Assembly (NCBI GenBank): GCA_016930835.1 | Contig: JAFGGA010000017.1 | Location: 1 to 55,048, forward strand | From: Deltaproteobacteria bacterium | Lineage (GTDB): Bacteria > Desulfobacterota > DSM-4660 > Desulfatiglandales > HGW-15 | Direction: 5' to 3' | Length of the DNA stretch: 55,048 nucleotides | Shown here: positions 1 through 55,048 of the stretch, in pieces | Position numbering within the stretch: position 1 is the stretch's first letter | How the letters are laid out: every line of letters begins with the position of its first letter | The notes under the pieces: model-generated | Told to the model about the DNA's origin: nothing | Database searches by the model: none | Seen by the model: only the letters and a program-made list of their open reading frames with translations | Program-made: the position numbers and the translations under genes

Positions 1-1965
1 CCAGCTGCCGCCGCGTAGCACCCGGTAGGAGCCGCCCGAAGCCCCGATAGGATCGGTCACGGAACCCGGATGGATAGTCTCTCCATACCAATCTTCACAC
101 CACTCCCAGACATTCCCATGCATGTCATATAGCCCCCAGGCATTGGGCCTTTTCTGCGCCAGCGGGTGGGTCTTTCCTCCTGAATTACCGTCATACCAGG
201 CATATTCACCAAGATCACTCTCGCTATCACCGAAATAAAACCGGGTCGTGCTCCCCGCTCGGCAGGCATATTCCCACTCCGCCTCCGTGGGCAGGCGATA
301 TTTTTGAGCCCCTTCCTTCCGGTTCAGCCTGTTAATAAATTCCTGCGCATCATTCCAGGAAATACTCTCCAGCGGGCAGTCGTCGCCGCAATTCTTGAAA
401 TATGAAGGATTATTGCCCATGACATCCTTCCATTGCCCCTGGGTAACCTCGGTGGTCTGCATATAAAACCCTTTGGTCAGCGTGACCTGGTGCTGGAGTT
501 CATTATCGTCACGGTCTTTCTCATTGGCCGGGCTCCCCATCGTGAATGTCCCCGGAAAAATATACACGAATTTCATGCCCAGGGAATTGACAACCCCACC
601 GGACCCCTGAAAAAGCAATCCTTCCGTATCACCCGCCCGCACGCCCTTGCCCGCCTCCGGGTGTTTGGCCACAAGGGTCTTCCAGGCCGCCTCCTTCATG
701 TCCTTGCCAAAGGGTGAAGAGATAATTTCATTGTATTTCCGGATATCTTCCCTTAAGGCCGCGATCCTTTTCCCCATCTCCTCGGCCTTGAGGCGCGCCA
801 TCTCCTCGCGGCGCTGGGCCTCTTCCTCTTCCCGCTGCCTCTGTAAGGCGTCCAGACGCTTCTGCTGTTCTTCCTTCTGCTTGACCATGGCGAGCATGGC
901 ATCCAGGCTGTCATCACTCTGCTGGGCCGAGGTCCCCAACCGGTCTTTCATGGCCCGGATCTTCGCGTCCAGATCCGATATCCGGGATTGAAATTCAGCC
1001 TCCTCCCTTTCCTGCCTTTGTCTGGCTGCATCCTGGTCCTGTTGTTTTTGATTCAGGATATCCAGTTGGGCCTGTCTTTCATGAAGGATCTTATCCCAGT
1101 CCTTCCCTGAAATTCTCTGCAGGACCATATTGCCGGGATCGCCGCCCTGCATCCGGACATAAGGCCGCTGAAGTTTATCCACCCCCAGATGGCGCTGGAC
1201 CGCGTCCGGTACCTCCTGCCTGAGATAGCTCACCAGGCCGCCCAGGGTGATCACGCCCTTTGCATCCGATGCCTCTCCCTTGAGACCCTGTTCCAGATAG
1301 TATGAAAAAAAGCCCCGCCTCTTTTCCGGCCATTCATAAGAACGTTGCCCGATCTCGCAGGAAAAAAGCGTGGCGGACATCCTGTCCGCCGGGATCGGCC
1401 CGTTTGATTTGACGACGATCCCCTTTGCAAAGGCATCGGACAGCAGATTGGACTCACCACCCTTTCCCCGCTCGGGGTTGTTCCGGCAGGCGTCAATAAA
1501 GATCAGTTTTTTCTCGGCCTTGATATCGTTCAATAACCCGGTGAGTTGCGTCACACCCAATGCCGTATATTGCAACGCGCCCATCTCCGAGTAATAGGTC
1601 AAAAGATAGCTTTCATTGCCCGCGCTGATGCCGTGACCTGAAAAGGAAAACACAAAAAGATCATCCGATTTTGCCTTACTGGCCACGTATTGAAGGGCCT
1701 TCACAATATTGCCGGTGGACGGTCTATTGGCGGAATCGCGTCCATGCGTGTACACAAGGATCTGCTCTTCAGGCATGCCGAGCGCCTGCTGCAGGGTCTT
1801 GCTGAGGCTTACCACATCATTGGCCGCGCCCATGAGCGGCGTGATCTCTTTATGGTTGTACTCATCGATCCCCACCAAAACGGCCCAACCGTGTGCATGG
1901 ACTTCTACGGCGCTGATTGAAACAGAAAGGATCAAAGACACGATAAGTAGGACAGCCTTTTTCAT
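1..1965 (-). CDS. Secreted caspase-like (peptidase C14) / SUMF1-domain fusion protein, 3' end cut by window edge
   Basis: The minus-strand frame is open from ATG at 1965 to base 1 (655 codons, no stop), so the C terminus lies outside the window. Residues 1 to about 25 form a signal peptide. Residues 28-260 form a caspase-like domain with the catalytic pair visible: His111 in SGHG and Cys160 in DACRNN. Residues about 300-400 are a charged, Gln/Glu/Arg-rich coiled coil. From about residue 456 a formylglycine-generating-enzyme (SUMF1/FGE-sulfatase) fold begins (GMKFVYIFPGTFTMGS, TEVTQGQW, RLPTEAEWEYACRAG, GNVWEWCEDWY) and the window ends in RVLRGGSW, typically some 25-30 residues before the end of that domain. 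Such SUMF1 modules outside true FGEs are often binding modules rather than enzymes. The target of the protease is unknown. Family assignment is secure; function is inferred. Confidence 0.9.
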   Translation of the reverse strand, partial: MKKAVLLIVSLILSVSISAVEVHAHGWAVLVGIDEYNHKEITPLMGAANDVVSLSKTLQQALGMPEEQILVYTHGRDSANRPSTGNIVKALQYVASKAKSDDLFVFSFSGHGISAGNESYLLTYYSEMGALQYTALGVTQLTGLLNDIKAEKKLIFIDACRNNPERGKGGESNLLSDAFAKGIVVKSNGPIPADRMSATLFSCEIGQRSYEWPEKRRGFFSYYLEQGLKGEASDAKGVITLGGLVSYLRQEVPDAVQRHLGVDKLQRPYVRMQGGDPGNMVLQRISGKDWDKILHERQAQLDILNQKQQDQDAARQRQEREEAEFQSRISDLDAKIRAMKDRLGTSAQQSDDSLDAMLAMVKQKEEQQKRLDALQRQREEEEAQRREEMARLKAEEMGKRIAALREDIRKYNEIISSPFGKDMKEAAWKTLVAKHPEAGKGVRAGDTEGLLFQGSGGVVNSLGMKFVYIFPGTFTMGSPANEKDRDDNELQHQVTLTKGFYMQTTEVTQGQWKDVMGNNPSYFKNCGDDCPLESISWNDAQEFINRLNRKEGAQKYRLPTEAEWEYACRAGSTTRFYFGDSESDLGEYAWYDGNSGGKTHPLAQKRPNAWGLYDMHGNVWEWCEDWYGETIHPGSVTDPIGASGGSYRVLRGGSW

Positions 1966-2451
1966 GATCGGCCCCCTTAATAAATATTGGAAAGAAAAAC
2001 CTAAGAGAAGTCACTTTAACTTTTATATACAGTCTTAAACATACAATCAACCTAATTTTGATTAATGAAGGGGCAATATAGTGATATCTCACATCTTCCA
2101 ATCCGAGCATAAAGCCATGAATTTTCTTCTCCTTGACCATCAGTGTATCTTTTTCGTATATTATTAAAAAATATCTCCATCATATTTAAGGTGAATTTGT
2201 AATAGTTTAGCCTTTTCCAAATGGCAAAAATTTTCAGGCGGAAAAGCATATGAAAGAAAGGATGTTTTCCGTAGGGTCGGGATTTATTCCCAACCGTGAC
2301 TTTCGGTGGGGCATGAAACCCCACCCTACTCTGAACTGCATCAAAAATATCTTGGGATTCCAAATTTTTTAAAGGGCTAAACGGTTAAGTGAATGTTTAT
2401 CTGTGCTCTAAAAATATTGTAATCTGATGAAAACGAATAGGGCCTAAGCTT
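1966..2451. other. AT-rich intergenic region
   Basis: No convincing gene. It holds the upstream region of the caspase-SUMF1 gene (minus) and of brnT (plus). The only structure seen is the GC-rich palindromic insert at 2271-2329. Confidence 0.6.
2271..2329. repeat. Small palindromic repeat (GTAGGGT...ACCCTAC)
   Basis: Outer arms GTAGGGT (2271-2277) and ACCCTAC (2323-2329) enclose an inner perfect hairpin GGTGGGG (2305-2311) / CCCCACC (2319-2325) with a 7-nt loop. It is GC-rich inside AT-rich DNA. It resembles the GTAGGGTGGG-type short palindromes scattered in many bacterial genomes. No second copy was seen in this window. Confidence 0.5.
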
Positions 2452-2721
2452 ATGCAATTTGAGTGGGACAGAGAGAAGGAAAAACAAAATATTAAGAAAC
2501 ACGGGATTTCCTTTGACGAAGCAGTAACTGTATTCTATGATCCTTTATCAGCGACTTTTAATGATCCGGATCATTCAATCAGTGAGCATAGATTGATCAC
2601 TATAGGTTTTTCGTCTAAGGGGCATCTCTTCGTTGTTTCTCACACAGAGAGAGGGGATACCATACGGATTATCAATGCACGTCCGGCGACAGCCGGAGAA
2701 AGGAGAAGACATGAACACTAA
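2452..2721 (+). CDS. brnT: BrnT-family ribonuclease toxin of a type II toxin-antitoxin pair
   Basis: 89 residues beginning MQFEWDREKEKQNIKKHGISF, the hallmark N terminus of BrnT/COG2929 proteins (F-x-W-D-x-x-K-x-x-x-N-x-x-K-H-x-I-x-F), followed by the conserved E-HR and the RIINAR segment near residues 74-79. BrnT is a small RelE-like ribonuclease that inhibits translation until neutralised by its partner. The start has no strong ribosome binding site. The 3' end overlaps the next gene by 11 bases, as usual in these operons. Family identity is strong; toxicity is inferred from the family. Confidence 0.85.
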   Translation: MQFEWDREKEKQNIKKHGISFDEAVTVFYDPLSATFNDPDHSISEHRLITIGFSSKGHLFVVSHTERGDTIRIINARPATAGERRRHEH

Positions 2722-2974
2722 AACAAGGGATGTTACAGAGGATTTGCGCCCTGAATACGATTTTGATTATTCTAAAGCTGTTCGAGGCAAATATTTTAAA
2801 CGTCTTTTAGAGGAAGGGGCTAACGTGGTTGTGCTCGAACCAGATATCGCCAAGGCTTTTCCTGATTCAGCAGCGGTCAATGATGCATTAAGGTCTCTCC
2901 TTGAACTCACTCGCTCGACACAGCGCCTAACAAAACAATCAAACAGACGTTCCAAGAATCCCCATTCCCATTAA
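2711..2974 (+). CDS. Antitoxin partner of BrnT (BrnA/CopG-like)
   Basis: 87 residues from ATG at 2711, preceded by GGAGAAG within the brnT reading frame; a longer frame opening at 2633 lies inside brnT and is rejected. The middle (YDFDYSKAVRGKYFKRLLEEG...VVLEPDIAKAFPDSAAVNDALRSLLEL) has the features of antitoxins paired with BrnT: an acidic linker and a short ribbon-helix-helix-like stretch at about residues 45-70. It probably binds the toxin and represses its own promoter. The stop codon overlaps the end of mtaB on the opposite strand by 4 bases. Confidence 0.75.
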   Translation: MNTKTRDVTEDLRPEYDFDYSKAVRGKYFKRLLEEGANVVVLEPDIAKAFPDSAAVNDALRSLLELTRSTQRLTKQSNRRSKNPHSH

Positions 2975-4284
2975 ATATCTATAGGCCTCCCTATTACGTG
3001 GCCTTTTCCAAGCTTTTCCGCCCTTACGTTAACAATATTGTTTTGTTGCAATCCGGATGATGAAAAAACAAAAGGTATATAATTATCACTCCATCCCTTG
3101 ATCATGGTCTTTTCAGCCGAATGCCAACCTTCCGTGAGCACCGTGAATTCTTCTCCAAGACATGAGGCATAAAAGGCCGTGCGTTTTTTTTGTCCAAGCT
3201 CCCTGAGCATGCGGGCTCGATCTTTAATCACCTTTGGATCTACTTGATTAGGGAATCCGGCCGCGGCCGTGCCCTTGCGGGGAGAGTAAGGGAAGACATG
3301 CAGGTATGAGACAGGTGAATCGTCGATTAAAGAAAATGTCCTTTCAAAAGCCTCCTGATCCTCTCCCGGAAACCCTGTCATGACATCCACACCGATGGCC
3401 GCGATGGGCATGGCTTGATGGATCCGTTGAATCAAGTCGGAAAATTGTTCGGACGTATAATGTCGGTTCATGCTCTTGAGGATCCTATTATCACCACTTT
3501 GTAGCGGGATATGAAAATGCCGGCAGAGCCATCCTTCAGTCGACATCATATCAATGAGCTGTTGGTCGATCTCCGTAGGTTCCAGGGAACTTAATCGTAT
3601 TCTCAGCCCTGTATTTACCCGGCCAATCATACGGAGCAGGTTCTTCAGATCAATATCCCTACCCAGATCCACCCCATATTTACCGAGATGGATGCCTGTT
3701 AATACAACTTCTCTGCGACCTTCATCCCGCAGCGATTGAAGCCTTTCGATAACCTTGGCGGGATCGAGACTCCGCAAAGGTCCCCTGGCAAAGGGCACGA
3801 TACAATAACTGCAATAGGATTCGCAACCGTCCTGGATCTTTAAAAAGGCCCTTGTTCGATCCGTCAATCCCTTTACAGGGAGGTCATCGAATACCATTCC
3901 CTTTAAGAAAGGCCCTGAGACAACACGTGAATCAACGTCTTGAAGACGTCTCTCCAATATTTGCAGGATATCTTTCTTCCCGGTATTGCCGATAACAAGG
4001 CCAAGGCCCTTTATGCCCAAAAGCTCATCTTGAAAGACCTGTGCATAGCACCCCACAGCCGCTGCGAGCCCTTCGGGATTTTCCCGAATAACCTGCCGGA
4101 TGGCCTGTCTGGATTGATAAGAGGCCTTTTGGGTCACAATGCAGGTATTGATGATGGAAACATCCGCCTTTTCATTCTTTGAGACCTGGCACCATCCAGC
4201 AGCTTGAAGGGTATCCTTAAAAAATGCGGACTCGTATTGGTTGACCTTGCAACCCAGTGTGATGATCTTAAATGTCCTAGACAT
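2971..4284 (-). CDS. mtaB: tRNA t6A37 methylthiotransferase MtaB
   Basis: 437 residues, normal length for MtaB. It is a radical-SAM enzyme that puts a methylthio group on t6A at position 37 of ANN-decoding tRNAs. The N-terminal UPF0004 domain carries the three auxiliary-cluster cysteines (Cys12 in TLGCKVNQYES, Cys48 in NTCIVT, Cys79 in VGCYAQ). The radical-SAM motif is Cys154-x3-Cys158-x2-Cys161 in DGCESYCSYCIVPFARG. The motifs HFHIPLQSGD and DVMTGFPGE and a C-terminal TRAM-like region follow. The TLGCKVNQYES start and lack of MiaB-specific features favour MtaB over MiaB or RimO. It stands alone, convergent with the toxin-antitoxin pair. Confidence 0.93.
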   Translation of the reverse strand: MSRTFKIITLGCKVNQYESAFFKDTLQAAGWCQVSKNEKADVSIINTCIVTQKASYQSRQAIRQVIRENPEGLAAAVGCYAQVFQDELLGIKGLGLVIGNTGKKDILQILERRLQDVDSRVVSGPFLKGMVFDDLPVKGLTDRTRAFLKIQDGCESYCSYCIVPFARGPLRSLDPAKVIERLQSLRDEGRREVVLTGIHLGKYGVDLGRDIDLKNLLRMIGRVNTGLRIRLSSLEPTEIDQQLIDMMSTEGWLCRHFHIPLQSGDNRILKSMNRHYTSEQFSDLIQRIHQAMPIAAIGVDVMTGFPGEDQEAFERTFSLIDDSPVSYLHVFPYSPRKGTAAAGFPNQVDPKVIKDRARMLRELGQKKRTAFYASCLGEEFTVLTEGWHSAEKTMIKGWSDNYIPFVFSSSGLQQNNIVNVRAEKLGKGHVIGRPIDI

Positions 4285-4744
4285 GACTCTTTTCTAAAAT
4301 AAAATTCGACTTCGCCCTCTCACCCCCGTATCCGGTAGGGGGCAGGCTCAATCCCAATGTGGTTGACTTAAGCCCCTAATTTAGTCACAAAAGCCTTCCA
4401 GGTCATTCCGGTGAAGGCCGGAATCCAGGTTCTCCGGAGGCTTCTGGACCCGGGCCTTCGCCGGGGTGACGGCGGGGCCCATAAGATTTACCTTATGTCA
4501 ACAGCATTGAGGTTCAATCCTCTCACTCAAATCAGGGGAGAAGGGGTGAGGTGGTGCAAAGCATAATCTGATAATCTGAACTTGAAGGAATGGATGTACT
4601 AGAGCCCCATTACTCCAGCATTCCTATACTCCAATAATTTTGATTATTATTACAAAAGCGAAGGTTCTTTGGAACGGGTTAGAAAAAAGAGAGAACGATA
4701 TAAAGACTTCAGCCTTGAGCCTTCAGCTTTCAACCCTGTGGGAT
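4285..4744. other. Intergenic region dominated by palindromic repeat A
   Basis: 460 bases without a gene. About 4318-4550 is a nested palindromic element (separate entry). The rest is AT-rich, with a short GCCTTGAGCCTTCAGC-type repeat fragment near 4708-4728. Confidence 0.5.
4318..4550. repeat. Nested palindromic repeat, copy A
   Basis: The core 4402-4470 pairs GTCATTCCGGTGAAGGCCGG with CCGGGCCTTCGCCGGGGTGA. The outer arms pair a segment around 4351-4370 (CCCAATGTGGTTGACTTA) with one at 4491-4510 (TTATGTCAACAGCATTGAGG). Copy B (5226-5453) has the same nested design. The CCGGCGAAGGCCGG core also occurs in the elements at 29.3, 46.7, 51.8 and 54.9 kb. Confidence 0.7.
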
Positions 4745-4810
4745 TTATCCGAACAAACTTTTATTGAAGCTGGCGCTCATGGCCTGGGCAGGACATGCCA
4801 TCACACATCA
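4745..4810 (-). other. In-frame continuation of the NIL-ferredoxin beyond an internal TGA
   Basis: The TGA (complement of 4808-4810) is followed in the same frame by 20 sense codons and a TAA at 4745-4747. The encoded tail, CVMACPAQAMSASFNKSLFG, supplies the missing half of a second [4Fe-4S] motif: C-S-D-C-E-(TGA)-C-V-M-A-C-P is exactly C-x2-C-x2-C-x3-C-P with the TGA at a non-ligand position. The tail is therefore ancestral coding sequence; whether it is still translated is unknown. Confidence 0.75.
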
Positions 4811-5170
4811 TTCGCAGTCACTGCATTTATCCTTATCAAAGATTACTTCCATCTCCGGTCGTTTGATGTAAAGGGCATATGTCGGGCAAACGGCCGTGCA
4901 AGCACCGCATTGAAAACACTTTTCTTCATCTCTTCGGATGTCCTGACCGATACTTTCGACTTTGATTCCCAGTTCTTTCAGGTAACGGACCCCTTCTTGA
5001 TAATTTTTCCGGTGGCCCCGTAACTCCATGACCATAAGGCCCTCTTTACGGGGATACACGGTCGCTTTGAGGATATTAAATGTCAGGTCGAATTTCTTCA
5101 CCAGGTTGACCACAATGGGTTCGGTCACGGTCTTTTTGGGAAATCGAAGTGAAACGGTTTTTGAATACAT
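4808..5170 (-). CDS. NIL-domain [4Fe-4S] ferredoxin, interrupted by TGA in the second cluster motif
   Basis: To the first stop it is 120 residues. Residues 1-75 form a NIL domain (ligand-binding domain best known from MetN-type transporters) and residues 84-98 a complete cluster motif, CFQCGACTAVCP. The protein then reads DKCSDCE and meets TGA, where relatives continue through a second cluster. Reading through would give 141 residues ending at 4745. NIL-ferredoxins of anaerobes are linked to the ferredoxin-dependent sulfur insertion route to homocysteine (with COG1900 proteins), but no COG1900 gene is nearby. The ribosome binding site region AAGGAGAAATCAGT precedes the ATG. The gene sits alone between palindromic repeats A and B. 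A one-cluster truncated product, a nonsense mutation or recoding are all possible. Confidence 0.8.
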   Translation of the reverse strand: MYSKTVSLRFPKKTVTEPIVVNLVKKFDLTFNILKATVYPRKEGLMVMELRGHRKNYQEGVRYLKELGIKVESIGQDIRRDEEKCFQCGACTAVCPTYALYIKRPEMEVIFDKDKCSDCE

Positions 5171-5225
5171 ACTGATTTCTCCTTGATACTAGAGCTTTCG
5201 GATGTCAGCGATCAGCCATCAGCTG

Positions 5226-5453
5226 CACCCCTACCCTCCTATCCAGTACGGGGTAAATTCTAATCCCAATGCTGCTGATTGAACAGAGATCTTGCCGACC
5301 CATACCGTCACCCCGGCGAAAGCCGGGGTCCAAAATCTTTTAAAAGGCCTGGATTCCGGCCTTCGCCGGAATGGCGATAAAAATCTCCACTTGATGGTTA
5401 CACGCTTAAGTCATCAGCATTGGCTCTAAGCCTGCCCTATCAGGGGGTAGGGA
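5226..5453. repeat. Nested palindromic repeat, copy B
   Basis: Core: GTCACCCCGGCGAAAGCCGG from 5307, then GGATTCCGGCCTTCGCCGGA to about 5376. The outer arms pair TAATCCCAATGCTGCTGATT (5261-5280) with TCATCAGCATTGGC (5411-5424), and the extremities pair CCCCTACCCTCCTATC-like with CCTGCCCTATCAGGGGGTAG-like sequence. The architecture is the same as copy A on the other side of the NIL-ferredoxin gene. It fills most of the 304-base gap 5171-5474. Confidence 0.7.
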
Positions 5454-5474
5454 TTAAGACATTCCTGAATAACA

Positions 5475-6656
5475 TTACTTAAACTTTTTAATCACCCTCT
5501 CAAATCCGGGTAAGGATCTTTCGATGGTGCTGTCGGAAACGCAATAGGCAATTCTGAAGAATCCCGGCCCGCCGAAACCGCTGCCCGGTACAGTCAGGAT
5601 ATTTTCCTCCTGAAGGGTCGTTATAAACGCCACATCGTCTTCGATGGGGGTTTTAGGAAACAGATAGAAAGCCCCTTCCGGTTTGTGACACACATACCCG
5701 AAGGAAGTAAGCCCATCATAAAGTATATCCCTCTTTTTTTGATAGATAGAAATATCAACGCTTGTATCCAGCAATCGGGCGACGGCCCTTTGCATAAGCG
5801 CGGGGGCATTCACATAACCTAAGATCCGGTTACACAAAACCAGACCTTCGGCCATCGCCTCCTTATTCGTCATTTGGGGATTGATCGCAATATACCCAAT
5901 CCTTTCGCCGGGAAGAGAAAGATCCTTGGAAAACGAAGTCCCCACAAAACTTTCTTCATAGGCGTCAAATATGCTGGGCACCGAGATGCCGTCATAGGCG
6001 ATCTTTCGATAAGGCTCGTCCGAAATCAGATAAATCACATCGCCTTTCCTTTTGCAATCATTCCTCAATAGTTTCCCCAACTCCCCGAGTTCCTCGGCGG
6101 AATAGACCTTTCCGGTGGGATTATTGGGCGAATTGATCAGGACGGCACGGGTCCTTTCCGAAATCACCGCTTCTATGGCATCCAGATCCAGAGAAAAATC
6201 CGGTTTTGTGTTCACTATCCGGGGGATACCCTGATGATTATCCAGATAAAAATTGTACTCCACGAAATAAGGGGCCGGGATAATCACCTCTTCACCGGGG
6301 TTTAGGATCGTCTTCAGAATGACATTCAATGCGCCGCCGGCCCCGACGGTCATGACAATATCATTCGATCCCAACTTCCCGCTGTTGGATCGAGATAAAT
6401 AATCCGCTACGGCCTGGCGTGTGAACTCATATCCCGCATTGGCCATATATGCATGTTGCCCTGGGCTGGTATCATTGATCAGTTCTTTCAAGACCTGTTT
6501 GAACTCCGCTGGTGGCTCCAGGTTGGGATTGCCGAGGCTGAAATCAAACACATTCTCATCCCCGAACTGTGCCTTTCTTTTGGTCCCTTCCTCAAACATT
6601 TTCCGAATCCATGAGGATTTTTCAATCGAGGCCTGTATCTTCTTTGAAGTCGGCAT
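5475..6656 (-). CDS. PLP-dependent aminotransferase, class I (aspartate aminotransferase fold)
   Basis: 393 residues, full length for fold-type I aminotransferases. Visible motifs: SLGNPNLEPP near residue 40 (substrate-carboxylate region), GAGGALNVILKTIL near 105, the NSPNNPTG loop at 175-182, SDEPYRKI with Asp213 pairing with the pyridine nitrogen, the PLP lysine Lys244 in SFSKDLSLPGERIGY, and FRIAYCVS near the C terminus. The substrate cannot be named; aspartate/tyrosine-type amino donors are typical. A GGAGGAA ribosome binding site precedes the ATG. It is transcribed toward the NIL-ferredoxin, but repeat B separates them, so an operon is doubtful. Confidence 0.9.
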   Translation of the reverse strand: MPTSKKIQASIEKSSWIRKMFEEGTKRKAQFGDENVFDFSLGNPNLEPPAEFKQVLKELINDTSPGQHAYMANAGYEFTRQAVADYLSRSNSGKLGSNDIVMTVGAGGALNVILKTILNPGEEVIIPAPYFVEYNFYLDNHQGIPRIVNTKPDFSLDLDAIEAVISERTRAVLINSPNNPTGKVYSAEELGELGKLLRNDCKRKGDVIYLISDEPYRKIAYDGISVPSIFDAYEESFVGTSFSKDLSLPGERIGYIAINPQMTNKEAMAEGLVLCNRILGYVNAPALMQRAVARLLDTSVDISIYQKKRDILYDGLTSFGYVCHKPEGAFYLFPKTPIEDDVAFITTLQEENILTVPGSGFGGPGFFRIAYCVSDSTIERSLPGFERVIKKFK

Positions 6657-7134
6657 ATCTGTTCCTCCTTAGGAATTCTAAAATAGTCTGTTTTTTTCGT
6701 TTTGTAAAGTTTCTATATCTTTAAATAATCGCTTTCCTATTGTGGTAACTTGCGCTAAAATAAAAATGGTTTTTTTATCTGATTTCATTCATAATATTTT
6801 GTATTCGAGAAGGGCAATCCGCCTCAAGCGGGTTTTTTTTTGCATGACAATTTTGGATTAGCCCTGTCTATATCGGCGCTCATTTGAGGCTAAGTGGCGG
6901 TAACGGGCTTAATCAAATTTGAGTCTGTGGCCATCTAGAAAGACCCCTAATCCCCTACCCCTAACCCCCACTTGCATGGGGGATTTGTAGATGGACATGA
7001 GTCAGGGCTTTTCAAAAAGCCCCAACCGGGCGCCTGCCTTTCAAAAACGATTTGATGTAGAATGAAATATCGAAAACGTTTTCCAAAACCTTTCGAACCC
7101 GACCCAATGAAGACGGGGTATTTAAAATAGACTA
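6657..7134. other. Intergenic region between divergent aminotransferase and ispG
   Basis: 478 bases, no gene seen. It contains an isolated terminator-like hairpin at 6819-6840, a C-rich stretch near 6951-6985 and a hairpin GGGCTTTT/AAAAGCCC at 7005-7022. Confidence 0.5.
6819..6840 (+). terminator. Orphan terminator-like hairpin
   Basis: CCGC (6819-6822), loop CTCAA, GCGG (6828-6831), then a run of nine T after one more G. The gene to its left is transcribed away from it and ispG starts 300 bases downstream, so no annotated plus-strand transcript ends here. Confidence 0.45.
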
Positions 7135-8208
7135 ATGAAGAAACACAAAAAACGAAAAAGCCGTCAAATATTCATAGGTAATATCCCTATTGGCGGTGAT
7201 GCACCCATTGTGGTCCAGTCCATGACCAATACGGATACCCGGGATGTGACCGCCACCGTTAATCAGATCCGAAAACTCCACGAGGCCGGATGCGAGATCG
7301 TCCGTCTGGCCGTTCCGGATGAAGAAGCCGTGAAGGCATTTGAAGATATCAAAAAAAAGGTGACGCCGCCTTTGATTGCCGATATTCACTTTGATCACCG
7401 CCTGGCTGTCACAGTAATCAAAGCCGGTGCGGATGGTCTGCGGATTAACCCCGGGAACATCGGCGGCCGAAAAGCTGTTGAAAAGGTCATTCAGGCTGCC
7501 AGGGAGAGGGATGTAGCCATTAGAATCGGGGTCAATGCCGGTTCATTATCAAAACCGATCTTAAAAAAATACCATCACCCCACTCCCGAGGCAATGGTAG
7601 AGAGCGCTATGGAGCATATCACACTCTTTGAAGATATGGATTATGAAAATATAAAGATCTCACTGAAGTCCTCAAACGTCCTGAATACCATCGAAGCCTA
7701 CGAGAGACTCAGCGAAAAAACGGATTACCCTTTTCACCTTGGGGTCACCGAGGCCGGTACCCTCATATCCGGCACCGTTAAAAACGCCATCGGGATCGGC
7801 ATGCTTCTCTATAAAGGCATCGGCGATACCATCCGCGTCTCATTATCAAGAGACCCCGTGGAAGAGGTCAAGGTGGGTTACGAGATCTTACGGGCCGTCG
7901 ATCTCAGGCACCGGGGTCCAGAGATCATATCCTGTCCCACCTGTGGCCGATGCGAAATAGATCTTTTCAGTATCGTGGAGAAGGTGGAGCAGGAGATCCA
8001 GTGGATCACATCATCCCCCAAAATCGCCATCATGGGCTGCGTCGTGAACGGCCCTGGCGAGGCCAGAGAGGCGGATATCGGTGTGGCCGGCGGGCGGGGC
8101 CAGGGAGTGTTGTTTAAAAAAGGGAAAGTGATCAAAAAAATTCCTGAAACGGAATTGGCTGACGTGCTGATCAAAGAAATACGAAAAATGGTTGAGAGGA
8201 AATCATGA
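7135..8208 (+). CDS. ispG: 4-hydroxy-3-methylbut-2-enyl diphosphate synthase (flavodoxin/ferredoxin)
   Basis: 357 residues, the usual length of bacterial IspG. The enzyme converts methylerythritol cyclodiphosphate to HMBPP in the MEP isoprenoid pathway using a [4Fe-4S] cluster. The TIM-barrel part includes [17 protein letters not shown] (18-35), [17 protein letters not shown] and RIGVNAGSL. The C-terminal domain has the cluster ligands Cys267 and Cys270 in [12 protein letters not shown] and Cys302 in [11 protein letters not shown], with Glu309 as the conserved glutamate. The ATG has only a weak upstream ribosome binding site. The last four bases overlap proS (ATGA), so ispG, proS and rsh look co-transcribed. 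Confidence 0.97.
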
Positions 8209-9932
8209 GATATTCAAAATATTTTATACCCACACTGAAAGAAATCCCCTCTGATGCGGAGATCGTCAGCCACCAGTTGATGCTTCGGGCCGGTATGATT
8301 CGAAAACTGACTGCCGGTATCTATACCTATCTTCCCATTGGTCTTAGATCCCTCAAAAAAATAGAAAAGATCATCCGGGAAGAAATGAATCAATCAGGAG
8401 CTATCGAGATCCTCATGCCGGCGGTCCAACCCGCGGAGTTATGGCAGGAAAGCGGCAGATGGGATTTTTATGGACGCGAACTCCTGAGATTCAAGGATCG
8501 ACACGATCATGACGCATGCCTGGGGCCTACCCACGAAGAGATCATCACGGACCTGGCCAGAAGGGAGATACGTTCTTACAAGCAGATGCCCATCAATTTG
8601 TACCAGATCCAGACCAAATTCAGGGATGAAATCCGCCCGCGATTCGGTGTCATGCGGGCTCGTGAATTCATCATGAAAGACGCCTATAGTTTTGATATGG
8701 ATGAAGCGGGTGCGGAAAAAAGCTATGGGATCATGCGTGAGACCTATATGAACATCTTCCGTCGTTGCGGATTCCGATTTCGGGCGGTGGAGGCCGATAC
8801 GGGCAGCATCGGCGGCAGTTTTTCACACGAATTCATGGTCCTGGCGGATACGGGTGAAGATCAGATCGTTAATTGCTCGCAATGCTCATATGCGGCAAAC
8901 CTTGAAAAGGCAGAGGTGAAGGAACCGGACCAAGGAGCTGAGACGGATGAAAAATCCATGCTGCCCTTTGAAGAGGTCGAGACCCCGAATATGAAAACCG
9001 TGGAAGAAGTGACTTCCTTCCTGTCCATATCACCCCAAAACCTTGTGAAGACACTTATCTTCAAATCCGATGAGGACGTTGTTGCGGCCCTGGTGCGTGG
9101 AGATCATGATATCAATGAGGCCAAACTCAAAAACATCTTAGGTGCCGAACAACTGGATTTGGCGGATCCCCAACTGGTTGAGGAAGTGACGGGAGCCCCC
9201 TTAGGATTCGCTGGACCTATCGGGCTTGACATCAAAATCATAGCCGATAATACCCTTAAAACCATGCAAAATATGGTTGTCGGCGGTAATAAAAAAGACC
9301 TGCATATCAAAAACGCGAACCTGAAACGTGATTTCACCATCCATGCCTTTGGAGATCTGCGTTTTATCACACCTCATGACCCTTGCCCAAGATGCGGAGG
9401 AACCATTGAGTTTGGCAGGGGAATCGAAGTCGGTCACATATTCAAGCTCGGGACCAAATACAGCAAAACCATGAAAGCGATTTATTTGGATGAAAATGGC
9501 AAGGAACAGACTATGGTCATGGGATGTTACGGCATAGGCGTCAGCAGGATCATGGCCGCGTCCATTGAACAAAACCATGACAATGACGGTATTGTTTTCC
9601 CCATCCCCATTGCCCCGTTTGAGGTGGTCATCCTCCCCCTCCAGATGAATGAACCGGATGTAATCAGCGCGGCTGAGGCCATCTATCAAGGACTATTGGA
9701 AAAAGGGGTGGATGTTTTGATAGATGACAGGGATCTGAGGGCGGGTTTTAAGTTTAAGGATGCCGATCTTTTAGGGACCCCTCTACGCATTGCCGTTGGG
9801 ACTCGTGCCCTAAAAGACGGCCATGTGGAGATGAAATGGCGCCATGAAAAGGAAAGTTCGCTCATATCCTTTCAGGATGCGCCAGCCATTATCATGAAAA
9901 AAATCAATAACCTTTATGATTCGATTAAATGA
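8205..9932 (+). CDS. proS: Prolyl-tRNA synthetase, bacterial type with editing insertion
   Basis: 575 residues, typical of the long bacterial (ProS type 1) form. Class II motifs are visible: [22 protein letters not shown] with motif 1, [28 protein letters not shown] (motif 2, about 140-167), and [13 protein letters not shown] (motif 3, about 442). An INS/YbaK editing domain lies between motifs 2 and 3 (about 224-405) and clears mischarged alanine; the anticodon-binding domain is at the C terminus. Cysteine pairs CSQC and CPRC occur inside the insertion. It overlaps ispG by 4 bases and rsh by 17 bases, so translation is probably coupled. Confidence 0.97.
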
Positions 9933-12054
9933 TATCACGGGCTCACTCCTGAATTATCACCCCAAGGCCGATACGACACTGGTGGAAAAAGCTTATGTCT
10001 ATTCGGCCAAGGTCCACCAGGGTCAAGTCCGGCTCTCCGGTACGCCTTACCTCTCCCATCCCCTGGAAGTAGCCTACATCCTGACTGAAATGAAAATGGA
10101 TGTAACCAGTATTGTGGCCGGCCTTCTCCATGACACCCTTGAGGACACGGACGCCACTTACTCCGAAATAGAACGCCTCTTCGGCAAAGAAGCGGCGGAT
10201 ATCGTCGATGGTGTCACCAAGATCAGCCAGATACAGTTTGAAAGCAGCGAAGAACGCCAGGCCGAGAATATGCGCAAGATGATCCTGGCCATGACCACGG
10301 ACATCCGGGTGATTATGGTCAAACTGGCTGATCGCCTGCATAACATGAGAACGCTTGGATTTCACACCCTGGAAAAACAACGGCTCATTGCTCGAGAAAC
10401 CCTGGATATCTATGCCCCGTTGGCAGGCAGGATGGGCATCTACTGGCTCAAATCCTCTCTTGAGGATCTATGTCTCTTCTATCTGGAACCGGAAATCTAT
10501 GAAAAAATCAAGACAGGTATTGCGCAGAGACGCGGCGCCAGTGAAAAATTCATCCGAGAAGTGAAGGAACTGATATCAGAAAAATTGAAGGAACATAACA
10601 TCAAAGGGGCCATTAAAGGCCGATATAAACACCATTATAGTATCTATTCTAAAATGCGGGCGCAAAATTTAAGTGTGGATCAGGTCTACGATGTGGTGGC
10701 CTTTCGTGTGATCGTCAACACCCTCAAAGAGTGTTATGAGATCCTTGGGATTATCCATTCCATGTGGAAGCCCGTGCTGGGAAGATTCAAGGATTACATT
10801 TCCATACCCAAAGCCAATATGTACCAATCGCTCCATACGACCGTCATCGGACCTTTAGGACAACGAATGGAGGTCCAGATACGCACATGGGAAATGGATA
10901 AATTAGCGGAGGAGGGCATCGCTGCCCACTGGAAATATAAAGAAGGTTTCTCCAATAAGGCCGATGAAAAACAGTTTTTGTGGCTCAGGCAACTCCTGGA
11001 ATGGCAAAAAAGTCTTACCGATCCGAAGGAATTCATCGAGACTGTTCGAATGGATCTTTTTCCCAATGAGGTCTATGTATTCACCCCCAAAGGTGAAGTC
11101 AAAGAGTTCCCCAAAGGGGCCACCCCCATTGATTTTGCCTACAGCATTCACTCTGAGGTCGGCGAAAAGTGCACCGGTGCCAAGGTAAATAGCAGGATGG
11201 TCCCCCTCCGATATCAATTAAGAAACGGGGATATCGTTGAGATCATCACCTCCGGCAAACAGCACCCACGAAAAGACTGGCTTGACTTTGTAAAGACACC
11301 GCGGGCCAAGACCAAGATCAGACAATGGATCAAAAACCAAGAAAGGGATGAGAGCATCTCGATCGGTAAAAGCATCCTGGAAAAGGCCTTGGAGCAATCC
11401 AATCTGAACATCCCTAATGTTGTCAAGAACGAGCAAATACAGTCAATTGCCCAGGAACTTTCTTTTCAGGCCATTGAAGACTTGCTGGCCAATGTGGGGT
11501 ACGGAAAGATATCCGCCAATCAGGTCCTGGGTCGATTAAAACCTCGTCTGGGGATAGAGGATGATAAACCCGCCGGACTGGTCAGCAAAATGGTTTCGCG
11601 CATTACTCGCAAAAAGAGCACGCGTGGAATCAAGGTGAAGGGATTGGATGATATGTTGGTCCGGTTTGCAAACTGCTGCCACCCGTTGCCCGGCGAAAAA
11701 GTCATCGGCTTTATCACCCGCGGTCGAGGTGTCACTATCCACAAATATGATTGTCGACATGTCTACGATGCGGATCCCCAAAGACTTGTGGATGTTCAAT
11801 GGGAGCCGTCCGAGCAAGAGGTTTACATCGCCAAACTCAAAGTCGTTTCCATTGATAAAAAAGGCATCCTAGCCGATACAAGCGCTGTAATCTCCCAAAA
11901 GGATGCCAATATTATCCAGGCTGATATAAAGACGACCATGGACAAAAAAGGGGTCTCATTTTTTACTATTGAAGTCGAGAACTATAAACAGTTGGAAGAA
12001 ATTATTGGAGCCATCAAAAAGGTAAAAAACGTATTGCTGGTGGAAAGGCTGTAA
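9916..12054 (+). CDS. (p)ppGpp synthetase/hydrolase, RelA/SpoT (Rsh) family
   Basis: 712 residues, full-length Rsh. The N-terminal HD hydrolase is intact ([19 protein letters not shown] near residues 74-82, [12 protein letters not shown]). The synthetase domain follows ([63 protein letters not shown]). Next come TGS (about 385-450), a cysteine-containing conserved region ([23 protein letters not shown]) and a C-terminal ACT domain. Both catalytic halves look functional, so this is a bifunctional stringent-response enzyme. The start MIRLNDI, inside the proS 3' end, matches relatives, which supports the 17-base overlap. Confidence 0.96.
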
Positions 12055-12057
12055 ATA

Positions 12058-12249
12058 TTATGCGGGCTTTACCACCCTGCCGGATTTGATACAAGAAGTG
12101 CAAACCATCATCCGCTTGGTTTGCCCGTTTTGGACGGACCTTACTCTTTGCAGGTTGGGATACCATCGTTTTTTCGTCTTATTATGGGCATGGCTTACAT
12201 TACATCCAACGATAGGTCTTTTACCACAAATTTCACATACTTTTGACAT
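12058..12249 (-). CDS. rpmB: 50S ribosomal protein L28, zinc-ribbon form
   Basis: 63 residues with the L28 signature ([30 protein letters not shown]). Two CxxC pairs (Cys5/Cys8 and Cys50/Cys53) make it the zinc-binding C+ paralogue type. An AGGAG ribosome binding site precedes the ATG by 8 bases. It stands alone, convergent with rsh with only three bases between stop codons. Confidence 0.97.
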
Positions 12250-12330
12250 GTATTAACTCCTAGGCGGAAATATTAGAATTTTTCTTTTTAATAGGCTTTT
12301 TTAAAAAAAGCAACTTTTTTTTTCAATTTT

Positions 12331-13776
12331 ATGAATACTGAACGCTTCTTCCCTTTACAACCCGCACTGAATATGATTCCTCCAAATCCCAAAAGGATCC
12401 ACCTTATGGGCATCTGCGGGACGGGCATGGCGTCTTTGGCCGGGATGTTAAAGCATCAGGACTTTTCTATATCCGGATCCGATGCCAACGTGTATCCTCC
12501 CATGAGTGACTTCCTCGCATCTCTATCCATACCGGTTTCAGAAGGCTATAGTCCCCAGAACCTTCATGCCAATCCGGATCTGGTTGTCGTGGGAAATGTC
12601 ATCTCACGGCAAAATCCTGAGACCGTTGAATTGGCCGCGAAAGGTATCCCATATATTTCCATGCCTCAAGCCCTTCAACATTTTGCCATGAAAGGTAAAA
12701 AGCCCATCGTCATCGCTGGGACCCATGGAAAAACGACCACATCGAGCCTGGCATCATGGGTTCTCGAAAGCGCCGGAATGGACCCAGGATTTATGATAGG
12801 TGGCATCCCTAAAAATTTTGATCAGAATTTTAAACTGGGTCACGGCCCTTATTTTATTATTGAAGGGGATGAGTATGATACGGCCTTTTTTGATAAGGGG
12901 CCAAAATTTTTGCACTACGCCCCCTGGATAACCATACTAACCAGCATTGAATTCGATCATGCAGATATATTTCGTGATCTAAACCATGTCATCCATGTGT
13001 TTCACCAATTGATCGACCTTATCCCTCCAGACGGCTTGCTGATCGCCAATGGGGATGACCCCATTATCAAGGAAGAATCCCGAAGGGCCAGGTGTCGGGT
13101 TGTGATGTATGGTTTCCGGTCCGGTTTGGACTGGCAACCCTCACATATCTCGTTTCATGATGCCCGCACCCACATGACCAGCCTTTATCAGAATAAGGAG
13201 TATGTCCCAATTTCCACACCCCTCTATGGTGAGCATAATATCTCAAACCTCTTATCCATAGTGGCCTTGTCCGAATATCTAAAGATCCCCTTGCCGACAC
13301 TTTACAAGGCCCTTGACAATTTCCATGGTGTGAAACGACGGCAAGAGATATTGGGGGAAAAGAGAGGCATCCTGGTGATGGACGACTTTGCCCATCATCC
13401 CACCGCGGTTGAGAAAACCATATCAGCCGTTAAGCAAAGATACGACTCGCGTCGCCTCATAGCGGTCTTCGAGCCCCGATCCAATTCGAGCAGAAGAAAT
13501 ATTTTCCAGGAAAAATACGGTACTGCCTTTGATCATGCTGATATTGTGATGATCCCTGAACCTCCCATGATGGACAAGATAGACCCTAAAGAACGATTCT
13601 CTTCGACCAAATTGGTCGACGATCTAATCAGTAGGGGCATAAAGGCTATGTATTTCCCTGATACGAGTCGCCTACTCAATGAACTCCTTGATCAGGGTCA
13701 AGAAGGGGATATTATCCTGATCATGTCCAACGGCTCTTTTGATCATCTTCATCAAAGATTATTAGAGAAACTCTAA
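12331..13776 (+). CDS. mpl: UDP-N-acetylmuramate:L-alanyl-gamma-D-glutamyl-meso-diaminopimelate ligase (Mpl)
   Basis: 481 residues of the Mur ligase family. Mpl recycles the murein tripeptide by joining it to UDP-MurNAc. Domains: Rossmann N-terminal domain (HLMGICGTGMASLAGMLK, about 24-42), ATP-binding centre (IAGTHGKTTTSSLASW, about 128-143; FIIEGDEYDTAFFDKGPKF near 175), and a C-terminal domain with DDFAHHPTAVEKTI near 352 and FEPRSNSSRRN near 379. HLMGICGTGM and GDEYDTAFFDKGPKF distinguish Mpl from MurC. No good ribosome binding site is seen at 12331; an internal ATG at 12373 (MIPPNPKRIH) is an alternative start. Confidence 0.93.
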   Translation: MNTERFFPLQPALNMIPPNPKRIHLMGICGTGMASLAGMLKHQDFSISGSDANVYPPMSDFLASLSIPVSEGYSPQNLHANPDLVVVGNVISRQNPETVELAAKGIPYISMPQALQHFAMKGKKPIVIAGTHGKTTTSSLASWVLESAGMDPGFMIGGIPKNFDQNFKLGHGPYFIIEGDEYDTAFFDKGPKFLHYAPWITILTSIEFDHADIFRDLNHVIHVFHQLIDLIPPDGLLIANGDDPIIKEESRRARCRVVMYGFRSGLDWQPSHISFHDARTHMTSLYQNKEYVPISTPLYGEHNISNLLSIVALSEYLKIPLPTLYKALDNFHGVKRRQEILGEKRGILVMDDFAHHPTAVEKTISAVKQRYDSRRLIAVFEPRSNSSRRNIFQEKYGTAFDHADIVMIPEPPMMDKIDPKERFSSTKLVDDLISRGIKAMYFPDTSRLLNELLDQGQEGDIILIMSNGSFDHLHQRLLEKL

Positions 13777-14448
13777 ATCTTCTTCAACTATACGGACAAA
13801 ATTTGTATGCACACTCTTTTTATCGCCTATTTTTAATATGCTCACTCAATCATGATGGGAATAATTCCCTTCAGGATTTAATATTTTTACGTTTTACCTT
13901 GACATTTTAAAAATGATACGTTAATCATCGTAACGTTAATCTAAATTTTTCACGAATACACACCATCTCAAAGTCGATTGCAAACATAATTGTATTCGAT
14001 TTTAACCCATACAAACAAGAAACCTTAACATTCTGTGTGCTTGACGTCATGTTTGTCCCATTTTACCCTGGATAAGGGGAAAACCTCCAAAGGAGACAAT
14101 AAACAAAACGGTTCAAAGCATGGAATATCCCGATATTTCAAAAACAAATAAACATTCTTTAGGTTGTTCTTCTTCCAGGCCTGCTGACTTTATGCATCTC
14201 CTGATTATGGATAGGGGTCTGCCATATTAGTATCAATGAAAAAGTGGCTTTTTGTAGTAATAAGCAGATAATATAAAACGACCTTTTTACCCCTTAAGCA
14301 ACTTCTTTTTTGGATGAACTTAGAATAAAACGCTCACCGCCACCATGGGGGAGGAAGCTTGTAAGGATATGAAGGGATAATGATTGCCCTTCAGTGATGG
14401 CTTGAAACCATATTATAAACGCCATAAGCACGAAAGGAGGAGAGGGGT
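13777..14448. other. Long intergenic region upstream of the ABC transporter operon
   Basis: 672 AT-rich bases without a convincing gene. A sigma70-like promoter and repeated ACGTTAATC boxes lie at 13899-13941. A 36-codon frame at 14120-14230 has no ribosome binding site at a useful distance and was not called. A leader of up to about 500 bases before the binding-protein gene is possible. Confidence 0.5.
13899..13941 (+). promoter_or_regulatory. Candidate promoter with overlapping operator repeats for the ABC transporter operon
   Basis: TTGACA at 13899-13904, a 17-base spacer, then TAATCA (13922-13927) as a -10. ACGTTAATC occurs at 13918-13926 and again at 13933-13941, 15 bases apart. Overlapping them is an inverted repeat ACGTTA (13918-13923) / TAACGT (13931-13936). 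The arrangement suits a dimeric repressor such as a TetR or GntR protein overlapping the -10. No regulator gene is adjacent. Inferred from sequence only. Confidence 0.4.
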
Positions 14449-15762
14449 ATGAAAAAAGCAGTAGGGGTTATGGTTTTACTGGTATTTGGCCTGTTTATGG
14501 TATTCGGGGTGCCGGCCTTTGCAGCGGACACCATCAAGATCGGTGTCATCGGTCCCATGAACTTTGTCCAAGGCCAAGGCCATTGGAATGGGGCAACCCT
14601 AGCAATGGAGGTAATCAATGCCAAGGGTGGCATCCAAGTCGGCAATAAAAAAATGAAAATCGAGCTGATCAAAGCGGATTCCAATGAACACCTCAGCATT
14701 CCGGATGCGACCAATGCCATGGAACGGCTCATGACCCGGGACAAGGTCGATTTTGTCGTGGGCGGTTTCCGAACCGAGGCGGTTCTTCCCATGCAGGATA
14801 TTGCCTGCGAATACAAAAAGATCTTTATCGGTTGCGGGGCAGCCACGGATGCGATCTGTACGCGGGTGGCCGAGGACTATGACACATACAAATACTGGTT
14901 CCGAATGACTCCTTTCAATGGAACAAACCTTGCCAAAGCATCCATAGCCCATTTGATGTCCACCGCAGGTGCGATGAAGCAAGCGGGTTTGAACATACCC
15001 AAATTTAAAGTCGCTGCGGCCATAGAACAAGCTCAATGGGCGGACGGCTTTGTCGGATTGGCCAAAGCATATATACCAAAACTGGGCATGGATTTGACGG
15101 GCGTCTGGAGACCTTCTGCAAATGCAACAGATGTGACGGCCGAACTAACTGCCATCCAGCGTTCCGGAGCCCACATTATTTACGCAATCTTTTCCGGCCC
15201 GGTAGGGATCCCCTTTGCAAGACAGACAGGCGAACTCAAGATACCGGCCATACAGATGGGCATCAATGTAGAGGCCCAGAAGGACGATTTTTGGGAGGCC
15301 ACTCAGGGAATGGGCAATTATGTCATGACCTCCAATACTTACGCTCGTGATGTTGAGCAAAATGAAAATACAAAGGCCTTTGTAGACGCGTATGTGAAGC
15401 GATTCGGAGAGACCCCCACCTATACAGCAGGTACGTATGATGCGATTCTCTTCGCGCTTGCTCCCTCTATTGAGGAGGCCGGAACCCTGAATTCCGACAA
15501 AATCGTATCCATCCTGGAGAATCGCGTATTCAAGAACACAACCTCTACCATAAAATATGTAAAGGATAGCGAAGGGCGCCATCTGCATGATATCCAATTT
15601 GGTCCTGGCTATTCCACCGGTCTTGCCACACAATGGCAGGACGGCAAACTCAAAGGCGTCTGGCCCTATAAGTGGGTGGCCGCTCAAGGGGCTCCTGAAG
15701 TCACTTATAAGGGAATTGTCCCCATTAAGATCCCACCCTGGGTAATTGAAGCTTATAAGTAA
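14449..15762 (+). CDS. ABC transporter periplasmic substrate-binding protein (branched-chain amino acid/organic acid type)
   Basis: 437 residues. Residues 1-25 are a Sec signal peptide ending VPAFAA, and the mature protein starts DTIKIGVIGPMNFVQGQGHWNGATLAMEVINAKGGI, the usual opening of LivJ/LivK-type (Peripla_BP_6) proteins. A strong AAAGGAGGAGAGG ribosome binding site precedes the ATG. It leads an operon with two permeases, an acyl-CoA ligase and two ATPases. The paired ligase suggests that the ligand is a carboxylic acid (fatty or aromatic) rather than an amino acid; that is inference from context. Confidence 0.92.
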   Translation: MKKAVGVMVLLVFGLFMVFGVPAFAADTIKIGVIGPMNFVQGQGHWNGATLAMEVINAKGGIQVGNKKMKIELIKADSNEHLSIPDATNAMERLMTRDKVDFVVGGFRTEAVLPMQDIACEYKKIFIGCGAATDAICTRVAEDYDTYKYWFRMTPFNGTNLAKASIAHLMSTAGAMKQAGLNIPKFKVAAAIEQAQWADGFVGLAKAYIPKLGMDLTGVWRPSANATDVTAELTAIQRSGAHIIYAIFSGPVGIPFARQTGELKIPAIQMGINVEAQKDDFWEATQGMGNYVMTSNTYARDVEQNENTKAFVDAYVKRFGETPTYTAGTYDAILFALAPSIEEAGTLNSDKIVSILENRVFKNTTSTIKYVKDSEGRHLHDIQFGPGYSTGLATQWQDGKLKGVWPYKWVAAQGAPEVTYKGIVPIKIPPWVIEAYK

Positions 15763-15851
15763 TAAATACGAATGCATTATTCGACGTGACTCCACTCTTT
15801 TACCATTCAGGTTCAAGAGGGGGGGCACGTCGTACCATGCTTTGAGGACCT

Positions 15852-16724
15852 ATGATTTTATTAGACATCTTTATTACCGGTCTCATCAGCGGAAGCACAT
15901 ATGCCCTTCTGGCCATCGGGTTTTCCATTATCTTTGGGGCGGCCCGGATTGTCAATTTGGCCCACACCGCCTTCTACATGGTGGCTTCATACTGTATCTA
16001 TCTGGTTTCTACCAAGATGGGCATACACCCGGGTTGGGGCATGATTATGGCAGTCATTCTGGTCACTCTCCTCGGCACTATAGCCTACCAGATCGTAATC
16101 AACCCCATCCGTGAGCATCACGGTGCCGTGCTAATCGCGACCATCGCCTTGGCCATGGCCTTTCAGGAAATCATGACGCTCATATTTAAAAGCTCTTATT
16201 TAAGTGTCCCCGCTTTGATCAAAGGATTTGTGCCTATTTTAGGTGTGAAGGTCTTTTATCAGCAGATACTGACTTTCGGTGCGGCCTTCGTTGTGATGGG
16301 GGGCCTATGGATTCTTCTCATGGAAACCAGAGCCGGTCTGGCCATACGGGCCACCGCACAAGACCGGGAAGTAGCCAACCTGATGGGGATTAACGAATCG
16401 CGAATCGCCATGCTCGCCACGGCCATTTCCGTGGGATTGGCCGGCTTTGCGGGGGCGATTGTGGTCCCGCTTACCGTTATTAATCCGCGAATGTGGGAGC
16501 ATCCACTTATTATGATGATGGCCGTTGTGGTTCTGGGGGGGTTGGGCAGTCTGAAGGGTAGTTTTGTCGGGGCCTATATTTTGGGTTTTGCAGAGTCTTT
16601 GGTGGTTTTTCTAATTCCTGCAGGCGCCTTTCTAAAGGGCTCTGTGGCCCTATCCATCATGATCCTGGTACTGCTCATCAGGCCGGATGGCCTTTTTGGA
16701 GTGAGCTTTGAGGAAGAAAGATAG
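15852..16724 (+). CDS. ABC transporter permease, LivH type
   Basis: 290 residues, hydrophobic throughout with about eight membrane segments. It has the LivH signature near the start (ITGLISGSTYALLAIGFSIIFGAARIVNLAHTAFYM) and the EAA-like loop RAGLAIRATAQDREVANLMGIN near residue 165. It forms the inner-membrane channel together with the next gene. The stop is 2 bases before the livM-like start. Confidence 0.93.
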   Translation: MILLDIFITGLISGSTYALLAIGFSIIFGAARIVNLAHTAFYMVASYCIYLVSTKMGIHPGWGMIMAVILVTLLGTIAYQIVINPIREHHGAVLIATIALAMAFQEIMTLIFKSSYLSVPALIKGFVPILGVKVFYQQILTFGAAFVVMGGLWILLMETRAGLAIRATAQDREVANLMGINESRIAMLATAISVGLAGFAGAIVVPLTVINPRMWEHPLIMMMAVVVLGGLGSLKGSFVGAYILGFAESLVVFLIPAGAFLKGSVALSIMILVLLIRPDGLFGVSFEEER

Positions 16725-16726
16725 AT

Positions 16727-17776
16727 ATGGATCTTATTATATTTTATTTTAGAAAGCTATTCACCATACTTAAAAAAGAGGTTCTGGTTCTCCCCTCACG
16801 AGTCGTGGTCATACTGTTTTTTCTCTTTGTTTTGCTGTTGCCTGTTTTACCTGTGATCGGAAATGACCCCTATATGCTCCGGATCTTTACGCTTACCTGT
16901 ATTTATGCCATATTTGCCGCAAGTTGGGACCTGCTTTCCGGTTATACCGGTCAAATGAATTTCGGGCATGCCCTGTTCTTTGGAGTAGGAGCTTACTCGG
17001 CGGCCTTGCTCAATCACCATATCCATATCCCCCCGTGGGGCAGCATCCCCATAGGCGCATTGGTTGCGGTCCTGGCTGGATTGATTATAGGCATCCCGTG
17101 TCTTCGACTGAAGGGGACATATCTGGCCCTAACCACCCTGGCCTTCCCCATCATCCTGATAGGTATTGTTTTTGCTTTTCCTGATCAATTGGGTGGTGAA
17201 CTGGGTATTTCAGGCATTGAACGCATTGCCCGGTCCAAAGTCATTTCTTATTATATCATTGCAATCATAATGCTGGGTCTGTGTACCATCATGTGGGCCA
17301 TTACCGACTCCAAGCTGGGTATTATCCTTCATGCCATCCGGGAGGATGAAATAGCCGTCAGGACTGCTGGGATCAATACCACACGATATAAACTCCTGGC
17401 TTTTTCTTTAAGCGGGTTCTTTGCCGGTGTTGCCGGAGGACTTTATGCCCACTATATGAGGATCGCGGGCCCGTCAACCCTTGAGGTATCCTTATCCTTC
17501 CAGGTGGTCATCTGGTCCATATTCGGAGGCATCGTAAGTATCTATGGCCCTATAGGGGCCGTATTTGTTCTTTTTCCTTTGCTTGAATTGCTTCGATTTT
17601 GGGAACAAGGTCGAACATTAATGTTCGCATGCATTATTATCTTAATACTTTTATATATGCCTGATGGGCTTTTTCCTTGGCTGCGAGATAAAATAGAAAA
17701 GGAATGTCCTCGGTGTAAGAAAAGAAACTTTTGGCGACGAAAAACATGCCGGATCTGTACGGCGGAATTGGATTAA
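16727..17776 (+). CDS. ABC transporter permease, LivM type, with C-terminal zinc-ribbon-like tail
   Basis: 349 residues. The membrane part has the LivM features YAIFAASWDLLSGYTGQMNFGHALFFGVGAY (about 59-89), GTYLALTTLAFPII and HAIREDEIAVRTAGINTTRYKLLAFSLSGFFAGVAGGLYAHY. After the last helix comes a hydrophilic cytoplasmic tail with Cys327-x2-Cys330 and Cys341-x2-Cys344 (ECPRCKKRN...KTCRICTAEL), a small zinc-ribbon-like module that LivM proteins normally lack. It follows the LivH-type permease by 2 bases and precedes the CoA ligase by 44 bases. Confidence 0.92.
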   Translation: MDLIIFYFRKLFTILKKEVLVLPSRVVVILFFLFVLLLPVLPVIGNDPYMLRIFTLTCIYAIFAASWDLLSGYTGQMNFGHALFFGVGAYSAALLNHHIHIPPWGSIPIGALVAVLAGLIIGIPCLRLKGTYLALTTLAFPIILIGIVFAFPDQLGGELGISGIERIARSKVISYYIIAIIMLGLCTIMWAITDSKLGIILHAIREDEIAVRTAGINTTRYKLLAFSLSGFFAGVAGGLYAHYMRIAGPSTLEVSLSFQVVIWSIFGGIVSIYGPIGAVFVLFPLLELLRFWEQGRTLMFACIIILILLYMPDGLFPWLRDKIEKECPRCKKRNFWRRKTCRICTAELD

Positions 17777-17820
17777 TATAAACCCTATTGCAAACTAACA
17801 AACAGCCATAAGGATGAACA

Positions 17821-19530
17821 ATGGACACCAAAGAAATTTACATGTCGAAGCCCTGGTTAAAATATTACGAAGAAGGCATACCTGAAGAAATAGCTATCCC
17901 GGATGTATCCATCCCTGAATCGTTTGAACAAACGGTTGAAAAGCATGGGAAGAGAACCGCCTTGATCTTCTATGGCAAAAAAATCAGCTACAGCGCCCTC
18001 AAGGACCTAGTCGACCGCTTTGCCACCGCCCTTGCCGACCTTGGTATTCAAAAAGGGGATACAGTGGCCCTGTACCTATTGAATTGCCCCCAATATGTCA
18101 TTGCCTATTTTGCATCTTTAAAACTCGGGGCCAGAATCACTCCCATCAGCCCTGTTTATACCAGTAAAGAGGTCAAACACCAGCTTGTGGATAGTGAGGC
18201 CAAGGCCATCATCAGTGAGGATATTCTCTACGACAATGTACGTAATACAGGTGTCGAAATAGAAAAGGTAATCCTGACCAGCATTGGAAATTACCTCCCT
18301 TTTTTGAAGAGATTGATCGGCCAAAAGACCCTGTCCAACGCTTATAGGGGAACGGCAATACCCACACCCCAATATATTCAAGAAAAAGGGATCTATTTAT
18401 TTAAAGACCTGATTAAAAAATACCCCCCTCAACCGCCGCAAGTGAGTATCAATCCGAAGGAAGATATCGCCGCCCTTCCTTACACCGGTGGAACCACGGG
18501 GCTCCCCAAGGCGGCCATACTCACACATAGCAATATCATATCCCTTCGGACCATGTCCGCATCCTTTACAACCCTATTGAAAGAAGGCGACGAGACGGTT
18601 ATCGCATTCCTGCCGTTCTTTCATATATTTGGACAGGTGGTTGTGATGTTGAATAGCCTTATCCAGGGTTATACCATTGTTCTTTTTACGACCCCGGACG
18701 TGGATGCTATCCTTTCGGACATGGAACGCTACCAGGCATCAGTTTTTTATGGCGTGCCGACGCTCTTTGATGGTCTGAAGGAATATGAAAAAACAGACCG
18801 TGTGGACTGGAGGCGTCTCAAACTGATCATTTGCGGTGCGGATACGTTGCACGATTCCACCATGGAAGGGTGGGAGAGGCGTACCAAGTCCGTTATTTTG
18901 GAAGGCTATGGTATGACGGAGACCACCTCCGGGAGCCATATCACACCCCACCATAGGCCGAAAAGAGGCTCCTTTGGGTTGCCTCTTCCCAATGTCAAGG
19001 CTGCCATAATTGAAGTAGAGGGCACGGAATTCATGCCTGTAAACGAAGTGGGTGAGATGATCTTGAGCGGTCCCCACATCATGCAGGGTTACTGGAAAAG
19101 ACCGGAAGAGACAAAGGAGTCCTTCATAGAAATAGACGGTGAAAAATGGTTGAGGACCGGTGACTTGGTTCGGATGGATGATGAGGGTTATTTTCACTTC
19201 TTCGATCGGAAAAGAGACCTCATTAAATACAAAGGGTATTCGGTATTTGCCAGGCATGTGGAAGAGGTGCTTTACAGCCACCCGCAAATTAAGGCCGCCG
19301 GCGTGGTAGGTGTGCCCGATCCTTCAGTGGGTCAATTAATCAAGGCCTACGTGGTTCTTCAAAGTGAGGCCAGGGGCAGGATCTCAGAGGAGGAAATTAT
19401 GGAATTCTGTCGTCAAAATCTGGCCCATTACAAGGTTCCCAAAATCATCGAGTTCCGGGGCGAGCTCCCCAAGACGGATGTGGGCAAGGTTTCCCGTCGA
19501 GAACTCAGAGAAGAGTTAGAGGATGTCTGA
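17821..19530 (+). CDS. Acyl-CoA ligase (AMP-forming) inside the ABC transporter operon
   Basis: 569 residues of the ANL superfamily. It activates a carboxylic acid with ATP and CoA. Motifs: P-loop YTGGTTGLPKAAILTHSN (about 220-237), the adenylate-binding YGMTETTSG (about 363-371), WLRTGDLVRMDDEGYFHFFDRKRDLIKYKG (about 443-472), and the catalytic lysine in LPKTDVGKVSRRELREE (about 549-565). The closest recognisable class is long-chain fatty-acyl/aryl CoA ligases. Being between permease and ATPase genes, it probably traps the imported acid as a CoA ester. The start at 17821 follows AAGGATGA; an alternative ATG (MSKPWLKYY) lies at 17842. The end overlaps the LivG-type gene by 8 bases. Confidence 0.92.
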   Translation: MDTKEIYMSKPWLKYYEEGIPEEIAIPDVSIPESFEQTVEKHGKRTALIFYGKKISYSALKDLVDRFATALADLGIQKGDTVALYLLNCPQYVIAYFASLKLGARITPISPVYTSKEVKHQLVDSEAKAIISEDILYDNVRNTGVEIEKVILTSIGNYLPFLKRLIGQKTLSNAYRGTAIPTPQYIQEKGIYLFKDLIKKYPPQPPQVSINPKEDIAALPYTGGTTGLPKAAILTHSNIISLRTMSASFTTLLKEGDETVIAFLPFFHIFGQVVVMLNSLIQGYTIVLFTTPDVDAILSDMERYQASVFYGVPTLFDGLKEYEKTDRVDWRRLKLIICGADTLHDSTMEGWERRTKSVILEGYGMTETTSGSHITPHHRPKRGSFGLPLPNVKAAIIEVEGTEFMPVNEVGEMILSGPHIMQGYWKRPEETKESFIEIDGEKWLRTGDLVRMDDEGYFHFFDRKRDLIKYKGYSVFARHVEEVLYSHPQIKAAGVVGVPDPSVGQLIKAYVVLQSEARGRISEEEIMEFCRQNLAHYKVPKIIEFRGELPKTDVGKVSRRELREELEDV

Positions 19531-20299
19531 TATGGATGCCCCTTTTTTGGATATCAAGGGCTTGGATAAGAGTTTTGGAGGACTCCGAGCCATTAATAAC
19601 GTCCATATTCATATGGCCCAAAAAGAGGTCTTAGGCCTCATCGGCCCAAACGGTGCCGGCAAAACAACCTTAATCCGTCTTATCATGGGCATATTAAGAC
19701 CTGACACCGGAAGCGTTCGTTTTAGAGGTAAAGAGGTAGTCGGTCGAAAAACATGGACCATCGTAAATATGGGCATTGCCAGTACTTTTCAGAATATGCG
19801 ACCATTCCGACGTTTACCCATCATCGCTAATGTTATGGTCTCTTGCCAGTGTCCCCGGGCCATGAAGCGGGGCGAGTGGGTCAAAAAAATCGAGGCTAAG
19901 GCCATGGATGCCCTCGAATTCGCCGGTATTTCCGATATGGCCCTGGAGGATGCATCCACCCTTTCCCAAGGGGATCTAAAGCGGCTGGAGGTTGCCCGGG
20001 CCATTGCAACGGAGCCTGACCTCCTCCTCTTGGATGAGCCTTTCGGCGGGCTGAGTCCTGCTGAAACGGATTTGATGGCTAAATCCATCAAAAGACTTCA
20101 CAAGGGCGGTCGGTTTGGAAGATTGCATAGTGAAGGACCGGCCATGATCATCGTAGAACACAAACTTCAACAACTCATGAAGATCGTAGATCGGATTGTG
20201 GTACTCGACTTCGGGACCATCATTGCGGACGGTCCACCGGAAGAGGTTGTAAAAAACGAAAAAGTCATTGAGGCCTATCTAGGCCAAGGAGGAGTGTAA
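19523..20299 (+). CDS. ABC transporter ATPase, LivG type
   Basis: 258 residues. Walker A GPNGAGKTT (about 39-47), Q-loop FQNMRPF, signature STLSQGDLKRLEVARAIATEP (LSQGD in place of LSGGQ, a variant of the LivG LSYGQ form), Walker B LLLLDEPFGGLSP, H-loop IVEHK. The start overlaps the CoA ligase stop by 8 bases (ATG 19523; a second ATG at 19532 is possible), so translation is likely coupled. Confidence 0.93.
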   Translation: MSDMDAPFLDIKGLDKSFGGLRAINNVHIHMAQKEVLGLIGPNGAGKTTLIRLIMGILRPDTGSVRFRGKEVVGRKTWTIVNMGIASTFQNMRPFRRLPIIANVMVSCQCPRAMKRGEWVKKIEAKAMDALEFAGISDMALEDASTLSQGDLKRLEVARAIATEPDLLLLDEPFGGLSPAETDLMAKSIKRLHKGGRFGRLHSEGPAMIIVEHKLQQLMKIVDRIVVLDFGTIIADGPPEEVVKNEKVIEAYLGQGGV

Positions 20300-20302
20300 A
20301 CT

Positions 20303-21052
20303 TTGCTTCTGGACGTTACCAATCTAACGGTTTCTTATGATAAAGCCGTACTCCTCAATAACATCAGCATGCATGTCGATGAGGGCGAACTGGTCAGTAT
20401 GGTCGGTCCCAACGGGGCCGGCAAATCCACGTTATTGAGGACCATCAGCGGTTTGGTGGCCTGGGAAAAGGAAATCACCCGTCGATCGACTCAGGGAGAC
20501 ATCATCATTAAAGGATCGGTGATCTTTAACGGGGAAAGGATGGATCAGATTCCGGCCAACGAAATTGTCAAAAAGGGACTGATCCATTGTCCCGAACGAC
20601 GACGACCGTTTCGTGAAATGACGGTGCTCGACAACCTGATGGCGGGCGCCTATCTCATGAAAGATAAAATACAAACTCAGGAAAATCTGGATCAGGTATA
20701 TCAATTATTTCCTGTCCTTCACGGTCGATCGAAACAAATATCCGGGACCTTATCAGGTGGCGAACAACAGATGCTTGCAGTTGGAAGAGCCTTGATGTCC
20801 ACGCCCAAGTTGTTGTGCATTGATGAACCCTCTACCGGCCTTGCTCCCATGATGCGTGATGAAGTCTTCAAAAAGATAATGGAGATCAAAAAGCTTGGAA
20901 TCACTATTCTTCTGGTGGAGCAAGAGGTCAAGATGGTCTTTACAATGACAACCCGCAATTATGTCCTTTCATCAGGGAAAATCATTGCTGAAGGGACCGG
21001 CGACCAACTGCTTCAAGATGAAATCATCCGAAAAACCTATCTCGGTCTTTAA
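20303..21052 (+). CDS. ABC transporter ATPase, LivF type
   Basis: 249 residues starting at a TTG codon at 20303; AAGGAGGAG at 20286-20294 gives ideal spacing and no ATG lies before Walker A. Motifs: GPNGAGKST, the LivF-type segment GLIHCPERRRPFREMTVLDNL, signature GTLSGGEQQMLAVGRALMSTPKLLCIDEPSTGLAP, H-loop LLVEQEV. With the LivG-type subunit it forms the ATPase heterodimer and closes the transporter operon. Confidence 0.93.
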   Translation: MLLDVTNLTVSYDKAVLLNNISMHVDEGELVSMVGPNGAGKSTLLRTISGLVAWEKEITRRSTQGDIIIKGSVIFNGERMDQIPANEIVKKGLIHCPERRRPFREMTVLDNLMAGAYLMKDKIQTQENLDQVYQLFPVLHGRSKQISGTLSGGEQQMLAVGRALMSTPKLLCIDEPSTGLAPMMRDEVFKKIMEIKKLGITILLVEQEVKMVFTMTTRNYVLSSGKIIAEGTGDQLLQDEIIRKTYLGL

Positions 21053-21360
21053 TATAAATGAAACATGTCTTTCTGCCTAAGATACTGGGGATCGCATTCT
21101 CCTTTCTAGAAACATTTTCATGTCTAACCAGATCCAAAAAGGATGAACCCCCATAAAGATGAAATGACCTGAATACGCAGCTTGGTTTGCGGAGGAGGAT
21201 ATGTTTACTGTTTATGGCTTACGGGGACAAGATTGAAGAAGATAAAGATTTCAATAGAATATCCTATACCATATACCTTACACCTTATACCATTTAATAT
21301 CGCCTAGCAAAAACGAACATAACCGAACAGCATTAAACCTTGAGGATAAGGGAGACGTTC

Positions 21361-22485
21361 ATGCCTGAACTTTTTGAAAAGACAAGCATCAATGGGATGG
21401 AACTTAGCAACCGCTTTGTCCGTTCCGCCACTTGGGAAGGCATGTCCACGGATGATGGTACATGTACCCCTCGCCTGGTGGCCCTCATGGGGGAGTTGGC
21501 CCAAGGTGGCGTGGGGCTTATTATCAGTAGCCATGCATACATTCGAAAGGATGGGCAGGCGGCCCCTTGGCAACTTGGGGTTTACAAGGACGATCAAATC
21601 GAAGGGCTTCAAAAAATGACAGCCGCGGTTCATGAACACGGTGGAAAAATCATCCTCCAGCTTGCCCATGCGGGCTACTTTGCAAATCGTAAATTAATAG
21701 GGCAGTCACCTATGGCCCTTTCAAAAGTCGAAGGGATCGGCAAAGGCGAACGTATTGAGATGAGTGACCAATTTATTAAAGACCTTATCGAAGACTTCGG
21801 CCTTGCGGGCCGCCGGGCCAAAGATGCCGGGTTTGATGGGGTTCAGATCCACGCTGCGCACGGATATCTTCTTTCCCAATCTTTATCCCCGGCCTTTAAC
21901 AAAAGAAAAAAACCCTACGGAGGTTCACTCGAAAATCGTGCATGTTTGGTCTTGGAGGTGCTCGCAAGCTTGAGGGAAAATTTAGGAGGTGAATATCCTA
22001 TACTTATAAAAATGAATAATGAAGATTTTATTAAAGACGGCCTCACGTTGGAAGACGCTCTTGAAATCGCCGTATTGCTGCAAGAGGGCGGCATCGATGC
22101 CATCGAGGTCAGCGGTGGTACCTTTATCTCCGGGCCATTAAGTCCTTCCAGGGAAAAGATTAGTTCGGAGCAGAAAGAAGCCTATTTTCGAGAGGCGGGG
22201 AAGCGTTTTAAAGGGACCCTAAACATTCCCATCATACTGGTCGGTGGCATACGATCATTTACCGTGGCCGAGAAAATGCTGGATGATGGGGTAGCTGATT
22301 ATTTCTCCATGAGTCGACCCTTTATCCGAGAACCAGCCCTTATCAAACGATGGAAGGATGGGGATCTTGGAAAAGCTGCCTGCATCTCGGACAACCAATG
22401 CTTTATCCCCGGTCACGAGGGAGAAGGTATCTATTGCGTGGTGGAAAAGAAGCTGCAGAGCAAAAAGCAGAGAGAATCAACGTAA
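21361..22485 (+). CDS. Old-yellow-enzyme family NADH:flavin oxidoreductase
   Basis: 374 residues from ATG at 21361, chosen over a TTG at 21340 because GGGAG lies 7 bases upstream and relatives begin MPELFEK. It is an FMN TIM-barrel: NRFVRSATWEGMSTDDG, the active-site pair in IHAAHGYLLSQSLSPAFNKRKKPYGGSLENR (about 161-192), and the phosphate-binding VGGIRSFTVAEKML and SMSRPFIREP. It lacks the C-terminal flavoprotein half of dienoyl-CoA reductases. Its C terminus has CISDNQCF...YCV, where relatives with a [4Fe-4S] cluster have CISCNxC. It may reduce an activated double bond, for example in an enoate or enoyl-CoA, as part of catabolism of the imported acid; the substrate is unknown. Confidence 0.88.
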   Translation: MPELFEKTSINGMELSNRFVRSATWEGMSTDDGTCTPRLVALMGELAQGGVGLIISSHAYIRKDGQAAPWQLGVYKDDQIEGLQKMTAAVHEHGGKIILQLAHAGYFANRKLIGQSPMALSKVEGIGKGERIEMSDQFIKDLIEDFGLAGRRAKDAGFDGVQIHAAHGYLLSQSLSPAFNKRKKPYGGSLENRACLVLEVLASLRENLGGEYPILIKMNNEDFIKDGLTLEDALEIAVLLQEGGIDAIEVSGGTFISGPLSPSREKISSEQKEAYFREAGKRFKGTLNIPIILVGGIRSFTVAEKMLDDGVADYFSMSRPFIREPALIKRWKDGDLGKAACISDNQCFIPGHEGEGIYCVVEKKLQSKKQREST

Positions 22486-22624
22486 ATAAACAACATTTCG
22501 CTTTCATGGAGGAAATCTTCAAACTTCCTCCACGCTCCTTACCTCCCTTCACTTAGGACCTTGCCTTACAAATCCGCATTTTGTATCATAATAACAAAAA
22601 CCAGTTTATGAGAAGGAAAGACAG

Positions 22625-24712
22625 ATGAACAACGGAATCCATTGGAAAAAGACCCACTGCGCCAGGATGGACCACGGTGGTTGCGCCCTCTTGGTGGGAG
22701 TGAAGGATAACCATATCATTCGGATCAAAGGGGACCCGGACGGTTATTTAAATAAAGGCTATACATGCCCAAAAGGACTGGCATCCCATGAACGGTTGAC
22801 CCACCCTGATCGACTCAGGCATCCCCTCAAACGAATCGGAGAAAGAGGGGAAGGGAAATGGGAAAGAATCACATGGTCGGAAGCCCTAGAGACCATTGTC
22901 AAGAACCTTAGGGGGGTTAAGGAAACCTATGGTGCAAAGGCTGTTGCCTTCTGTCAAGGTATGCCTAAGGGTATTGAACATTTCGGACTCATTCGCCTGG
23001 CCAATACCTTCGGGTCACCCAATGTGGTGGCCACCCAGGATGTTTGCCATGCCCCCCGGGAGATATCCGGGGTCATGACCTGCGGATTCTATCCAGTGGC
23101 TGATTTTCATCATAAGAGTGAACTGGTCATTCTCTGGGGAAGCAATATCACCGCTACCAATGAAGAGGGCGAGATTTGCAGTCTCTTATTTGACCAATTG
23201 AAACAGGGGACGGATCTCATTGTTATTGATCCCCGCAGGACGGATCTGGGCGGCAGGGCCAAATATTGGCTTCAAATACGGCCCGGCTCGGATAATGCCC
23301 TGGCCCTTGCCTTCATAAACGTGATCATCCAAGAAAATCTATACGACAAAGACTTTACCGCAAACTGGATCCATGGTTTCAATGAACTGGCATCAACAAT
23401 TACGGATTATTCGCCGGAATACATGTCCCAATATACATGGATTTCGCCCGAGCTTATTCGAAAGGCCGCCCGGGCATACGCAAAGTCCAGGCCGGCTGCG
23501 ATCCAATGGGGTAACCCTATAGAACAAAACATCCAAACATTTGATACCTCCAGGGCCCTTATCAGCCTGATGGCTATTTGCGGAAATCTGGATATAGCAG
23601 GAGGCAATATCCAGGCTAATGAACCACCCTTTAAGAGCCTTGGCAAATTCGTCAGGGCGGATCTGCTTCCGTCAAAAAGAAAAGAAATGATCCACGTCCA
23701 TCATGGGGGCCTTCCCAAGTTGATGACCATTCCGCCGGCATATTTTAAAAAAGCGGTCCTGGAGGGTGTACCCTATCCCATGAAGGCCGCCTATGTCCAG
23801 TGTGCTAATCCTCTATTGGCACAAGGGCATAGTCCCAGCACACTCGAAGCGTTCATGAACCTGGATTTTATTGCCGTAGCGGACATCTTCATGACGCCCA
23901 CGGCATCCCTGGCGGATATCGTACTTCCGGCGGCCACCCATTTCGAGTTTAACGACATCGGGCATTGCGGTCTGGGACACGGTGTCCTGCTTGCCAGGCC
24001 CAAGGTGGTGGACCCGCCGGAAGAGTGCTGGCCGGATATTAAGATTATCAATGAACTGGGTAAGGCCATGACCCGGAAAGAATATTGGTACGATGATTAT
24101 CATGATATACTCGATGAGTTGCTGGAACCTACTGGACTAGATTTTGCGCAATTTGCCGATATGGGTTATATAAAAGGCGAAGAACGTTTTCAAAAATACC
24201 TGGATTCCGGTTTTCGCACTGCTTCAGGCAAAGTGGAGCTTATGTTGACCGAGGCGGAGAAAAACAAGGTTTCACCTCTGCCCGTATGGAAAGGCCCTCC
24301 GGAAAAGGATGACCCCGCATTCCCCTTGGTACTCACCAGTGCCAAAGATCCGAATTACCTTCATTCTTCTTATCGATGGCTGGAGCCTTTACGTAAACGA
24401 AGACCGAATCCCTTGATAGAAATTCATCCGGAAACCGCCGCAAAGCTGAATATCAAAGAGGGAGACCCGGTCGTTATTGAGACCCTAAGCGGGACCATTA
24501 CACAAACAGCCAAACTGACGGATGAGATTCATCCGCGCGTCGTTAACGCGGCATATGGATGGTGGTTTCCCGAAGACGGGACAGACCCCCAATATGGATG
24601 GAAAAAATCCAATTACAATATGCTCACCTCCATGGATAAGATAGGAAAGGAGTTCGGCACACCCAATCTCAAAGGAATTGGATGCCGAATACGAAGACAA
24701 GGATCTGTTTAA
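22625..24712 (+). CDS. Molybdopterin-dependent oxidoreductase (DMSO reductase family)
   Basis: 695 residues, cytoplasmic (no signal peptide). The N-terminal cluster region reads THCARMDHGGCALLVGV...GYTCPKG: Cys12, Cys20 and Cys48 are present, but Asp16 stands where most relatives have the second cysteine. The Mo/W-bis-pyranopterin domains follow (VILWGSNITATNEEG, IDPRRTDLGGRAKYWLQIRPGSDNALALAF), with Cys141 in QDVCHAPREISG the likely metal ligand, and a C-terminal molydopterin dinucleotide-binding domain (LTSAKDPNYLHSSYRWL...LIEIHPETAAKLNI). No small subunit is adjacent. It follows the OYE-like gene by 139 bases. The substrate is unknown; hydroxylase, hydratase or dehydrogenase roles occur in this group. 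Confidence 0.88.
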   Translation: MNNGIHWKKTHCARMDHGGCALLVGVKDNHIIRIKGDPDGYLNKGYTCPKGLASHERLTHPDRLRHPLKRIGERGEGKWERITWSEALETIVKNLRGVKETYGAKAVAFCQGMPKGIEHFGLIRLANTFGSPNVVATQDVCHAPREISGVMTCGFYPVADFHHKSELVILWGSNITATNEEGEICSLLFDQLKQGTDLIVIDPRRTDLGGRAKYWLQIRPGSDNALALAFINVIIQENLYDKDFTANWIHGFNELASTITDYSPEYMSQYTWISPELIRKAARAYAKSRPAAIQWGNPIEQNIQTFDTSRALISLMAICGNLDIAGGNIQANEPPFKSLGKFVRADLLPSKRKEMIHVHHGGLPKLMTIPPAYFKKAVLEGVPYPMKAAYVQCANPLLAQGHSPSTLEAFMNLDFIAVADIFMTPTASLADIVLPAATHFEFNDIGHCGLGHGVLLARPKVVDPPEECWPDIKIINELGKAMTRKEYWYDDYHDILDELLEPTGLDFAQFADMGYIKGEERFQKYLDSGFRTASGKVELMLTEAEKNKVSPLPVWKGPPEKDDPAFPLVLTSAKDPNYLHSSYRWLEPLRKRRPNPLIEIHPETAAKLNIKEGDPVVIETLSGTITQTAKLTDEIHPRVVNAAYGWWFPEDGTDPQYGWKKSNYNMLTSMDKIGKEFGTPNLKGIGCRIRRQGSV

Positions 24713-24833
24713 ATCCTCCAAACATCACTCCGAAGGTGTACCTTTTGAAAATTTCTTTCGTCCGGAACGAAGGGCTTATTCTCACGATGTCAGTCAAAAT
24801 ATAATATACAAATTTGCAGATATTCTAAATAAT

Positions 24834-24879
24834 AATACATTTATGTATATTACAATTCTATTTATAACATAAATGTATT
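24834..24879. promoter_or_regulatory. Two dyads, candidate enhancer-binding-protein sites
   Basis: ATACATTTATGTAT (24835-24848) and ACATAAATGT (24867-24876) are each palindromic around a 2-bp centre, with centres 30 bp apart (about three helical turns). Together they form a perfect 12-bp inverted repeat, AATACATTTATG / CATAAATGTATT. They lie about 120 and 150 bp upstream of the inferred transcription start, the usual place for NtrC-class activator sites. Confidence 0.5.
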
Positions 24880-24966
24880 TACCTTGCTCTCGCCTTTCAT
24901 GCATCTGCTTTAAAAATTCCAAGCAAATACAATCACATAGACAGACAAGACCCTCCCAGATAAAAA

Positions 24967-24982
24967 TGGTACGAGCCTTGCT
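24967..24982 (+). promoter_or_regulatory. Sigma54 (-24/-12) promoter of glnB-amtB
   Basis: TGGTACGAGCCTTGCT matches the consensus TGGCAC-N5-TTGCW with one mismatch; the invariant GG (24968-24969) and GC (24980-24981) are separated by exactly 10 bases. The glnB start is 68 bases downstream. Nitrogen-regulated glnB/amtB operons are classic sigma54 targets. Confidence 0.8.
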
Positions 24983-25011
24983 CTATGCATTGAAAACCTG
25001 TCACAGGATAA

Positions 25012-25389
<378 letters not shown>

Positions 25390-25407
25390 AAAGGAAGGTT
25401 ATATATC

Positions 25408-26751
25408 ATGAAAATAAAATACATCATTATATCTATACTCTTGTTACTACCATATTTGGGTGTGGCATGGGCGGAGGACGGCAACAGCCCGCCAACACCA
25501 TTCACCAATAAAGAAGCCATCGAGCTTGTTCAATCCCATGCTGATTATCTATGGACCTTAATTGCAGCCGCATTGGTGTTCTTCATGCAAGCCGGGTTTG
25601 CCATGGTAGAGGCCGGTTTTACACGCGCTAAAAATGCCGTAAACATCATGATGAAAAACCTTATGGATTTTTCAATGGGGTCGCTGGCTTATTGGGCTAT
25701 CGGCTTCGGTATTATGTTTGGCATTTCCAAGTCAGGCTGGATTGGAACCTCGGGTTTCTTTCTAAGTGACTTCTCTAGGGACGGCGATCCATGGGTATTT
25801 GCGTTCTGGATGTTTCAAGTCGTCTTTGCAGCTACAGCAGCCACCATTGTCTCAGGTGCCATGGCGGAAAGGACCAAATTCTCAGGCTATATCATCTATA
25901 GCATATTTATCAGCGCGATTATTTATCCCGTCTTCGGCAGTTGGGCCTGGGGCGGCCTCTATAAGGGCGGTGGATGGTTGGAAAGTCTCGGTTTTATCGA
26001 TTTTGCAGGCTCAACCGTTGTCCATTCCGTCGGCGGCTGGGCCGCATTGGCAGGAGCTATTGTGCTGGGGCCGCGCTTGGGAAAATATGGAAAAGGCGGC
26101 ACAATCAAACCAATCCTTGGGCACAATATCCCTCTGGCGGCTCTGGGAGTCTTCATCCTCTGGCTGGGATGGTTTGGGTTTAATCCGGGTTCCACCACCG
26201 CGGCATCAAAAGATATCGCCATGATCTTTGTCAACACCAATCTGGCTGCGGCAGCAGGAGCTGTTTTGGCGATGTTCACATCCTGGATAAAATTCGGTAA
26301 ACCGGAAGTGGGTATGAGCCTGAACGGCGCATTGGCAGGCCTGGTGGCCATAACTGCACCATGCGCAACTGTATCGCCATCAAGCGCGGTCATAATAGGC
26401 GCGATCGCAGGTGTCATCGTTGTTTTTTCAGTTCTCTTCTTTGATCGCATCAAAGTGGATGATCCGGTTGGTGCCATCTCTGTCCACGGTGTGAACGGCG
26501 CATGGGGAACGTTGGCGGCCGGTATCTTTTACATGGAAGGGACATCCGCGAAGATAATCGGGGTCCAACTCCTGGGTATAGGCTCTGCTTTTATTTGGAC
26601 ATTTTGCACAGCCTTCCTGATGTTTAAAATCATCGATAAAACCATGGGATTAAGGGTTTCACCTGAAGAAGAGGCGGAAGGTTTGGATTATGCGGAACAC
26701 CGCGGGAATGCGTATCCGGATTTCGAGATTTCATCCTATGTCCAACACTAA
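25408..26751 (+). CDS. amtB: Ammonium transporter AmtB
   Basis: 447 residues. Residues 1-22 form a cleavable signal peptide, then eleven membrane segments as in AmtB. The twin pore histidines are His206 (VVHSVGGW) and His360 (SVHGVNGAWGT). The signature AGFAMVEAGFTRAKNAVNIMMKNLMD and the C-terminal GLDYAEHRGNAYPDF, which contacts PII, are present. It is co-transcribed with glnB from the sigma54 promoter. Confidence 0.96.
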   Translation: MKIKYIIISILLLLPYLGVAWAEDGNSPPTPFTNKEAIELVQSHADYLWTLIAAALVFFMQAGFAMVEAGFTRAKNAVNIMMKNLMDFSMGSLAYWAIGFGIMFGISKSGWIGTSGFFLSDFSRDGDPWVFAFWMFQVVFAATAATIVSGAMAERTKFSGYIIYSIFISAIIYPVFGSWAWGGLYKGGGWLESLGFIDFAGSTVVHSVGGWAALAGAIVLGPRLGKYGKGGTIKPILGHNIPLAALGVFILWLGWFGFNPGSTTAASKDIAMIFVNTNLAAAAGAVLAMFTSWIKFGKPEVGMSLNGALAGLVAITAPCATVSPSSAVIIGAIAGVIVVFSVLFFDRIKVDDPVGAISVHGVNGAWGTLAAGIFYMEGTSAKIIGVQLLGIGSAFIWTFCTAFLMFKIIDKTMGLRVSPEEEAEGLDYAEHRGNAYPDFEISSYVQH

Positions 26752-26917
26752 AAACGGAGCGGATGCAGAACCTTTACTTGTTTTGAATAATGAATGCATT
26801 GTCTGTCTCGAACCGGGAGATTGGCTCCAGACAGACCCCCTTCAATAGGCTTATATATTCAAAAAAATAATTATTTTAAAAATAACCAATTCAAAAAAAG
26901 AAAGATTGGAGAAAAAA

Positions 26918-27715
26918 ATGAGAGTTCAAGCTACTCGAACAATACATTTATTCATGGGGATGATGATCATTTTAACAGCATTCGCGGTTTGGGCGGAAGA
27001 AGAGAAACCAACGGCTTCGGCAGATGTGGGCATATCTAACAAATACGTATGGCGGGGATATGAGTTAAGCGATGACAGTATCGTGATCCAACCTTCTACG
27101 ACAGTCTCCCATAAAAACATGAGCCTTAATCTGTGGGGCAATATCGATAGTGCCTTGGATGACACGGACCCCACAACCACCGATAAAAGCGCCTGGGAAG
27201 AGACAGATTTTACACTCTCCTATGGGACAAGTTCAGGACCTGTGGATTTGGAGTTTGGCTATATCTATTATGGCCTGGATGGATTGGACGATACCCAAGA
27301 AATATATGCCAGCGCCAGCATGGACATATTCCTCGCACCCTCATTGACCATATATAAGGATATCGGGGCAATACCAGGATGGTATTTTTCTCTTGGAATT
27401 TCTCATTCCATCGAATTATCTGAGAGGTTGACATTGGATCTGTCCGGATCATTGGGCTACTACAAATCTGAAGATGATGGTTTCGTGGAAGTTGACAGCA
27501 ACCTAAATCCCACAACCAATAGATACGAGGCCTTACACGATGGAAATATCTCAGTAAGTACGACCCTTCCCTTCGGTGAATACATCACAATGACGCCGAT
27601 GGTGGCCTATTCATTCCCATTATCGGACGAGGCTGATTACTTGCTTCAATCAACCAGCTTTGAAGGCGAATCCGATTACATCTACGGCGGAGTAACCTTT
27701 TCCATTGCCTTTTAG
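26918..27715 (+). CDS. Outer membrane beta-barrel protein (TIGR02001/Gcw_chp-like)
   Basis: 265 residues from ATG at 26918 (TTGGAG 7 bases upstream; a TTG at 26906 was rejected). A signal peptide ends near FAVWAEE. The mature protein is rich in alternating aromatic strands and ends GGVTFSIAF, with the terminal phenylalanine typical of outer membrane barrels. The opening ADVGISNKYVWRGYELSDDSIVIQPSTTVSH resembles the proteobacterial Gcw_chp family. Its place 166 bases after amtB, with a terminator behind it, suggests nitrogen-controlled expression and perhaps a porin for a nitrogenous solute; that role is inferred. Confidence 0.75.
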   Translation: MRVQATRTIHLFMGMMIILTAFAVWAEEEKPTASADVGISNKYVWRGYELSDDSIVIQPSTTVSHKNMSLNLWGNIDSALDDTDPTTTDKSAWEETDFTLSYGTSSGPVDLEFGYIYYGLDGLDDTQEIYASASMDIFLAPSLTIYKDIGAIPGWYFSLGISHSIELSERLTLDLSGSLGYYKSEDDGFVEVDSNLNPTTNRYEALHDGNISVSTTLPFGEYITMTPMVAYSFPLSDEADYLLQSTSFEGESDYIYGGVTFSIAF

Positions 27716-27738
27716 AGCGTTCGGATGATATAAAATTG

Positions 27739-27771
27739 ACGCCCTCCCCAGATAAATGATTCGGAGGGCGT
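27739..27771 (+). terminator. Terminator of the glnB-amtB-OMP operon
   Basis: ACGCCCTCC (27739-27747) pairs perfectly with GGAGGGCGT (27763-27771) around a 15-nt loop, followed by a short TTTATC tract. The right arm GGAGGG also sits where it could act as a ribosome binding site for a TTG at 27778. Confidence 0.6.
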
Positions 27772-27804
27772 TTATCATTGAATCCCAGGGCAAAAAATTT
27801 GATC

Positions 27805-28503
27805 ATGAAAGACCGATCCCGGCCAACCCTTGTCCGAACGATGTTTGCACGCATCTCAAGTCATTACGACACCCTGAACCGCATAATGACTTTTGGGAGG
27901 GATAAAAGTTGGCGCCATTTTTTGGTTAATATTGCTTGCATCCCGAAAGGTGGCCACGTTCTGGATGTAGGGACCGGAACCGGCGATATTGCCTTCGAGG
28001 TGTTGAGAAATAATAAGACAAACCGTGTTGTCGGTGTGGATTTCACCTTAGAGATGATAGATATGGGACACCGTCGACCGGGAGGCCGAAAAATCGCCTG
28101 GTGCCGGGCGGATGCCTTACAACTCCCTTTCCCGGACAACACCTTCGATGTCGTTACATCCGGATTTCTCTTGAGAAACGTAACGGATATCGGTGCGGCC
28201 TTAAAAGAACAGATACGCGTGGTCAAACCCGGCGGCCGGGTGGTATGCCTTGAAACCTCACCTAACCCTTATCGCCTGATACGACCTTTTGTCCTTTTTC
28301 ATATGAAAAACATCATTCCCTTCCTTGGTCACCTCATCGCGGGCCAAAAAAAGGCATATCAATATTTACCTGCCTCCACTCTCGAATTCATGAAGCCTGA
28401 GGAACTGGCAGCTTTAATGGCTGAAGTTGGCTTATGCAATGTCAGCTATAAACGATTCATGTTCGGCACCATCGCCGCGCATTGGGGTGAGCGACCTATT
28501 TAG
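27805..28503 (+). CDS. ubiE: Demethylmenaquinone/ubiquinone methyltransferase UbiE family
   Basis: 232 residues from ATG 27805. An in-frame TTG at 27778, with GGAGGG 9 bases upstream, would add 9 residues and cannot be excluded. It is a SAM-dependent C-methyltransferase: MFARISSHYDTLNRIMTFGRDKSWRHF, SAM motif VLDVGTGTGDIAF (about 51-63), GVDFTLEMIDMG, LPFPDNTFDVVTSGFLLRNV, and PGGRVVCLETSPNP. In an anaerobe this would complete menaquinone synthesis. The stop overlaps the convergent nucleotidyltransferase gene by 4 bases. Confidence 0.9.
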   Translation: MKDRSRPTLVRTMFARISSHYDTLNRIMTFGRDKSWRHFLVNIACIPKGGHVLDVGTGTGDIAFEVLRNNKTNRVVGVDFTLEMIDMGHRRPGGRKIAWCRADALQLPFPDNTFDVVTSGFLLRNVTDIGAALKEQIRVVKPGGRVVCLETSPNPYRLIRPFVLFHMKNIIPFLGHLIAGQKKAYQYLPASTLEFMKPEELAALMAEVGLCNVSYKRFMFGTIAAHWGERPI

Positions 28504-28955
28504 AAGGGTCTTGATTTGGCACGTATCCTTTTCACTTCACGTAAAACACGGACATCTTCCTGATGGCGCGGATTATCGATTCGACCTTTTATTCGGATCA
28601 GCGTATCAATATCCACCCAGTTTACCTTAACATTGCCATAATATCCTTTGATCCGTTTCCTCCAGGCTGTCTCAAATGTTGCGCCTTCCATATGAAGCAA
28701 AATGTCTATCCTATCCGGAGCGACGCCAAGTTGCAAAATCTCCTTCGGATTTCTAGCATCTAATAGATAAGGGCAACCAAATTCCGAGAGGGCATTATTG
28801 GCGCATTTCACATTCTTCAAGTTCGGATCAATCCACAGATCCATATCTTTCGTATAACGGGGCTTAGCATGATAAATAAAAGCAAGCCCACCAATAATCA
28901 GATATCTGACTTTATGCCTTGCAAGCATGTCTTCAAAGTCTTGAATGACGGCCAT
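28500..28955 (-). CDS. Nucleotidyltransferase-like protein (DUF6036/AbiEii-like)
   Basis: 151 residues from ATG 28955; a frame open to 29255 runs through the neighbouring small gene and is not real. The motif YLIIGGLAFIYHAKPRYTKDMDLWID (about 18-43) is the minimal nucleotidyltransferase signature GG...R-x-T-x-D-x-D. The end is a basic helical tail. Such proteins are often the enzymatic half of toxin-antitoxin-like cassettes with a small upstream partner, which is present here 2 bases upstream. Confidence 0.8.
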   Translation of the reverse strand: MAVIQDFEDMLARHKVRYLIIGGLAFIYHAKPRYTKDMDLWIDPNLKNVKCANNALSEFGCPYLLDARNPKEILQLGVAPDRIDILLHMEGATFETAWRKRIKGYYGNVKVNWVDIDTLIRIKGRIDNPRHQEDVRVLREVKRIRAKSRPF

Positions 28956-28957
28956 CG

Positions 28958-29170
28958 TCAATCTCCTCGATTTTTGATACGAGACCTTTGTTTTCTGCCT
29001 TGTTCCACCTTTAAAACATCTTGACGGATAGAAACCAATGCCGATAAACGTTGTTCCGCGGTTTGATCCTGCCAGAACAACAGGTCCCAATCTTCGGCCT
29101 CCGTAAAGTTCATAGCGCGATGAGCGACCATTTTTTTTCGACGCGCCAAAGCTCTTTCTCTTATCCCCAT
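28958..29170 (-). CDS. Small acidic/basic helical protein, likely partner of the nucleotidyltransferase
   Basis: 70 residues. The recognisable core AEDWDLLFWQDQTAEQRLSALVSIRQDV is of the type (Trp-rich, then T-x-E-x-RL-x-AL) seen in small proteins encoded just upstream of DUF6036 nucleotidyltransferases. The stop is 2 bases before the partner's ATG, so the pair is translationally linked. The function is unknown; antitoxin or substrate-binding partner are guesses. The N terminus is basic (RERALARRKK). Confidence 0.6.
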   Translation of the reverse strand: MGIRERALARRKKMVAHRAMNFTEAEDWDLLFWQDQTAEQRLSALVSIRQDVLKVEQGRKQRSRIKNRGD

Positions 29171-29251
29171 GTTTGTCTCTCAACTGAATCTTCCCATGCA
29201 ATCGATTCAGGGTAATCCGTTTTGATTCGATATTTAAAAAATAAAATTTAT

Positions 29252-29407
29252 GCACTCGTAAAAAGTTGTCACCCCGATGAAGGTCGGAATCCCGAGCCTA
29301 CGTAACTAACCGAAAATACCGGAGTCCGGCCTTCGCCTGTCTGCGTGCGGACACGCACAGGCAGGCCGGAATGACCAAAACGCGTGTTTTCCGACTTTAT
29401 ACAAAAC
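29252..29407. repeat. MITE-like palindromic element, copy C
   Basis: The left end ACTCGTAAAAAGTTGTC and the right end GACTTTATACAAAA form degenerate inverted termini. The interior carries GTCACCCCGATGAAGGTCGG, then TCCGGCCTTCGCCTG and an insert containing CTGCGTGCGGACACGCACAG before GGCCGGAATGACC. The same insert occurs in copy D (46.7 kb). Confidence 0.65.
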
Positions 29408-29460
29408 CACCCATATTGTTTTCGAAAAAACAACCAAAATGTTCCAGGTGGTTTTAGCAA

Positions 29461-30723
29461 TCAGATCGGGTTAAACACCTTGGGTTCATAATCCAATGTA
29501 GCAAAATAATCGTCAATCGTCTCTTCACGTCGAATCAATTCAACAGAGCCATCGGAACGGAGCAGCAACTCCTTGGGACGCAATCTGCCGTTATAGTTAA
29601 AGCCCATGGCATGACCGTGCGCCCCGGTGTCATGAATGCAAAGGAGATCCCCATCTTCAATATGCGGCAGCATCCTCAGTATGGCAAACTTATCATTGTT
29701 CTCGCACAGTGAACCCACCACGTCCACCGGTCCGGCCGGAGGCTCGGATTCCTTTCCTAAAACCGTGATGTGATGGTAGGCCCCATATATGGCCGGCCGC
29801 ATGAGAGCCGACATGCATGCATCCACGCCGATATATTGCCGATAGATCTCTTTCCGGTTGATGGCTCTTACGACCAGGACACCATGCGGACCGGTCATAT
29901 AGCGACCGCTTTCTAAAAAAAGCTTCGGCATGTAGCTGTTGTGTTCTTTAAACTTTAAAAACAGCTCTCTGATCTCTTTAGCCATGGCATCAAGATTCAA
30001 TGGTTTTTGATCAGGGCGGTACGGAATACCTAACCCGCCGCCAATATTAATAAAATCAAAAACAATGTTCAATTCCCGATAGACCCACTCGGCGATATCC
30101 AGTACCATTTGGGTTGTTTCGACCATATACTCGTAATGGAGTTCATTGGAAACCAACATGGTATGAAGCCCGAATCGTTTGGCCCCGCGATCCCTGACCG
30201 TTCCATAGGCCTCAAGGATCTGGTCGTGACTCACGCCGTATTTGGATTCCACGGGATTGCCGATAATACTGTTGCCGGTCCTTCGAGGCCCGGGGTTATA
30301 ACGAAAACAAATCAGGTCAGGCATGACCGGAACCTTGGGAATAAGAGTGATGTCATCAAGGTTTAAAATGCATCCGCCATCTTCCGCCGCTACCTTAAAT
30401 TCGTCATGAGATGTGTTATTGGATGTAAACATGATATCCTGACCACGCGCACCGACCCGGCGGGCCATGACAAGCTCCGCGATGGAACTGCAATCAAACC
30501 CAAACCCCATATCTTTCATGATTTTTAAGATACTCGGGTTGGGCAATGCCTTCACGGCAAAATATTCCCTGAACCCCCCAAACCCGGAAAACGCTCTGAT
30601 AACATCTTGACCGGTTTCCCGAATTCCGACCTCATCATAGATATGAAACGGCGTCCCAAAATGCTCAACGATCTCTTTGAGTATGGGGCTTAATCGATTT
30701 TCAAACGATTTAAACATGGGCAT
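29461..30723 (-). CDS. lysA: Diaminopimelate decarboxylase
   Basis: 420 residues, fold-type III PLP decarboxylase. It catalyses the last step of lysine synthesis from meso-diaminopimelate. The PLP lysine is Lys58 in YFAVKALPNP. Other motifs: FDCSSIAEL, the glycine loop FINIGGGLGIPY (about 224-235), ESGRYMTGPHG, the active-site cysteine in GSLCENNDKF, and DTGAHGHAMGFNYNGRLRPKELL. The last of these is characteristic of LysA and not of ornithine/arginine decarboxylases. It lies 256 bases downstream of dapL on the same strand. Confidence 0.88.
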   Translation of the reverse strand: MPMFKSFENRLSPILKEIVEHFGTPFHIYDEVGIRETGQDVIRAFSGFGGFREYFAVKALPNPSILKIMKDMGFGFDCSSIAELVMARRVGARGQDIMFTSNNTSHDEFKVAAEDGGCILNLDDITLIPKVPVMPDLICFRYNPGPRRTGNSIIGNPVESKYGVSHDQILEAYGTVRDRGAKRFGLHTMLVSNELHYEYMVETTQMVLDIAEWVYRELNIVFDFINIGGGLGIPYRPDQKPLNLDAMAKEIRELFLKFKEHNSYMPKLFLESGRYMTGPHGVLVVRAINRKEIYRQYIGVDACMSALMRPAIYGAYHHITVLGKESEPPAGPVDVVGSLCENNDKFAILRMLPHIEDGDLLCIHDTGAHGHAMGFNYNGRLRPKELLLRSDGSVELIRREETIDDYFATLDYEPKVFNPI

Positions 30724-30979
30724 AAGCGGTCTTCCTTATATTGTTACATGATTTTTAAAAATGACTGAGTAGGCATGGAAATTTTTCAAGAAAATTGGAC
30801 AGGCACAAGGCGCAAAGGGAAAACACTAATTTCTTATGGCTCATTACAGTCCCTATTTTAAGCAGACTCAGCTTTAAATCCGAATGTATGTTAAAACCTT
30901 ACGCGTTGGGCCCTGCGCCTTGTGCCTGTTCGCTTTGAAATAAAACCTAATGCAAAACGGCATCAGTTCGGTCAAAAAG

Positions 30980-32200
30980 CTATAACACCTCCCGGATTCT
31001 TCTCATGGCTTGTTCGACCTTTTCATAGTGGTTGAAAGCACTGATACGGATATAACCCTCACCGCACCGACCGAACCCGGCACCGGGCGTGCAGACCACA
31101 CCGGCCTTTTCAAGCAATTGATCAAAAAACGCCCATGAGTCTGTTTTGGTATCCACCCAGATATAGGGTGAATGATCGCCACCTATGCAATCATAACCCA
31201 ACGCTGATATCTCTTGGCGGATCAATGCAGCATTTCTTAGATAATAATCAATGAGCGCTTTGGCCTGCGCCTTGCCTTCATCGCTATAAACCGCCTCGGC
31301 CGCCCGTTGAACCGGATAGCATACACCGTTAAATTTGGTGGTATGACGCCGATGCCATAATGTATTTAAAGGATGTTTTTCTCCTCTGCCTGTAAATGCT
31401 TCACATGCTTTCGGGACCACGGTATATGCGCAACGGATCCCGGTGAACCCCGCGCTCTTGGAAAAGCTTCGAAATTCTAAGGCTACATCCCTGGCCCCAT
31501 CGACCTCATAGATAGACTTGGGGAGATCAGGGTCTTGGATAAAGGCTTCATAGGCGGCATCATAAAGAATAATGGACTGGTTTTCCCGCGCATAATCCAC
31601 CCATCTTTGAAGTTGCGACTTACTGATCGTGGCGCCCGTCGGGTTATTGGGGAAGCATAAATAGATCAGGTCAACCTTGCCTTTCGGCAAGTCGGGAATA
31701 AACCCGTTTTCCCGTGTACCGTCCAGATAAACAATCCCGTGATACCGCCCATTTTCATAAAATCCCGTGCGGCCTGCCATGACATTGGTGTCCAAATAGA
31801 CCGGATAGACCGGGTCCGGGATGGCAATGGAAATATCAGTGGAAAAAATTTCCTGAATATTTCCGGTATCGCATTTTGCGCCGTCACTCACAAAAATTTC
31901 ATCCGGGGAAATATTCGCGCCTCGTGACTGAAAATCCTCCCTGGCGATTTTTTCCCGCAAAAAGCCATACCCTTGTTCCGGACCGTACCCGCGAAATGTA
32001 GAGATATCCCCCATTTCATCCACCGCTCGATGAAAGGCATCTATACAGGCCATGGGCAGGGGACGAGTCACATCACCAATACCCAATTTTATAATCTCTC
32101 TATCCGGATGAGCCTCCTGGAAAGCGGATACACGTTTCGCGATATCGGAAAACAAATAAGATGCTTGAAGTTTAAGATAATGCTCATTCATTCGAATCAT
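30980..32200 (-). CDS. dapL: LL-diaminopimelate aminotransferase
   Basis: 406 residues, typical DapL length. DapL converts tetrahydrodipicolinate directly to LL-diaminopimelate, by-passing the succinylase steps. Motifs: [75 protein letters not shown], the PLP lysine in [20 protein letters not shown], and PYIWVDTK near 353. The translation may begin at the fourth codon (MNEHYLK, 32191). It precedes lysA and follows an Lrp-type regulator. Confidence 0.95.
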
Positions 32201-32367
32201 TCATTCACCCCATTTTTTCATTGATGTTCATCCATAAAAAAAGTGTTTGGATTTAAGCCGTCAGTCTTCAGCAATCAACCAAAACTTTTGAAAACCCATA
32301 ATCAACCGAGAGCTGAATGCTGATCGCCGAACGCTTCATCCGGAAATGATCTATCACTGGATGGAAT

Positions 32368-32829
32368 CTAATTCGTATCATCAATCGGTATTCTCGCCGT
32401 CTCCTTATAGGTTGATAAAACAATACTTGTCCGAGTCGATTTGACCGCTTTCATGTTTGAAATCTTCTGTTGGACAAATCGACCGAGATCTTCATTATCC
32501 GATACGCGGACCTTGATCAGAAAGGCGTCTTCCCCTGCTACATAATGAACCTCTTGGACTTCCGGAATCGCCGATAGGCTTCTGGCGACACTCTTCTCAT
32601 CCGTTGCCTTTTGAGTATAAACGATGACAAAGGCCACAAGGTTTCGGTTGAAGCGCTTGGGGTTCAATCGTACCTCATAGCCGTCAATATAACCCAGCTT
32701 TTCCAGCTTTCGGATTCGCTCCAATACACCGGATGGGGCCATACCTACCTGGCGCGCGACTTCCACATTGGGAATCCTGGCCTTTTCCTGCAAAATCTTC
32801 AGAATATTTAAACTAATTTTATCTATCAT
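32368..32829 (-). CDS. Lrp/AsnC-family transcriptional regulator
   Basis: 153 residues. The N-terminal winged helix-turn-helix spans about 3-60 (ILKILQEKARIPNVEVARQVGMAPSGVLERIRKLEKLGYIDGYEVRLNPKRF) and the C-terminal RAM effector-binding domain about 65-145 (YTQKATDEKSVARSLSAIPEVQEVHYVAGEDAFLIKV). It lies upstream of dapL and lysA on the same strand, so lysine or a related amino acid is a plausible effector; this is inferred from position only. Confidence 0.92.
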   Translation of the reverse strand: MIDKISLNILKILQEKARIPNVEVARQVGMAPSGVLERIRKLEKLGYIDGYEVRLNPKRFNRNLVAFVIVYTQKATDEKSVARSLSAIPEVQEVHYVAGEDAFLIKVRVSDNEDLGRFVQQKISNMKAVKSTRTSIVLSTYKETARIPIDDTN

Positions 32830-32878
32830 TCTTTTATACTCAATTTTTATAGAATTTTATTCATTAAATAACATGATG

Positions 32879-34282
32879 TCAAGAATAAAATTCTAAAGGA
32901 TTGTCCCACCACCCAATAATGGACCCATACCTTTTGAAATGAAAGTTTTCCCGCTTTTCGACCTCCCGTATCCAATCCCCTAAAGCGGAAGCATGGTGAA
33001 TAATGAGGGGCGTGCTGTGTGGCGGGAGGATATCTCTTGAAAGACCGTAAATGGATATGTTTTTTTGAGTGTTGACATACGTCTCATGGGTGTCCCACGG
33101 TGTAGGATGGATAAATCCATGAATAGCGCCCTCTTCCCTGGAATAATGCCATACATCAGGGAATGACTCTTTTAACCGGCGCATAAGTTGTATAGCCCGG
33201 ATATTCGTATCAACGGTCAATCCTTTGTGAAAATTCCTCAAAAGCCGATCATCAAAGGCCTCAAAACCAACAGAAGAAGCAAGGATGCTTATCCCCATTT
33301 CCTGCGCCGACTTCAAGGCATCTCTCAATCTTTCCTCGCCGCCTATCAGCCAATCAGCACGAAGAATGAGATTAATCCGGGATAATAAGAGATCATCATT
33401 GTTGACTCTCTCAAGCAGTCGCGGCAGTCCATGAAGCGGGTTTTCATTGATCAGTTCAAAGGCGATCTTGCGACCATCCTCATCACCCGGCAGACATCGA
33501 ATCTGGTCCAAGACCGTCTCCATGTCCAATTCTCCGTAAAACCCTTTATCCGATGCCACATCACAGAAACTACACCCTCTTAAACTGATTTCTACCCGCC
33601 GTCCCTCCCAATCGTTGATGGAAACCGGATAGTCTATGGCCACCCTATTTTCGTGTCCTGCGTAAGGGCAACCAATCTGTTGCAGTACTTGTCCGGTCGA
33701 AATATTGAGGCGTTGTAGTCCGTTTTCTCCAACCCGATATAAATTATCCCAACGAACGGAATGCAAATAGGTTTCATCCCATGCCTTTTCTTCAGCCTGA
33801 ATCACCCGATTAAGGTTATCAGCGAAGAGCAATCCGTAAGCATTGCGCCACTCCTTTTTCTCCAATAGATCAAAAACACCCATGGCCTGTTCCGCCGGTC
33901 CGTGCACGGCGAATGAAAAACAATCGGCCAGACCATGGAATCGATATGGATACCTTTCCCACTCAACCTCTCCAACAAAGTCACGGTCCGCCTGAGGACC
34001 CGCGAGGATCGTGGTTGCCCCTTCTTCCTTGAGTTCCCTGGCAAGTGAAAAAAGGTCTTCACGGCCGCTCAGGGTAGAAAAACCAATGATGGGTCTTTGG
34101 TTGTGAAAATAATCCGCCAGGGCCTTTTTGATAGCCAACTTGTCATCGTCGCGGGTCACTGCGATGACGATACATTCAAATGCCGTATGGCCTTGTATAA
34201 TGGTGGCGGCCATTTGAGGACCCAGCATCCCATAGGTTTCACCAGCAAAATAGCTTGTGATAATGGCCATGCGTTTCTTCAT
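32879..34282 (-). CDS. Radical-SAM-like protein with atypical cysteine motif
   Basis: 467 residues. The N terminus (about 1-140) looks like a cobalamin-binding-type Rossmann domain (ITSYFAGETYGMLGPQMAATI, IIGFSTLSGREDLFSLARELKEEGATTILAGPQADRD), though no clear DxHxxG is seen. The centre reads VEISLRGCSFCDVASDKGFYG (230-250), where classic proteins have C-x3-C-x2-C; here only Cys237-x2-Cys240 is present, with another cysteine at 205 (IGCPYAGH). Downstream elements (INENPLHGLPRLLERV, LRADWLIGGEERLRDALKSAQEMGISILASSVGFEAFDD) fit a radical-SAM TIM barrel. The substrate is unknown. It is 49 bases upstream of the Lrp-type regulator, same strand. Confidence 0.75.
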   Translation of the reverse strand: MKKRMAIITSYFAGETYGMLGPQMAATIIQGHTAFECIVIAVTRDDDKLAIKKALADYFHNQRPIIGFSTLSGREDLFSLARELKEEGATTILAGPQADRDFVGEVEWERYPYRFHGLADCFSFAVHGPAEQAMGVFDLLEKKEWRNAYGLLFADNLNRVIQAEEKAWDETYLHSVRWDNLYRVGENGLQRLNISTGQVLQQIGCPYAGHENRVAIDYPVSINDWEGRRVEISLRGCSFCDVASDKGFYGELDMETVLDQIRCLPGDEDGRKIAFELINENPLHGLPRLLERVNNDDLLLSRINLILRADWLIGGEERLRDALKSAQEMGISILASSVGFEAFDDRLLRNFHKGLTVDTNIRAIQLMRRLKESFPDVWHYSREEGAIHGFIHPTPWDTHETYVNTQKNISIYGLSRDILPPHSTPLIIHHASALGDWIREVEKRENFHFKRYGSIIGWWDNPLEFYS

Positions 34283-34578
34283 TGTTCAGACCTTTAGTAA
34301 TACCTCCATCTGGAATCCCGATACTGTCTTGTTTGATAACATAATCACCAATACATTTCACTAGGCATTTTCCCGTGATTGCTTTTTTTCAGATTTTTGA
34401 CTAAACTATACAAAATCGCTATGAGAGAACGGAAATTCCCGCCCCCCTCCTTAATCCTCATTCGTCAAGGGGAAGGGGATTTGGGGTACTTCGTCTCTGA
34501 AAAGAGATCCATGAACCGAGAACCAATGTTGATACGAAATCCCACCCGAAAATTACTGAGAAGAGGAACACACTGGTT

Positions 34579-35319
34579 ATGTTGACGGTCGATGAACGAA
34601 AAAGATACGATAGGCAGATCATGATGCCTGAAGTCGGGGAAGAAGGACAGGAAAAACTCAAACAGGCCAAGGTGCTCATCGCAGGGGCTGGCGGGCTGGG
34701 CTCACCCATATCCATCTATCTTGCCGCAGCCGGTATCGGTCATATCCGTTTGGTGGATCATGATCAAATCGAATTAACCAATCTAAACCGGCAGGTCCTT
34801 CATTGGAACAGGGATATCGGTGAATTCAAGGTAAAATCGGCCCTAAACAAACTCAATCAATTGAACCCCGATGTGGCCATTGAAATCATCAAAAAAACTA
34901 TCGAAGAAGGCAATATCCGGGATATCGTAAACGATTGTGATGCCATCGTGGATGCCATGGATAATCTGGAAACCAGATACCTTTTAAATAAGATCGCCAT
35001 TGAAAAAAACATCCCCTTCTTTCACGGTGCGGTTCGCGGCCTGGAAGGACGTGCCATGACCATCATCCCTGGCAAATCACCCTGTTTGAGATGCATGTAT
35101 CACGGCACACTTCCGCCAGAGAAATTCCCGGTGATCGGTGTGGCCCCGGGTGTCATCGGTTGTATTCAAGCCACGGAAGTGATCAAATATTTTGTTGGGA
35201 TGGGTGAATTGTTGACCGGTCGATTGTTGGTCTATGACGGTATGAGCCTGACGTTCAGGGAATTCAAGATTACCAGAAATCCCCAATGCGATCATTGCGG
35301 CCAGAGGAAAGAGGTTTAG
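34579..35319 (+). CDS. ThiF/MoeB/HesA-family adenylyltransferase
   Basis: 246 residues of the E1-like superfamily. It adenylates the C-terminal glycine of a ubiquitin-like sulfur carrier. Motifs: RYDRQIMMPEVGEEGQEKL, the nucleotide-binding VLIAGAGGLGSPISIYLAAAGIG (about 32-54), VDHDQIELTNLNRQVL, and zinc-binding CxxC pairs in CLRCMYHG and NPQCDHCGQ. The next gene, 13 bases downstream, encodes the likely carrier. Being beside an AOR operon, the pair probably makes dithiolene sulfur for molybdopterin/tungstopterin. Confidence 0.9.
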   Translation: MLTVDERKRYDRQIMMPEVGEEGQEKLKQAKVLIAGAGGLGSPISIYLAAAGIGHIRLVDHDQIELTNLNRQVLHWNRDIGEFKVKSALNKLNQLNPDVAIEIIKKTIEEGNIRDIVNDCDAIVDAMDNLETRYLLNKIAIEKNIPFFHGAVRGLEGRAMTIIPGKSPCLRCMYHGTLPPEKFPVIGVAPGVIGCIQATEVIKYFVGMGELLTGRLLVYDGMSLTFREFKITRNPQCDHCGQRKEV

Positions 35320-35332
35320 AAAGGAGATCCAC

Positions 35333-35605
35333 ATGACCATAAAAATCAACCTACATAAAACCCATCGACAATATACCAATGATCAAGAAACCGTCGAGGT
35401 CCAAGGGAAGAATGTCGGAGAATGTCTGAAGGACTTAATCCGGCAATACCCGCCCCTGGGGAAAGAGATATTTACAAAAAACGGAAAACTAAGTCCCATT
35501 ATGGAAGTCTATTTAAACGGAAAAAGCGCGTTTCCGGATGAACTGAACAAGCCGGTGAAGGATGGAGATACGATCCATCTGGTCTATTTTTTGGCGGGTG
35601 GTTAG
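35333..35605 (+). CDS. MoaD/ThiS-family sulfur carrier protein
   Basis: 90 residues, beta-grasp fold, ending VYFLAGG; the C-terminal Gly-Gly is the site adenylated and thiocarboxylated by the adjacent ThiF-like protein. The segment VGECLKDLIRQYPPLGKEIF and NGKSAFPDELNKPVKDGDTIHLV match MoaD. An AAAGGAGAT ribosome binding site precedes the ATG. It most likely supplies sulfur for the pterin cofactor of AOR; thiamine synthesis is the alternative. It ends 5 bases from the convergent EutA-like gene. Confidence 0.88.
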   Translation: MTIKINLHKTHRQYTNDQETVEVQGKNVGECLKDLIRQYPPLGKEIFTKNGKLSPIMEVYLNGKSAFPDELNKPVKDGDTIHLVYFLAGG

Positions 35606-35609
35606 GCTC

Positions 35610-37046
35610 CTAATGATTATTCACTGGGAAAACAAGCGACTTGACCGTCACGGGGAATACTTGGCCTTTGACCAATGGCTCACCGATATCAATCCAATCT
35701 CCATCGTCCAATGATAACTCATCCAATGACAATAGGTTCGTGTTCAAACGCGTCTCTCTTCGGATGACATTTCCTACACTACAAGCGATATCCTTTTCAA
35801 AAATGAGAATCACGGGCTTCTGATGGGCAATGGAGTTGGGCAGGGCGGTTTCAATGGATTTCGCAAACAATTCCAGGGCGGGATAATTAACCTTAACAGG
35901 GTCCTTAAAAAACAGGGCAACCATTTCCCGGCCCTCAACAAAATCGAACCTTTGATACGCCGACTTGACTTGTGAGACCACATGCTCGATACTGAGTTTT
36001 GGTTCTTCTACGTCAACCCGAAGCACGGGGATATTTCTGATGGGAAAGGAGAGATGATCATCCATGAAGCCTGATGAGCCCGAGATGGACAAGGAATAAG
36101 CCCCTGCCCCGATAACGGTCGCCCTGATCTTATTAAGTGGCTCCACAATGGGTGCCTTCAGCCGATCGGTTAAAGCTCGAATCTTGTTTGAAAGGATTTC
36201 CCCGATATCATCATACTCACCCGAACCACCGTAGAGAAACTCCGACACACCTCCGGAAAACATATACTCATTGATCCCATGGGTAAAATCCAGATCGTCC
36301 GTAACCATCAATTCTTTTGCCAAAGGAGATCTCGCCGGACCCGTCATCACCTCTATCAATACCTCCGCCAAAACAGACGCAATGGCTTCCAGATCCTCTT
36401 TCAGGATGCGATCTCCTATCTTGTAATCCAATCCGAGATGCTTCATCACCTTAAAGGCTGGTTTGGTAAGCCTATTGATAACGCCTTGCTTATCCATGAA
36501 CAGCAAACGCCCACCCACGGAAACGCAACTCGTTGAAACCACTTCTCCATTTTTGGATATAGCGAGGTTGGACGTGCCCCCTCCAATATCACATGACAAG
36601 ATGGTTTTATGGTGTTCTTTAGACCGGGCATTGGCCCCGGATCCCATGGCGGCGAGGAGACTCTCAAAATTGGGGCCGGCGGTTGCGGCCACAAGTTTGC
36701 CCGCATCATTAGATAGGGCTTCAGCTATTTGGGGGGCGTTGTGCTTCTTGGCCGTCTCTCCCGTTACAATCACGGCGCCGGTGTGGATATCTGCAGGATC
36801 AATTCCCGCGAGCTTAAATTCTTCCTTAAAAAAGGTCGTTAATGAATCAATATCAATGGTATTATCGTTTAATAAAGGCGTATTGATGATCTTTCCCTCA
36901 TAGATGATACTCCTTTCTTCAATGACAAATCGTTGGGTCGGCGAATGTTCATCTCTGATCAAAACGAGTTTTGAAAAGACCAAATGGCTTGTTGAACTGC
37001 CGACATCAATACCAATTGATAATAATTCGACCCTGTTGATTTCCAT
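35610..37046 (-). CDS. EutA-like reactivating ATPase (ethanolamine ammonia-lyase reactivase family)
   Basis: 478 residues, typical EutA length. It is an actin/Hsp70-like ATPase: phosphate-1 motif SIGIDVGSSTSHLVFSKL (about 10-27), HTGAVIVTGETAKKHNAPQIAEALS, phosphate-2 SCDIGGGTSNLAI (about 150-162), and ATVIGAGAYSLSISGSSGF near 310. EutA expels damaged cobalamin from ethanolamine ammonia-lyase (EutBC). No eutBC or microcompartment gene is in this window, so it is an orphan. It lies downstream of the AOR operon, 24 bases past a hairpin. Acetaldehyde, the EutBC product, is a classic AOR substrate, which could explain the linkage. Confidence 0.85.
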   Translation of the reverse strand: MEINRVELLSIGIDVGSSTSHLVFSKLVLIRDEHSPTQRFVIEERSIIYEGKIINTPLLNDNTIDIDSLTTFFKEEFKLAGIDPADIHTGAVIVTGETAKKHNAPQIAEALSNDAGKLVAATAGPNFESLLAAMGSGANARSKEHHKTILSCDIGGGTSNLAISKNGEVVSTSCVSVGGRLLFMDKQGVINRLTKPAFKVMKHLGLDYKIGDRILKEDLEAIASVLAEVLIEVMTGPARSPLAKELMVTDDLDFTHGINEYMFSGGVSEFLYGGSGEYDDIGEILSNKIRALTDRLKAPIVEPLNKIRATVIGAGAYSLSISGSSGFMDDHLSFPIRNIPVLRVDVEEPKLSIEHVVSQVKSAYQRFDFVEGREMVALFFKDPVKVNYPALELFAKSIETALPNSIAHQKPVILIFEKDIACSVGNVIRRETRLNTNLLSLDELSLDDGDWIDIGEPLVKGQVFPVTVKSLVFPVNNH

Positions 37047-37069
37047 GCCTGTTTCTCAGATACACATAA

Positions 37070-37099
37070 AAGAGGCCCTCGGGAAACCGAAGGCCTCTT
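37070..37099 (-). terminator. Hairpin between the AOR-operon ferredoxin and the EutA-like gene
   Basis: AAGAGGCC (37070-37077) pairs with GGCCTCTT (37092-37099); inside, TCGG and CCGA pair around a GAAA tetraloop. On the minus strand it is followed by TTTT. It could end the AOR transcript or attenuate it, because the EutA-like start is only 24 bases further on. Confidence 0.65.
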
Positions 37100-37152
37100 A
37101 TTAGATGTTTGATCTTTTATCCCCCCATCAAGGGCGGGGAATGTAGACGCAA

Positions 37153-37650
37153 TTATAATTCAGCCAATAAAACGCCGGCTTCTCTACCCGCCTTGGACAA
37201 TCGACCGGCCGCATCCCGTTTTTTGCCAATGCTGATTTCATCAGGAGACACAAATTCCAAAGCATTCACATCGCAAAAACGAACACACTGAGGATCTCCG
37301 TCACAAAGATCGCACTTAATCACTTTTTTGTCAATCACATTAAAATTCATGGCGCCAAATGGGCAAACGGCCACACAGGACCGGCATCCAATACACACAT
37401 CATAATCCACCACGACCCGCCCCAATTCTTCATCCCGGGAAATGGCCTTGACCGGGCACACATTTAAGCACGGGGCGTCCTGGCATTGCTGGCAGGACAT
37501 GGGGATATAAAGGCCCTCCGCCTCCCACTTCATGACCTTTATCCGGCTCCTTGTGGGATTGGAGATCCCGTCGTGTTTGACGGCACAAACAAGTTCGCAC
37601 AGTCGACAACCTGTACACTTCTGATAGTCAATATATAGGGCTTTAGCCAT
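37153..37650 (-). CDS. Four-cluster ferredoxin subunit associated with AOR (DmsB/HycB type)
   Basis: 165 residues with four cysteine groups: CTGCRLCELVC (about 13-23), CQQCQDAPCLNVCP (about 53-66), CIGCRSCVAVCP (about 86-97) and CDLCDGDPQCVRFC (about 114-127), the pattern of electron-transfer subunits in Mo/W oxidoreductases. It begins 31 bases after the AOR stop and is probably the direct electron acceptor. A clear paralogue is encoded at 43374-43862. Confidence 0.92.
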   Translation of the reverse strand: MAKALYIDYQKCTGCRLCELVCAVKHDGISNPTRSRIKVMKWEAEGLYIPMSCQQCQDAPCLNVCPVKAISRDEELGRVVVDYDVCIGCRSCVAVCPFGAMNFNVIDKKVIKCDLCDGDPQCVRFCDVNALEFVSPDEISIGKKRDAAGRLSKAGREAGVLLAEL

Positions 37651-37680
37651 TTTTATTCTCTCCTCTCGCTTTTAAGACAT

Positions 37681-39621
37681 TTACACAAGGTGTGACGGCT
37701 CATTCTCTATATCGAGTTCTTTGAGCGTTTCAGGTTTGGGATTTCCATCCTTGTCAAGGCCTTTATGTTCATAAAATTCATCAATCATCTTGATGAATTT
37801 ATCTTTCTCAATCACTCGACCCACAACTTCCGGGGCGCCTCTTCTTGTCGGTTCGTCAAAATATCGATGATTGAGCATATCACCTTTTTCAAGATCATTT
37901 CTGGTTAGTCCTTCCCTGAGATTGAAAAGCCTTTCAATCATATTGCACCTTCGTGCCACCATCCATATCTCTTCCGGTGTCATATCAAGGCCGGTATTGT
38001 AATAAAGCACCTTGGGCCAATCCTCGAAATTCGGCAATGTGGCCCCAAGGAATGTCGTGTGGTATTTACAAATTCCCAGACAATCGACTGCCATATAACA
38101 GTTCTCTTGCCAAAATACCTGCCACGGCTTTCCGATGTATTCCGTATGTTCCGAACTTAATGGCCCATCATAAGGAATAGGTGTACTGTATATCCTTCTA
38201 AGAACATCTTGAGGCAGATGGTAAAGATCGATCGCAGGCCGGCTTCTTAAATGATCAGAACCACGAGAGCCGGTTGCGATATTCAATGCCAGTGCCGGGG
38301 TAGCCCTTTCATCGGAGTGAAGATTAGACATCCCTTTCACCTGGATGAGGTATTGAAAGGAATCCTTGCCGAATACTTTGGAGGCCTGGATACCTCCTTT
38401 GGCAAGAGTGTCACCAACAAAACCCTTTCGATAGCAGATGCGATCGATCATCTCGATAACGGCTTCATCGTTTCCAAATGAAAGGTCCAAACCATCCGTA
38501 TCCTTCTTGGTAAGGATGCCCTTTTCATACAATTCCATGGCCCAGGCGATGAGGCTTCCGGTTTCAAGGTTGTCCATGCCATATTGGTCCACCAGATGGT
38601 TACCCACCAGAACCGTATTGGCACGGGGCGTGTCGGTTTCGCCGCCAAAGGCGCCTTGAGACGTGTACTCGGGCCCTTCATCATACCGCCCGGCATAGGG
38701 GCCTTCAGTAATCTTATACTGGGCACGGCAATGTACCTGACAACCAAAACAGCCCGTCATGTGATAAGGTCCCATGGTCTCTTCACAGATTTCATCAATA
38801 CGCTCAGGCTCGATATCATCCGCGTATTCACACTGATTGTACTGAAAATTCCTGCACCGAATACCGCCCCACGAGTTGGTGGCACCCCAGATGAAGGGTG
38901 TACCCAAAGTTCCCTGGGTCTGGTTAACCTTTGCACTGATAATTTGGTCGATAAAGCGCTTATTGTATTCAAGCGCTTCAACTGGATGAGCGATCTTGAT
39001 ATCCATGGTTCCCCTGGCGGCAACCGCCTTTAGGTTTTTGGATCCCATCACGCATCCCATACCGCTTCGACCACCTGAATTTTTGATCCCCGTCATCACG
39101 TTGGCATACGCGACCAGATTCTCACCCGCCGGCCCGCAGACCATGCTTTTAACCTCCTGATCGCCAAGATCATCGCGAATCGCCCATTGGGCATCGGTTA
39201 CCGGCAGGCCCCAGATGCCTTCCGCATCGCGGATCTCGATTTCACCGTTATGGATATAGATATAAACGGGATGCTTGGCCTTTCCTTTGATGACCAGATG
39301 GTGAAAACCGGCCCACGCCATCTCCGGGGCGAAAAACCCGCCCATATTGGCGCTACCCAAAAGTCCGGTCAAAGGCGATTTGGCCATCACATGGGTTCGA
39401 GCGGTCGCGGAAGCGCAGGTTGCTGTCAGTATTCCCCCGCTCACCATAAGCGTATTGTCGGGGCCTATGGGATCGCATCCCTTCTTGGTATGATTATACA
39501 GGAGGTAGGCATCCAATCCCCTTCCGCCTAAAAACTTTTTTCTAACCTCGATTGGGATGGGTTTGACCTCAATATCACCTGTTGTCAGGTCTATATAAGC
39601 GATTTTTCTCTTTAAAGGCAT
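37681..39621 (-). CDS. Aldehyde:ferredoxin oxidoreductase, tungsten-dependent
   Basis: 646 residues. It oxidises aldehydes to carboxylic acids with a W-bis-pyranopterin centre and one [4Fe-4S] cluster. The N terminus has FLGGRGLDAYLLYNH (30-44) and SANMGGFFAPEMAWAGFHHLVIKGKA. The cluster ligands are Cys291, Cys294, Cys298 (CFGCQVHC) and a distant cysteine, Cys518, in DCLGICKY. GPEYTSQGAFG near 317 and GSDHLRSRPA near 454 lie at the active site. AAGGAGGAAAAG precedes the ATG. It is the core of the operon, flanked by a zinc ribbon protein upstream and a four-cluster ferredoxin downstream. Confidence 0.95.
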   Translation of the reverse strand: MPLKRKIAYIDLTTGDIEVKPIPIEVRKKFLGGRGLDAYLLYNHTKKGCDPIGPDNTLMVSGGILTATCASATARTHVMAKSPLTGLLGSANMGGFFAPEMAWAGFHHLVIKGKAKHPVYIYIHNGEIEIRDAEGIWGLPVTDAQWAIRDDLGDQEVKSMVCGPAGENLVAYANVMTGIKNSGGRSGMGCVMGSKNLKAVAARGTMDIKIAHPVEALEYNKRFIDQIISAKVNQTQGTLGTPFIWGATNSWGGIRCRNFQYNQCEYADDIEPERIDEICEETMGPYHMTGCFGCQVHCRAQYKITEGPYAGRYDEGPEYTSQGAFGGETDTPRANTVLVGNHLVDQYGMDNLETGSLIAWAMELYEKGILTKKDTDGLDLSFGNDEAVIEMIDRICYRKGFVGDTLAKGGIQASKVFGKDSFQYLIQVKGMSNLHSDERATPALALNIATGSRGSDHLRSRPAIDLYHLPQDVLRRIYSTPIPYDGPLSSEHTEYIGKPWQVFWQENCYMAVDCLGICKYHTTFLGATLPNFEDWPKVLYYNTGLDMTPEEIWMVARRCNMIERLFNLREGLTRNDLEKGDMLNHRYFDEPTRRGAPEVVGRVIEKDKFIKMIDEFYEHKGLDKDGNPKPETLKELDIENEPSHLV

Positions 39622-39622
39622 C

Positions 39623-39901
39623 TTACTTTTCCTCCTTCGCTTTATCCTTCAATTTTTTTTCCAAAACGTCTTGGGCGATTTTTCTATTGACGTCCCATAC
39701 CGGCCCACGGATCCTGGGAAATCCATCCTTCACCCATGCCACGCGGAATTCCATTCCACATGTAGGACATTTGATGGTCTTGTCTCCCTTTTTGGGTTCA
39801 AGCCTTTCCATGCATGTGGGATTATGGCATCTAAACTTCCCATATGTCCTGGTCTTGCGTAGACTCTCCGCTGTTGATATTCCATCTTTTTCGGTTGTCA
39901 T
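39623..39901 (-). CDS. Small zinc-ribbon protein of the AOR operon
   Basis: 92 residues from ATG 39901, chosen because GGAG lies a few bases upstream; a frame beginning at 39931 overlaps the upstream gene. One ribbon: RCHNPTCMERLEPKKGDKTIKCPTCGMEFRVAW (Cys-x4-Cys ... Cys-x2-Cys, about residues 25-55), with charged helical tails. It ends 1 base before AOR. The function is unknown; an assembly factor or small subunit for AOR would fit its position. Confidence 0.75.
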   Translation of the reverse strand: MTTEKDGISTAESLRKTRTYGKFRCHNPTCMERLEPKKGDKTIKCPTCGMEFRVAWVKDGFPRIRGPVWDVNRKIAQDVLEKKLKDKAKEEK

Positions 39902-39927
39902 TTTTACACTCCTTTCTCCTAAAAAAA

Positions 39928-40935
39928 TCAAGCAGACTGTGATTTCAATGTCCTATGCCAAGGGGATATCTTTTTTAAATAATCCCCACGACTCTCTTTC
40001 CTACAATTGGAACAAAGCCCCAAATACTCATGGGCATATGTTTTATGGATCTTATCCATGAGGGGTTCAGGCACATACAGGGCCCCACACTTTTGACATG
40101 ATTCCATTTCAACGGACCGGATTTCTTGTTTCTTCATTGCCTGTGCAAACCGTTTAAGACTAATCTCGTGTCTCAATTCAGCAGCATTTTCAGGACATGT
40201 AAATACACAAGAAGCACAACATATACATTGATAATGGGAATAGTAAAATGTCCTCACATGTCCGCTATCTTTGGATTCCAGGGTCCCGGTCGGGCAGCTT
40301 AATACACAAGAAGCGCAACCCGTGCACGTCCGGATATTCATACGTGTCCTGCAAAAAAGAAATATCGTGGCGACAATCATGAGTTCCCCGCTCACGATAT
40401 GCATGGTCCATATCTTATCCGAAAAAAAGGATATGCCATCCAAAGTCCCGTGAGCCAAAAAATAGCCTGATAAAAAAGGTAAGGCCGCTATAATGATGAT
40501 AACATAATCAGCTATGGAAGTATTCTGGCGATTTTTTTTGATGACCACACGCCTGACAATAAAAAACAGGGCCAGACCCAATACAATAAGTGTCATCCAA
40601 TCCGACCATTCATCAGGTAGGGATACCCAATGCCATTCGAGACTGGATTCTTCCCATAATGAAACATGCCCGGCCAGCCATATGGGAACCACAAACAAGC
40701 AAAAATGGAATATGTATCGGAGAGTCGCATATAGAGGTTTTTTGGGAACGGCACTATGAAAAGGGATAAAAACCCGCATCAGATTAATCAAAAAATATGG
40801 AACTTTTTTTTCAACGCTCCGGCTTCCCTTGACAAGAGAAGTGATAAAAAAAACAATCCTGACAATAATTCCAATGCAAAAGGCCAAAAAGACAACCTTT
40901 AATAAAGGTCCTTCAACAAAAGAACCAAAATACAT
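39928..40935 (-). CDS. Membrane cytochrome-b-like protein with two [4Fe-4S] clusters and a C-terminal zinc ribbon
   Basis: 335 residues. About five membrane helices (near 10-35, 72-95, 112-130, 142-162, 177-197) carry histidines (His60, His77, His90, His162, His179) in the style of NarI/DsrM/HdrE b-type cytochromes. A cytoplasmic 2[4Fe-4S] domain follows: Cys204/207/210/214 and Cys237/240/243/247. The end carries CQKCG...CSNC, a zinc ribbon shared with the protein at 42753-43157. As first gene of the AOR operon it probably moves aldehyde electrons between ferredoxin and the menaquinone pool. GAGGAG precedes the ATG. Heme binding is inferred. Confidence 0.85.
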   Translation of the reverse strand: MYFGSFVEGPLLKVVFLAFCIGIIVRIVFFITSLVKGSRSVEKKVPYFLINLMRVFIPFHSAVPKKPLYATLRYIFHFCLFVVPIWLAGHVSLWEESSLEWHWVSLPDEWSDWMTLIVLGLALFFIVRRVVIKKNRQNTSIADYVIIIIAALPFLSGYFLAHGTLDGISFFSDKIWTMHIVSGELMIVATIFLFCRTRMNIRTCTGCASCVLSCPTGTLESKDSGHVRTFYYSHYQCICCASCVFTCPENAAELRHEISLKRFAQAMKKQEIRSVEMESCQKCGALYVPEPLMDKIHKTYAHEYLGLCSNCRKESRGDYLKKISPWHRTLKSQSA

Positions 40936-41066
40936 GCTGTCTACTCCTCAAATTTTAAACGTTATGGGACAAAATCATCGTTAAAAAAGCTGAATAGGAT
41001 CATTGGGTCAGTCCGATAAATGGTATTACATATCAGGATCACGCTATAAAGTATTTGTTTTATTAT

Positions 41067-41082
41067 GTTCATGATTATGAAC
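41067..41082. promoter_or_regulatory. IclR-type operator candidate 1
   Basis: GTTCATGATTATGAAC, a perfect 6+6 palindrome around GATT, lies 132 bases upstream of the AOR operon start and 154 bases upstream of the iclR-type start. The same 16-bp pattern recurs near 43.9 and 44.1 kb. Confidence 0.65.
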
Positions 41083-41116
41083 TTGCGTTATTTTAAAAAA
41101 TATCATATATAACTTT

Positions 41117-41168
41117 TATGTCAAGGAAAAAAACAGTATTATTAGATACTTATGTCAACATTGACATA
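41117..41168. promoter_or_regulatory. TATGTCAA operator-like repeats
   Basis: TATGTCAACATTGACATA (41151-41168) is a perfect 8+8 palindrome with a 2-base centre. A third TATGTCAA half-site lies at 41117-41124. The sequence differs from the GTTCAT family, so a second regulator or the divergent promoter's own element is likely. Confidence 0.5.
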
Positions 41169-41218
41169 TACGAAAACATTTGACAAGGCATGGATTGTGA
41201 AGGTAAATGACTAGATAT

Positions 41219-41234
41219 GTTCATTATGGAGAAC
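41219..41234. promoter_or_regulatory. IclR-type operator candidate 2 over the iclR ribosome binding site
   Basis: GTTCATTATGGAGAAC keeps the left half-site GTTCAT and the right GAAC of the 16-bp pattern and includes GGAG, the ribosome binding site of the IclR-family gene that starts at 41236. It would suit autoregulation. It is a weaker match than candidate 1. Confidence 0.45.
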
Positions 41235-41235
41235 A

Positions 41236-42036
41236 ATGACCGCTAAATATCAAGCACCCGCTGTTAAAAAAGCGTTTCAGATCCTCAAGCTCATTTCAAA
41301 CACCAACCAAGGACTGGGGATCAGTGAACTGGCCAAGACCTTAGGGATAAGCAAAGGCACTGTCCATGGTGTCACATCCATCCTGGAAGAATTGGGGATG
41401 ATTACAAGAGATCCCGCCACGAAAAAGTATGAATTGGGTCTGACGCTTTTTGAACTGGGCCGACACGCTTATTCACAGATCGACCTAAGGGAGATTGCTA
41501 GGCCCATCATAGAAAACCTTATGGAAAAGATCCAAGAAACGGTCTTTTTGGGCGTCCTTAACGGGGATCATGTGACCATACTGGACAATGTGGAATGTAG
41601 ACACGATTTTAAGATCACATCCCCCATCGGGGCTACCATTCCCCTTTTTGCCAGCGCCACTGGTAAGGCCCTTCTGGCTGTTATGGAAGAGGAAATTGCA
41701 AGGGAGATTATTCGGACAAGAGGCCTCCCGCGGTACACGGATAGGTCCATTACAGATCCCGATCAATTTCTCGCGGAGATTAGAATGGCCAGACAAAGGG
41801 GTTATGCCACGGATTATGAGGAATACATCGCCGGCGTCAGGGCCGTGGCCGCTCCCATTGATGAAAATAGAAATCGATTATCCGCCATATGGGTGGTGGG
41901 ATTTAAGGCCAGCCTGGATGATAGTAAAATGAAAGCCTTGGAAAAAGAGATCCGGAAAGCCACGGAAGACATTAATCAAAAACTTCATGAAGCATCTCGC
42001 GAGAAAGTTCATTCTAGATCGGGGGATATCTCTTGA
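41236..42036 (+). CDS. IclR-family transcriptional regulator
   Basis: 266 residues. N-terminal winged helix (about 5-65: APAVKKAFQILKLISNTNQGLGISELAKTLGISKGTVHGVTSILEELGMI) and C-terminal effector domain (about 80-255: IGATIPLFASATGKALLAVM, GYATDYEEYIAGVRAVAAPI). IclR proteins bind short palindromes in DNA and respond to organic acids or aromatics. It is divergent from the AOR operon; palindromes in the shared region and before the second ferredoxin operon suggest it controls both and itself. Confidence 0.93.
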   Translation: MTAKYQAPAVKKAFQILKLISNTNQGLGISELAKTLGISKGTVHGVTSILEELGMITRDPATKKYELGLTLFELGRHAYSQIDLREIARPIIENLMEKIQETVFLGVLNGDHVTILDNVECRHDFKITSPIGATIPLFASATGKALLAVMEEEIAREIIRTRGLPRYTDRSITDPDQFLAEIRMARQRGYATDYEEYIAGVRAVAAPIDENRNRLSAIWVVGFKASLDDSKMKALEKEIRKATEDINQKLHEASREKVHSRSGDIS

Positions 42037-42096
42037 TATGGGGCAACCGAAAACAATTCTGGATCGAAGCATAAAAAGTCTTTTAAAGGCCACTGA

Positions 42097-42756
42097 TTAT
42101 GCTGGGAATACCATGCTCCTAGGACCCATTCCCCGATCCTTTGACCAATCCTTCGGAGGAAGAATCTTTTCATAATCATCCAATCTCCCAAGCGCCTTCA
42201 AGCGATCAATAATCAGTTGCCAGGCACAGTCCACCTCCGGATTAATTTCACACCTCCCGTTTCGTGAGCCTCCGCAAGGCCCATTCATGAGCTTTTTTGC
42301 GCATCGCGTTATGGGGCATATCCCACCGGTATAAAACAAAACACAATGCCCGCAACCCTGACATTTCTCTTTCCAAACCCCTGGAGCTTCCAGCGCACCA
42401 AGAAAGGATGTATTGATAGCCGGAATAATCGGTTTATCTTTTACAACATCCACCATCGTCTGAACACCGGCCCCGCAGGCAAGAGATAATATCGCGTCAA
42501 CATCCTGCGGAATATCCAAATAAGCCCTCATGAGATCCGGCTCACATTGTCTTAAAAAATTTTTCACGATAAATTCCGGCGGTCCGTTTTCATATAATCC
42601 CGCATGCCCCAAATCCAAGGCCAATCCATCCGCGGCCTTTTCACCACCCGTTAGACACACCGACACACACCCGCCACACCCAATAATCAGGACCTTTCGG
42701 AACTCCGAAATGGAATCGGCGATTTCTTCAATCGGTTTTAGAGTTCCTACAATCAT
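42097..42756 (-). CDS. metV: MetV-like C-terminal methylenetetrahydrofolate reductase domain protein
   Basis: 219 residues, the stand-alone MTHFR_C/MetV family: VLIIGCGGCVSVCLTGGEKAA (22-42), LSLACGAGVQTM, and the cysteine-rich end with CQGCGHCVLFYTGGICPITRCAKKLMNGPCGGSRNGRCEI (about 133-172), which binds iron-sulfur/zinc. In anaerobes MetV partners MetF and links ferredoxin or Hdr proteins to the methyl branch of the Wood-Ljungdahl pathway. No metF is nearby. Start overlaps the upstream ferredoxin by 4 bases (ATGA). Confidence 0.88.
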   Translation of the reverse strand: MIVGTLKPIEEIADSISEFRKVLIIGCGGCVSVCLTGGEKAADGLALDLGHAGLYENGPPEFIVKNFLRQCEPDLMRAYLDIPQDVDAILSLACGAGVQTMVDVVKDKPIIPAINTSFLGALEAPGVWKEKCQGCGHCVLFYTGGICPITRCAKKLMNGPCGGSRNGRCEINPEVDCAWQLIIDRLKALGRLDDYEKILPPKDWSKDRGMGPRSMVFPA

Positions 42757-43157
42757 AATTCCACCTCATTCTTTTGGACGGCGACCCCGCTGAGGCGTTT
42801 CCACGTATTTAGAGGCAGCTCTTTTCGATGTTTTGGACATAGGGGTTCTACACCTTTTTTCAGTTTATGGGCGAGTGTTTCGCTGAAATCCATGGTATAA
42901 AGCGGTTCACCGCAAACAGCGCATGATACCAATTCCATGATAGCCACATCATCCCAGGCCCCTTTCAGGAGGTACTGGAATTCAACGGCTTCCTGGGGGC
43001 AGATCCGCCAACAATTACCGCATCGAGCGCACAGGGCCATATTGTGTTTTAAAATGCGTTTTTTGCCTTGATCCTCATAAGCAAGGGCATTGGCCGGACA
43101 ATTTTGTACACAAGCCAAACACCCGTTACATCTATTATTTACCTTAAAAAAAGACAC
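42753..43157 (-). CDS. Ferredoxin (2[4Fe-4S]) with C-terminal zinc ribbon
   Basis: 134 residues from a GTG start at 43157: GGAG sits 6 bases upstream, whereas the in-frame TTG at 43169 overlaps that ribosome binding site. Cluster motifs CNGCLACVQNCP and CARCGNCWRICP lie in the first 60 residues. The C-terminal part has SCAVCGEPL...CPKHRKE, a zinc-ribbon-like element shared with the end of the AOR-operon membrane protein. It is co-transcribed with metV and is probably its electron donor. Confidence 0.85.
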   Translation of the reverse strand: MSFFKVNNRCNGCLACVQNCPANALAYEDQGKKRILKHNMALCARCGNCWRICPQEAVEFQYLLKGAWDDVAIMELVSCAVCGEPLYTMDFSETLAHKLKKGVEPLCPKHRKELPLNTWKRLSGVAVQKNEVEL

Positions 43158-43373
43158 ATTATACTCCAAAAATTAATAAAAAAGATCTACCAAAACAACT
43201 CTTGATGATTTCAAATTCGTTTTTATCCCAGAATATCTGATCCCAGATTCATTTTGTCACCCTTCAGCACTCGCTTTCCGGCAAAGCCTTTTTAAACAAA
43301 CTGATAGCTGAGAGCCGATTGCTGACTGCTGTAATCTCTATCTATAAATGTCTTGTTTATGGTTAGACACTCA

Positions 43374-43862
43374 TCAGTGGGCTAAATGTCTCAGGACACC
43401 ATAGAGTTTTCCCGCTGATTCTTGAGCGCGCGCTGTGTTCAATTGACACGGATTAACATATACCAAGGCCCCCTCTTTGCAGACTCGAACACACGCAGGG
43501 TCACCACCGCAGAGGTCACACTTAAATGCGCGGCCTCTATCCCGATCAAAACCCATAGCCCCCGTAGGACAAGCAGATACACACATCTTACAGCCGATAC
43601 ATCGCTTGGTATCGATCATAACGCGATCCAATTCCTTGTCCCTGTAAATAGCTTCTTCCGGGCAGACAGCCATACAAGGCGGATCCTCACAATGTTGGCA
43701 TGTCGTGGGCAAGCAGAATCCATCGCCTTCCTCTCCACGGATGACGCGAATCCTTGGTTTCTCGGGAGCACCGATTTTTGCATGTGCCAAAGCACAAGCT
43801 GTTTCACAATCACCACAACCCGTGCACTTTAAAGGGTCGATAGAAAGTCTTTTATTGATCAT
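43374..43862 (-). CDS. Four-cluster ferredoxin, paralogue of the AOR-operon ferredoxin
   Basis: 162 residues with four motifs: CTGCGDCETAC, CQHCEDPPCMAVCP, CIGCKMCVSACP and CDLCGGDPACVRVC, in the same order and spacing as the protein at 37153-37650. A GAGGAG ribosome binding site lies 9 bases before ATG. It leads the ferredoxin-metV set, though 216 bases separate it from the next gene. It lacks an adjacent catalytic Mo/W subunit, so it may serve AOR or MetV. Confidence 0.9.
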   Translation of the reverse strand: MINKRLSIDPLKCTGCGDCETACALAHAKIGAPEKPRIRVIRGEEGDGFCLPTTCQHCEDPPCMAVCPEEAIYRDKELDRVMIDTKRCIGCKMCVSACPTGAMGFDRDRGRAFKCDLCGGDPACVRVCKEGALVYVNPCQLNTARAQESAGKLYGVLRHLAH

Positions 43863-43937
43863 ATCTTAAGCTCCTCATATTCATCATTTATATCATTTAA
43901 GTAGGACAATTGGCTAAACCTAAGATCTCATAAAATC

Positions 43938-43953
43938 GTTCATATAAAAGAAC
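43938..43953. promoter_or_regulatory. IclR-type operator candidate 3
   Basis: GTTCATATAAAAGAAC matches GTTCAT-N4-ATGAAC with one mismatch. It lies 76 bases upstream of the four-cluster ferredoxin start. Confidence 0.55.
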
Positions 43954-44101
43954 GTTATTTTTATCAAATTTTAATAATGAAGTCACACATTGTCAACAAT
44001 ATTTTTTGCCAAATCGAATATTTTTAAATTTATTATGTATTTTCAATAGAATATAAGCAATAAATAAATAAATTTTCAAGCAACAAAAAAATTCAATAGA
44101 A

Positions 44102-44133
44102 TATTATTTGTTCATCATAATGAACAAATAATA
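44102..44133. promoter_or_regulatory. IclR-type operator candidate 4, long perfect palindrome
   Basis: Perfect 14-bp arms TATTATTTGTTCAT (44102-44115) and ATGAACAAATAATA (44120-44133) around CATA. Its centre, 44110-44125, is again GTTCAT-N4-ATGAAC. It is 248 bases upstream of the ferredoxin gene and 225 bases upstream of the response regulator gene. Confidence 0.65.
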
Positions 44134-44357
44134 AAATCTCATCATCCTACGGATGATCTCCACACCTCTTCATCATTTTTTACAAAAGAAATGGCCGAAG
44201 ATTCCTTGGCACCTGTCTTGCAGATTTTAAAGACGAACCTCAGGACCAACAGAATGGATAAACGATATCTTTCTGATTAATCTTGAGATCAGGCAGATTC
44301 ACAAGCCGACGAATAGTCATAAATCTGCTGCGATATCATACGTTTAGGAGTTTTTTC

Positions 44358-44819
44358 ATGCAGCACAAGATCTTGATCGTTGAAGAGGAAGGACATATTG
44401 CAGAAAGGATTAAAGATGTTCCATCTCTAAGACCCTATACCATGCTTTTTGCAAGCTCACCAGAACAAGCATTAACACTACTTTCCAAAAACAAAGTGGA
44501 TGTTATTGTTTCAGATGAAGACTTAACCGCCATGTCCGGCCTAGAATTTCTTGCCTTTGCTAGGCAAAAATGTCCGGATGCCATCCAGATGATCTTAACC
44601 GGTGACACCAATTTTAAAACCGCCATGCGAGCCATTAACGACGGAAAGATCTATCGATTATTTTCAAAACCTTGCAATGGAGTAGACATGGCTTTAACGA
44701 TTCATTGTGTGCTTCACAAAAAAAATTATTTAAAAAGAATCATAAAGGTATGCCAGAAAACGGAAAAAGACGATCAAAACACATCCGGCATAGATCAAGC
44801 CCGCTCCCTAGTCTTGTAA
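44358..44819 (+). CDS. Stand-alone response regulator receiver protein
   Basis: 153 residues from ATG 44358 (TAGGAG 7 bases upstream; a frame open from 44283 was rejected). CheY-like receiver: acidic triad Glu9-Glu10-Glu11 in place of the usual Asp pair, phospho-acceptor Asp53 in VIVSDEDLTAMSG, Thr81 in MILTGD, Lys104 in RLFSKPCN. The sequence resembles receivers of HD-GYP (RpfG-type) regulators, but no output domain follows, only a short helical tail. No kinase is adjacent. Confidence 0.85.
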   Translation: MQHKILIVEEEGHIAERIKDVPSLRPYTMLFASSPEQALTLLSKNKVDVIVSDEDLTAMSGLEFLAFARQKCPDAIQMILTGDTNFKTAMRAINDGKIYRLFSKPCNGVDMALTIHCVLHKKNYLKRIIKVCQKTEKDDQNTSGIDQARSLVL

Positions 44820-45019
44820 TTTCAATCAACCTTTTGTCTCAAAAAAGCCACAGACCTGTGTCAACGGACCCACGAGACCGGATCTGTTTCCAAATATTTG
44901 TTAAATGATTGCATCACCCACCGATATATCATAAACTGAAACACCCAAAGGCGATTTCTCTTTTGATCTGAGCCAAAATCATCTTAAAAATGAAAGGCCA
45001 TTTTCCATCATTCCATCCT

Positions 45020-45316
45020 ATGTTCCGAAAACCACTTGCTATAACGCATCTCCTCTCAAGCGGAGTGATCACCGATTATCACTGCACATCAGCATGCGCC
45101 CATTGCCTGGAAGGATACCTCATTTTATCTTATCTCTTTTCAAAGGGCATTAAGGGGTTACCGTCCTATGTCACGAAAAATTGTTCTTTGCAATCTTCTA
45201 AAACCGAATATGCCATTCAATGCGAACGATGTTTTGAGATCCAGAGGTCCTTGGCCATTGACCATGTTACCCATACAAAAGAACCCCAATCCTTGGGGCA
45301 TTGCTTGAATAACTGA
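45020..45316 (+). pseudogene. Internally deleted radical-SAM protein gene
   Basis: 98 codons. The first ~30 (RKPLAITHLLSSGVITDYHCTSACAHCLEG) look like the N terminus of a radical-SAM enzyme with its C-x3-C-x2-C motif. Straight after, the frame continues with what looks like the C terminus of the same family (YLILSYLFSKGIKGLPSYVTKN...YAIQCERCFEIQRSL), normally some 200 or more residues later. The catalytic barrel is missing, consistent with an in-frame internal deletion. The next gene starts 8 bases downstream. The rest of 44820-45324 shows no other gene. Confidence 0.6.
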
Positions 45317-45324
45317 TTTCATCC

Positions 45325-46542
45325 ATGAATAAAACAAAACAACCAAAACCCTATTACGGCTATGTCATCGTGGCCGCTTCATTTATTATTTTTTTATTGA
45401 TGTGGGGCGCCATCAGTTCATTTGGGATCTTTTTTAAACCCATGTCTCAGGAACTGGGCTGGACGCGGACCATGATATCCGGAGCACCGTCATTATCGTT
45501 CCTCGTCATGGGGGTCTTTGGCATCATTGCCGGCCGACTCAATGACCGGTACGGACCTCGCGTGATTGTGAGCATAAGCAGCCTGCTCATGGGTTGGGGT
45601 TATCTGCAAATGGCTCGAGTGAGCGACATCCGGGAGTTTTATCTTTTTTACGGCATCATCATTGGTATAGGTGCCAGCGGCCCGAATATCGTTCTCTCTT
45701 CCACTATAGTCCGATGGTTTGTGAAAGAACGTGGCATCATGACTGGCATTTTTCAGGTGGGTTCCGGTGTCGGGACATGGATCTTGCCGTTAATAGCCAA
45801 TGCATTGATCCTGAATCTTGGTTGGCGAACCTCCTTTTTGATCCTCGCGGCCATGGTCTTTGGTGGCATATTGGTCGCATCCCTATTCCTAAAGCGCGAT
45901 CCGGGCCGGATGGGTTTTTTAAATCATGGACATTCTATGGAAATCACGCCAACGAATTCCGATACCTTGGGATTATCCTTTCAAGAAGCGATCACCAAAA
46001 TCTCATTCTGGTTGGTTTGTATGATCTTTTTTATTTTCCTTTTCTGTGTATTATCCATTATGATCCACATCTACCCACATGCCGTGGATATGGGAATTTC
46101 AGAATCTAACGCGGCGAAAATATTGTCCGCAATCGGGGCCACAAGCATTATTGGCAGATTCCTAATCGGCGCATTGAGCGATCAAATAGGGTATAAAAAT
46201 GCCGTTATGCTCATTTTTACCCTACTGGGCATATCATGTTTGTGGGTCCTTAAGGCCGATACCATAGGGATGCTTTTTTTATTTGCCGGTCTTTTCGGCC
46301 TTGCTCAAGGAGGCCTTTTCGCTGTACTATCGCCATGGGTTGCGGATCTATTCGGTGTAAGCGCCCATGGAACCATATTCGGTGCCGTAAACCTGGTCGG
46401 GTCCGTCGGGTCCACGATCGGCCCGCTTTTAGCGGGCTACCTATTTGATATTACCGGAAGTTATCAATTGGATTTTATCATCTTGGCCGTTTCCTGTGCC
46501 CTGGCTATCATACTGAGCATACGGATTAGGCCTTTGAACTGA
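45325..46542 (+). CDS. MFS transporter, monocarboxylate/oxalate-formate antiporter type
   Basis: 405 residues, twelve predicted membrane helices. It opens YYGYVIVAASFIIFLLMWGAISSFGIFFKPMSQELGWTRTMISG, the characteristic first-helix pattern of the OFA/MCT group, with the loop GRLNDRYGPRVIV between helices 2 and 3 and its counterpart GALSDQIGYKNAVM in the second half. It probably carries an organic acid across the inner membrane. It stands alone; no ribosome binding site is obvious before the ATG. Confidence 0.85.
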   Translation: MNKTKQPKPYYGYVIVAASFIIFLLMWGAISSFGIFFKPMSQELGWTRTMISGAPSLSFLVMGVFGIIAGRLNDRYGPRVIVSISSLLMGWGYLQMARVSDIREFYLFYGIIIGIGASGPNIVLSSTIVRWFVKERGIMTGIFQVGSGVGTWILPLIANALILNLGWRTSFLILAAMVFGGILVASLFLKRDPGRMGFLNHGHSMEITPTNSDTLGLSFQEAITKISFWLVCMIFFIFLFCVLSIMIHIYPHAVDMGISESNAAKILSAIGATSIIGRFLIGALSDQIGYKNAVMLIFTLLGISCLWVLKADTIGMLFLFAGLFGLAQGGLFAVLSPWVADLFGVSAHGTIFGAVNLVGSVGSTIGPLLAGYLFDITGSYQLDFIILAVSCALAIILSIRIRPLN

Positions 46543-46652
46543 TCGGCACCCAAAAACACTTTAGATCCCTTCCCGCTCGAGGTTGTGTCGCAATGTCATT
46601 TCGAGGCGATAGCCGAGAGATCGTAACAATTTATATCTTTTCGAAACCCAAA

Positions 46653-46853
46653 CATTGACGACCTCATAAAATGTCGTCAGCTCGGTCCCGTATCAAGTAA
46701 GGGATAGACTGCTGCCGGGGTCCAGAGTCCATGTAACTATTTGAAAAGACGGGATTCCGGTCTTCACCTGTCTGCGTGCGGCCATGCACGGGCAGGCCGG
46801 AATGACAAAAATAGGTGTTTTTCGACTTTTTACGAGACCATCAAACATTGGAT
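46653..46853. repeat. MITE-like palindromic element, copy D
   Basis: The left end (AACATTGACGACCTCATAAAATGTCG) is a degenerate form, and the right end (CGACTTTTTACGAGACCATCAA) a good form, of the TCGTAAAAAGTC terminus. The interior has GGGGTCCAGAGTCCATGTAACTA and TCCGGTCTTCACCTGTCTGC...GGCAGGCCGGAATGAC, shared with copies C and E. The left core arm is partly lost. Confidence 0.6.
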
Positions 46854-46957
46854 TCCGTGGTCAAGCCGCGGAATGACGGGCAGAAAGCAATAATGACAAG
46901 TTATGGTTCCGTAACCGAGAGCTATTTTGGTCATTCCGCGGCTTGACCGCGGAATCC
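46850..46957. repeat. Inverted pair of GGATTCCGTGGTCAAGCCGCGGAATGAC-type arms
   Basis: The arm at 46850-46877 is repeated in inverted orientation at 46930-46957 with one mismatch, separated by about 52 bases. Each arm is itself palindromic (ATTCCG...CGGAAT). It abuts the right end of copy D. Confidence 0.65.
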
Positions 46958-47190
46958 ATGAATCTGACCAAGGTTTTTCAAGAATCTAAGATCATAAGAG
47001 AAATCTTGTTTTGTAACCTAACGAAAATAAAGCGTTTCTCTTTTCGGTCAAATGGCTTTATTCAACAGCATTGTGGGTTATATCCTGTCCCGTACTCGAT
47101 ACGGGAGTGAAGGAGGAAAAGTAAGCTAATTCAGAGAACCCCAAATTTTTGCTACTTACCCGCATCCGCTTTTTTGGGAGAGGAGGTTTC

Positions 47191-47271
47191 ATGTGTGAAC
47201 ATAAATCCAATAAAGCTATAGCCGTTCCATGCTCATATATGGTAAGATTTTTTTGTCCGAAAAACTTGTAA
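47191..47271 (+). CDS. Possible 26-residue peptide
   Basis: ATG at 47191 is preceded by GAGAGGAGG at ideal spacing. The product, beginning MCEHKSNKAIAVPCSYMV, has three cysteines and no recognisable family. It could be a leader peptide upstream of the acyl-CoA synthetase or chance. Confidence 0.2.
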   Translation: MCEHKSNKAIAVPCSYMVRFFCPKNL

Positions 47272-47354
47272 TGGCTATTTGTTTTTTTCAAATGTCTACT
47301 GTAATATTCTAGGAAAACCCACAAATAAAACATATCAAAAAGGAGGGCCTTTTA

Positions 47355-48932
47355 ATGACGAATAATTGGATGCATGTGGGTGTGGTTTTAAAGATGAATG
47401 CCACTAATTATGCGGATCGATTGGGCTGGCAGGACAAGGACAAGGAATTTACCTTTGCCCAATGGAATGAACGCTCCTGCAAACTCGCCAACGGTCTAAA
47501 AGACCTGGGTGTCGGCCACAAAAACACCTTCGCCGTGATTGCCTACAACCGCGGCGAATGGATGGATATCTATGCAGGATGCGCAAAGGGGGGCCAGATC
47601 GTCGTCCCCATCATGTTTCGACTGGCCGGTCCCGAGATCGAATACATCGTTAACCATTCGGAATGTAAAGGTTTTATTGTAGAGGCCCCATTCGTGGATC
47701 TTATCAACAGCATCCGAGAAAAACTCCCCGTCCCCCAAAAGGCTTATATCTATCTTGGAGACGGCCCCACGCCGGCCGGATATTTGAATTATGAAGAGTG
47801 GTTGGCCTCCTCATCCGGCGATGAACCGGAAACTCAAGTAAATACGGATGATACCTGGACCATCATGTATACATCGGGGACCACAGGGAAGCCCAAAGGT
47901 GTAATGCGGACCCATGAGAGCTATATGGCCCAATATTACCTAAATAATATCAACTTGGGCGTTAAACCTTCGGACAAGGTGATGCTGGTTATGCCCATGT
48001 GCCATGTGAATTCCATATATTATTCATTCCCTTATACCTTGGTCACGGCGCCTGTCTTCGTATATAATATGATCAGTTTTGACCCGGTAGACCTATTAAA
48101 AACCATCGATAAATATCAAATTACATTTACATCCCTGGTCCCTACCCATTACATCATGATGCTCGCCCTACCCCCTGAAATAAAAGATGCCATCAATGTG
48201 TCATCCATTCGTCAACTGCTCATTTCATCGGCCCCGGCAAGAAAAGAACTGAAACTGGCCATTATGGAATATTTCAAAAATGCCGAACTCTGGGAGGCAT
48301 ACGGCAGCACGGAAGGCGGGTTGGTTACACTGCTCAGGCCGGAAGACCAGTTGAAAAAGTTGGGATCCATCGGGAAAGAGATCTTTGGGACCGACCGGAT
48401 CCGAATCCTGGATGAAAACAAAAATGAGGTCCCGGATGGTGAGGTGGGAGAGCTGTTTTATCGCACGCCCATGCTATTTAAAGGCTACCTGAAGGCCCCC
48501 GAAAAGACAAAAGAGGCATTTGAAGGCGAATGGTCTTCGGCAGGGGATATGGTACGCAGGGATAAAGACGGCTATTATACCCTTGTGGACAGAAAAGCCA
48601 ACATGATTATCACCGGCGGTGAAAACGTTTATCCTTCAGAGGTGGAAGATACCATCAGTGCCCATGAGGCTGTCAAAGACATTGCCGTTATCGGAGTCCC
48701 GGATGACAAATGGGGTGAATCCATCAAGGCAGTGGTAGTGCTACATGACGGTTATGAGCCCAGTGATCAATTGGCCAAAGAGATCACGGATTTTACAAAG
48801 GGCAAACTGGCCGGGTATAAACGGCCCAAAAGCGTCGATTTTATCAAAGATGAAGATATGCCCAGGACCACAACCGGCAAAATCCTTCACCGGATACTCA
48901 GGGAGCGTTACGGCAAATGGAGTGACTCCTAA
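47355..48932 (+). CDS. Acyl-CoA synthetase (AMP-forming)
   Basis: 525 residues, ANL superfamily. Motifs: TIMYTSGTTGKPKGVMRTHES (about 172-192), adenylate-binding YGSTEGG (about 316), SSAGDMVRRDKDGYYTLVDRKANMIITGGENVYPSEVED (about 394-432), and C-terminal PRTTTGKILHRILRERY with the catalytic lysine. It is similar to long-chain/aryl CoA ligases; the acid is unknown. AAAAAGGAGGG is a strong ribosome binding site. Monocistronic by position. Confidence 0.92.
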   Translation: MTNNWMHVGVVLKMNATNYADRLGWQDKDKEFTFAQWNERSCKLANGLKDLGVGHKNTFAVIAYNRGEWMDIYAGCAKGGQIVVPIMFRLAGPEIEYIVNHSECKGFIVEAPFVDLINSIREKLPVPQKAYIYLGDGPTPAGYLNYEEWLASSSGDEPETQVNTDDTWTIMYTSGTTGKPKGVMRTHESYMAQYYLNNINLGVKPSDKVMLVMPMCHVNSIYYSFPYTLVTAPVFVYNMISFDPVDLLKTIDKYQITFTSLVPTHYIMMLALPPEIKDAINVSSIRQLLISSAPARKELKLAIMEYFKNAELWEAYGSTEGGLVTLLRPEDQLKKLGSIGKEIFGTDRIRILDENKNEVPDGEVGELFYRTPMLFKGYLKAPEKTKEAFEGEWSSAGDMVRRDKDGYYTLVDRKANMIITGGENVYPSEVEDTISAHEAVKDIAVIGVPDDKWGESIKAVVVLHDGYEPSDQLAKEITDFTKGKLAGYKRPKSVDFIKDEDMPRTTTGKILHRILRERYGKWSDS

Positions 48933-49212
48933 TTCATCTGGAAATAAATTTCCGGATGTAACGTTCGGCGCTCAGCTCTCGGCTAAGTATTTGCTGCCCT
49001 TGAGCTGACAGCTGAATGCTGGCCGGTTATGGGTATCGATCTACAAGACGAAAGCCATTGGTGAACGCCAATGATAAAGCGTTCTGGAAATCCCCGATGG
49101 AAGCATCCCTTTTAAGGAATGGCTTTTGGGGTTGACGAGCGACCTTCATTTTCATATCTTTACCCCAACTTGGGGTTTCCCCCCTAAATAACCAAAAAGG
49201 CATATTCGAATC

Positions 49213-50889
49213 ATGAAAATGATTATTTTTCAATCACTTGGAGGTATTGGCCTCTTTTTATTCGGCATGAAGATCATGTCGGAAGGACTCCAGAAGGTGG
49301 CCGGCAAAAAAATACGAAAGATATTGAGCCTGGTCTCCAACAACCGCTTCGTCGGTTGTGGAGTGGGAGCTCTCGTCACCGCCGTGATCCAAAGCTCCAG
49401 CGCCACAACGGTCATGCTGGTCAGTTTCGTGGACGCAGGTCTCATGACCTTGGTTCAGGCCGTGGGTGTCATTCTGGGTGCGAATATCGGGACCACCATA
49501 ACTGCCCAGCTGATTGCCTTCAAAATCACTGCATATGCCTTGCCCGCCATTGCCATGGGAGTGTTCCTTAAATTTTTCGTGGGGCACCAAAAATGGATTT
49601 ACGTTGGAGATGTCCTCCTTGGGTTCGGTCTGATCTTTTATGGACTTGCCACCATGAAGGCCGGTTTTGCCCCACTCAAGGACAGCGAGGTATTTATCGC
49701 TTTTTTTACCCGCTTTAGTTCGGATACATTTGGGGGCATTCTTCTGTGTATTCTAACAGGCACCCTATTAACCATGATACTACAGAGCTCAAGTGCAACC
49801 GTCGGAATTACCATGGCCTTTGCCATGCAAGGGATGTTGAATTTTGAAGCCAGTGTTGCCTTGATTCTTGGCGAAAATATTGGTACAACCATTACAGCGC
49901 AATTAGCCAGTCTCGGTGCCAGTATTAACGCCCGCCGAACCGCCAATGCCCATACCCTTTTTAACGTTATCGGGGTCTTTATTATCGTCCTTTTCTTTCC
50001 GATCTTTACAAGAATCGTCTATTTTATAACCGGAACCATCATGCAATTTGGCCCCCCGGATGCCATTATTGATGGGGAAATGTCCAATATTGGCAGATAT
50101 ATCGCCAATGCCCATACCTTGTTTAATGTTGTAAATGCCATGATTTTTCTACTGGCACTGCCCTACCTTGTTAAACTGTCAATCCTGATTACTCCAGGTA
50201 GGGAGAAAAAGATTGAACTGGATGAATTGCATCACATTAAATATATAGATACCAAATTCGTAGATGCCCCTTCAGTAGCCTTGACGCAGGCCAGGGCTGA
50301 GATCATACGAATGGGAGAGGCGGTTCAACTGATGTATGATGACGTCATTGCTTCATCAAAAGACCGGAAACTGAAAGAGCTTCAAAAATGGCGGAAAAGG
50401 GAAGACGCCGTGGATATCCTCCAAAAAGAAATCACGCAATTCCTCGTAAAGGTGGCCCAAAAGCCCATCAGCTCTGAAGAATCAAAAGAGGTTGCGTCTT
50501 TGCTCAGGATGACCAATAATCTTGAACGTATCGGCGATGGAATCGAAAAAATCGCGGAACTGGGGGAAGAGCTTATTGAACAGGATCTCCATTTATCCGA
50601 AGGGGGACAGCACGACTATGAAATCATGTCCGACAAGGTCCGGGCTTTTTTGAGTTTAGTGGTAAAAAGCATAAAAACCGAAGACGAAAAGATCATGCAA
50701 TCATCCCAGATCCTTGAAGACGAGATCGACCAAATGCGGGATGAAATGCGAGGCAACTATATCATGCGGCTGCAAAGCGGTGCCTGTACCGTTGATCCCG
50801 GCCTGATCCTGGTGGATATGCTCACGGCCTTTGAAAAGATAGGGGATTGCTGTTTCAATGTCGCTCAGGCCGTGGCCGGCGTAAAATAA
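49213..50889 (+). CDS. Na/Pi cotransporter II-related protein with PhoU domain
   Basis: 558 residues. Two inverted Na/Pi-cotransporter repeats (GIGLFLFGMKIMSEGLQKVAG; QSSSATTVMLVSFVDAGLM at about 54-72; and LQSSSATVGITMAFAMQGML near 193-212) form the membrane part, with QSSSAT in both halves as ion-binding motif. Residues about 345-555 form a cytoplasmic PhoU-like helical domain (LLRMTNNLERIGDGIEKIAE, MLTAFEKIGDCCFNVAQAV). It imports or exports phosphate with sodium. The next gene starts 3 bases after its stop, so they are co-transcribed. Confidence 0.93.
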   Translation: MKMIIFQSLGGIGLFLFGMKIMSEGLQKVAGKKIRKILSLVSNNRFVGCGVGALVTAVIQSSSATTVMLVSFVDAGLMTLVQAVGVILGANIGTTITAQLIAFKITAYALPAIAMGVFLKFFVGHQKWIYVGDVLLGFGLIFYGLATMKAGFAPLKDSEVFIAFFTRFSSDTFGGILLCILTGTLLTMILQSSSATVGITMAFAMQGMLNFEASVALILGENIGTTITAQLASLGASINARRTANAHTLFNVIGVFIIVLFFPIFTRIVYFITGTIMQFGPPDAIIDGEMSNIGRYIANAHTLFNVVNAMIFLLALPYLVKLSILITPGREKKIELDELHHIKYIDTKFVDAPSVALTQARAEIIRMGEAVQLMYDDVIASSKDRKLKELQKWRKREDAVDILQKEITQFLVKVAQKPISSEESKEVASLLRMTNNLERIGDGIEKIAELGEELIEQDLHLSEGGQHDYEIMSDKVRAFLSLVVKSIKTEDEKIMQSSQILEDEIDQMRDEMRGNYIMRLQSGACTVDPGLILVDMLTAFEKIGDCCFNVAQAVAGVK

Positions 50890-50892
50890 GCG

Positions 50893-51555
50893 ATGGGATC
50901 TCAAAATGCATGCACCCGGTGTGGTAAATGCTGTCTTCAATCCAGCCCATCCCTCCAGCTCAAAGACCTTCATCTTATACAAAATCACATTATTCCAAAA
51001 TCCCACCTCTATAGCATCCGCGAAGGTGAGCTGGTCAAGGACAACATCCACAACCAGCTGATCATCACCCAAGAAGAAATGATCAAAATCAAAGAAAAAC
51101 CGGGAAGCGATCGAGGATGCATTTACTATGGTGATGCCCAAAAGGCCTGTAGAATTTATCCCAATCGACCTTCCCAATGCGCCGCTCTGAAATGCTGGGA
51201 CCCCAATGATTTCGAAAAAGTCTATAGCGGCCCCAAATTAACTAGAAGCCATATTATAGCAAACAATGTAATTCTGGGTATAATGACGGAGCATGAAAGA
51301 CGGTGCAGCTATAAAACCCTTGATGAACTCATAAAAATGATCGAGACAGAAGGCGATCAAGTCCTTCAAGAGATCCTGAATATTCTTCGATTTGATTACG
51401 AGTTAAGACCTTTTATCTCCAAAAAACTCGATCTGGACCCCGAAGAAATGGACCTCTATTTCGGCAGGCCTCTTGTAAATACCATTGTCATGCACGGATT
51501 GGAGGTTAGACAGGAATCGGACGGCGGGTTTCTATTGACAAAAAAAGAAGGCTAA
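50893..51555 (+). CDS. YkgJ-family cysteine-cluster protein
   Basis: 220 residues. N-terminal CTRCGKCCLQSSP and GCIYYGDAQKACRIYPNRPSQCAALKCWD give the zinc/iron-chelating YkgJ pattern (C-x2-CG-x-CC ... C ... C-x-I-Y-x-x-RP-x-x-C). The C-terminal half is acidic and helical with no recognised motif. It is cotranscribed with the Na/Pi cotransporter. The biochemical role of the family is not settled. Confidence 0.85.
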   Translation: MGSQNACTRCGKCCLQSSPSLQLKDLHLIQNHIIPKSHLYSIREGELVKDNIHNQLIITQEEMIKIKEKPGSDRGCIYYGDAQKACRIYPNRPSQCAALKCWDPNDFEKVYSGPKLTRSHIIANNVILGIMTEHERRCSYKTLDELIKMIETEGDQVLQEILNILRFDYELRPFISKKLDLDPEEMDLYFGRPLVNTIVMHGLEVRQESDGGFLLTKKEG

Positions 51556-52001
51556 ACAACAACCTCTCCCCCATAACACTGTGTCACGATAAGCCATTTG
51601 CTATGTCTATCATTTCGACCGACAGGCGAAATCTTTGAATCTCAAGCCTCTATATAACCATATTTTCGATTGGTTAACAAAAGGCATCAATCTTTTTGTA
51701 TTCGACTGCTGAAAATCGTTTTTTCATGAAAATCCAGTGAATGCCCATCCACAAATGAGAGATACCCCTAGTCTTGTCGAATGAGAAGTCCATGAAGTTT
51801 GACATATTCGTAAAAAGTCATCACCCCGGCGAAGGCCGGGGTCCAGAGGCCATGTAACTATCTGAAAAGACTAGATTCCGGCCTTCGCCGGAATGACAAA
51901 AATACGTATTTTCCGACTTTTTACGAGATCATCAAGTTTTATTTAGCACATTTTGAGGTAAACGAGGTACTCAAATTATGATCATCTCCCTTGAAGGAGA
52001 A
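51556..52001. other. Intergenic region with MITE-like copy E
   Basis: 446 bases, no gene seen; 51808-51926 is a complete palindromic element (separate entry). Confidence 0.55.
51808..51926. repeat. MITE-like palindromic element, copy E (best-preserved)
   Basis: 119 bases bounded by perfect 12-bp inverted termini TCGTAAAAAGTC (51808-51819) and GACTTTTTACGA (51915-51926). Inside, CACCCCGGCGAAGGCCGGGG and TTCCGGCCTTCGCCGGAATG form nested hairpins. No coding capacity. Confidence 0.75.
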
Positions 52002-52199
52002 CTATCGGGCAAGAAGAAAAAAGAAAAAGGACAGAATGACAACACCGCTCACCTTATAATAGGCCATAAATAAAAAATCATTCAAAATTCCGGAGAATTG
52101 ATTTCTTTCCGATAGAATACGAGATCGCCAATGAGCAAATGAAAAGACGGAATAGATCCACAAAACCGTTAACACGATGATAGAAAGATTGAATAGCAT
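52002..52199 (-). CDS. Small hypothetical membrane protein
   Basis: 65 residues with hydrophobic stretches at about 3-22 and 45-64 separated by a hydrophilic loop (HWRSRILSERNQFSGI). AGGTGAG lies about 6 bases before the ATG. No family is recognised. It is isolated in a long intergenic region on the opposite strand to its neighbours. Confidence 0.4.
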   Translation of the reverse strand: MLFNLSIIVLTVLWIYSVFSFAHWRSRILSERNQFSGILNDFLFMAYYKVSGVVILSFFFFLLAR

Positions 52200-52689
52200 G
52201 TGACACTCACCTAGATTTATGAATATGTTACTAATGGATCAAAAGCTAATTAAAATATGTTAAAAAACGATTAGGGTTGTGTTTTAAGCACATTAGAAAT
52301 CGAGTGGCGGAAACGATGCGCAACCTCAAAATCAGCGAAGGAATGAAAAAACATCAGGGTTCAAACACTTTCCTCCGACGTCTTGAACTTTTACCCTATC
52401 CCCAAAGAAAAAAGTCTAACCTCAACTAGATATCCCACATTTCCTACCCATCCGCTAAGTGACCAGAAGGCTCTATGTGATGATTGAAAGCAGGGTGCCT
52501 GCACCCCTACCCTCATAAATTTTTAGCTTCAATCTAATCCTGGCTGAACACACTAGGGCCATAAGTTTTGTCATTTTGAATAACAACCTTTTGGGGTGGA
52601 GATCTGGTCTTTCATCTCAGGCATCCGGGACCTTTATCGCCCAGAATTTGGGTTGTCCAACCACTAATTCGTCATACAGGGGACACGAC
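52200..52689. other. Intergenic region upstream of the acyltransferase gene
   Basis: 490 bases with no gene recognised. The acyltransferase frame is open back to a TTG at 52576, but the segment 52576-52689 looks non-coding and lacks a ribosome binding site. Confidence 0.5.
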
Positions 52690-54537
52690 ATGAATCAAAG
52701 CCAAACGATTCTTACAACAGGATGGCAAATAGGACCTAAAAATTGCAATTTTTTAGGCCACCTATTTTGGCGTTTTGCGTCTTTTTCATTAGATCGTTTA
52801 CTTCGAATGGACGTCTTGAGGCGTATTTATCGGCAAATTACGCCTTGTGATACCGCGTTTTCATTCGCCGGGAGGGCACTTGAGTTTTTAAAAATACACT
52901 ATGAGGTACATAATGGGGGTTTAGAAGAAATCCCAAACTCGGGCGCGATCATTGTCGTTGCAAATCACCCTTTCGGGGGAATTGACGGTTTGATATTGCT
53001 CGCCATGCTGTCAGAAGTAAGAACCGACGTCATGGTCATGGCCAATTATTACCTGGGGGAAGTTCCTGAATTACGACCGAATCTCTTTATGGTTGATCCG
53101 TTCCGAAGAAAAGATTCAAATAAAAAAAATATCCATTCCATGAGAAAGGCCATACACTGGCTCAAAAATGGGGGCATGCTTGTCACTTTCCCTGCCGGCG
53201 AAGTGTCGCACATGATCCTCAGAAAAAGGAGAATCGAAGACCCGCCCTGGAACAAAACGATTGGTCGTTTAATCCATTTAACCAAGGCTCCGGTCTTACC
53301 GATTGTTTTTAGAGGGGCCAACAGCAAGGCTTTTCAGGTTGCGGGTTTGATTCACCCGGTGCTCCGTACCCTCATGCTCCCAAGGGAACTCCTTAAAAAA
53401 AAGGGATCTATTATTCAGGTAAAGATCGGAAAAACGATTCCTTACAAAAAAATAAGTGAAAGACAAGAACCGCTCAAGCTAATGGCCTATCTTCGATTCA
53501 GAACATATTTGCTGGGAAAGTCCTTTACCAAACCTCCTGAAATCCGGACCATCCCCAAAAAGAAGGGCGACTTCAGCGCGGAACCTCAGCCCATCATCCC
53601 CCCTGTGGATAAAGATTTTCTTATGATGGAAATTTCAAAATTGCCTTCCGAACAAAAAATCGCTCAAATGAGTTCCCACCATGTCTATTATGCGCAAGCT
53701 TATCAAATCCCTTGGATATTAAGAGAGATTGGGCGGCTACGAGAAATCACCTTCAGGGAAACCGGGGAAGGAACCGGCAAGGCCATCGATCTGGATCTAT
53801 TTGACCAAACCTACATTCACCTTTTTCTGTGGAATGAGGAAAAACATGAGATTATGAGCGCTTACCGCCTTGGGGAAACCGATCTGATCTTAGAGGAGCA
53901 AGGCAAAAAAGGGCTTTATTCGCACACACTCTTCGATTATCGCAATAAACTGCTGAATGAGATCAACCCGGCCCTGGAAATGGGAAGGACTTTCGTAAGA
54001 AAAGAATATCAAAAAAGCTATAATGCCCTATTGCTATTGTGGAAAGGGATCGGTGAATATATCGTTCGGCATCCTCAATATAAAATTTTATTTGGTGCTG
54101 TCAGTATCTCCAATGATTATCATTCTTATTCTCGAGATTTGATGGTCACATTTCTAAGAATGAATCACTTTCTCCCGCACCTATCCATGATGGTCAAACC
54201 CCGTAAGCCCTATAAAAAAAGACAAAAGGTTTTCAAAACGGATACGGTTTATGTGCATGAAGGTAACCTGGATGAGATATCTTCCTGGATATCCGGGATT
54301 GAAAACGACGGCAAGGGTTTCCCCGTATTGTTGAAACAATACCTGAAAATGGGTGGTAAGATCCTCTGCTTTAATGTTGATCCTGCGTTTGGAAACGCTT
54401 TGGACGGTCTGATTATGGTGGACTTGACTAAAACAGACAGCAGAGTATTAAAGCGATACATGGGCGAAAATGGTTTGAAGCGGTTTTATGGATACCATTT
54501 CACGGAAAAGAGGGACCAAAGGTCCCTCTTTTCATAA
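52690..54537 (+). CDS. PlsC-OlsB-like bifunctional acyltransferase (ornithine-lipid synthase type)
   Basis: 615 residues from ATG 52690 (AGGGGA 6 bases upstream). Residues about 65-280 are a PlsC/hemolysin-type acyltransferase with ANHPFGGIDG (His93, Asp99, an H-x5-D form of the usual motif), the segment LVTFPAGEVSHMILRKRRIEDPPWNKT and PVLPIVFRGANS. Residues about 340-560 are a GNAT-like OlsB/hemolysin N-acyltransferase (REIGRLREITFRETGEGTG, LEMGRTFVRKEYQKSYNALLLLWKGI, ILFGAVSISNDYHSYSRDLM). Separate OlsB and OlsA make phosphorus-free ornithine lipids; fused forms (OlsF) are known. A nearby phosphate carrier is consistent with a phosphate theme, but the lipid product is inferred. Confidence 0.85.
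   Translation: MNQSQTILTTGWQIGPKNCNFLGHLFWRFASFSLDRLLRMDVLRRIYRQITPCDTAFSFAGRALEFLKIHYEVHNGGLEEIPNSGAIIVVANHPFGGIDGLILLAMLSEVRTDVMVMANYYLGEVPELRPNLFMVDPFRRKDSNKKNIHSMRKAIHWLKNGGMLVTFPAGEVSHMILRKRRIEDPPWNKTIGRLIHLTKAPVLPIVFRGANSKAFQVAGLIHPVLRTLMLPRELLKKKGSIIQVKIGKTIPYKKISERQEPLKLMAYLRFRTYLLGKSFTKPPEIRTIPKKKGDFSAEPQPIIPPVDKDFLMMEISKLPSEQKIAQMSSHHVYYAQAYQIPWILREIGRLREITFRETGEGTGKAIDLDLFDQTYIHLFLWNEEKHEIMSAYRLGETDLILEEQGKKGLYSHTLFDYRNKLLNEINPALEMGRTFVRKEYQKSYNALLLLWKGIGEYIVRHPQYKILFGAVSISNDYHSYSRDLMVTFLRMNHFLPHLSMMVKPRKPYKKRQKVFKTDTVYVHEGNLDEISSWISGIENDGKGFPVLLKQYLKMGGKILCFNVDPAFGNALDGLIMVDLTKTDSRVLKRYMGENGLKRFYGYHFTEKRDQRSLFS
54506..54532 (+). terminator. Strong Rho-independent terminator overlapping the acyltransferase 3' end
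   Basis: AAAAGAGGGACC (54506-54517) pairs perfectly over 12 bp with GGTCCCTCTTTT (54521-54532) around an AAA loop; the right arm ends in four T. The stop codon TAA is at 54535-54537, so the hairpin encodes the last residues EKRDQRSLF. Confidence 0.85.
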
Positions 54538-55048
54538 ATTTGATGAAATCAAATACTCACAATCATTTCAGCGCATCAACCATCACATCATAAAAATCCG
54601 TATTATCCAAGACCTTGCCGAGCTTGTCACTATTGAAACCCTGACGCCAGATGATCGTGTCTTGGGTCGTATGATCAATGCTCCTCTATTCGCCCTCGAT
54701 AAGCTTACCGGGATTATATTCATTAAGAATTTCCTTCAGTTTTATCCGAATAGGATTTTATGATAAATATAATACGAGTCCACATGGTTTATAGAGGTAT
54801 TATAAAATCCAAACTGGACAAAGCTGATCTTACTTATTCATTTTCTATCTGATTATAGCTTATTATCTGTCTCATGATTGTCCACATCCCCATCATTCCG
54901 GCGAAAGCCGGAATCCAGTGGCTTTTCAGCACGACGAACCGTGAATACTATTTTAAGACTGTTAATACCTCAATCTTGCATGAGTGAATAAAAAATACTT
55001 GAAAAACCACCTGGGTTTCCTGTTATTAAAGGATTTGCACAAACCAAA
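54538..55048. other. Right-edge intergenic region
   Basis: 511 bases. It holds the probable phosphatase remnant at 54563-54760 and a half-copy of the palindromic core at 54892-54918 (CATCATTCCGGCGAAAGCCG then GAATCCA). No complete gene. Confidence 0.5.
54563..54760 (-). pseudogene. Probable 3' remnant of an alkaline phosphatase-family gene
   Basis: On the minus strand one frame reads IKLKEILNEYNPGKLIEGE, a TAG stop (54686-54688), then RSIDHTTQDTIIWRQGFNSD and KLGKVLDNTDFYDVMVDALK before TGA at 54563-54565. The second part resembles the C terminus of alkaline phosphatases (HT-x2-D-T-I-I-W-x-Q-G ... DNTD-x-Y). The upstream part of the gene is gone and the frame has an internal stop, so it is a relic. 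Confidence 0.45.

Follow-up and report, generated by a model that had tools for sequence, protein, structure and literature searches.

In Desulfovibrio and in methanogens, homocysteine synthesis involves proteins that combine a NIL domain with ferredoxin motifs and that act alongside DUF39 and COG2122 proteins, examples being MA1822 of Methanosarcina acetivorans and DvMF_0262 of Desulfovibrio vulgaris Miyazaki F (PMC5764234). A ferredoxin family is also known among selenoproteins, nearly all of which possess Cys homologues: HgcB of mercury methylation contains selenocysteine (Sec) (PMC13188914). The window analyzed here, a stretch of 55,048 nucleotides from the genome of an uncultured deltaproteobacterium resembling sulfate reducers, carries a gene that can be compared with both. 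Like MA1822 and DvMF_0262, it encodes a NIL domain with two 4Fe-4S motifs behind it, and the host genome has the partner DUF39 (HcyBio); unlike them, it is interrupted by a TGA and is not linked to DUF39. As in HgcB and other CxU/CU iron-sulfur selenoproteins, the TGA stands beside a Cys in a genome that decodes Sec, but the Cys/Sec pairing in relatives and the bacterial SECIS element (bSECIS) are both lacking, and the TGA occurs only once. What, then, does such a codon do in the middle of a ferredoxin gene?

The gene lies on the reverse strand at positions 4745..5170. Its translation from 5170 gives 120 residues (4811..5170), a TGA at codon 121 (4808..4810), 20 more residues (4748..4807) and finally a TAA at 4747..4745. 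Pfam places a NIL domain at residues 6-72 (1e-17) and a 4Fe-4S dicluster domain, Fer4_7, at residues 84-130 (8.9e-12), the latter straddling the TGA; polyferredoxin modules with solved structures are similar to this ferredoxin part. The first 4Fe-4S motif consists of Cys85, 88, 91 and 95, and the second one reads C116-S-D-C119-E-TGA-C122-V-M-A-C126-P around the stop. The part before the TGA therefore holds the NIL domain and six ligand cysteines, and the conserved tail holds the remaining two, Cys122 and Cys126. A NIL domain and two C-x2-C-x2-C-x3-C-P motifs are encoded, yet not in a single open frame because the TGA splits the second motif. The initial annotation, made from the sequence alone, had held that this motif is restored exactly past the TGA and that the TGA replaces a non-ligand residue. 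The translation agrees with the former, and the latter is borne out by the location of the stop between Cys119 and Cys122, in a column that varies among orthologues. The in-frame TGA in the ferredoxin gene, with homology continuing beyond the stop, is confirmed.

In 64 of the order's genomes, close orthologues were located by searches of 61 related genomes and, afterwards, of 85 from the order, and the only internal stop is that of the window's copy; the orthologues of the 63 other genomes have none. Further loci came from named genomes, mostly of Thermodesulfobacteriota (46 used, 8 being duplicates), and the host's genus is represented in the genome set by no second genome. Among 67 distinct orthologues, the residue at codon 121 is Leu in 47, Asn in six, Met and Trp in five each, Tyr in two, and Val and Gln in one each, with Cys, Sec and Arg in none. 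Judged from this column, the TGA occupies the place of a residue that is variable, mostly hydrophobic and not a ligand. The nearest relative, G009, is 84% identical, is the sister in the tree (support 97/95), and has Leu (TTA) at the stop position, which is one base change away from TGA. The annotation had also proposed a CGA arginine codon as the ancestor of the TGA. This origin is unsupported because Arg is never present in the 67 orthologues, and the sister codon is that for Leu. Close relatives do carry a sense codon there, which is half of what the annotation had named as its refutation. Past the stop, residues 122-140 align with close orthologues without gaps, and the near-invariant residues of the tail, C122, V123, C126, A130, M131 and F135, are all kept. 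Since the alignment is gap-free and these residues are retained, the similarity of the tail is not a chance match.

The TGA is probably a nonsense mutation of recent date. The gene that it hits, a single-copy NIL-2[4Fe-4S] ferredoxin gene, is one whose loss appears to be tolerated. That the change is a nonsense one at a non-ligand residue had been suspected from the beginning, and the orthologues, with Leu in most, support it. A codon for a residue that varies and is no ligand, mostly Leu and sometimes Met or Trp, would have been turned into TGA, at which release factor 2 (RF2) should end translation to give a protein of 120 residues. TGA is a working stop in the host genome, since RF2 is encoded and eight of the 33 genes in the window are terminated by TGA; for the same reasons, genome-wide recoding of TGA to Trp can be discarded. 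The truncated product would still have its NIL domain, but only six ligand cysteines out of eight, Cys122 and Cys126 being gone. In the standard 2[4Fe-4S] pattern, these two cysteines serve different clusters, and thus each [4Fe-4S] cluster would be one ligand short, with three left, so that the function as a ferredoxin should be lost. Nor was a second intact NIL-ferredoxin found in the host genome, the other matches among those listed covering the Fer4 part only. The gene is intact in relatives and has a disabling stop in the host genome. With ordinary bacterial nonsense pseudogenes it shares a unique premature stop, intact orthologues, a single copy and a rearranged neighbourhood; it differs from them in that its tail is still nearly intact, which means either a very young pseudogene or an artefact. 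In favour of a very young pseudogene are the lost mnmA neighbour, the inverted repeats on either side, the substitutions that seem to have begun to collect after the stop, and the lack of the gene in another genus of the order.

Substitutions on the host branch help to choose between the two. Residue changes on this branch hit five of the 19 codons after the TGA and six of the 120 before it, while on the branch of the sister, G009, there are none in the 19 codons of the tail and nine in the 120 before the TGA position. The excess in the tail of the host branch has a Fisher p of 0.008, or a binomial p of 0.03 if the higher general variability of the tail is allowed for, in a test that was done after inspection of the data and that rests on five substitutions. 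Such an excess would point to relaxed constraint after the stop, and hence to a mutation that is real and young. Decay of the tail, if any, is slight because all the near-invariant residues past the TGA are intact; all five substitutions fall on variable sites and bring in residues present in other orthologues.

The artefact would be a sequencing or assembly error of one base, in which case the ferredoxin of the organism itself is intact, with a sense codon at this place. This is a less likely explanation than the mutation, though one to be taken seriously. The host genome is fragmented (224 contigs, 95% complete), the stop is the sole internal one among 64 orthologue-bearing genomes, the codon of the sister differs from TGA by a single base, and past the stop the reading frame is kept with every ligand retained. 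In addition, the six changes that precede the TGA on the host branch include Ala118 to Asp, which, within three codons of the stop, alters a column otherwise invariant in close orthologues, as in a locally poor stretch of sequence. Against an error, the other six genes of the syntenic block are intact, and an excess of substitutions after the TGA on the host lineage is not expected from one wrong base. In an assembly of normal depth, single-base consensus errors would also be uncommon. A literature search on premature stops in metagenome assemblies returned nothing.

Can the TGA be read as Sec, giving a selenoferredoxin with Sec beside the ligand Cys122? The initial annotation had considered this possible, and with respect to the machinery it was right: the host genome encodes tRNA-Sec (71.8 bits), SelA, SelB and SelD, the SelD gene itself carries an in-frame TGA, and genes of FdhA type, FlpD-like genes and HdrA-like genes have TGAs at typical Sec places. 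The conserved residues past the TGA and the precedent of the Sec-containing ferredoxin family HgcB (PMC13188914) would also fit. At the site itself, however, the idea fails, and selenocysteine there is hardly credible: Cys is found at this site in none of the 67 orthologues, the TGA is shared by none of the 63 other orthologue-bearing genomes of the order, the site is not that of a cluster ligand, and no bSECIS follows. A bSECIS is supposed to lie 16-37 nt after the UGA, with a loop of 3-9 nt that has a G in its first two places and a minimum free energy of -7.5 kcal/mol or below (PMC13188914). The best hairpin with the required G in its loop after the ferredoxin TGA reaches -6.8 kcal/mol, a value also attained by 25% of coding positions drawn at random from the window. 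In the same scan, genuine-looking sites gave -13.7 (SelD), -9.4 to -16.5 (FdhA) and -6.9 to -9.8 kcal/mol (FlpD-like), i.e. mostly -8.8 to -16.5, but the scan is a weak one, as one FlpD-like site at -6.9 also fails the limit and overlaps with the background. The stretch downstream of the TGA is no more stable when folded than shuffled versions of it (z +0.5), so the earlier remark that no obvious SECIS is seen downstream stands. Rfam gave no match over the window. A literature search joining "selenoprotein" with "NIL domain" found no paper. Sec or another recoded residue at a non-ligand place would have to have been gained in this lineage with no Cys before it and by means of a SECIS of unusual form, for which we see next to no chance.

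Readthrough, leaky or programmed, by a near-cognate tRNA-Trp or another tRNA might instead supply some full-length ferredoxin. Trp (TGG) is accepted at the site in five orthologues, and the ligands and the reading frame are kept past the stop. But RF2 is present, no RNA structure lies downstream, the TGA is found in no relative, and substitutions rise past the stop. The base following the TGA is T, a context that is reported to terminate efficiently in E. coli. Readthrough is accordingly very improbable, only slightly less so than Sec.

The host genome holds further interrupted genes. A screen for coding interruptions by hexamer score, covering 445 kb of the host genome with a cut-off of 0.10, found again the Sec-type genes and one HEPN-domain gene split by an in-frame TAA (L139:9663, forward strand), but gives no reliable base rate because the NIL-ferredoxin itself was missed, its tail scoring 0.087. 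Since its stop is TAA, the interruption of the HEPN gene cannot be Sec, and it is another broken gene. Elsewhere, a small protein that looks like a lipoprotein and has a heavy-metal-associated (HMA) domain (L144:9277, reverse strand) carries an in-frame TGA (IPACD-TGA-ADTAYRVR), which by count takes the place of the first Cys in the usual CxxC; it may possibly be a selenoprotein. A UGSC-family protein (L140:2461, forward strand), whose N-terminus is signal-like and whose C-terminal part is long, has an in-frame TGA at the U of the family (GSGD-TGA-GSCT). Two HdrA-like genes (L129:15612, reverse strand, and L131:11652, forward strand) have TGA at the same place (TNDC-S/A-M-TGA) and apparently encode Sec-containing HdrA.

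The surroundings of the interrupted ferredoxin gene are rearranged as well. The order aminotransferase - NIL-ferredoxin - (mnmA) - mtaB is widely conserved, and at the window locus both outer neighbours are intact on the reverse strand, the aminotransferase gene upstream (5475..6656) and the mtaB-like methylthiotransferase gene downstream (2971..4284). Between ferredoxin and mtaB, G009 and many relatives have mnmA, which is missing at the window locus without any remnant between the two genes; the only mnmA of the host genome is located at another place and shares 42% identity with the linked mnmA of G009. Loss of mnmA alone does not explain the stop, because about ten relatives that have no mnmA at the locus retain an intact NIL-ferredoxin. 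A repeat of roughly 130 nt also stands on both sides of the ferredoxin gene, at 5305..5437 upstream and at 4340..4472 downstream, with the two copies inverted relative to each other. This repeat is MITE/REP-like, and its core, CCGGNNTTCGCCGGNNTGAC, occurs seven times in the window with up to two mismatches against 0.06 expected. Adjacency of NIL-ferredoxin, mnmA and mtaB is widely seen (L118:5536-7056; L049, L050, L061 and others), which suggests a link of NIL-ferredoxin to tRNA thiolation.

What did the ferredoxin serve before it was interrupted? The host genome has one DUF39 gene, which is not linked to the ferredoxin gene, and the close orthologues of the order adjoin mnmA and mtaB. In some genomes of the order, e.g. 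G031, a second DUF39 gene is found with a separate NIL-ferredoxin, about 40% identical, directly behind it. The interrupted gene may have acted with DUF39, in tRNA thiolation as its neighbours mnmA and mtaB would have it, or in both. Its loss appears to be tolerated, since in genus g31 of the same order no NIL-ferredoxin was found in the three genomes G039, G047 and G060 (94%, 92% and 88% complete), while DUF39 (HcyBio) is present.

The presence of Sec machinery in a genome does not count as evidence that a particular in-frame TGA encodes Sec; it is the orthologue column and the SECIS test that decide. As a broken gene, the ferredoxin matters little by itself. If the truncation is real, however, the lineage does without a NIL-ferredoxin, relatives of which Desulfovibrio requires to make methionine (PMC5764234), and a small question would follow from it: what serves DUF39 in the host and in genus g31?

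Follow-up and report, generated by a model that had tools for sequence, protein, structure and literature searches.

A tungsten-type aldehyde oxidoreductase with probable interchangeable electron outlets, encoded in two operons under one proposed IclR repressor

Tmc and Hmc are membrane complexes of sulfate reducers. Among the tungsten oxidoreductases (WORs), the nanowire-forming Class III enzyme AorABC of Aromatoleum aromaticum combines an aldehyde oxidoreductase (AOR) large subunit with the four-cluster small subunit AorA and NAD-reducing AorC (PMC10413684). Class V WORs are those whose small subunit bears a Tat signal and/or transmembrane segments, and in the available sections of the source they belong to clade 41 only; just 5 of 92 WOR clades have a member of defined role (PMC13328260). 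For MetVF-type methylene-THF reductases, which in type IV are coupled to Hdr-like modules, the available text raises the identity of the physiological electron donor as an open question (PMC8760232). No description of an AOR-MetV partnership was found in the literature searched for AOR with MetV, EutA or IclR; the accessible parts of PMC6436200, PMC6895022 and PMC1924859 hold no such link; in the last of them, an IclR gene and the AOR-like BamB are reported to be induced by benzoate in Geobacter. For TmcC, DsrM and HmcE, a search found no paper joining all of them.

The locus considered here lies in a window of 55,048 nucleotides (the whole stretch of DNA analysed) on contig JAFGGA010000017.1. 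Between positions 35610 and 44133, two operons, MemFd-ZnR-AOR-FdA4-EutA and FdB4-Fd2Zn-MetV, flank an IclR gene (Table 1). The sequence-only reading had placed this gene between two operons with paralogous parts, and every gene it described was recovered where it had put it. Pfam identifies AFOR_N and AFOR_C, the four-cluster ferredoxin domains, IclR, DUF5981 (MetV) and EutA; NCBIfam is consistent wherever a model exists, and has none for MetV or ZnR. For Fd2Zn there are two candidate starts, GTG at 43157 or TTG at 43169. We consider it probable that the locus encodes an AOR with interchangeable electron outlets, in this case quinone and MetV(F), from two operons under one repressor.

Table 1. 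Features of the two operons, their control regions and neighbouring genes
Feature	Coordinates	Strand	Remarks
MoeB/ThiF-like adenylyltransferase, putative pterin-cofactor accessory	34579..35319	+	NCBIfam, best models below curated cut-offs
MoaD/ThiS-like sulfur carrier, putative pterin-cofactor accessory	35333..35605	+	Pfam ThiS
EutA-like ATPase (ethanolamine ammonia-lyase reactivase family)	35610..37046	-	last gene of AOR operon; Pfam EutA 456.7 bits
FdA4, four-cluster ferredoxin, AOR small subunit (AorA/WorS-like), 16 Cys	37153..37650	-	
AOR, tungsten-type aldehyde:ferredoxin oxidoreductase, 646 aa	37681..39621	-	AFOR_N, AFOR_C
ZnR, zinc-ribbon protein, 102 aa here, family without a name	39623..39931	-	
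MemFd, TmcC/HmcE-like membrane domain fused to 2[4Fe-4S] and zinc ribbon	39928..40935	-	
Operator box, exact palindrome, promoter-proximal for AOR operon	41067..41082		
Sigma-70-like promoter TTGACA-16-TATTTT, AOR operon	41097..41124	-	consensus match only; -10 to box 14 nt
Second box, 2 mismatches, distal for AOR promoter	41219..41234		ends 1 bp before IclR ATG
Regulator of the IclR family, candidate repressor of the two operons	41236..42036	+	Pfam IclR_C, HTH_IclR
MetV (DUF5981)	42097..42756	-	Pfam DUF5981 132 bits
Fd2Zn, soluble 2[4Fe-4S] and zinc-ribbon adapter	42753..43157	-	
FdB4, four-cluster ferredoxin of MetV operon	43374..43862	-	Pfam, NCBIfam, cysteine count, tree
Operator box, 1 mismatch, promoter-proximal for FdB4 operon	43938..43953		
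Sigma-70-like promoter TTGACA-17-TAAAAT, FdB4 operon	43968..43996	-	consensus match only; -10 to box 14 nt
Operator box, exact palindrome, distal for FdB4 operon	44110..44125		172 bp from proximal box

The domains AFOR_N and AFOR_C and four conserved cysteines place the predicted AOR in the AOR/WOR family. Residues C291, C294, C298 and C518, which we take from the AOR of P. furiosus to be cluster ligands, are invariant; the best solved relative is 1aor, and identity to ten orthologues is 72-88%. Orthologues at E 1e-250 or better occur in 49 of 148 genomes, and a tree sets the protein apart from the other AORs of its own genome. Its best NCBIfam match, below the cut-off of the model, is PRK09849 (YdhV). 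FdA4 is closest among solved structures to AorA of Aromatoleum (8c0z_C, E 1.9e-42) and to 9mqx_E (E 1.8e-41), and lies directly 3' of AOR in 77 of 80 named AOR loci, the remaining three being cut by contig ends. The large and four-cluster small subunits resemble those of AorABC; in place of an NAD-reducing subunit (no AorC-like gene was found in the operon) there is MemFd, relatives use MetF-Fd2Zn-MetV or Hdr-like subunits instead, and an extra gene, ZnR, lies upstream (compared with the available text of PMC10413684). Neither of the Class III/IV partners of WorLS, NAD-linked WorN (FAD domain) and WorABC, is among the genes identified between 34579 and 44133. A WOR with a predicted membrane/quinone outlet recalls Class V and YdhYVWXUT of E. 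coli, but the membrane part here is a separate TmcC-like fusion (PMC13328260, in the sections available); FdA4 (165 aa) begins MAKALYIDYQKCTGCRLC, with the ferredoxin motif at once and, judged by eye, no room for a signal before it.

ZnR, which the sequence-only reading had left unnamed, precedes AOR in all 72 loci having more than 350 bp upstream. Its homologues span 86-102 aa and align with invariant C33, C38, C53, C56 and PRIRGPVW; neither Pfam nor NCBIfam gives a match at E 0.001, and a fold search with the predicted structure (pLDDT 76) gave a best match of only E 0.13. MoeB/ThiF-like and MoaD/ThiS-like genes are present in 11 and 25 of the 80 AOR loci, respectively, and are only suggestive of a putative W-bis-pterin cofactor.

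Two readings suggested by neighbouring genes were rejected. Because ring-pathway genes lie near the AOR cluster at three loci of other genomes, a class II benzoyl-CoA reductase was considered; AOR scores 207.6 bits against BamB (4z3w) and 300 bits against 1aor. At one of these loci (L250) the neighbours match 6-oxocyclohexenecarbonyl-CoA hydratase and 6-hydroxycyclohexenecarbonyl-CoA dehydrogenase, and shared gene families indicate the same for L244 and L262; the AOR of these lineages may have a ring-reducing role. Ethanolamine as the aldehyde source, suggested by EutA, was rejected because the genome (95% complete) has no match to EutB. Strong EutA matches (E below 1e-120) occur in 27 of 148 genomes and EutB in 4, with no genome having both; EutA adjoins AOR or FdA4 in 15 of the 19 EutA loci read.

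The paralogy between the operons was borne out at both points claimed earlier: FdA4 and FdB4 are 47% identical over 150 aa, and the C-terminal half of MemFd is homologous to Fd2Zn (30% over 127 aa, E 1e-13 with composition adjustment off). The N-terminal half of MemFd resembles TmcC and HmcE, with both models below their curated cut-offs (NCBIfam TmcC 117 bits, cut-off 240); it differs from Tmc and Hmc in its fusion to a 2[4Fe-4S]-zinc adapter and in sharing an operon with AOR. Matches to both halves occur at 27 places, spread over 26 of 148 genomes, and H60, H77, H90, H179, eight cluster cysteines and four zinc cysteines are invariant in 13 sequences; the predicted structure was poor (pLDDT 49) and was left out of the fold search. 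MemFd is the proposed outlet to the quinone pool. The FdA4 and FdB4 groups have modest tree support (60/91 and 80/96). Some MetV operons contain a second AOR (AOR2) that is shrunken and has lost its cluster cysteines while retaining its ferredoxin. FdB4 would share descent with the small subunit of this second AOR, whose catalytic part would have decayed in some lineages and is missing from the operon of the 43374-43862 FdB4.

Gene order in relatives, which the sequence-only reading had named as a test, does not refute that reading. In 21 of the 80 loci both MetV and Fd2Zn are within 5 kb of AOR, with MetV at a distance of 0.4-4.6 kb, and other genera have the genes in one string, but the same-family genomes read carry FdB4-Fd2Zn-MetV away from AOR, so the adjacency seen here is not general in the family. 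An impression, gained with MemFd as seed, that relatives lack the MetV operon was overturned with FdB4, AOR and Fd2Zn as seeds. Fd2Zn is accompanied by MetV in 21 of 22 Fd2Zn loci (the other is cut by a contig end). Of the 148 genomes, 15 encode Fd2Zn; the AOR orthologue is present in 12 of these, as against 37 of the remaining 133 (Fisher p 1.2e-4, counting genomes as independent despite their kinship). The three exceptions at the E cut-off are G071 and G051, which have at the Fd2Zn locus an AOR-like gene or the arrangement IclR-box-MetF-Fd2Zn-MetV-ZnR, and G006, with FdA4 and EutA on a contig that ends there. Eight genomes carry MetF-Fd2Zn-MetV, directly before ZnR-AOR in five of them (G031, G047, G057, G068 and G077); by locus and by Fd2Zn genome, MetF accompanies MetV and Fd2Zn in 6/80 and 8/15, two sets that overlap. 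Other AOR loci have the membrane module or Hdr-like subunits in that place. Within one locus the modules are mostly alternatives (membrane module 13/80, MetV module 21/80, both only in L203), and three genomes (G012, G014 and G015) contain both, like the genome studied here. Among loci with at least 5 kb upstream, 16 of 43 have no MemFd, MetV, MetF, HdrA-like gene or AOR2. The presence of MetV, and of MetF in relatives, is shared with MetVF-type reductases of types II-IV; the four-cluster ferredoxin and Fd2Zn tied to AOR are absent from all four types listed in the available text of PMC8760232.

Electrons might instead flow in the opposite direction, with MetVF oxidizing methyl-THF (reverse Wood-Ljungdahl) and AOR and MetV serving as parallel inputs through their adapters to MemFd and menaquinone. 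The adapter common to MemFd and Fd2Zn and the shared operator before both operons here would fit, as would two biochemical precedents in partly available sources: with methyl-THF, washed membranes of Sporomusa (an organism with a MetVF-Hdr enzyme), and less so its cytoplasm, reduce a quinone analogue (PMC9430772), and membrane fractions of Thermacetogenium oxidize methyl-THF with a viologen (PMC6436200). We consider this unlikely: no MemFd was found near the MetF-Fd2Zn-MetV-ZnR-AOR strings, the five genomes with that arrangement have no match to both MemFd halves, and the direct downhill pairing in them is aldehyde to methylene-THF.

Less likely still, FdB4-Fd2Zn-MetV may belong to no C1 enzyme, MetV being a generic Fe-S/zinc connector to another flavoprotein, as a single cysteine-rich family can serve several partners. 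There is no MetF on the contig of the locus (six are encoded elsewhere in the genome) or in the eight FdB4 loci of relatives, two of which (L156 and L157) stop short of MetV or within it and a third (L161) shortly past it. Against this, MetV groups with the MetVs of MetF-Fd2Zn-MetV-AOR operons (support 82/84), and MetF recurs with MetV and Fd2Zn at the frequencies given above. The same tree, the backbone of which is without resolution, separates MetV from three of the genome's four MetF-adjacent MetVs. A MetF on contig C30 is 81% related to AOR-linked MetF; the genome's own MetF closest to AOR-linked MetFs adjoins another MetV.

The near-identical palindromes reported before both operons are real: GTTCATNNNNATGAAC occurs exactly twice in the 4,696,344-base genome, both times here, and with at most one mismatch 19 times, compared with 3 for a reversed-pattern control. 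The imperfect partners, one at each promoter, are additions to the earlier reading; the boxes are thus paired, 152 and 172 bp apart. With GTTCATNATNATGAAC at up to 3 mismatches, the window alone gave 5 sites for 3.7 expected, which is without significance. Across 1.09 Mb of AOR loci there are 98 near-copies of the palindrome; each of four control palindromes gave 0-3. Where the stretch holds no AOR, the promoters of FdB4 operons have the box in 7 of 8 cases at up to 2 mismatches and 4 of 8 at up to 1, where the best of 119 permuted palindromes scored 3 and 0. Evaluable AOR promoters have it in 37/69 (up to 1 mismatch) or 46/69 (up to 2), a share limited in part by genes that may lie ahead of ZnR. 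In promoter-box pairs (box at -40 to +80), 27 of 43 have the box 12-16 nt past the -10; only 26 of 101 genes, and 9 of 70 in the case of ZnR, showed a good promoter 12-16 nt ahead of a box. No box was found at AOR loci L062, L079 and L082, at the second FdB4 operon of G003 (L163), or at L072/L074, whose neighbouring IclR protein shares just 38% identity.

Joint control by one IclR protein, claimed in the sequence-only reading, is strongly supported by this comparison at the sequence level: the operator is common, the promoter geometry similar, and both are kept where the operons are separate. A two-operon IclR regulon is a well-supported prediction. That the genes are chance neighbours and the palindrome a general site is very improbable, for although FdB4 operons lie away from AOR in same-family relatives and 23 of 80 AOR loci (many of them short contigs) have no IclR-family match, as against 57 that do, the exact box is restricted genome-wide to these two promoters, persists before separate FdB4 operons far above permuted controls, and is missing at L072/L074 beside the divergent IclR. 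The box beside the IclR start codon makes autoregulation possible. Proximal-distal spacings (n=63) fall at 151-178 bp in 35 cases and 76-86 bp in 12 but range from 29 to 309 bp; this spread rejects a fixed looping distance, and a DNA loop is therefore only suggested. RecD2, EngA and CTP synthase (Pfam), divergent neighbours of the FdB4 operon, were judged housekeeping and not regulon members.

In the proposed mechanism, the core of the regulon would be the tungsten-type AOR with its four-cluster small subunit FdA4, as in filament-forming AorAB. IclR would bind an operator just past each -10, around the transcription start, and a second site 152-172 bp from the first, repressing both promoters until released by a ligand, perhaps the acid of the aldehyde. 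Electrons from aldehyde oxidation would pass to FdA4 and on to exchangeable outlets, a path that we infer. In MemFd, the 2[4Fe-4S]-zinc adapter would deliver them through a b-type-like membrane domain to the quinone pool. In FdB4-Fd2Zn-MetV, a like adapter without the membrane fusion would deliver them to MetV and the MetF flavoprotein for methylene-THF reduction; MetF, part of the same gene string in other genera, would be supplied here from elsewhere in the genome. Sharing of aldehyde electrons between the quinone pool and C1 reduction is plausible; the link from AOR to MetVF would drop about 300 mV with no energy conserved.

A more tentative extension, which we think somewhat less probable than its converse, is that AOR-FdA4 and MetV-MetF form one physical, electron-wired complex, an aldehyde-driven methylene-THF reductase of yet another architecture whose wire arose from an AOR-ferredoxin duplication in which the second AOR decayed to a cofactor-less scaffold. 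If this is true and formaldehyde is a substrate, the complex would carry out a redox-neutral C1 dismutation, with one unit going to formate and one, as methylene-THF, to methyl-THF.

The proposed link bears on the electron source of folate-reducing enzymes in anaerobes. MetF, MetV, the 2[4Fe-4S]-zinc adapter, AOR and the four-cluster ferredoxin recur behind one conserved operator and offer a concrete pair to test. A single AOR core would be served by swapped electron outlets (a membrane domain, MetVF or Hdr-like subunits), and the series of AOR paralogues makes visible a loss of cofactor sites in which the ferredoxin is kept.

All the gene positions proposed in the sequence-only reading were confirmed, as listed in the table, where MemFd, ZnR, FdA4, Fd2Zn and FdB4, like AOR2, HdrA-like and similar names used below, are labels coined in the present analysis. 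Pfam names every submitted protein of the AOR/MetV region except ZnR; NCBIfam gave no match for ZnR or MetV. The gap of about 200 bp between FdB4 and Fd2Zn (43170-43373) is repeat-like by eye, whereas the two genes almost touch in L157, L158, and L160.

Genes, second operator palindromes (boxes), and promoter-like sites of the AOR operon and the FdB4-Fd2Zn-MetV operon
Feature	Position or sequence	Strand	Remarks
MemFd (TmcC/HmcE-like membrane domain, 2[4Fe-4S], zinc ribbon)	39928-40935	-	first of AOR-operon run
ZnR (zinc-ribbon protein)	39623-39931	-	after MemFd
AOR (tungsten-type aldehyde oxidoreductase)	37681-39621	-	after ZnR
FdA4 (four-cluster ferredoxin)	37153-37650	-	after AOR
EutA	35610-37046	-	last of run
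MoeB-like and MoaD-like genes	34579-35605	+	beyond EutA
IclR	41236-42036	+	between both operons
MetV	42097-42756	-	next after IclR
Fd2Zn (soluble 2[4Fe-4S], zinc-ribbon adapter)	42753-43157	-	between MetV and FdB4
FdB4 (four-cluster ferredoxin)	43374-43862	-	beyond Fd2Zn
Second box, AOR operon	41219		2 mismatches; ends right ahead of IclR ATG
Second box, FdB4 operon	43938		1 mismatch
Sigma-70-like promoter, AOR operon	TTGACA-16-TATTTT		10/12 match; 14 nt before proximal box
Sigma-70-like promoter, FdB4 operon	TTGACA-17-TAAAAT		11/12 match; 14 nt before proximal box

A repeat search found three related sites in the window. The palindromes thought to precede both operons are indeed there: the 4,696,344-base genome has just two exact copies of GTTCATNNNNATGAAC, at 41067 and 44110, one ahead of each operon. 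Allowing one mismatch raises the count to 19 genome sites (3 for the reversed control), three in the AOR/MetV locus and 16 elsewhere; seven of the 16 were examined, and all seven lie within open frames. The region holds 15 promoter-like sites; because shuffles already give 8.2 (sd 3.2), a single such site carries little weight, and the promoter-box gap common to both operons says more than any one of them.

The AOR locus scan retained the best 80 of 198 relatives as named loci, whose titles are for the most part 'Deltaproteobacteria' or Desulfobacterota groups, plus Syntrophaceae and two Aminicenantes; some records also belong to the 148-genome set, which makes the two sets non-independent. 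The 1,092,069 bases of these best 80 loci contain 98 boxes at up to one mismatch, against 0, 2, 3, and 1 for four control palindromes. Of the 69 evaluable loci among the best 80, 46 carry a box no more than 450 bp upstream of ZnR or AOR at up to two mismatches (37 at up to one). Upstream stretches of ZnR, MemFd, HdrA-like, MetF, or FdB4 genes have one in 74/101. A promoter of at least 10/12 ends 12-16 nt before the box in 26 of these 101 stretches (ZnR, 9/70; MemFd, 6/13; HdrA-like, 4/5; MetF, 2/6; FdB4, 5/7, window included), and 27 of 43 promoter-box pairs at -40 to +80 are spaced 12-16 nt. Boxes are absent from AOR loci L062, L079, and L082, and from L072 and L074, where the IclR neighbour is only 38% identical. 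The strongest test of the putative operator is the FdB4 operon away from AOR: of eight such promoters on AOR-free stretches in seven genomes, seven have a box at up to two mismatches and four at up to one, while none of 119 permuted palindromes rose above 3 and 0, respectively. The box-less exception is a second copy in G003 (L163); the L156 stretch, also among the eight, stops behind FdB4 and so shows neither Fd2Zn nor MetV.

A MemFd-seeded search found MemFd, ZnR, AOR, FdA4, and IclR co-located in many genomes and no FdB4 operon beside MemFd loci. In the AOR-seeded search (best 80 of 198), MetV lies 0.4-4.6 kb from AOR in 21/80 loci; Fd2Zn is present in 22, with MetV in 21 and contig-truncated in the other; loci with further genes number 6 (MetF), 13 (MemFd), 5 (HdrA-like), and 24 (EutA). 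Seeding with Fd2Zn gave 15/148 genomes, 12 of which have an AOR orthologue (E <= 1e-250), compared with 37 of the 133 others (Fisher p 1.2e-4, which overstates independence because the genomes are related). The G005 match (C281), counted among these genomes, holds three in-frame stops and a G007 orthologue (C547) two, reflecting broken genes or assembly errors. Three Fd2Zn genomes have no AOR orthologue at that threshold: in G006 (L189) FdA4 and EutA lie where the contig ends, G051 (L300) reads IclR-box-MetF-Fd2Zn-MetV-ZnR to the contig end, and G071 (L299) has AOR-like (46%) and FdA4-like genes, then MetF-Fd2Zn-MetV and the contig end. The MetF-Fd2Zn-MetV string recurs in 8/15 Fd2Zn genomes (G031, G039, G047, G051, G057, G068, G071, and G077), directly followed by ZnR-AOR in G031, G047, G057, G068, and G077. 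In the same-family genomes G003, G005, G006, G012, G014, and G015, the FdB4-Fd2Zn-MetV operon is on stretches without AOR or MetF. Of the co-occurrence that the sequence-only reading proposed to check, the nearness of MetV to AOR recurs in 21 of the retained loci, but the same-family FdB4 operons stand apart from AOR.

In the four-cluster ferredoxin tree, 23 members downstream of AOR fall with FdA4 and 23 MetV-operon members with FdB4, one change each (support 80/96 and 60/91). Nine of the best 80 of 198 loci have a second AOR-like gene (AOR2) in the MetV operon: intact in L203 (636 aa, cluster cysteines retained), shortened with the CxxCxxxC region absent in L245, L269, L270, L240, L248, and L278, similar to the L269 copy in L275, and split into frames in L241. 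The seven copies lacking these cysteines, those of L275 and the shortened six, are about 330-555 aa and appear to be pseudo-enzymes maintained in frame. AOR-like matches are absent from the window's FdB4-Fd2Zn-MetV operon and from the FdB4 loci of relatives read. We read this as probable decay of the catalytic subunit of a second AOR with retention of its ferredoxin, the direction of change being taken from the otherwise catalytic character of the family. A second MoaD/ThiS-like protein is encoded within the MetV operon of L203 (3707-3994), L211, L228, and L232. In a MetV tree with an unresolved backbone, the window's MetV groups with those of MetF-Fd2Zn-MetV-AOR strings (82/84); three of the genome's four MetF-adjacent MetVs cluster together (95/79), the fourth being unplaced on a long branch. 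Matches in this genome number five for MetV, six for MetF, and ten for AOR; its MetF nearest to AOR-linked MetFs (81%) is on C30, where its neighbours are another MetV and an HdrA-like gene.

The place before ZnR-AOR-FdA4, or behind a box-bearing promoter close by, is taken by differing electron modules: MemFd, two HdrA-like proteins with one HdrC-like protein (L174, L175, and L178), a cysteine-rich HdrB-like protein (L135 and L136), or MetF-Fd2Zn-MetV. MemFd and MetV occur together only in L203 of the best 80 of 198 loci; G012, G014, and G015, like the window, combine MemFd and the FdB4-Fd2Zn-MetV operon in one genome. Within the same best 80, upstream sequence reaches 5 kb or more in 43 loci, and 16 of these lack MemFd, HdrA-like, MetV, MetF, and AOR2 alike. 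In L262 an NrfD gene adjoins a further four-cluster ferredoxin and IclR.

EutA-family ATPases are associated with AOR operons in genomes without an EutB match (the window and L173-L191). Strong EutA matches (E < 1e-120; weaker ones were counted as other ATPases) occur in 27/148 genomes; EutB is present in 4, none of them in the EutA set, and AOR or FdA4 adjoins EutA in 15/19 EutA loci read (exceptions L181, L182, L187, and L191), so a role in serving ethanolamine ammonia-lyase is unlikely. The ATPase is possibly a reactivase of AOR or of a B12 protein; it may act for AOR or for the conserved protein encoded at 32879-34282. This neighbour (467 aa) carries a GC[SI]FC-like motif and is near the AOR cluster in 31 of the best 80 of 198 loci; by eye we take it to be B12-binding/radical-SAM-like, although it has no Pfam match at E 1e-6 and does not conserve the classical CxxxCxxC. 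ZnR, of an 86-102 aa family, precedes AOR in 72/72 evaluable loci and is probably either a subunit of AOR or a factor in its maturation. In L250 (3925-7993) the AOR cluster adjoins dearomat_oah and dearomat_had matches (benzoyl-CoA pathway) above cut-offs, and similar families are next to it in L244 and L262.

The components of both operons are of known kinds, and their combination, which the sequence-only reading had not recognised as described, was likewise not found in the open-access literature searched. The main text of the 2026 tungsten oxidoreductase classification does not mention MetV, methylenetetrahydrofolate, EutA, or IclR, and the MTHFR types listed in PMC8760232 do not include an AOR-linked MetV arrangement. 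In Thermacetogenium, AOR and methylene-THF reductase are linked energetically via NADH, without a shared complex (PMC6436200).

At the sequence level, the two operons are shown to have their operator and the layout of their promoters in common, the genes to be linked, the adapters to be homologous, and the cysteines to be conserved. The IclR protein would act as a repressor, and electrons would pass from AOR through FdA4 and an adapter to quinone or MetVF, path and direction both being putative. With an aldehyde/acid potential of about -500 mV (PMC13328260) and -200 mV for methylene-THF reduction (PMC6436200), transfer from aldehyde to methylene-THF is downhill; since it is not energy-conserving by itself, its role may be to dispose of aldehydes or to supply methyl groups.
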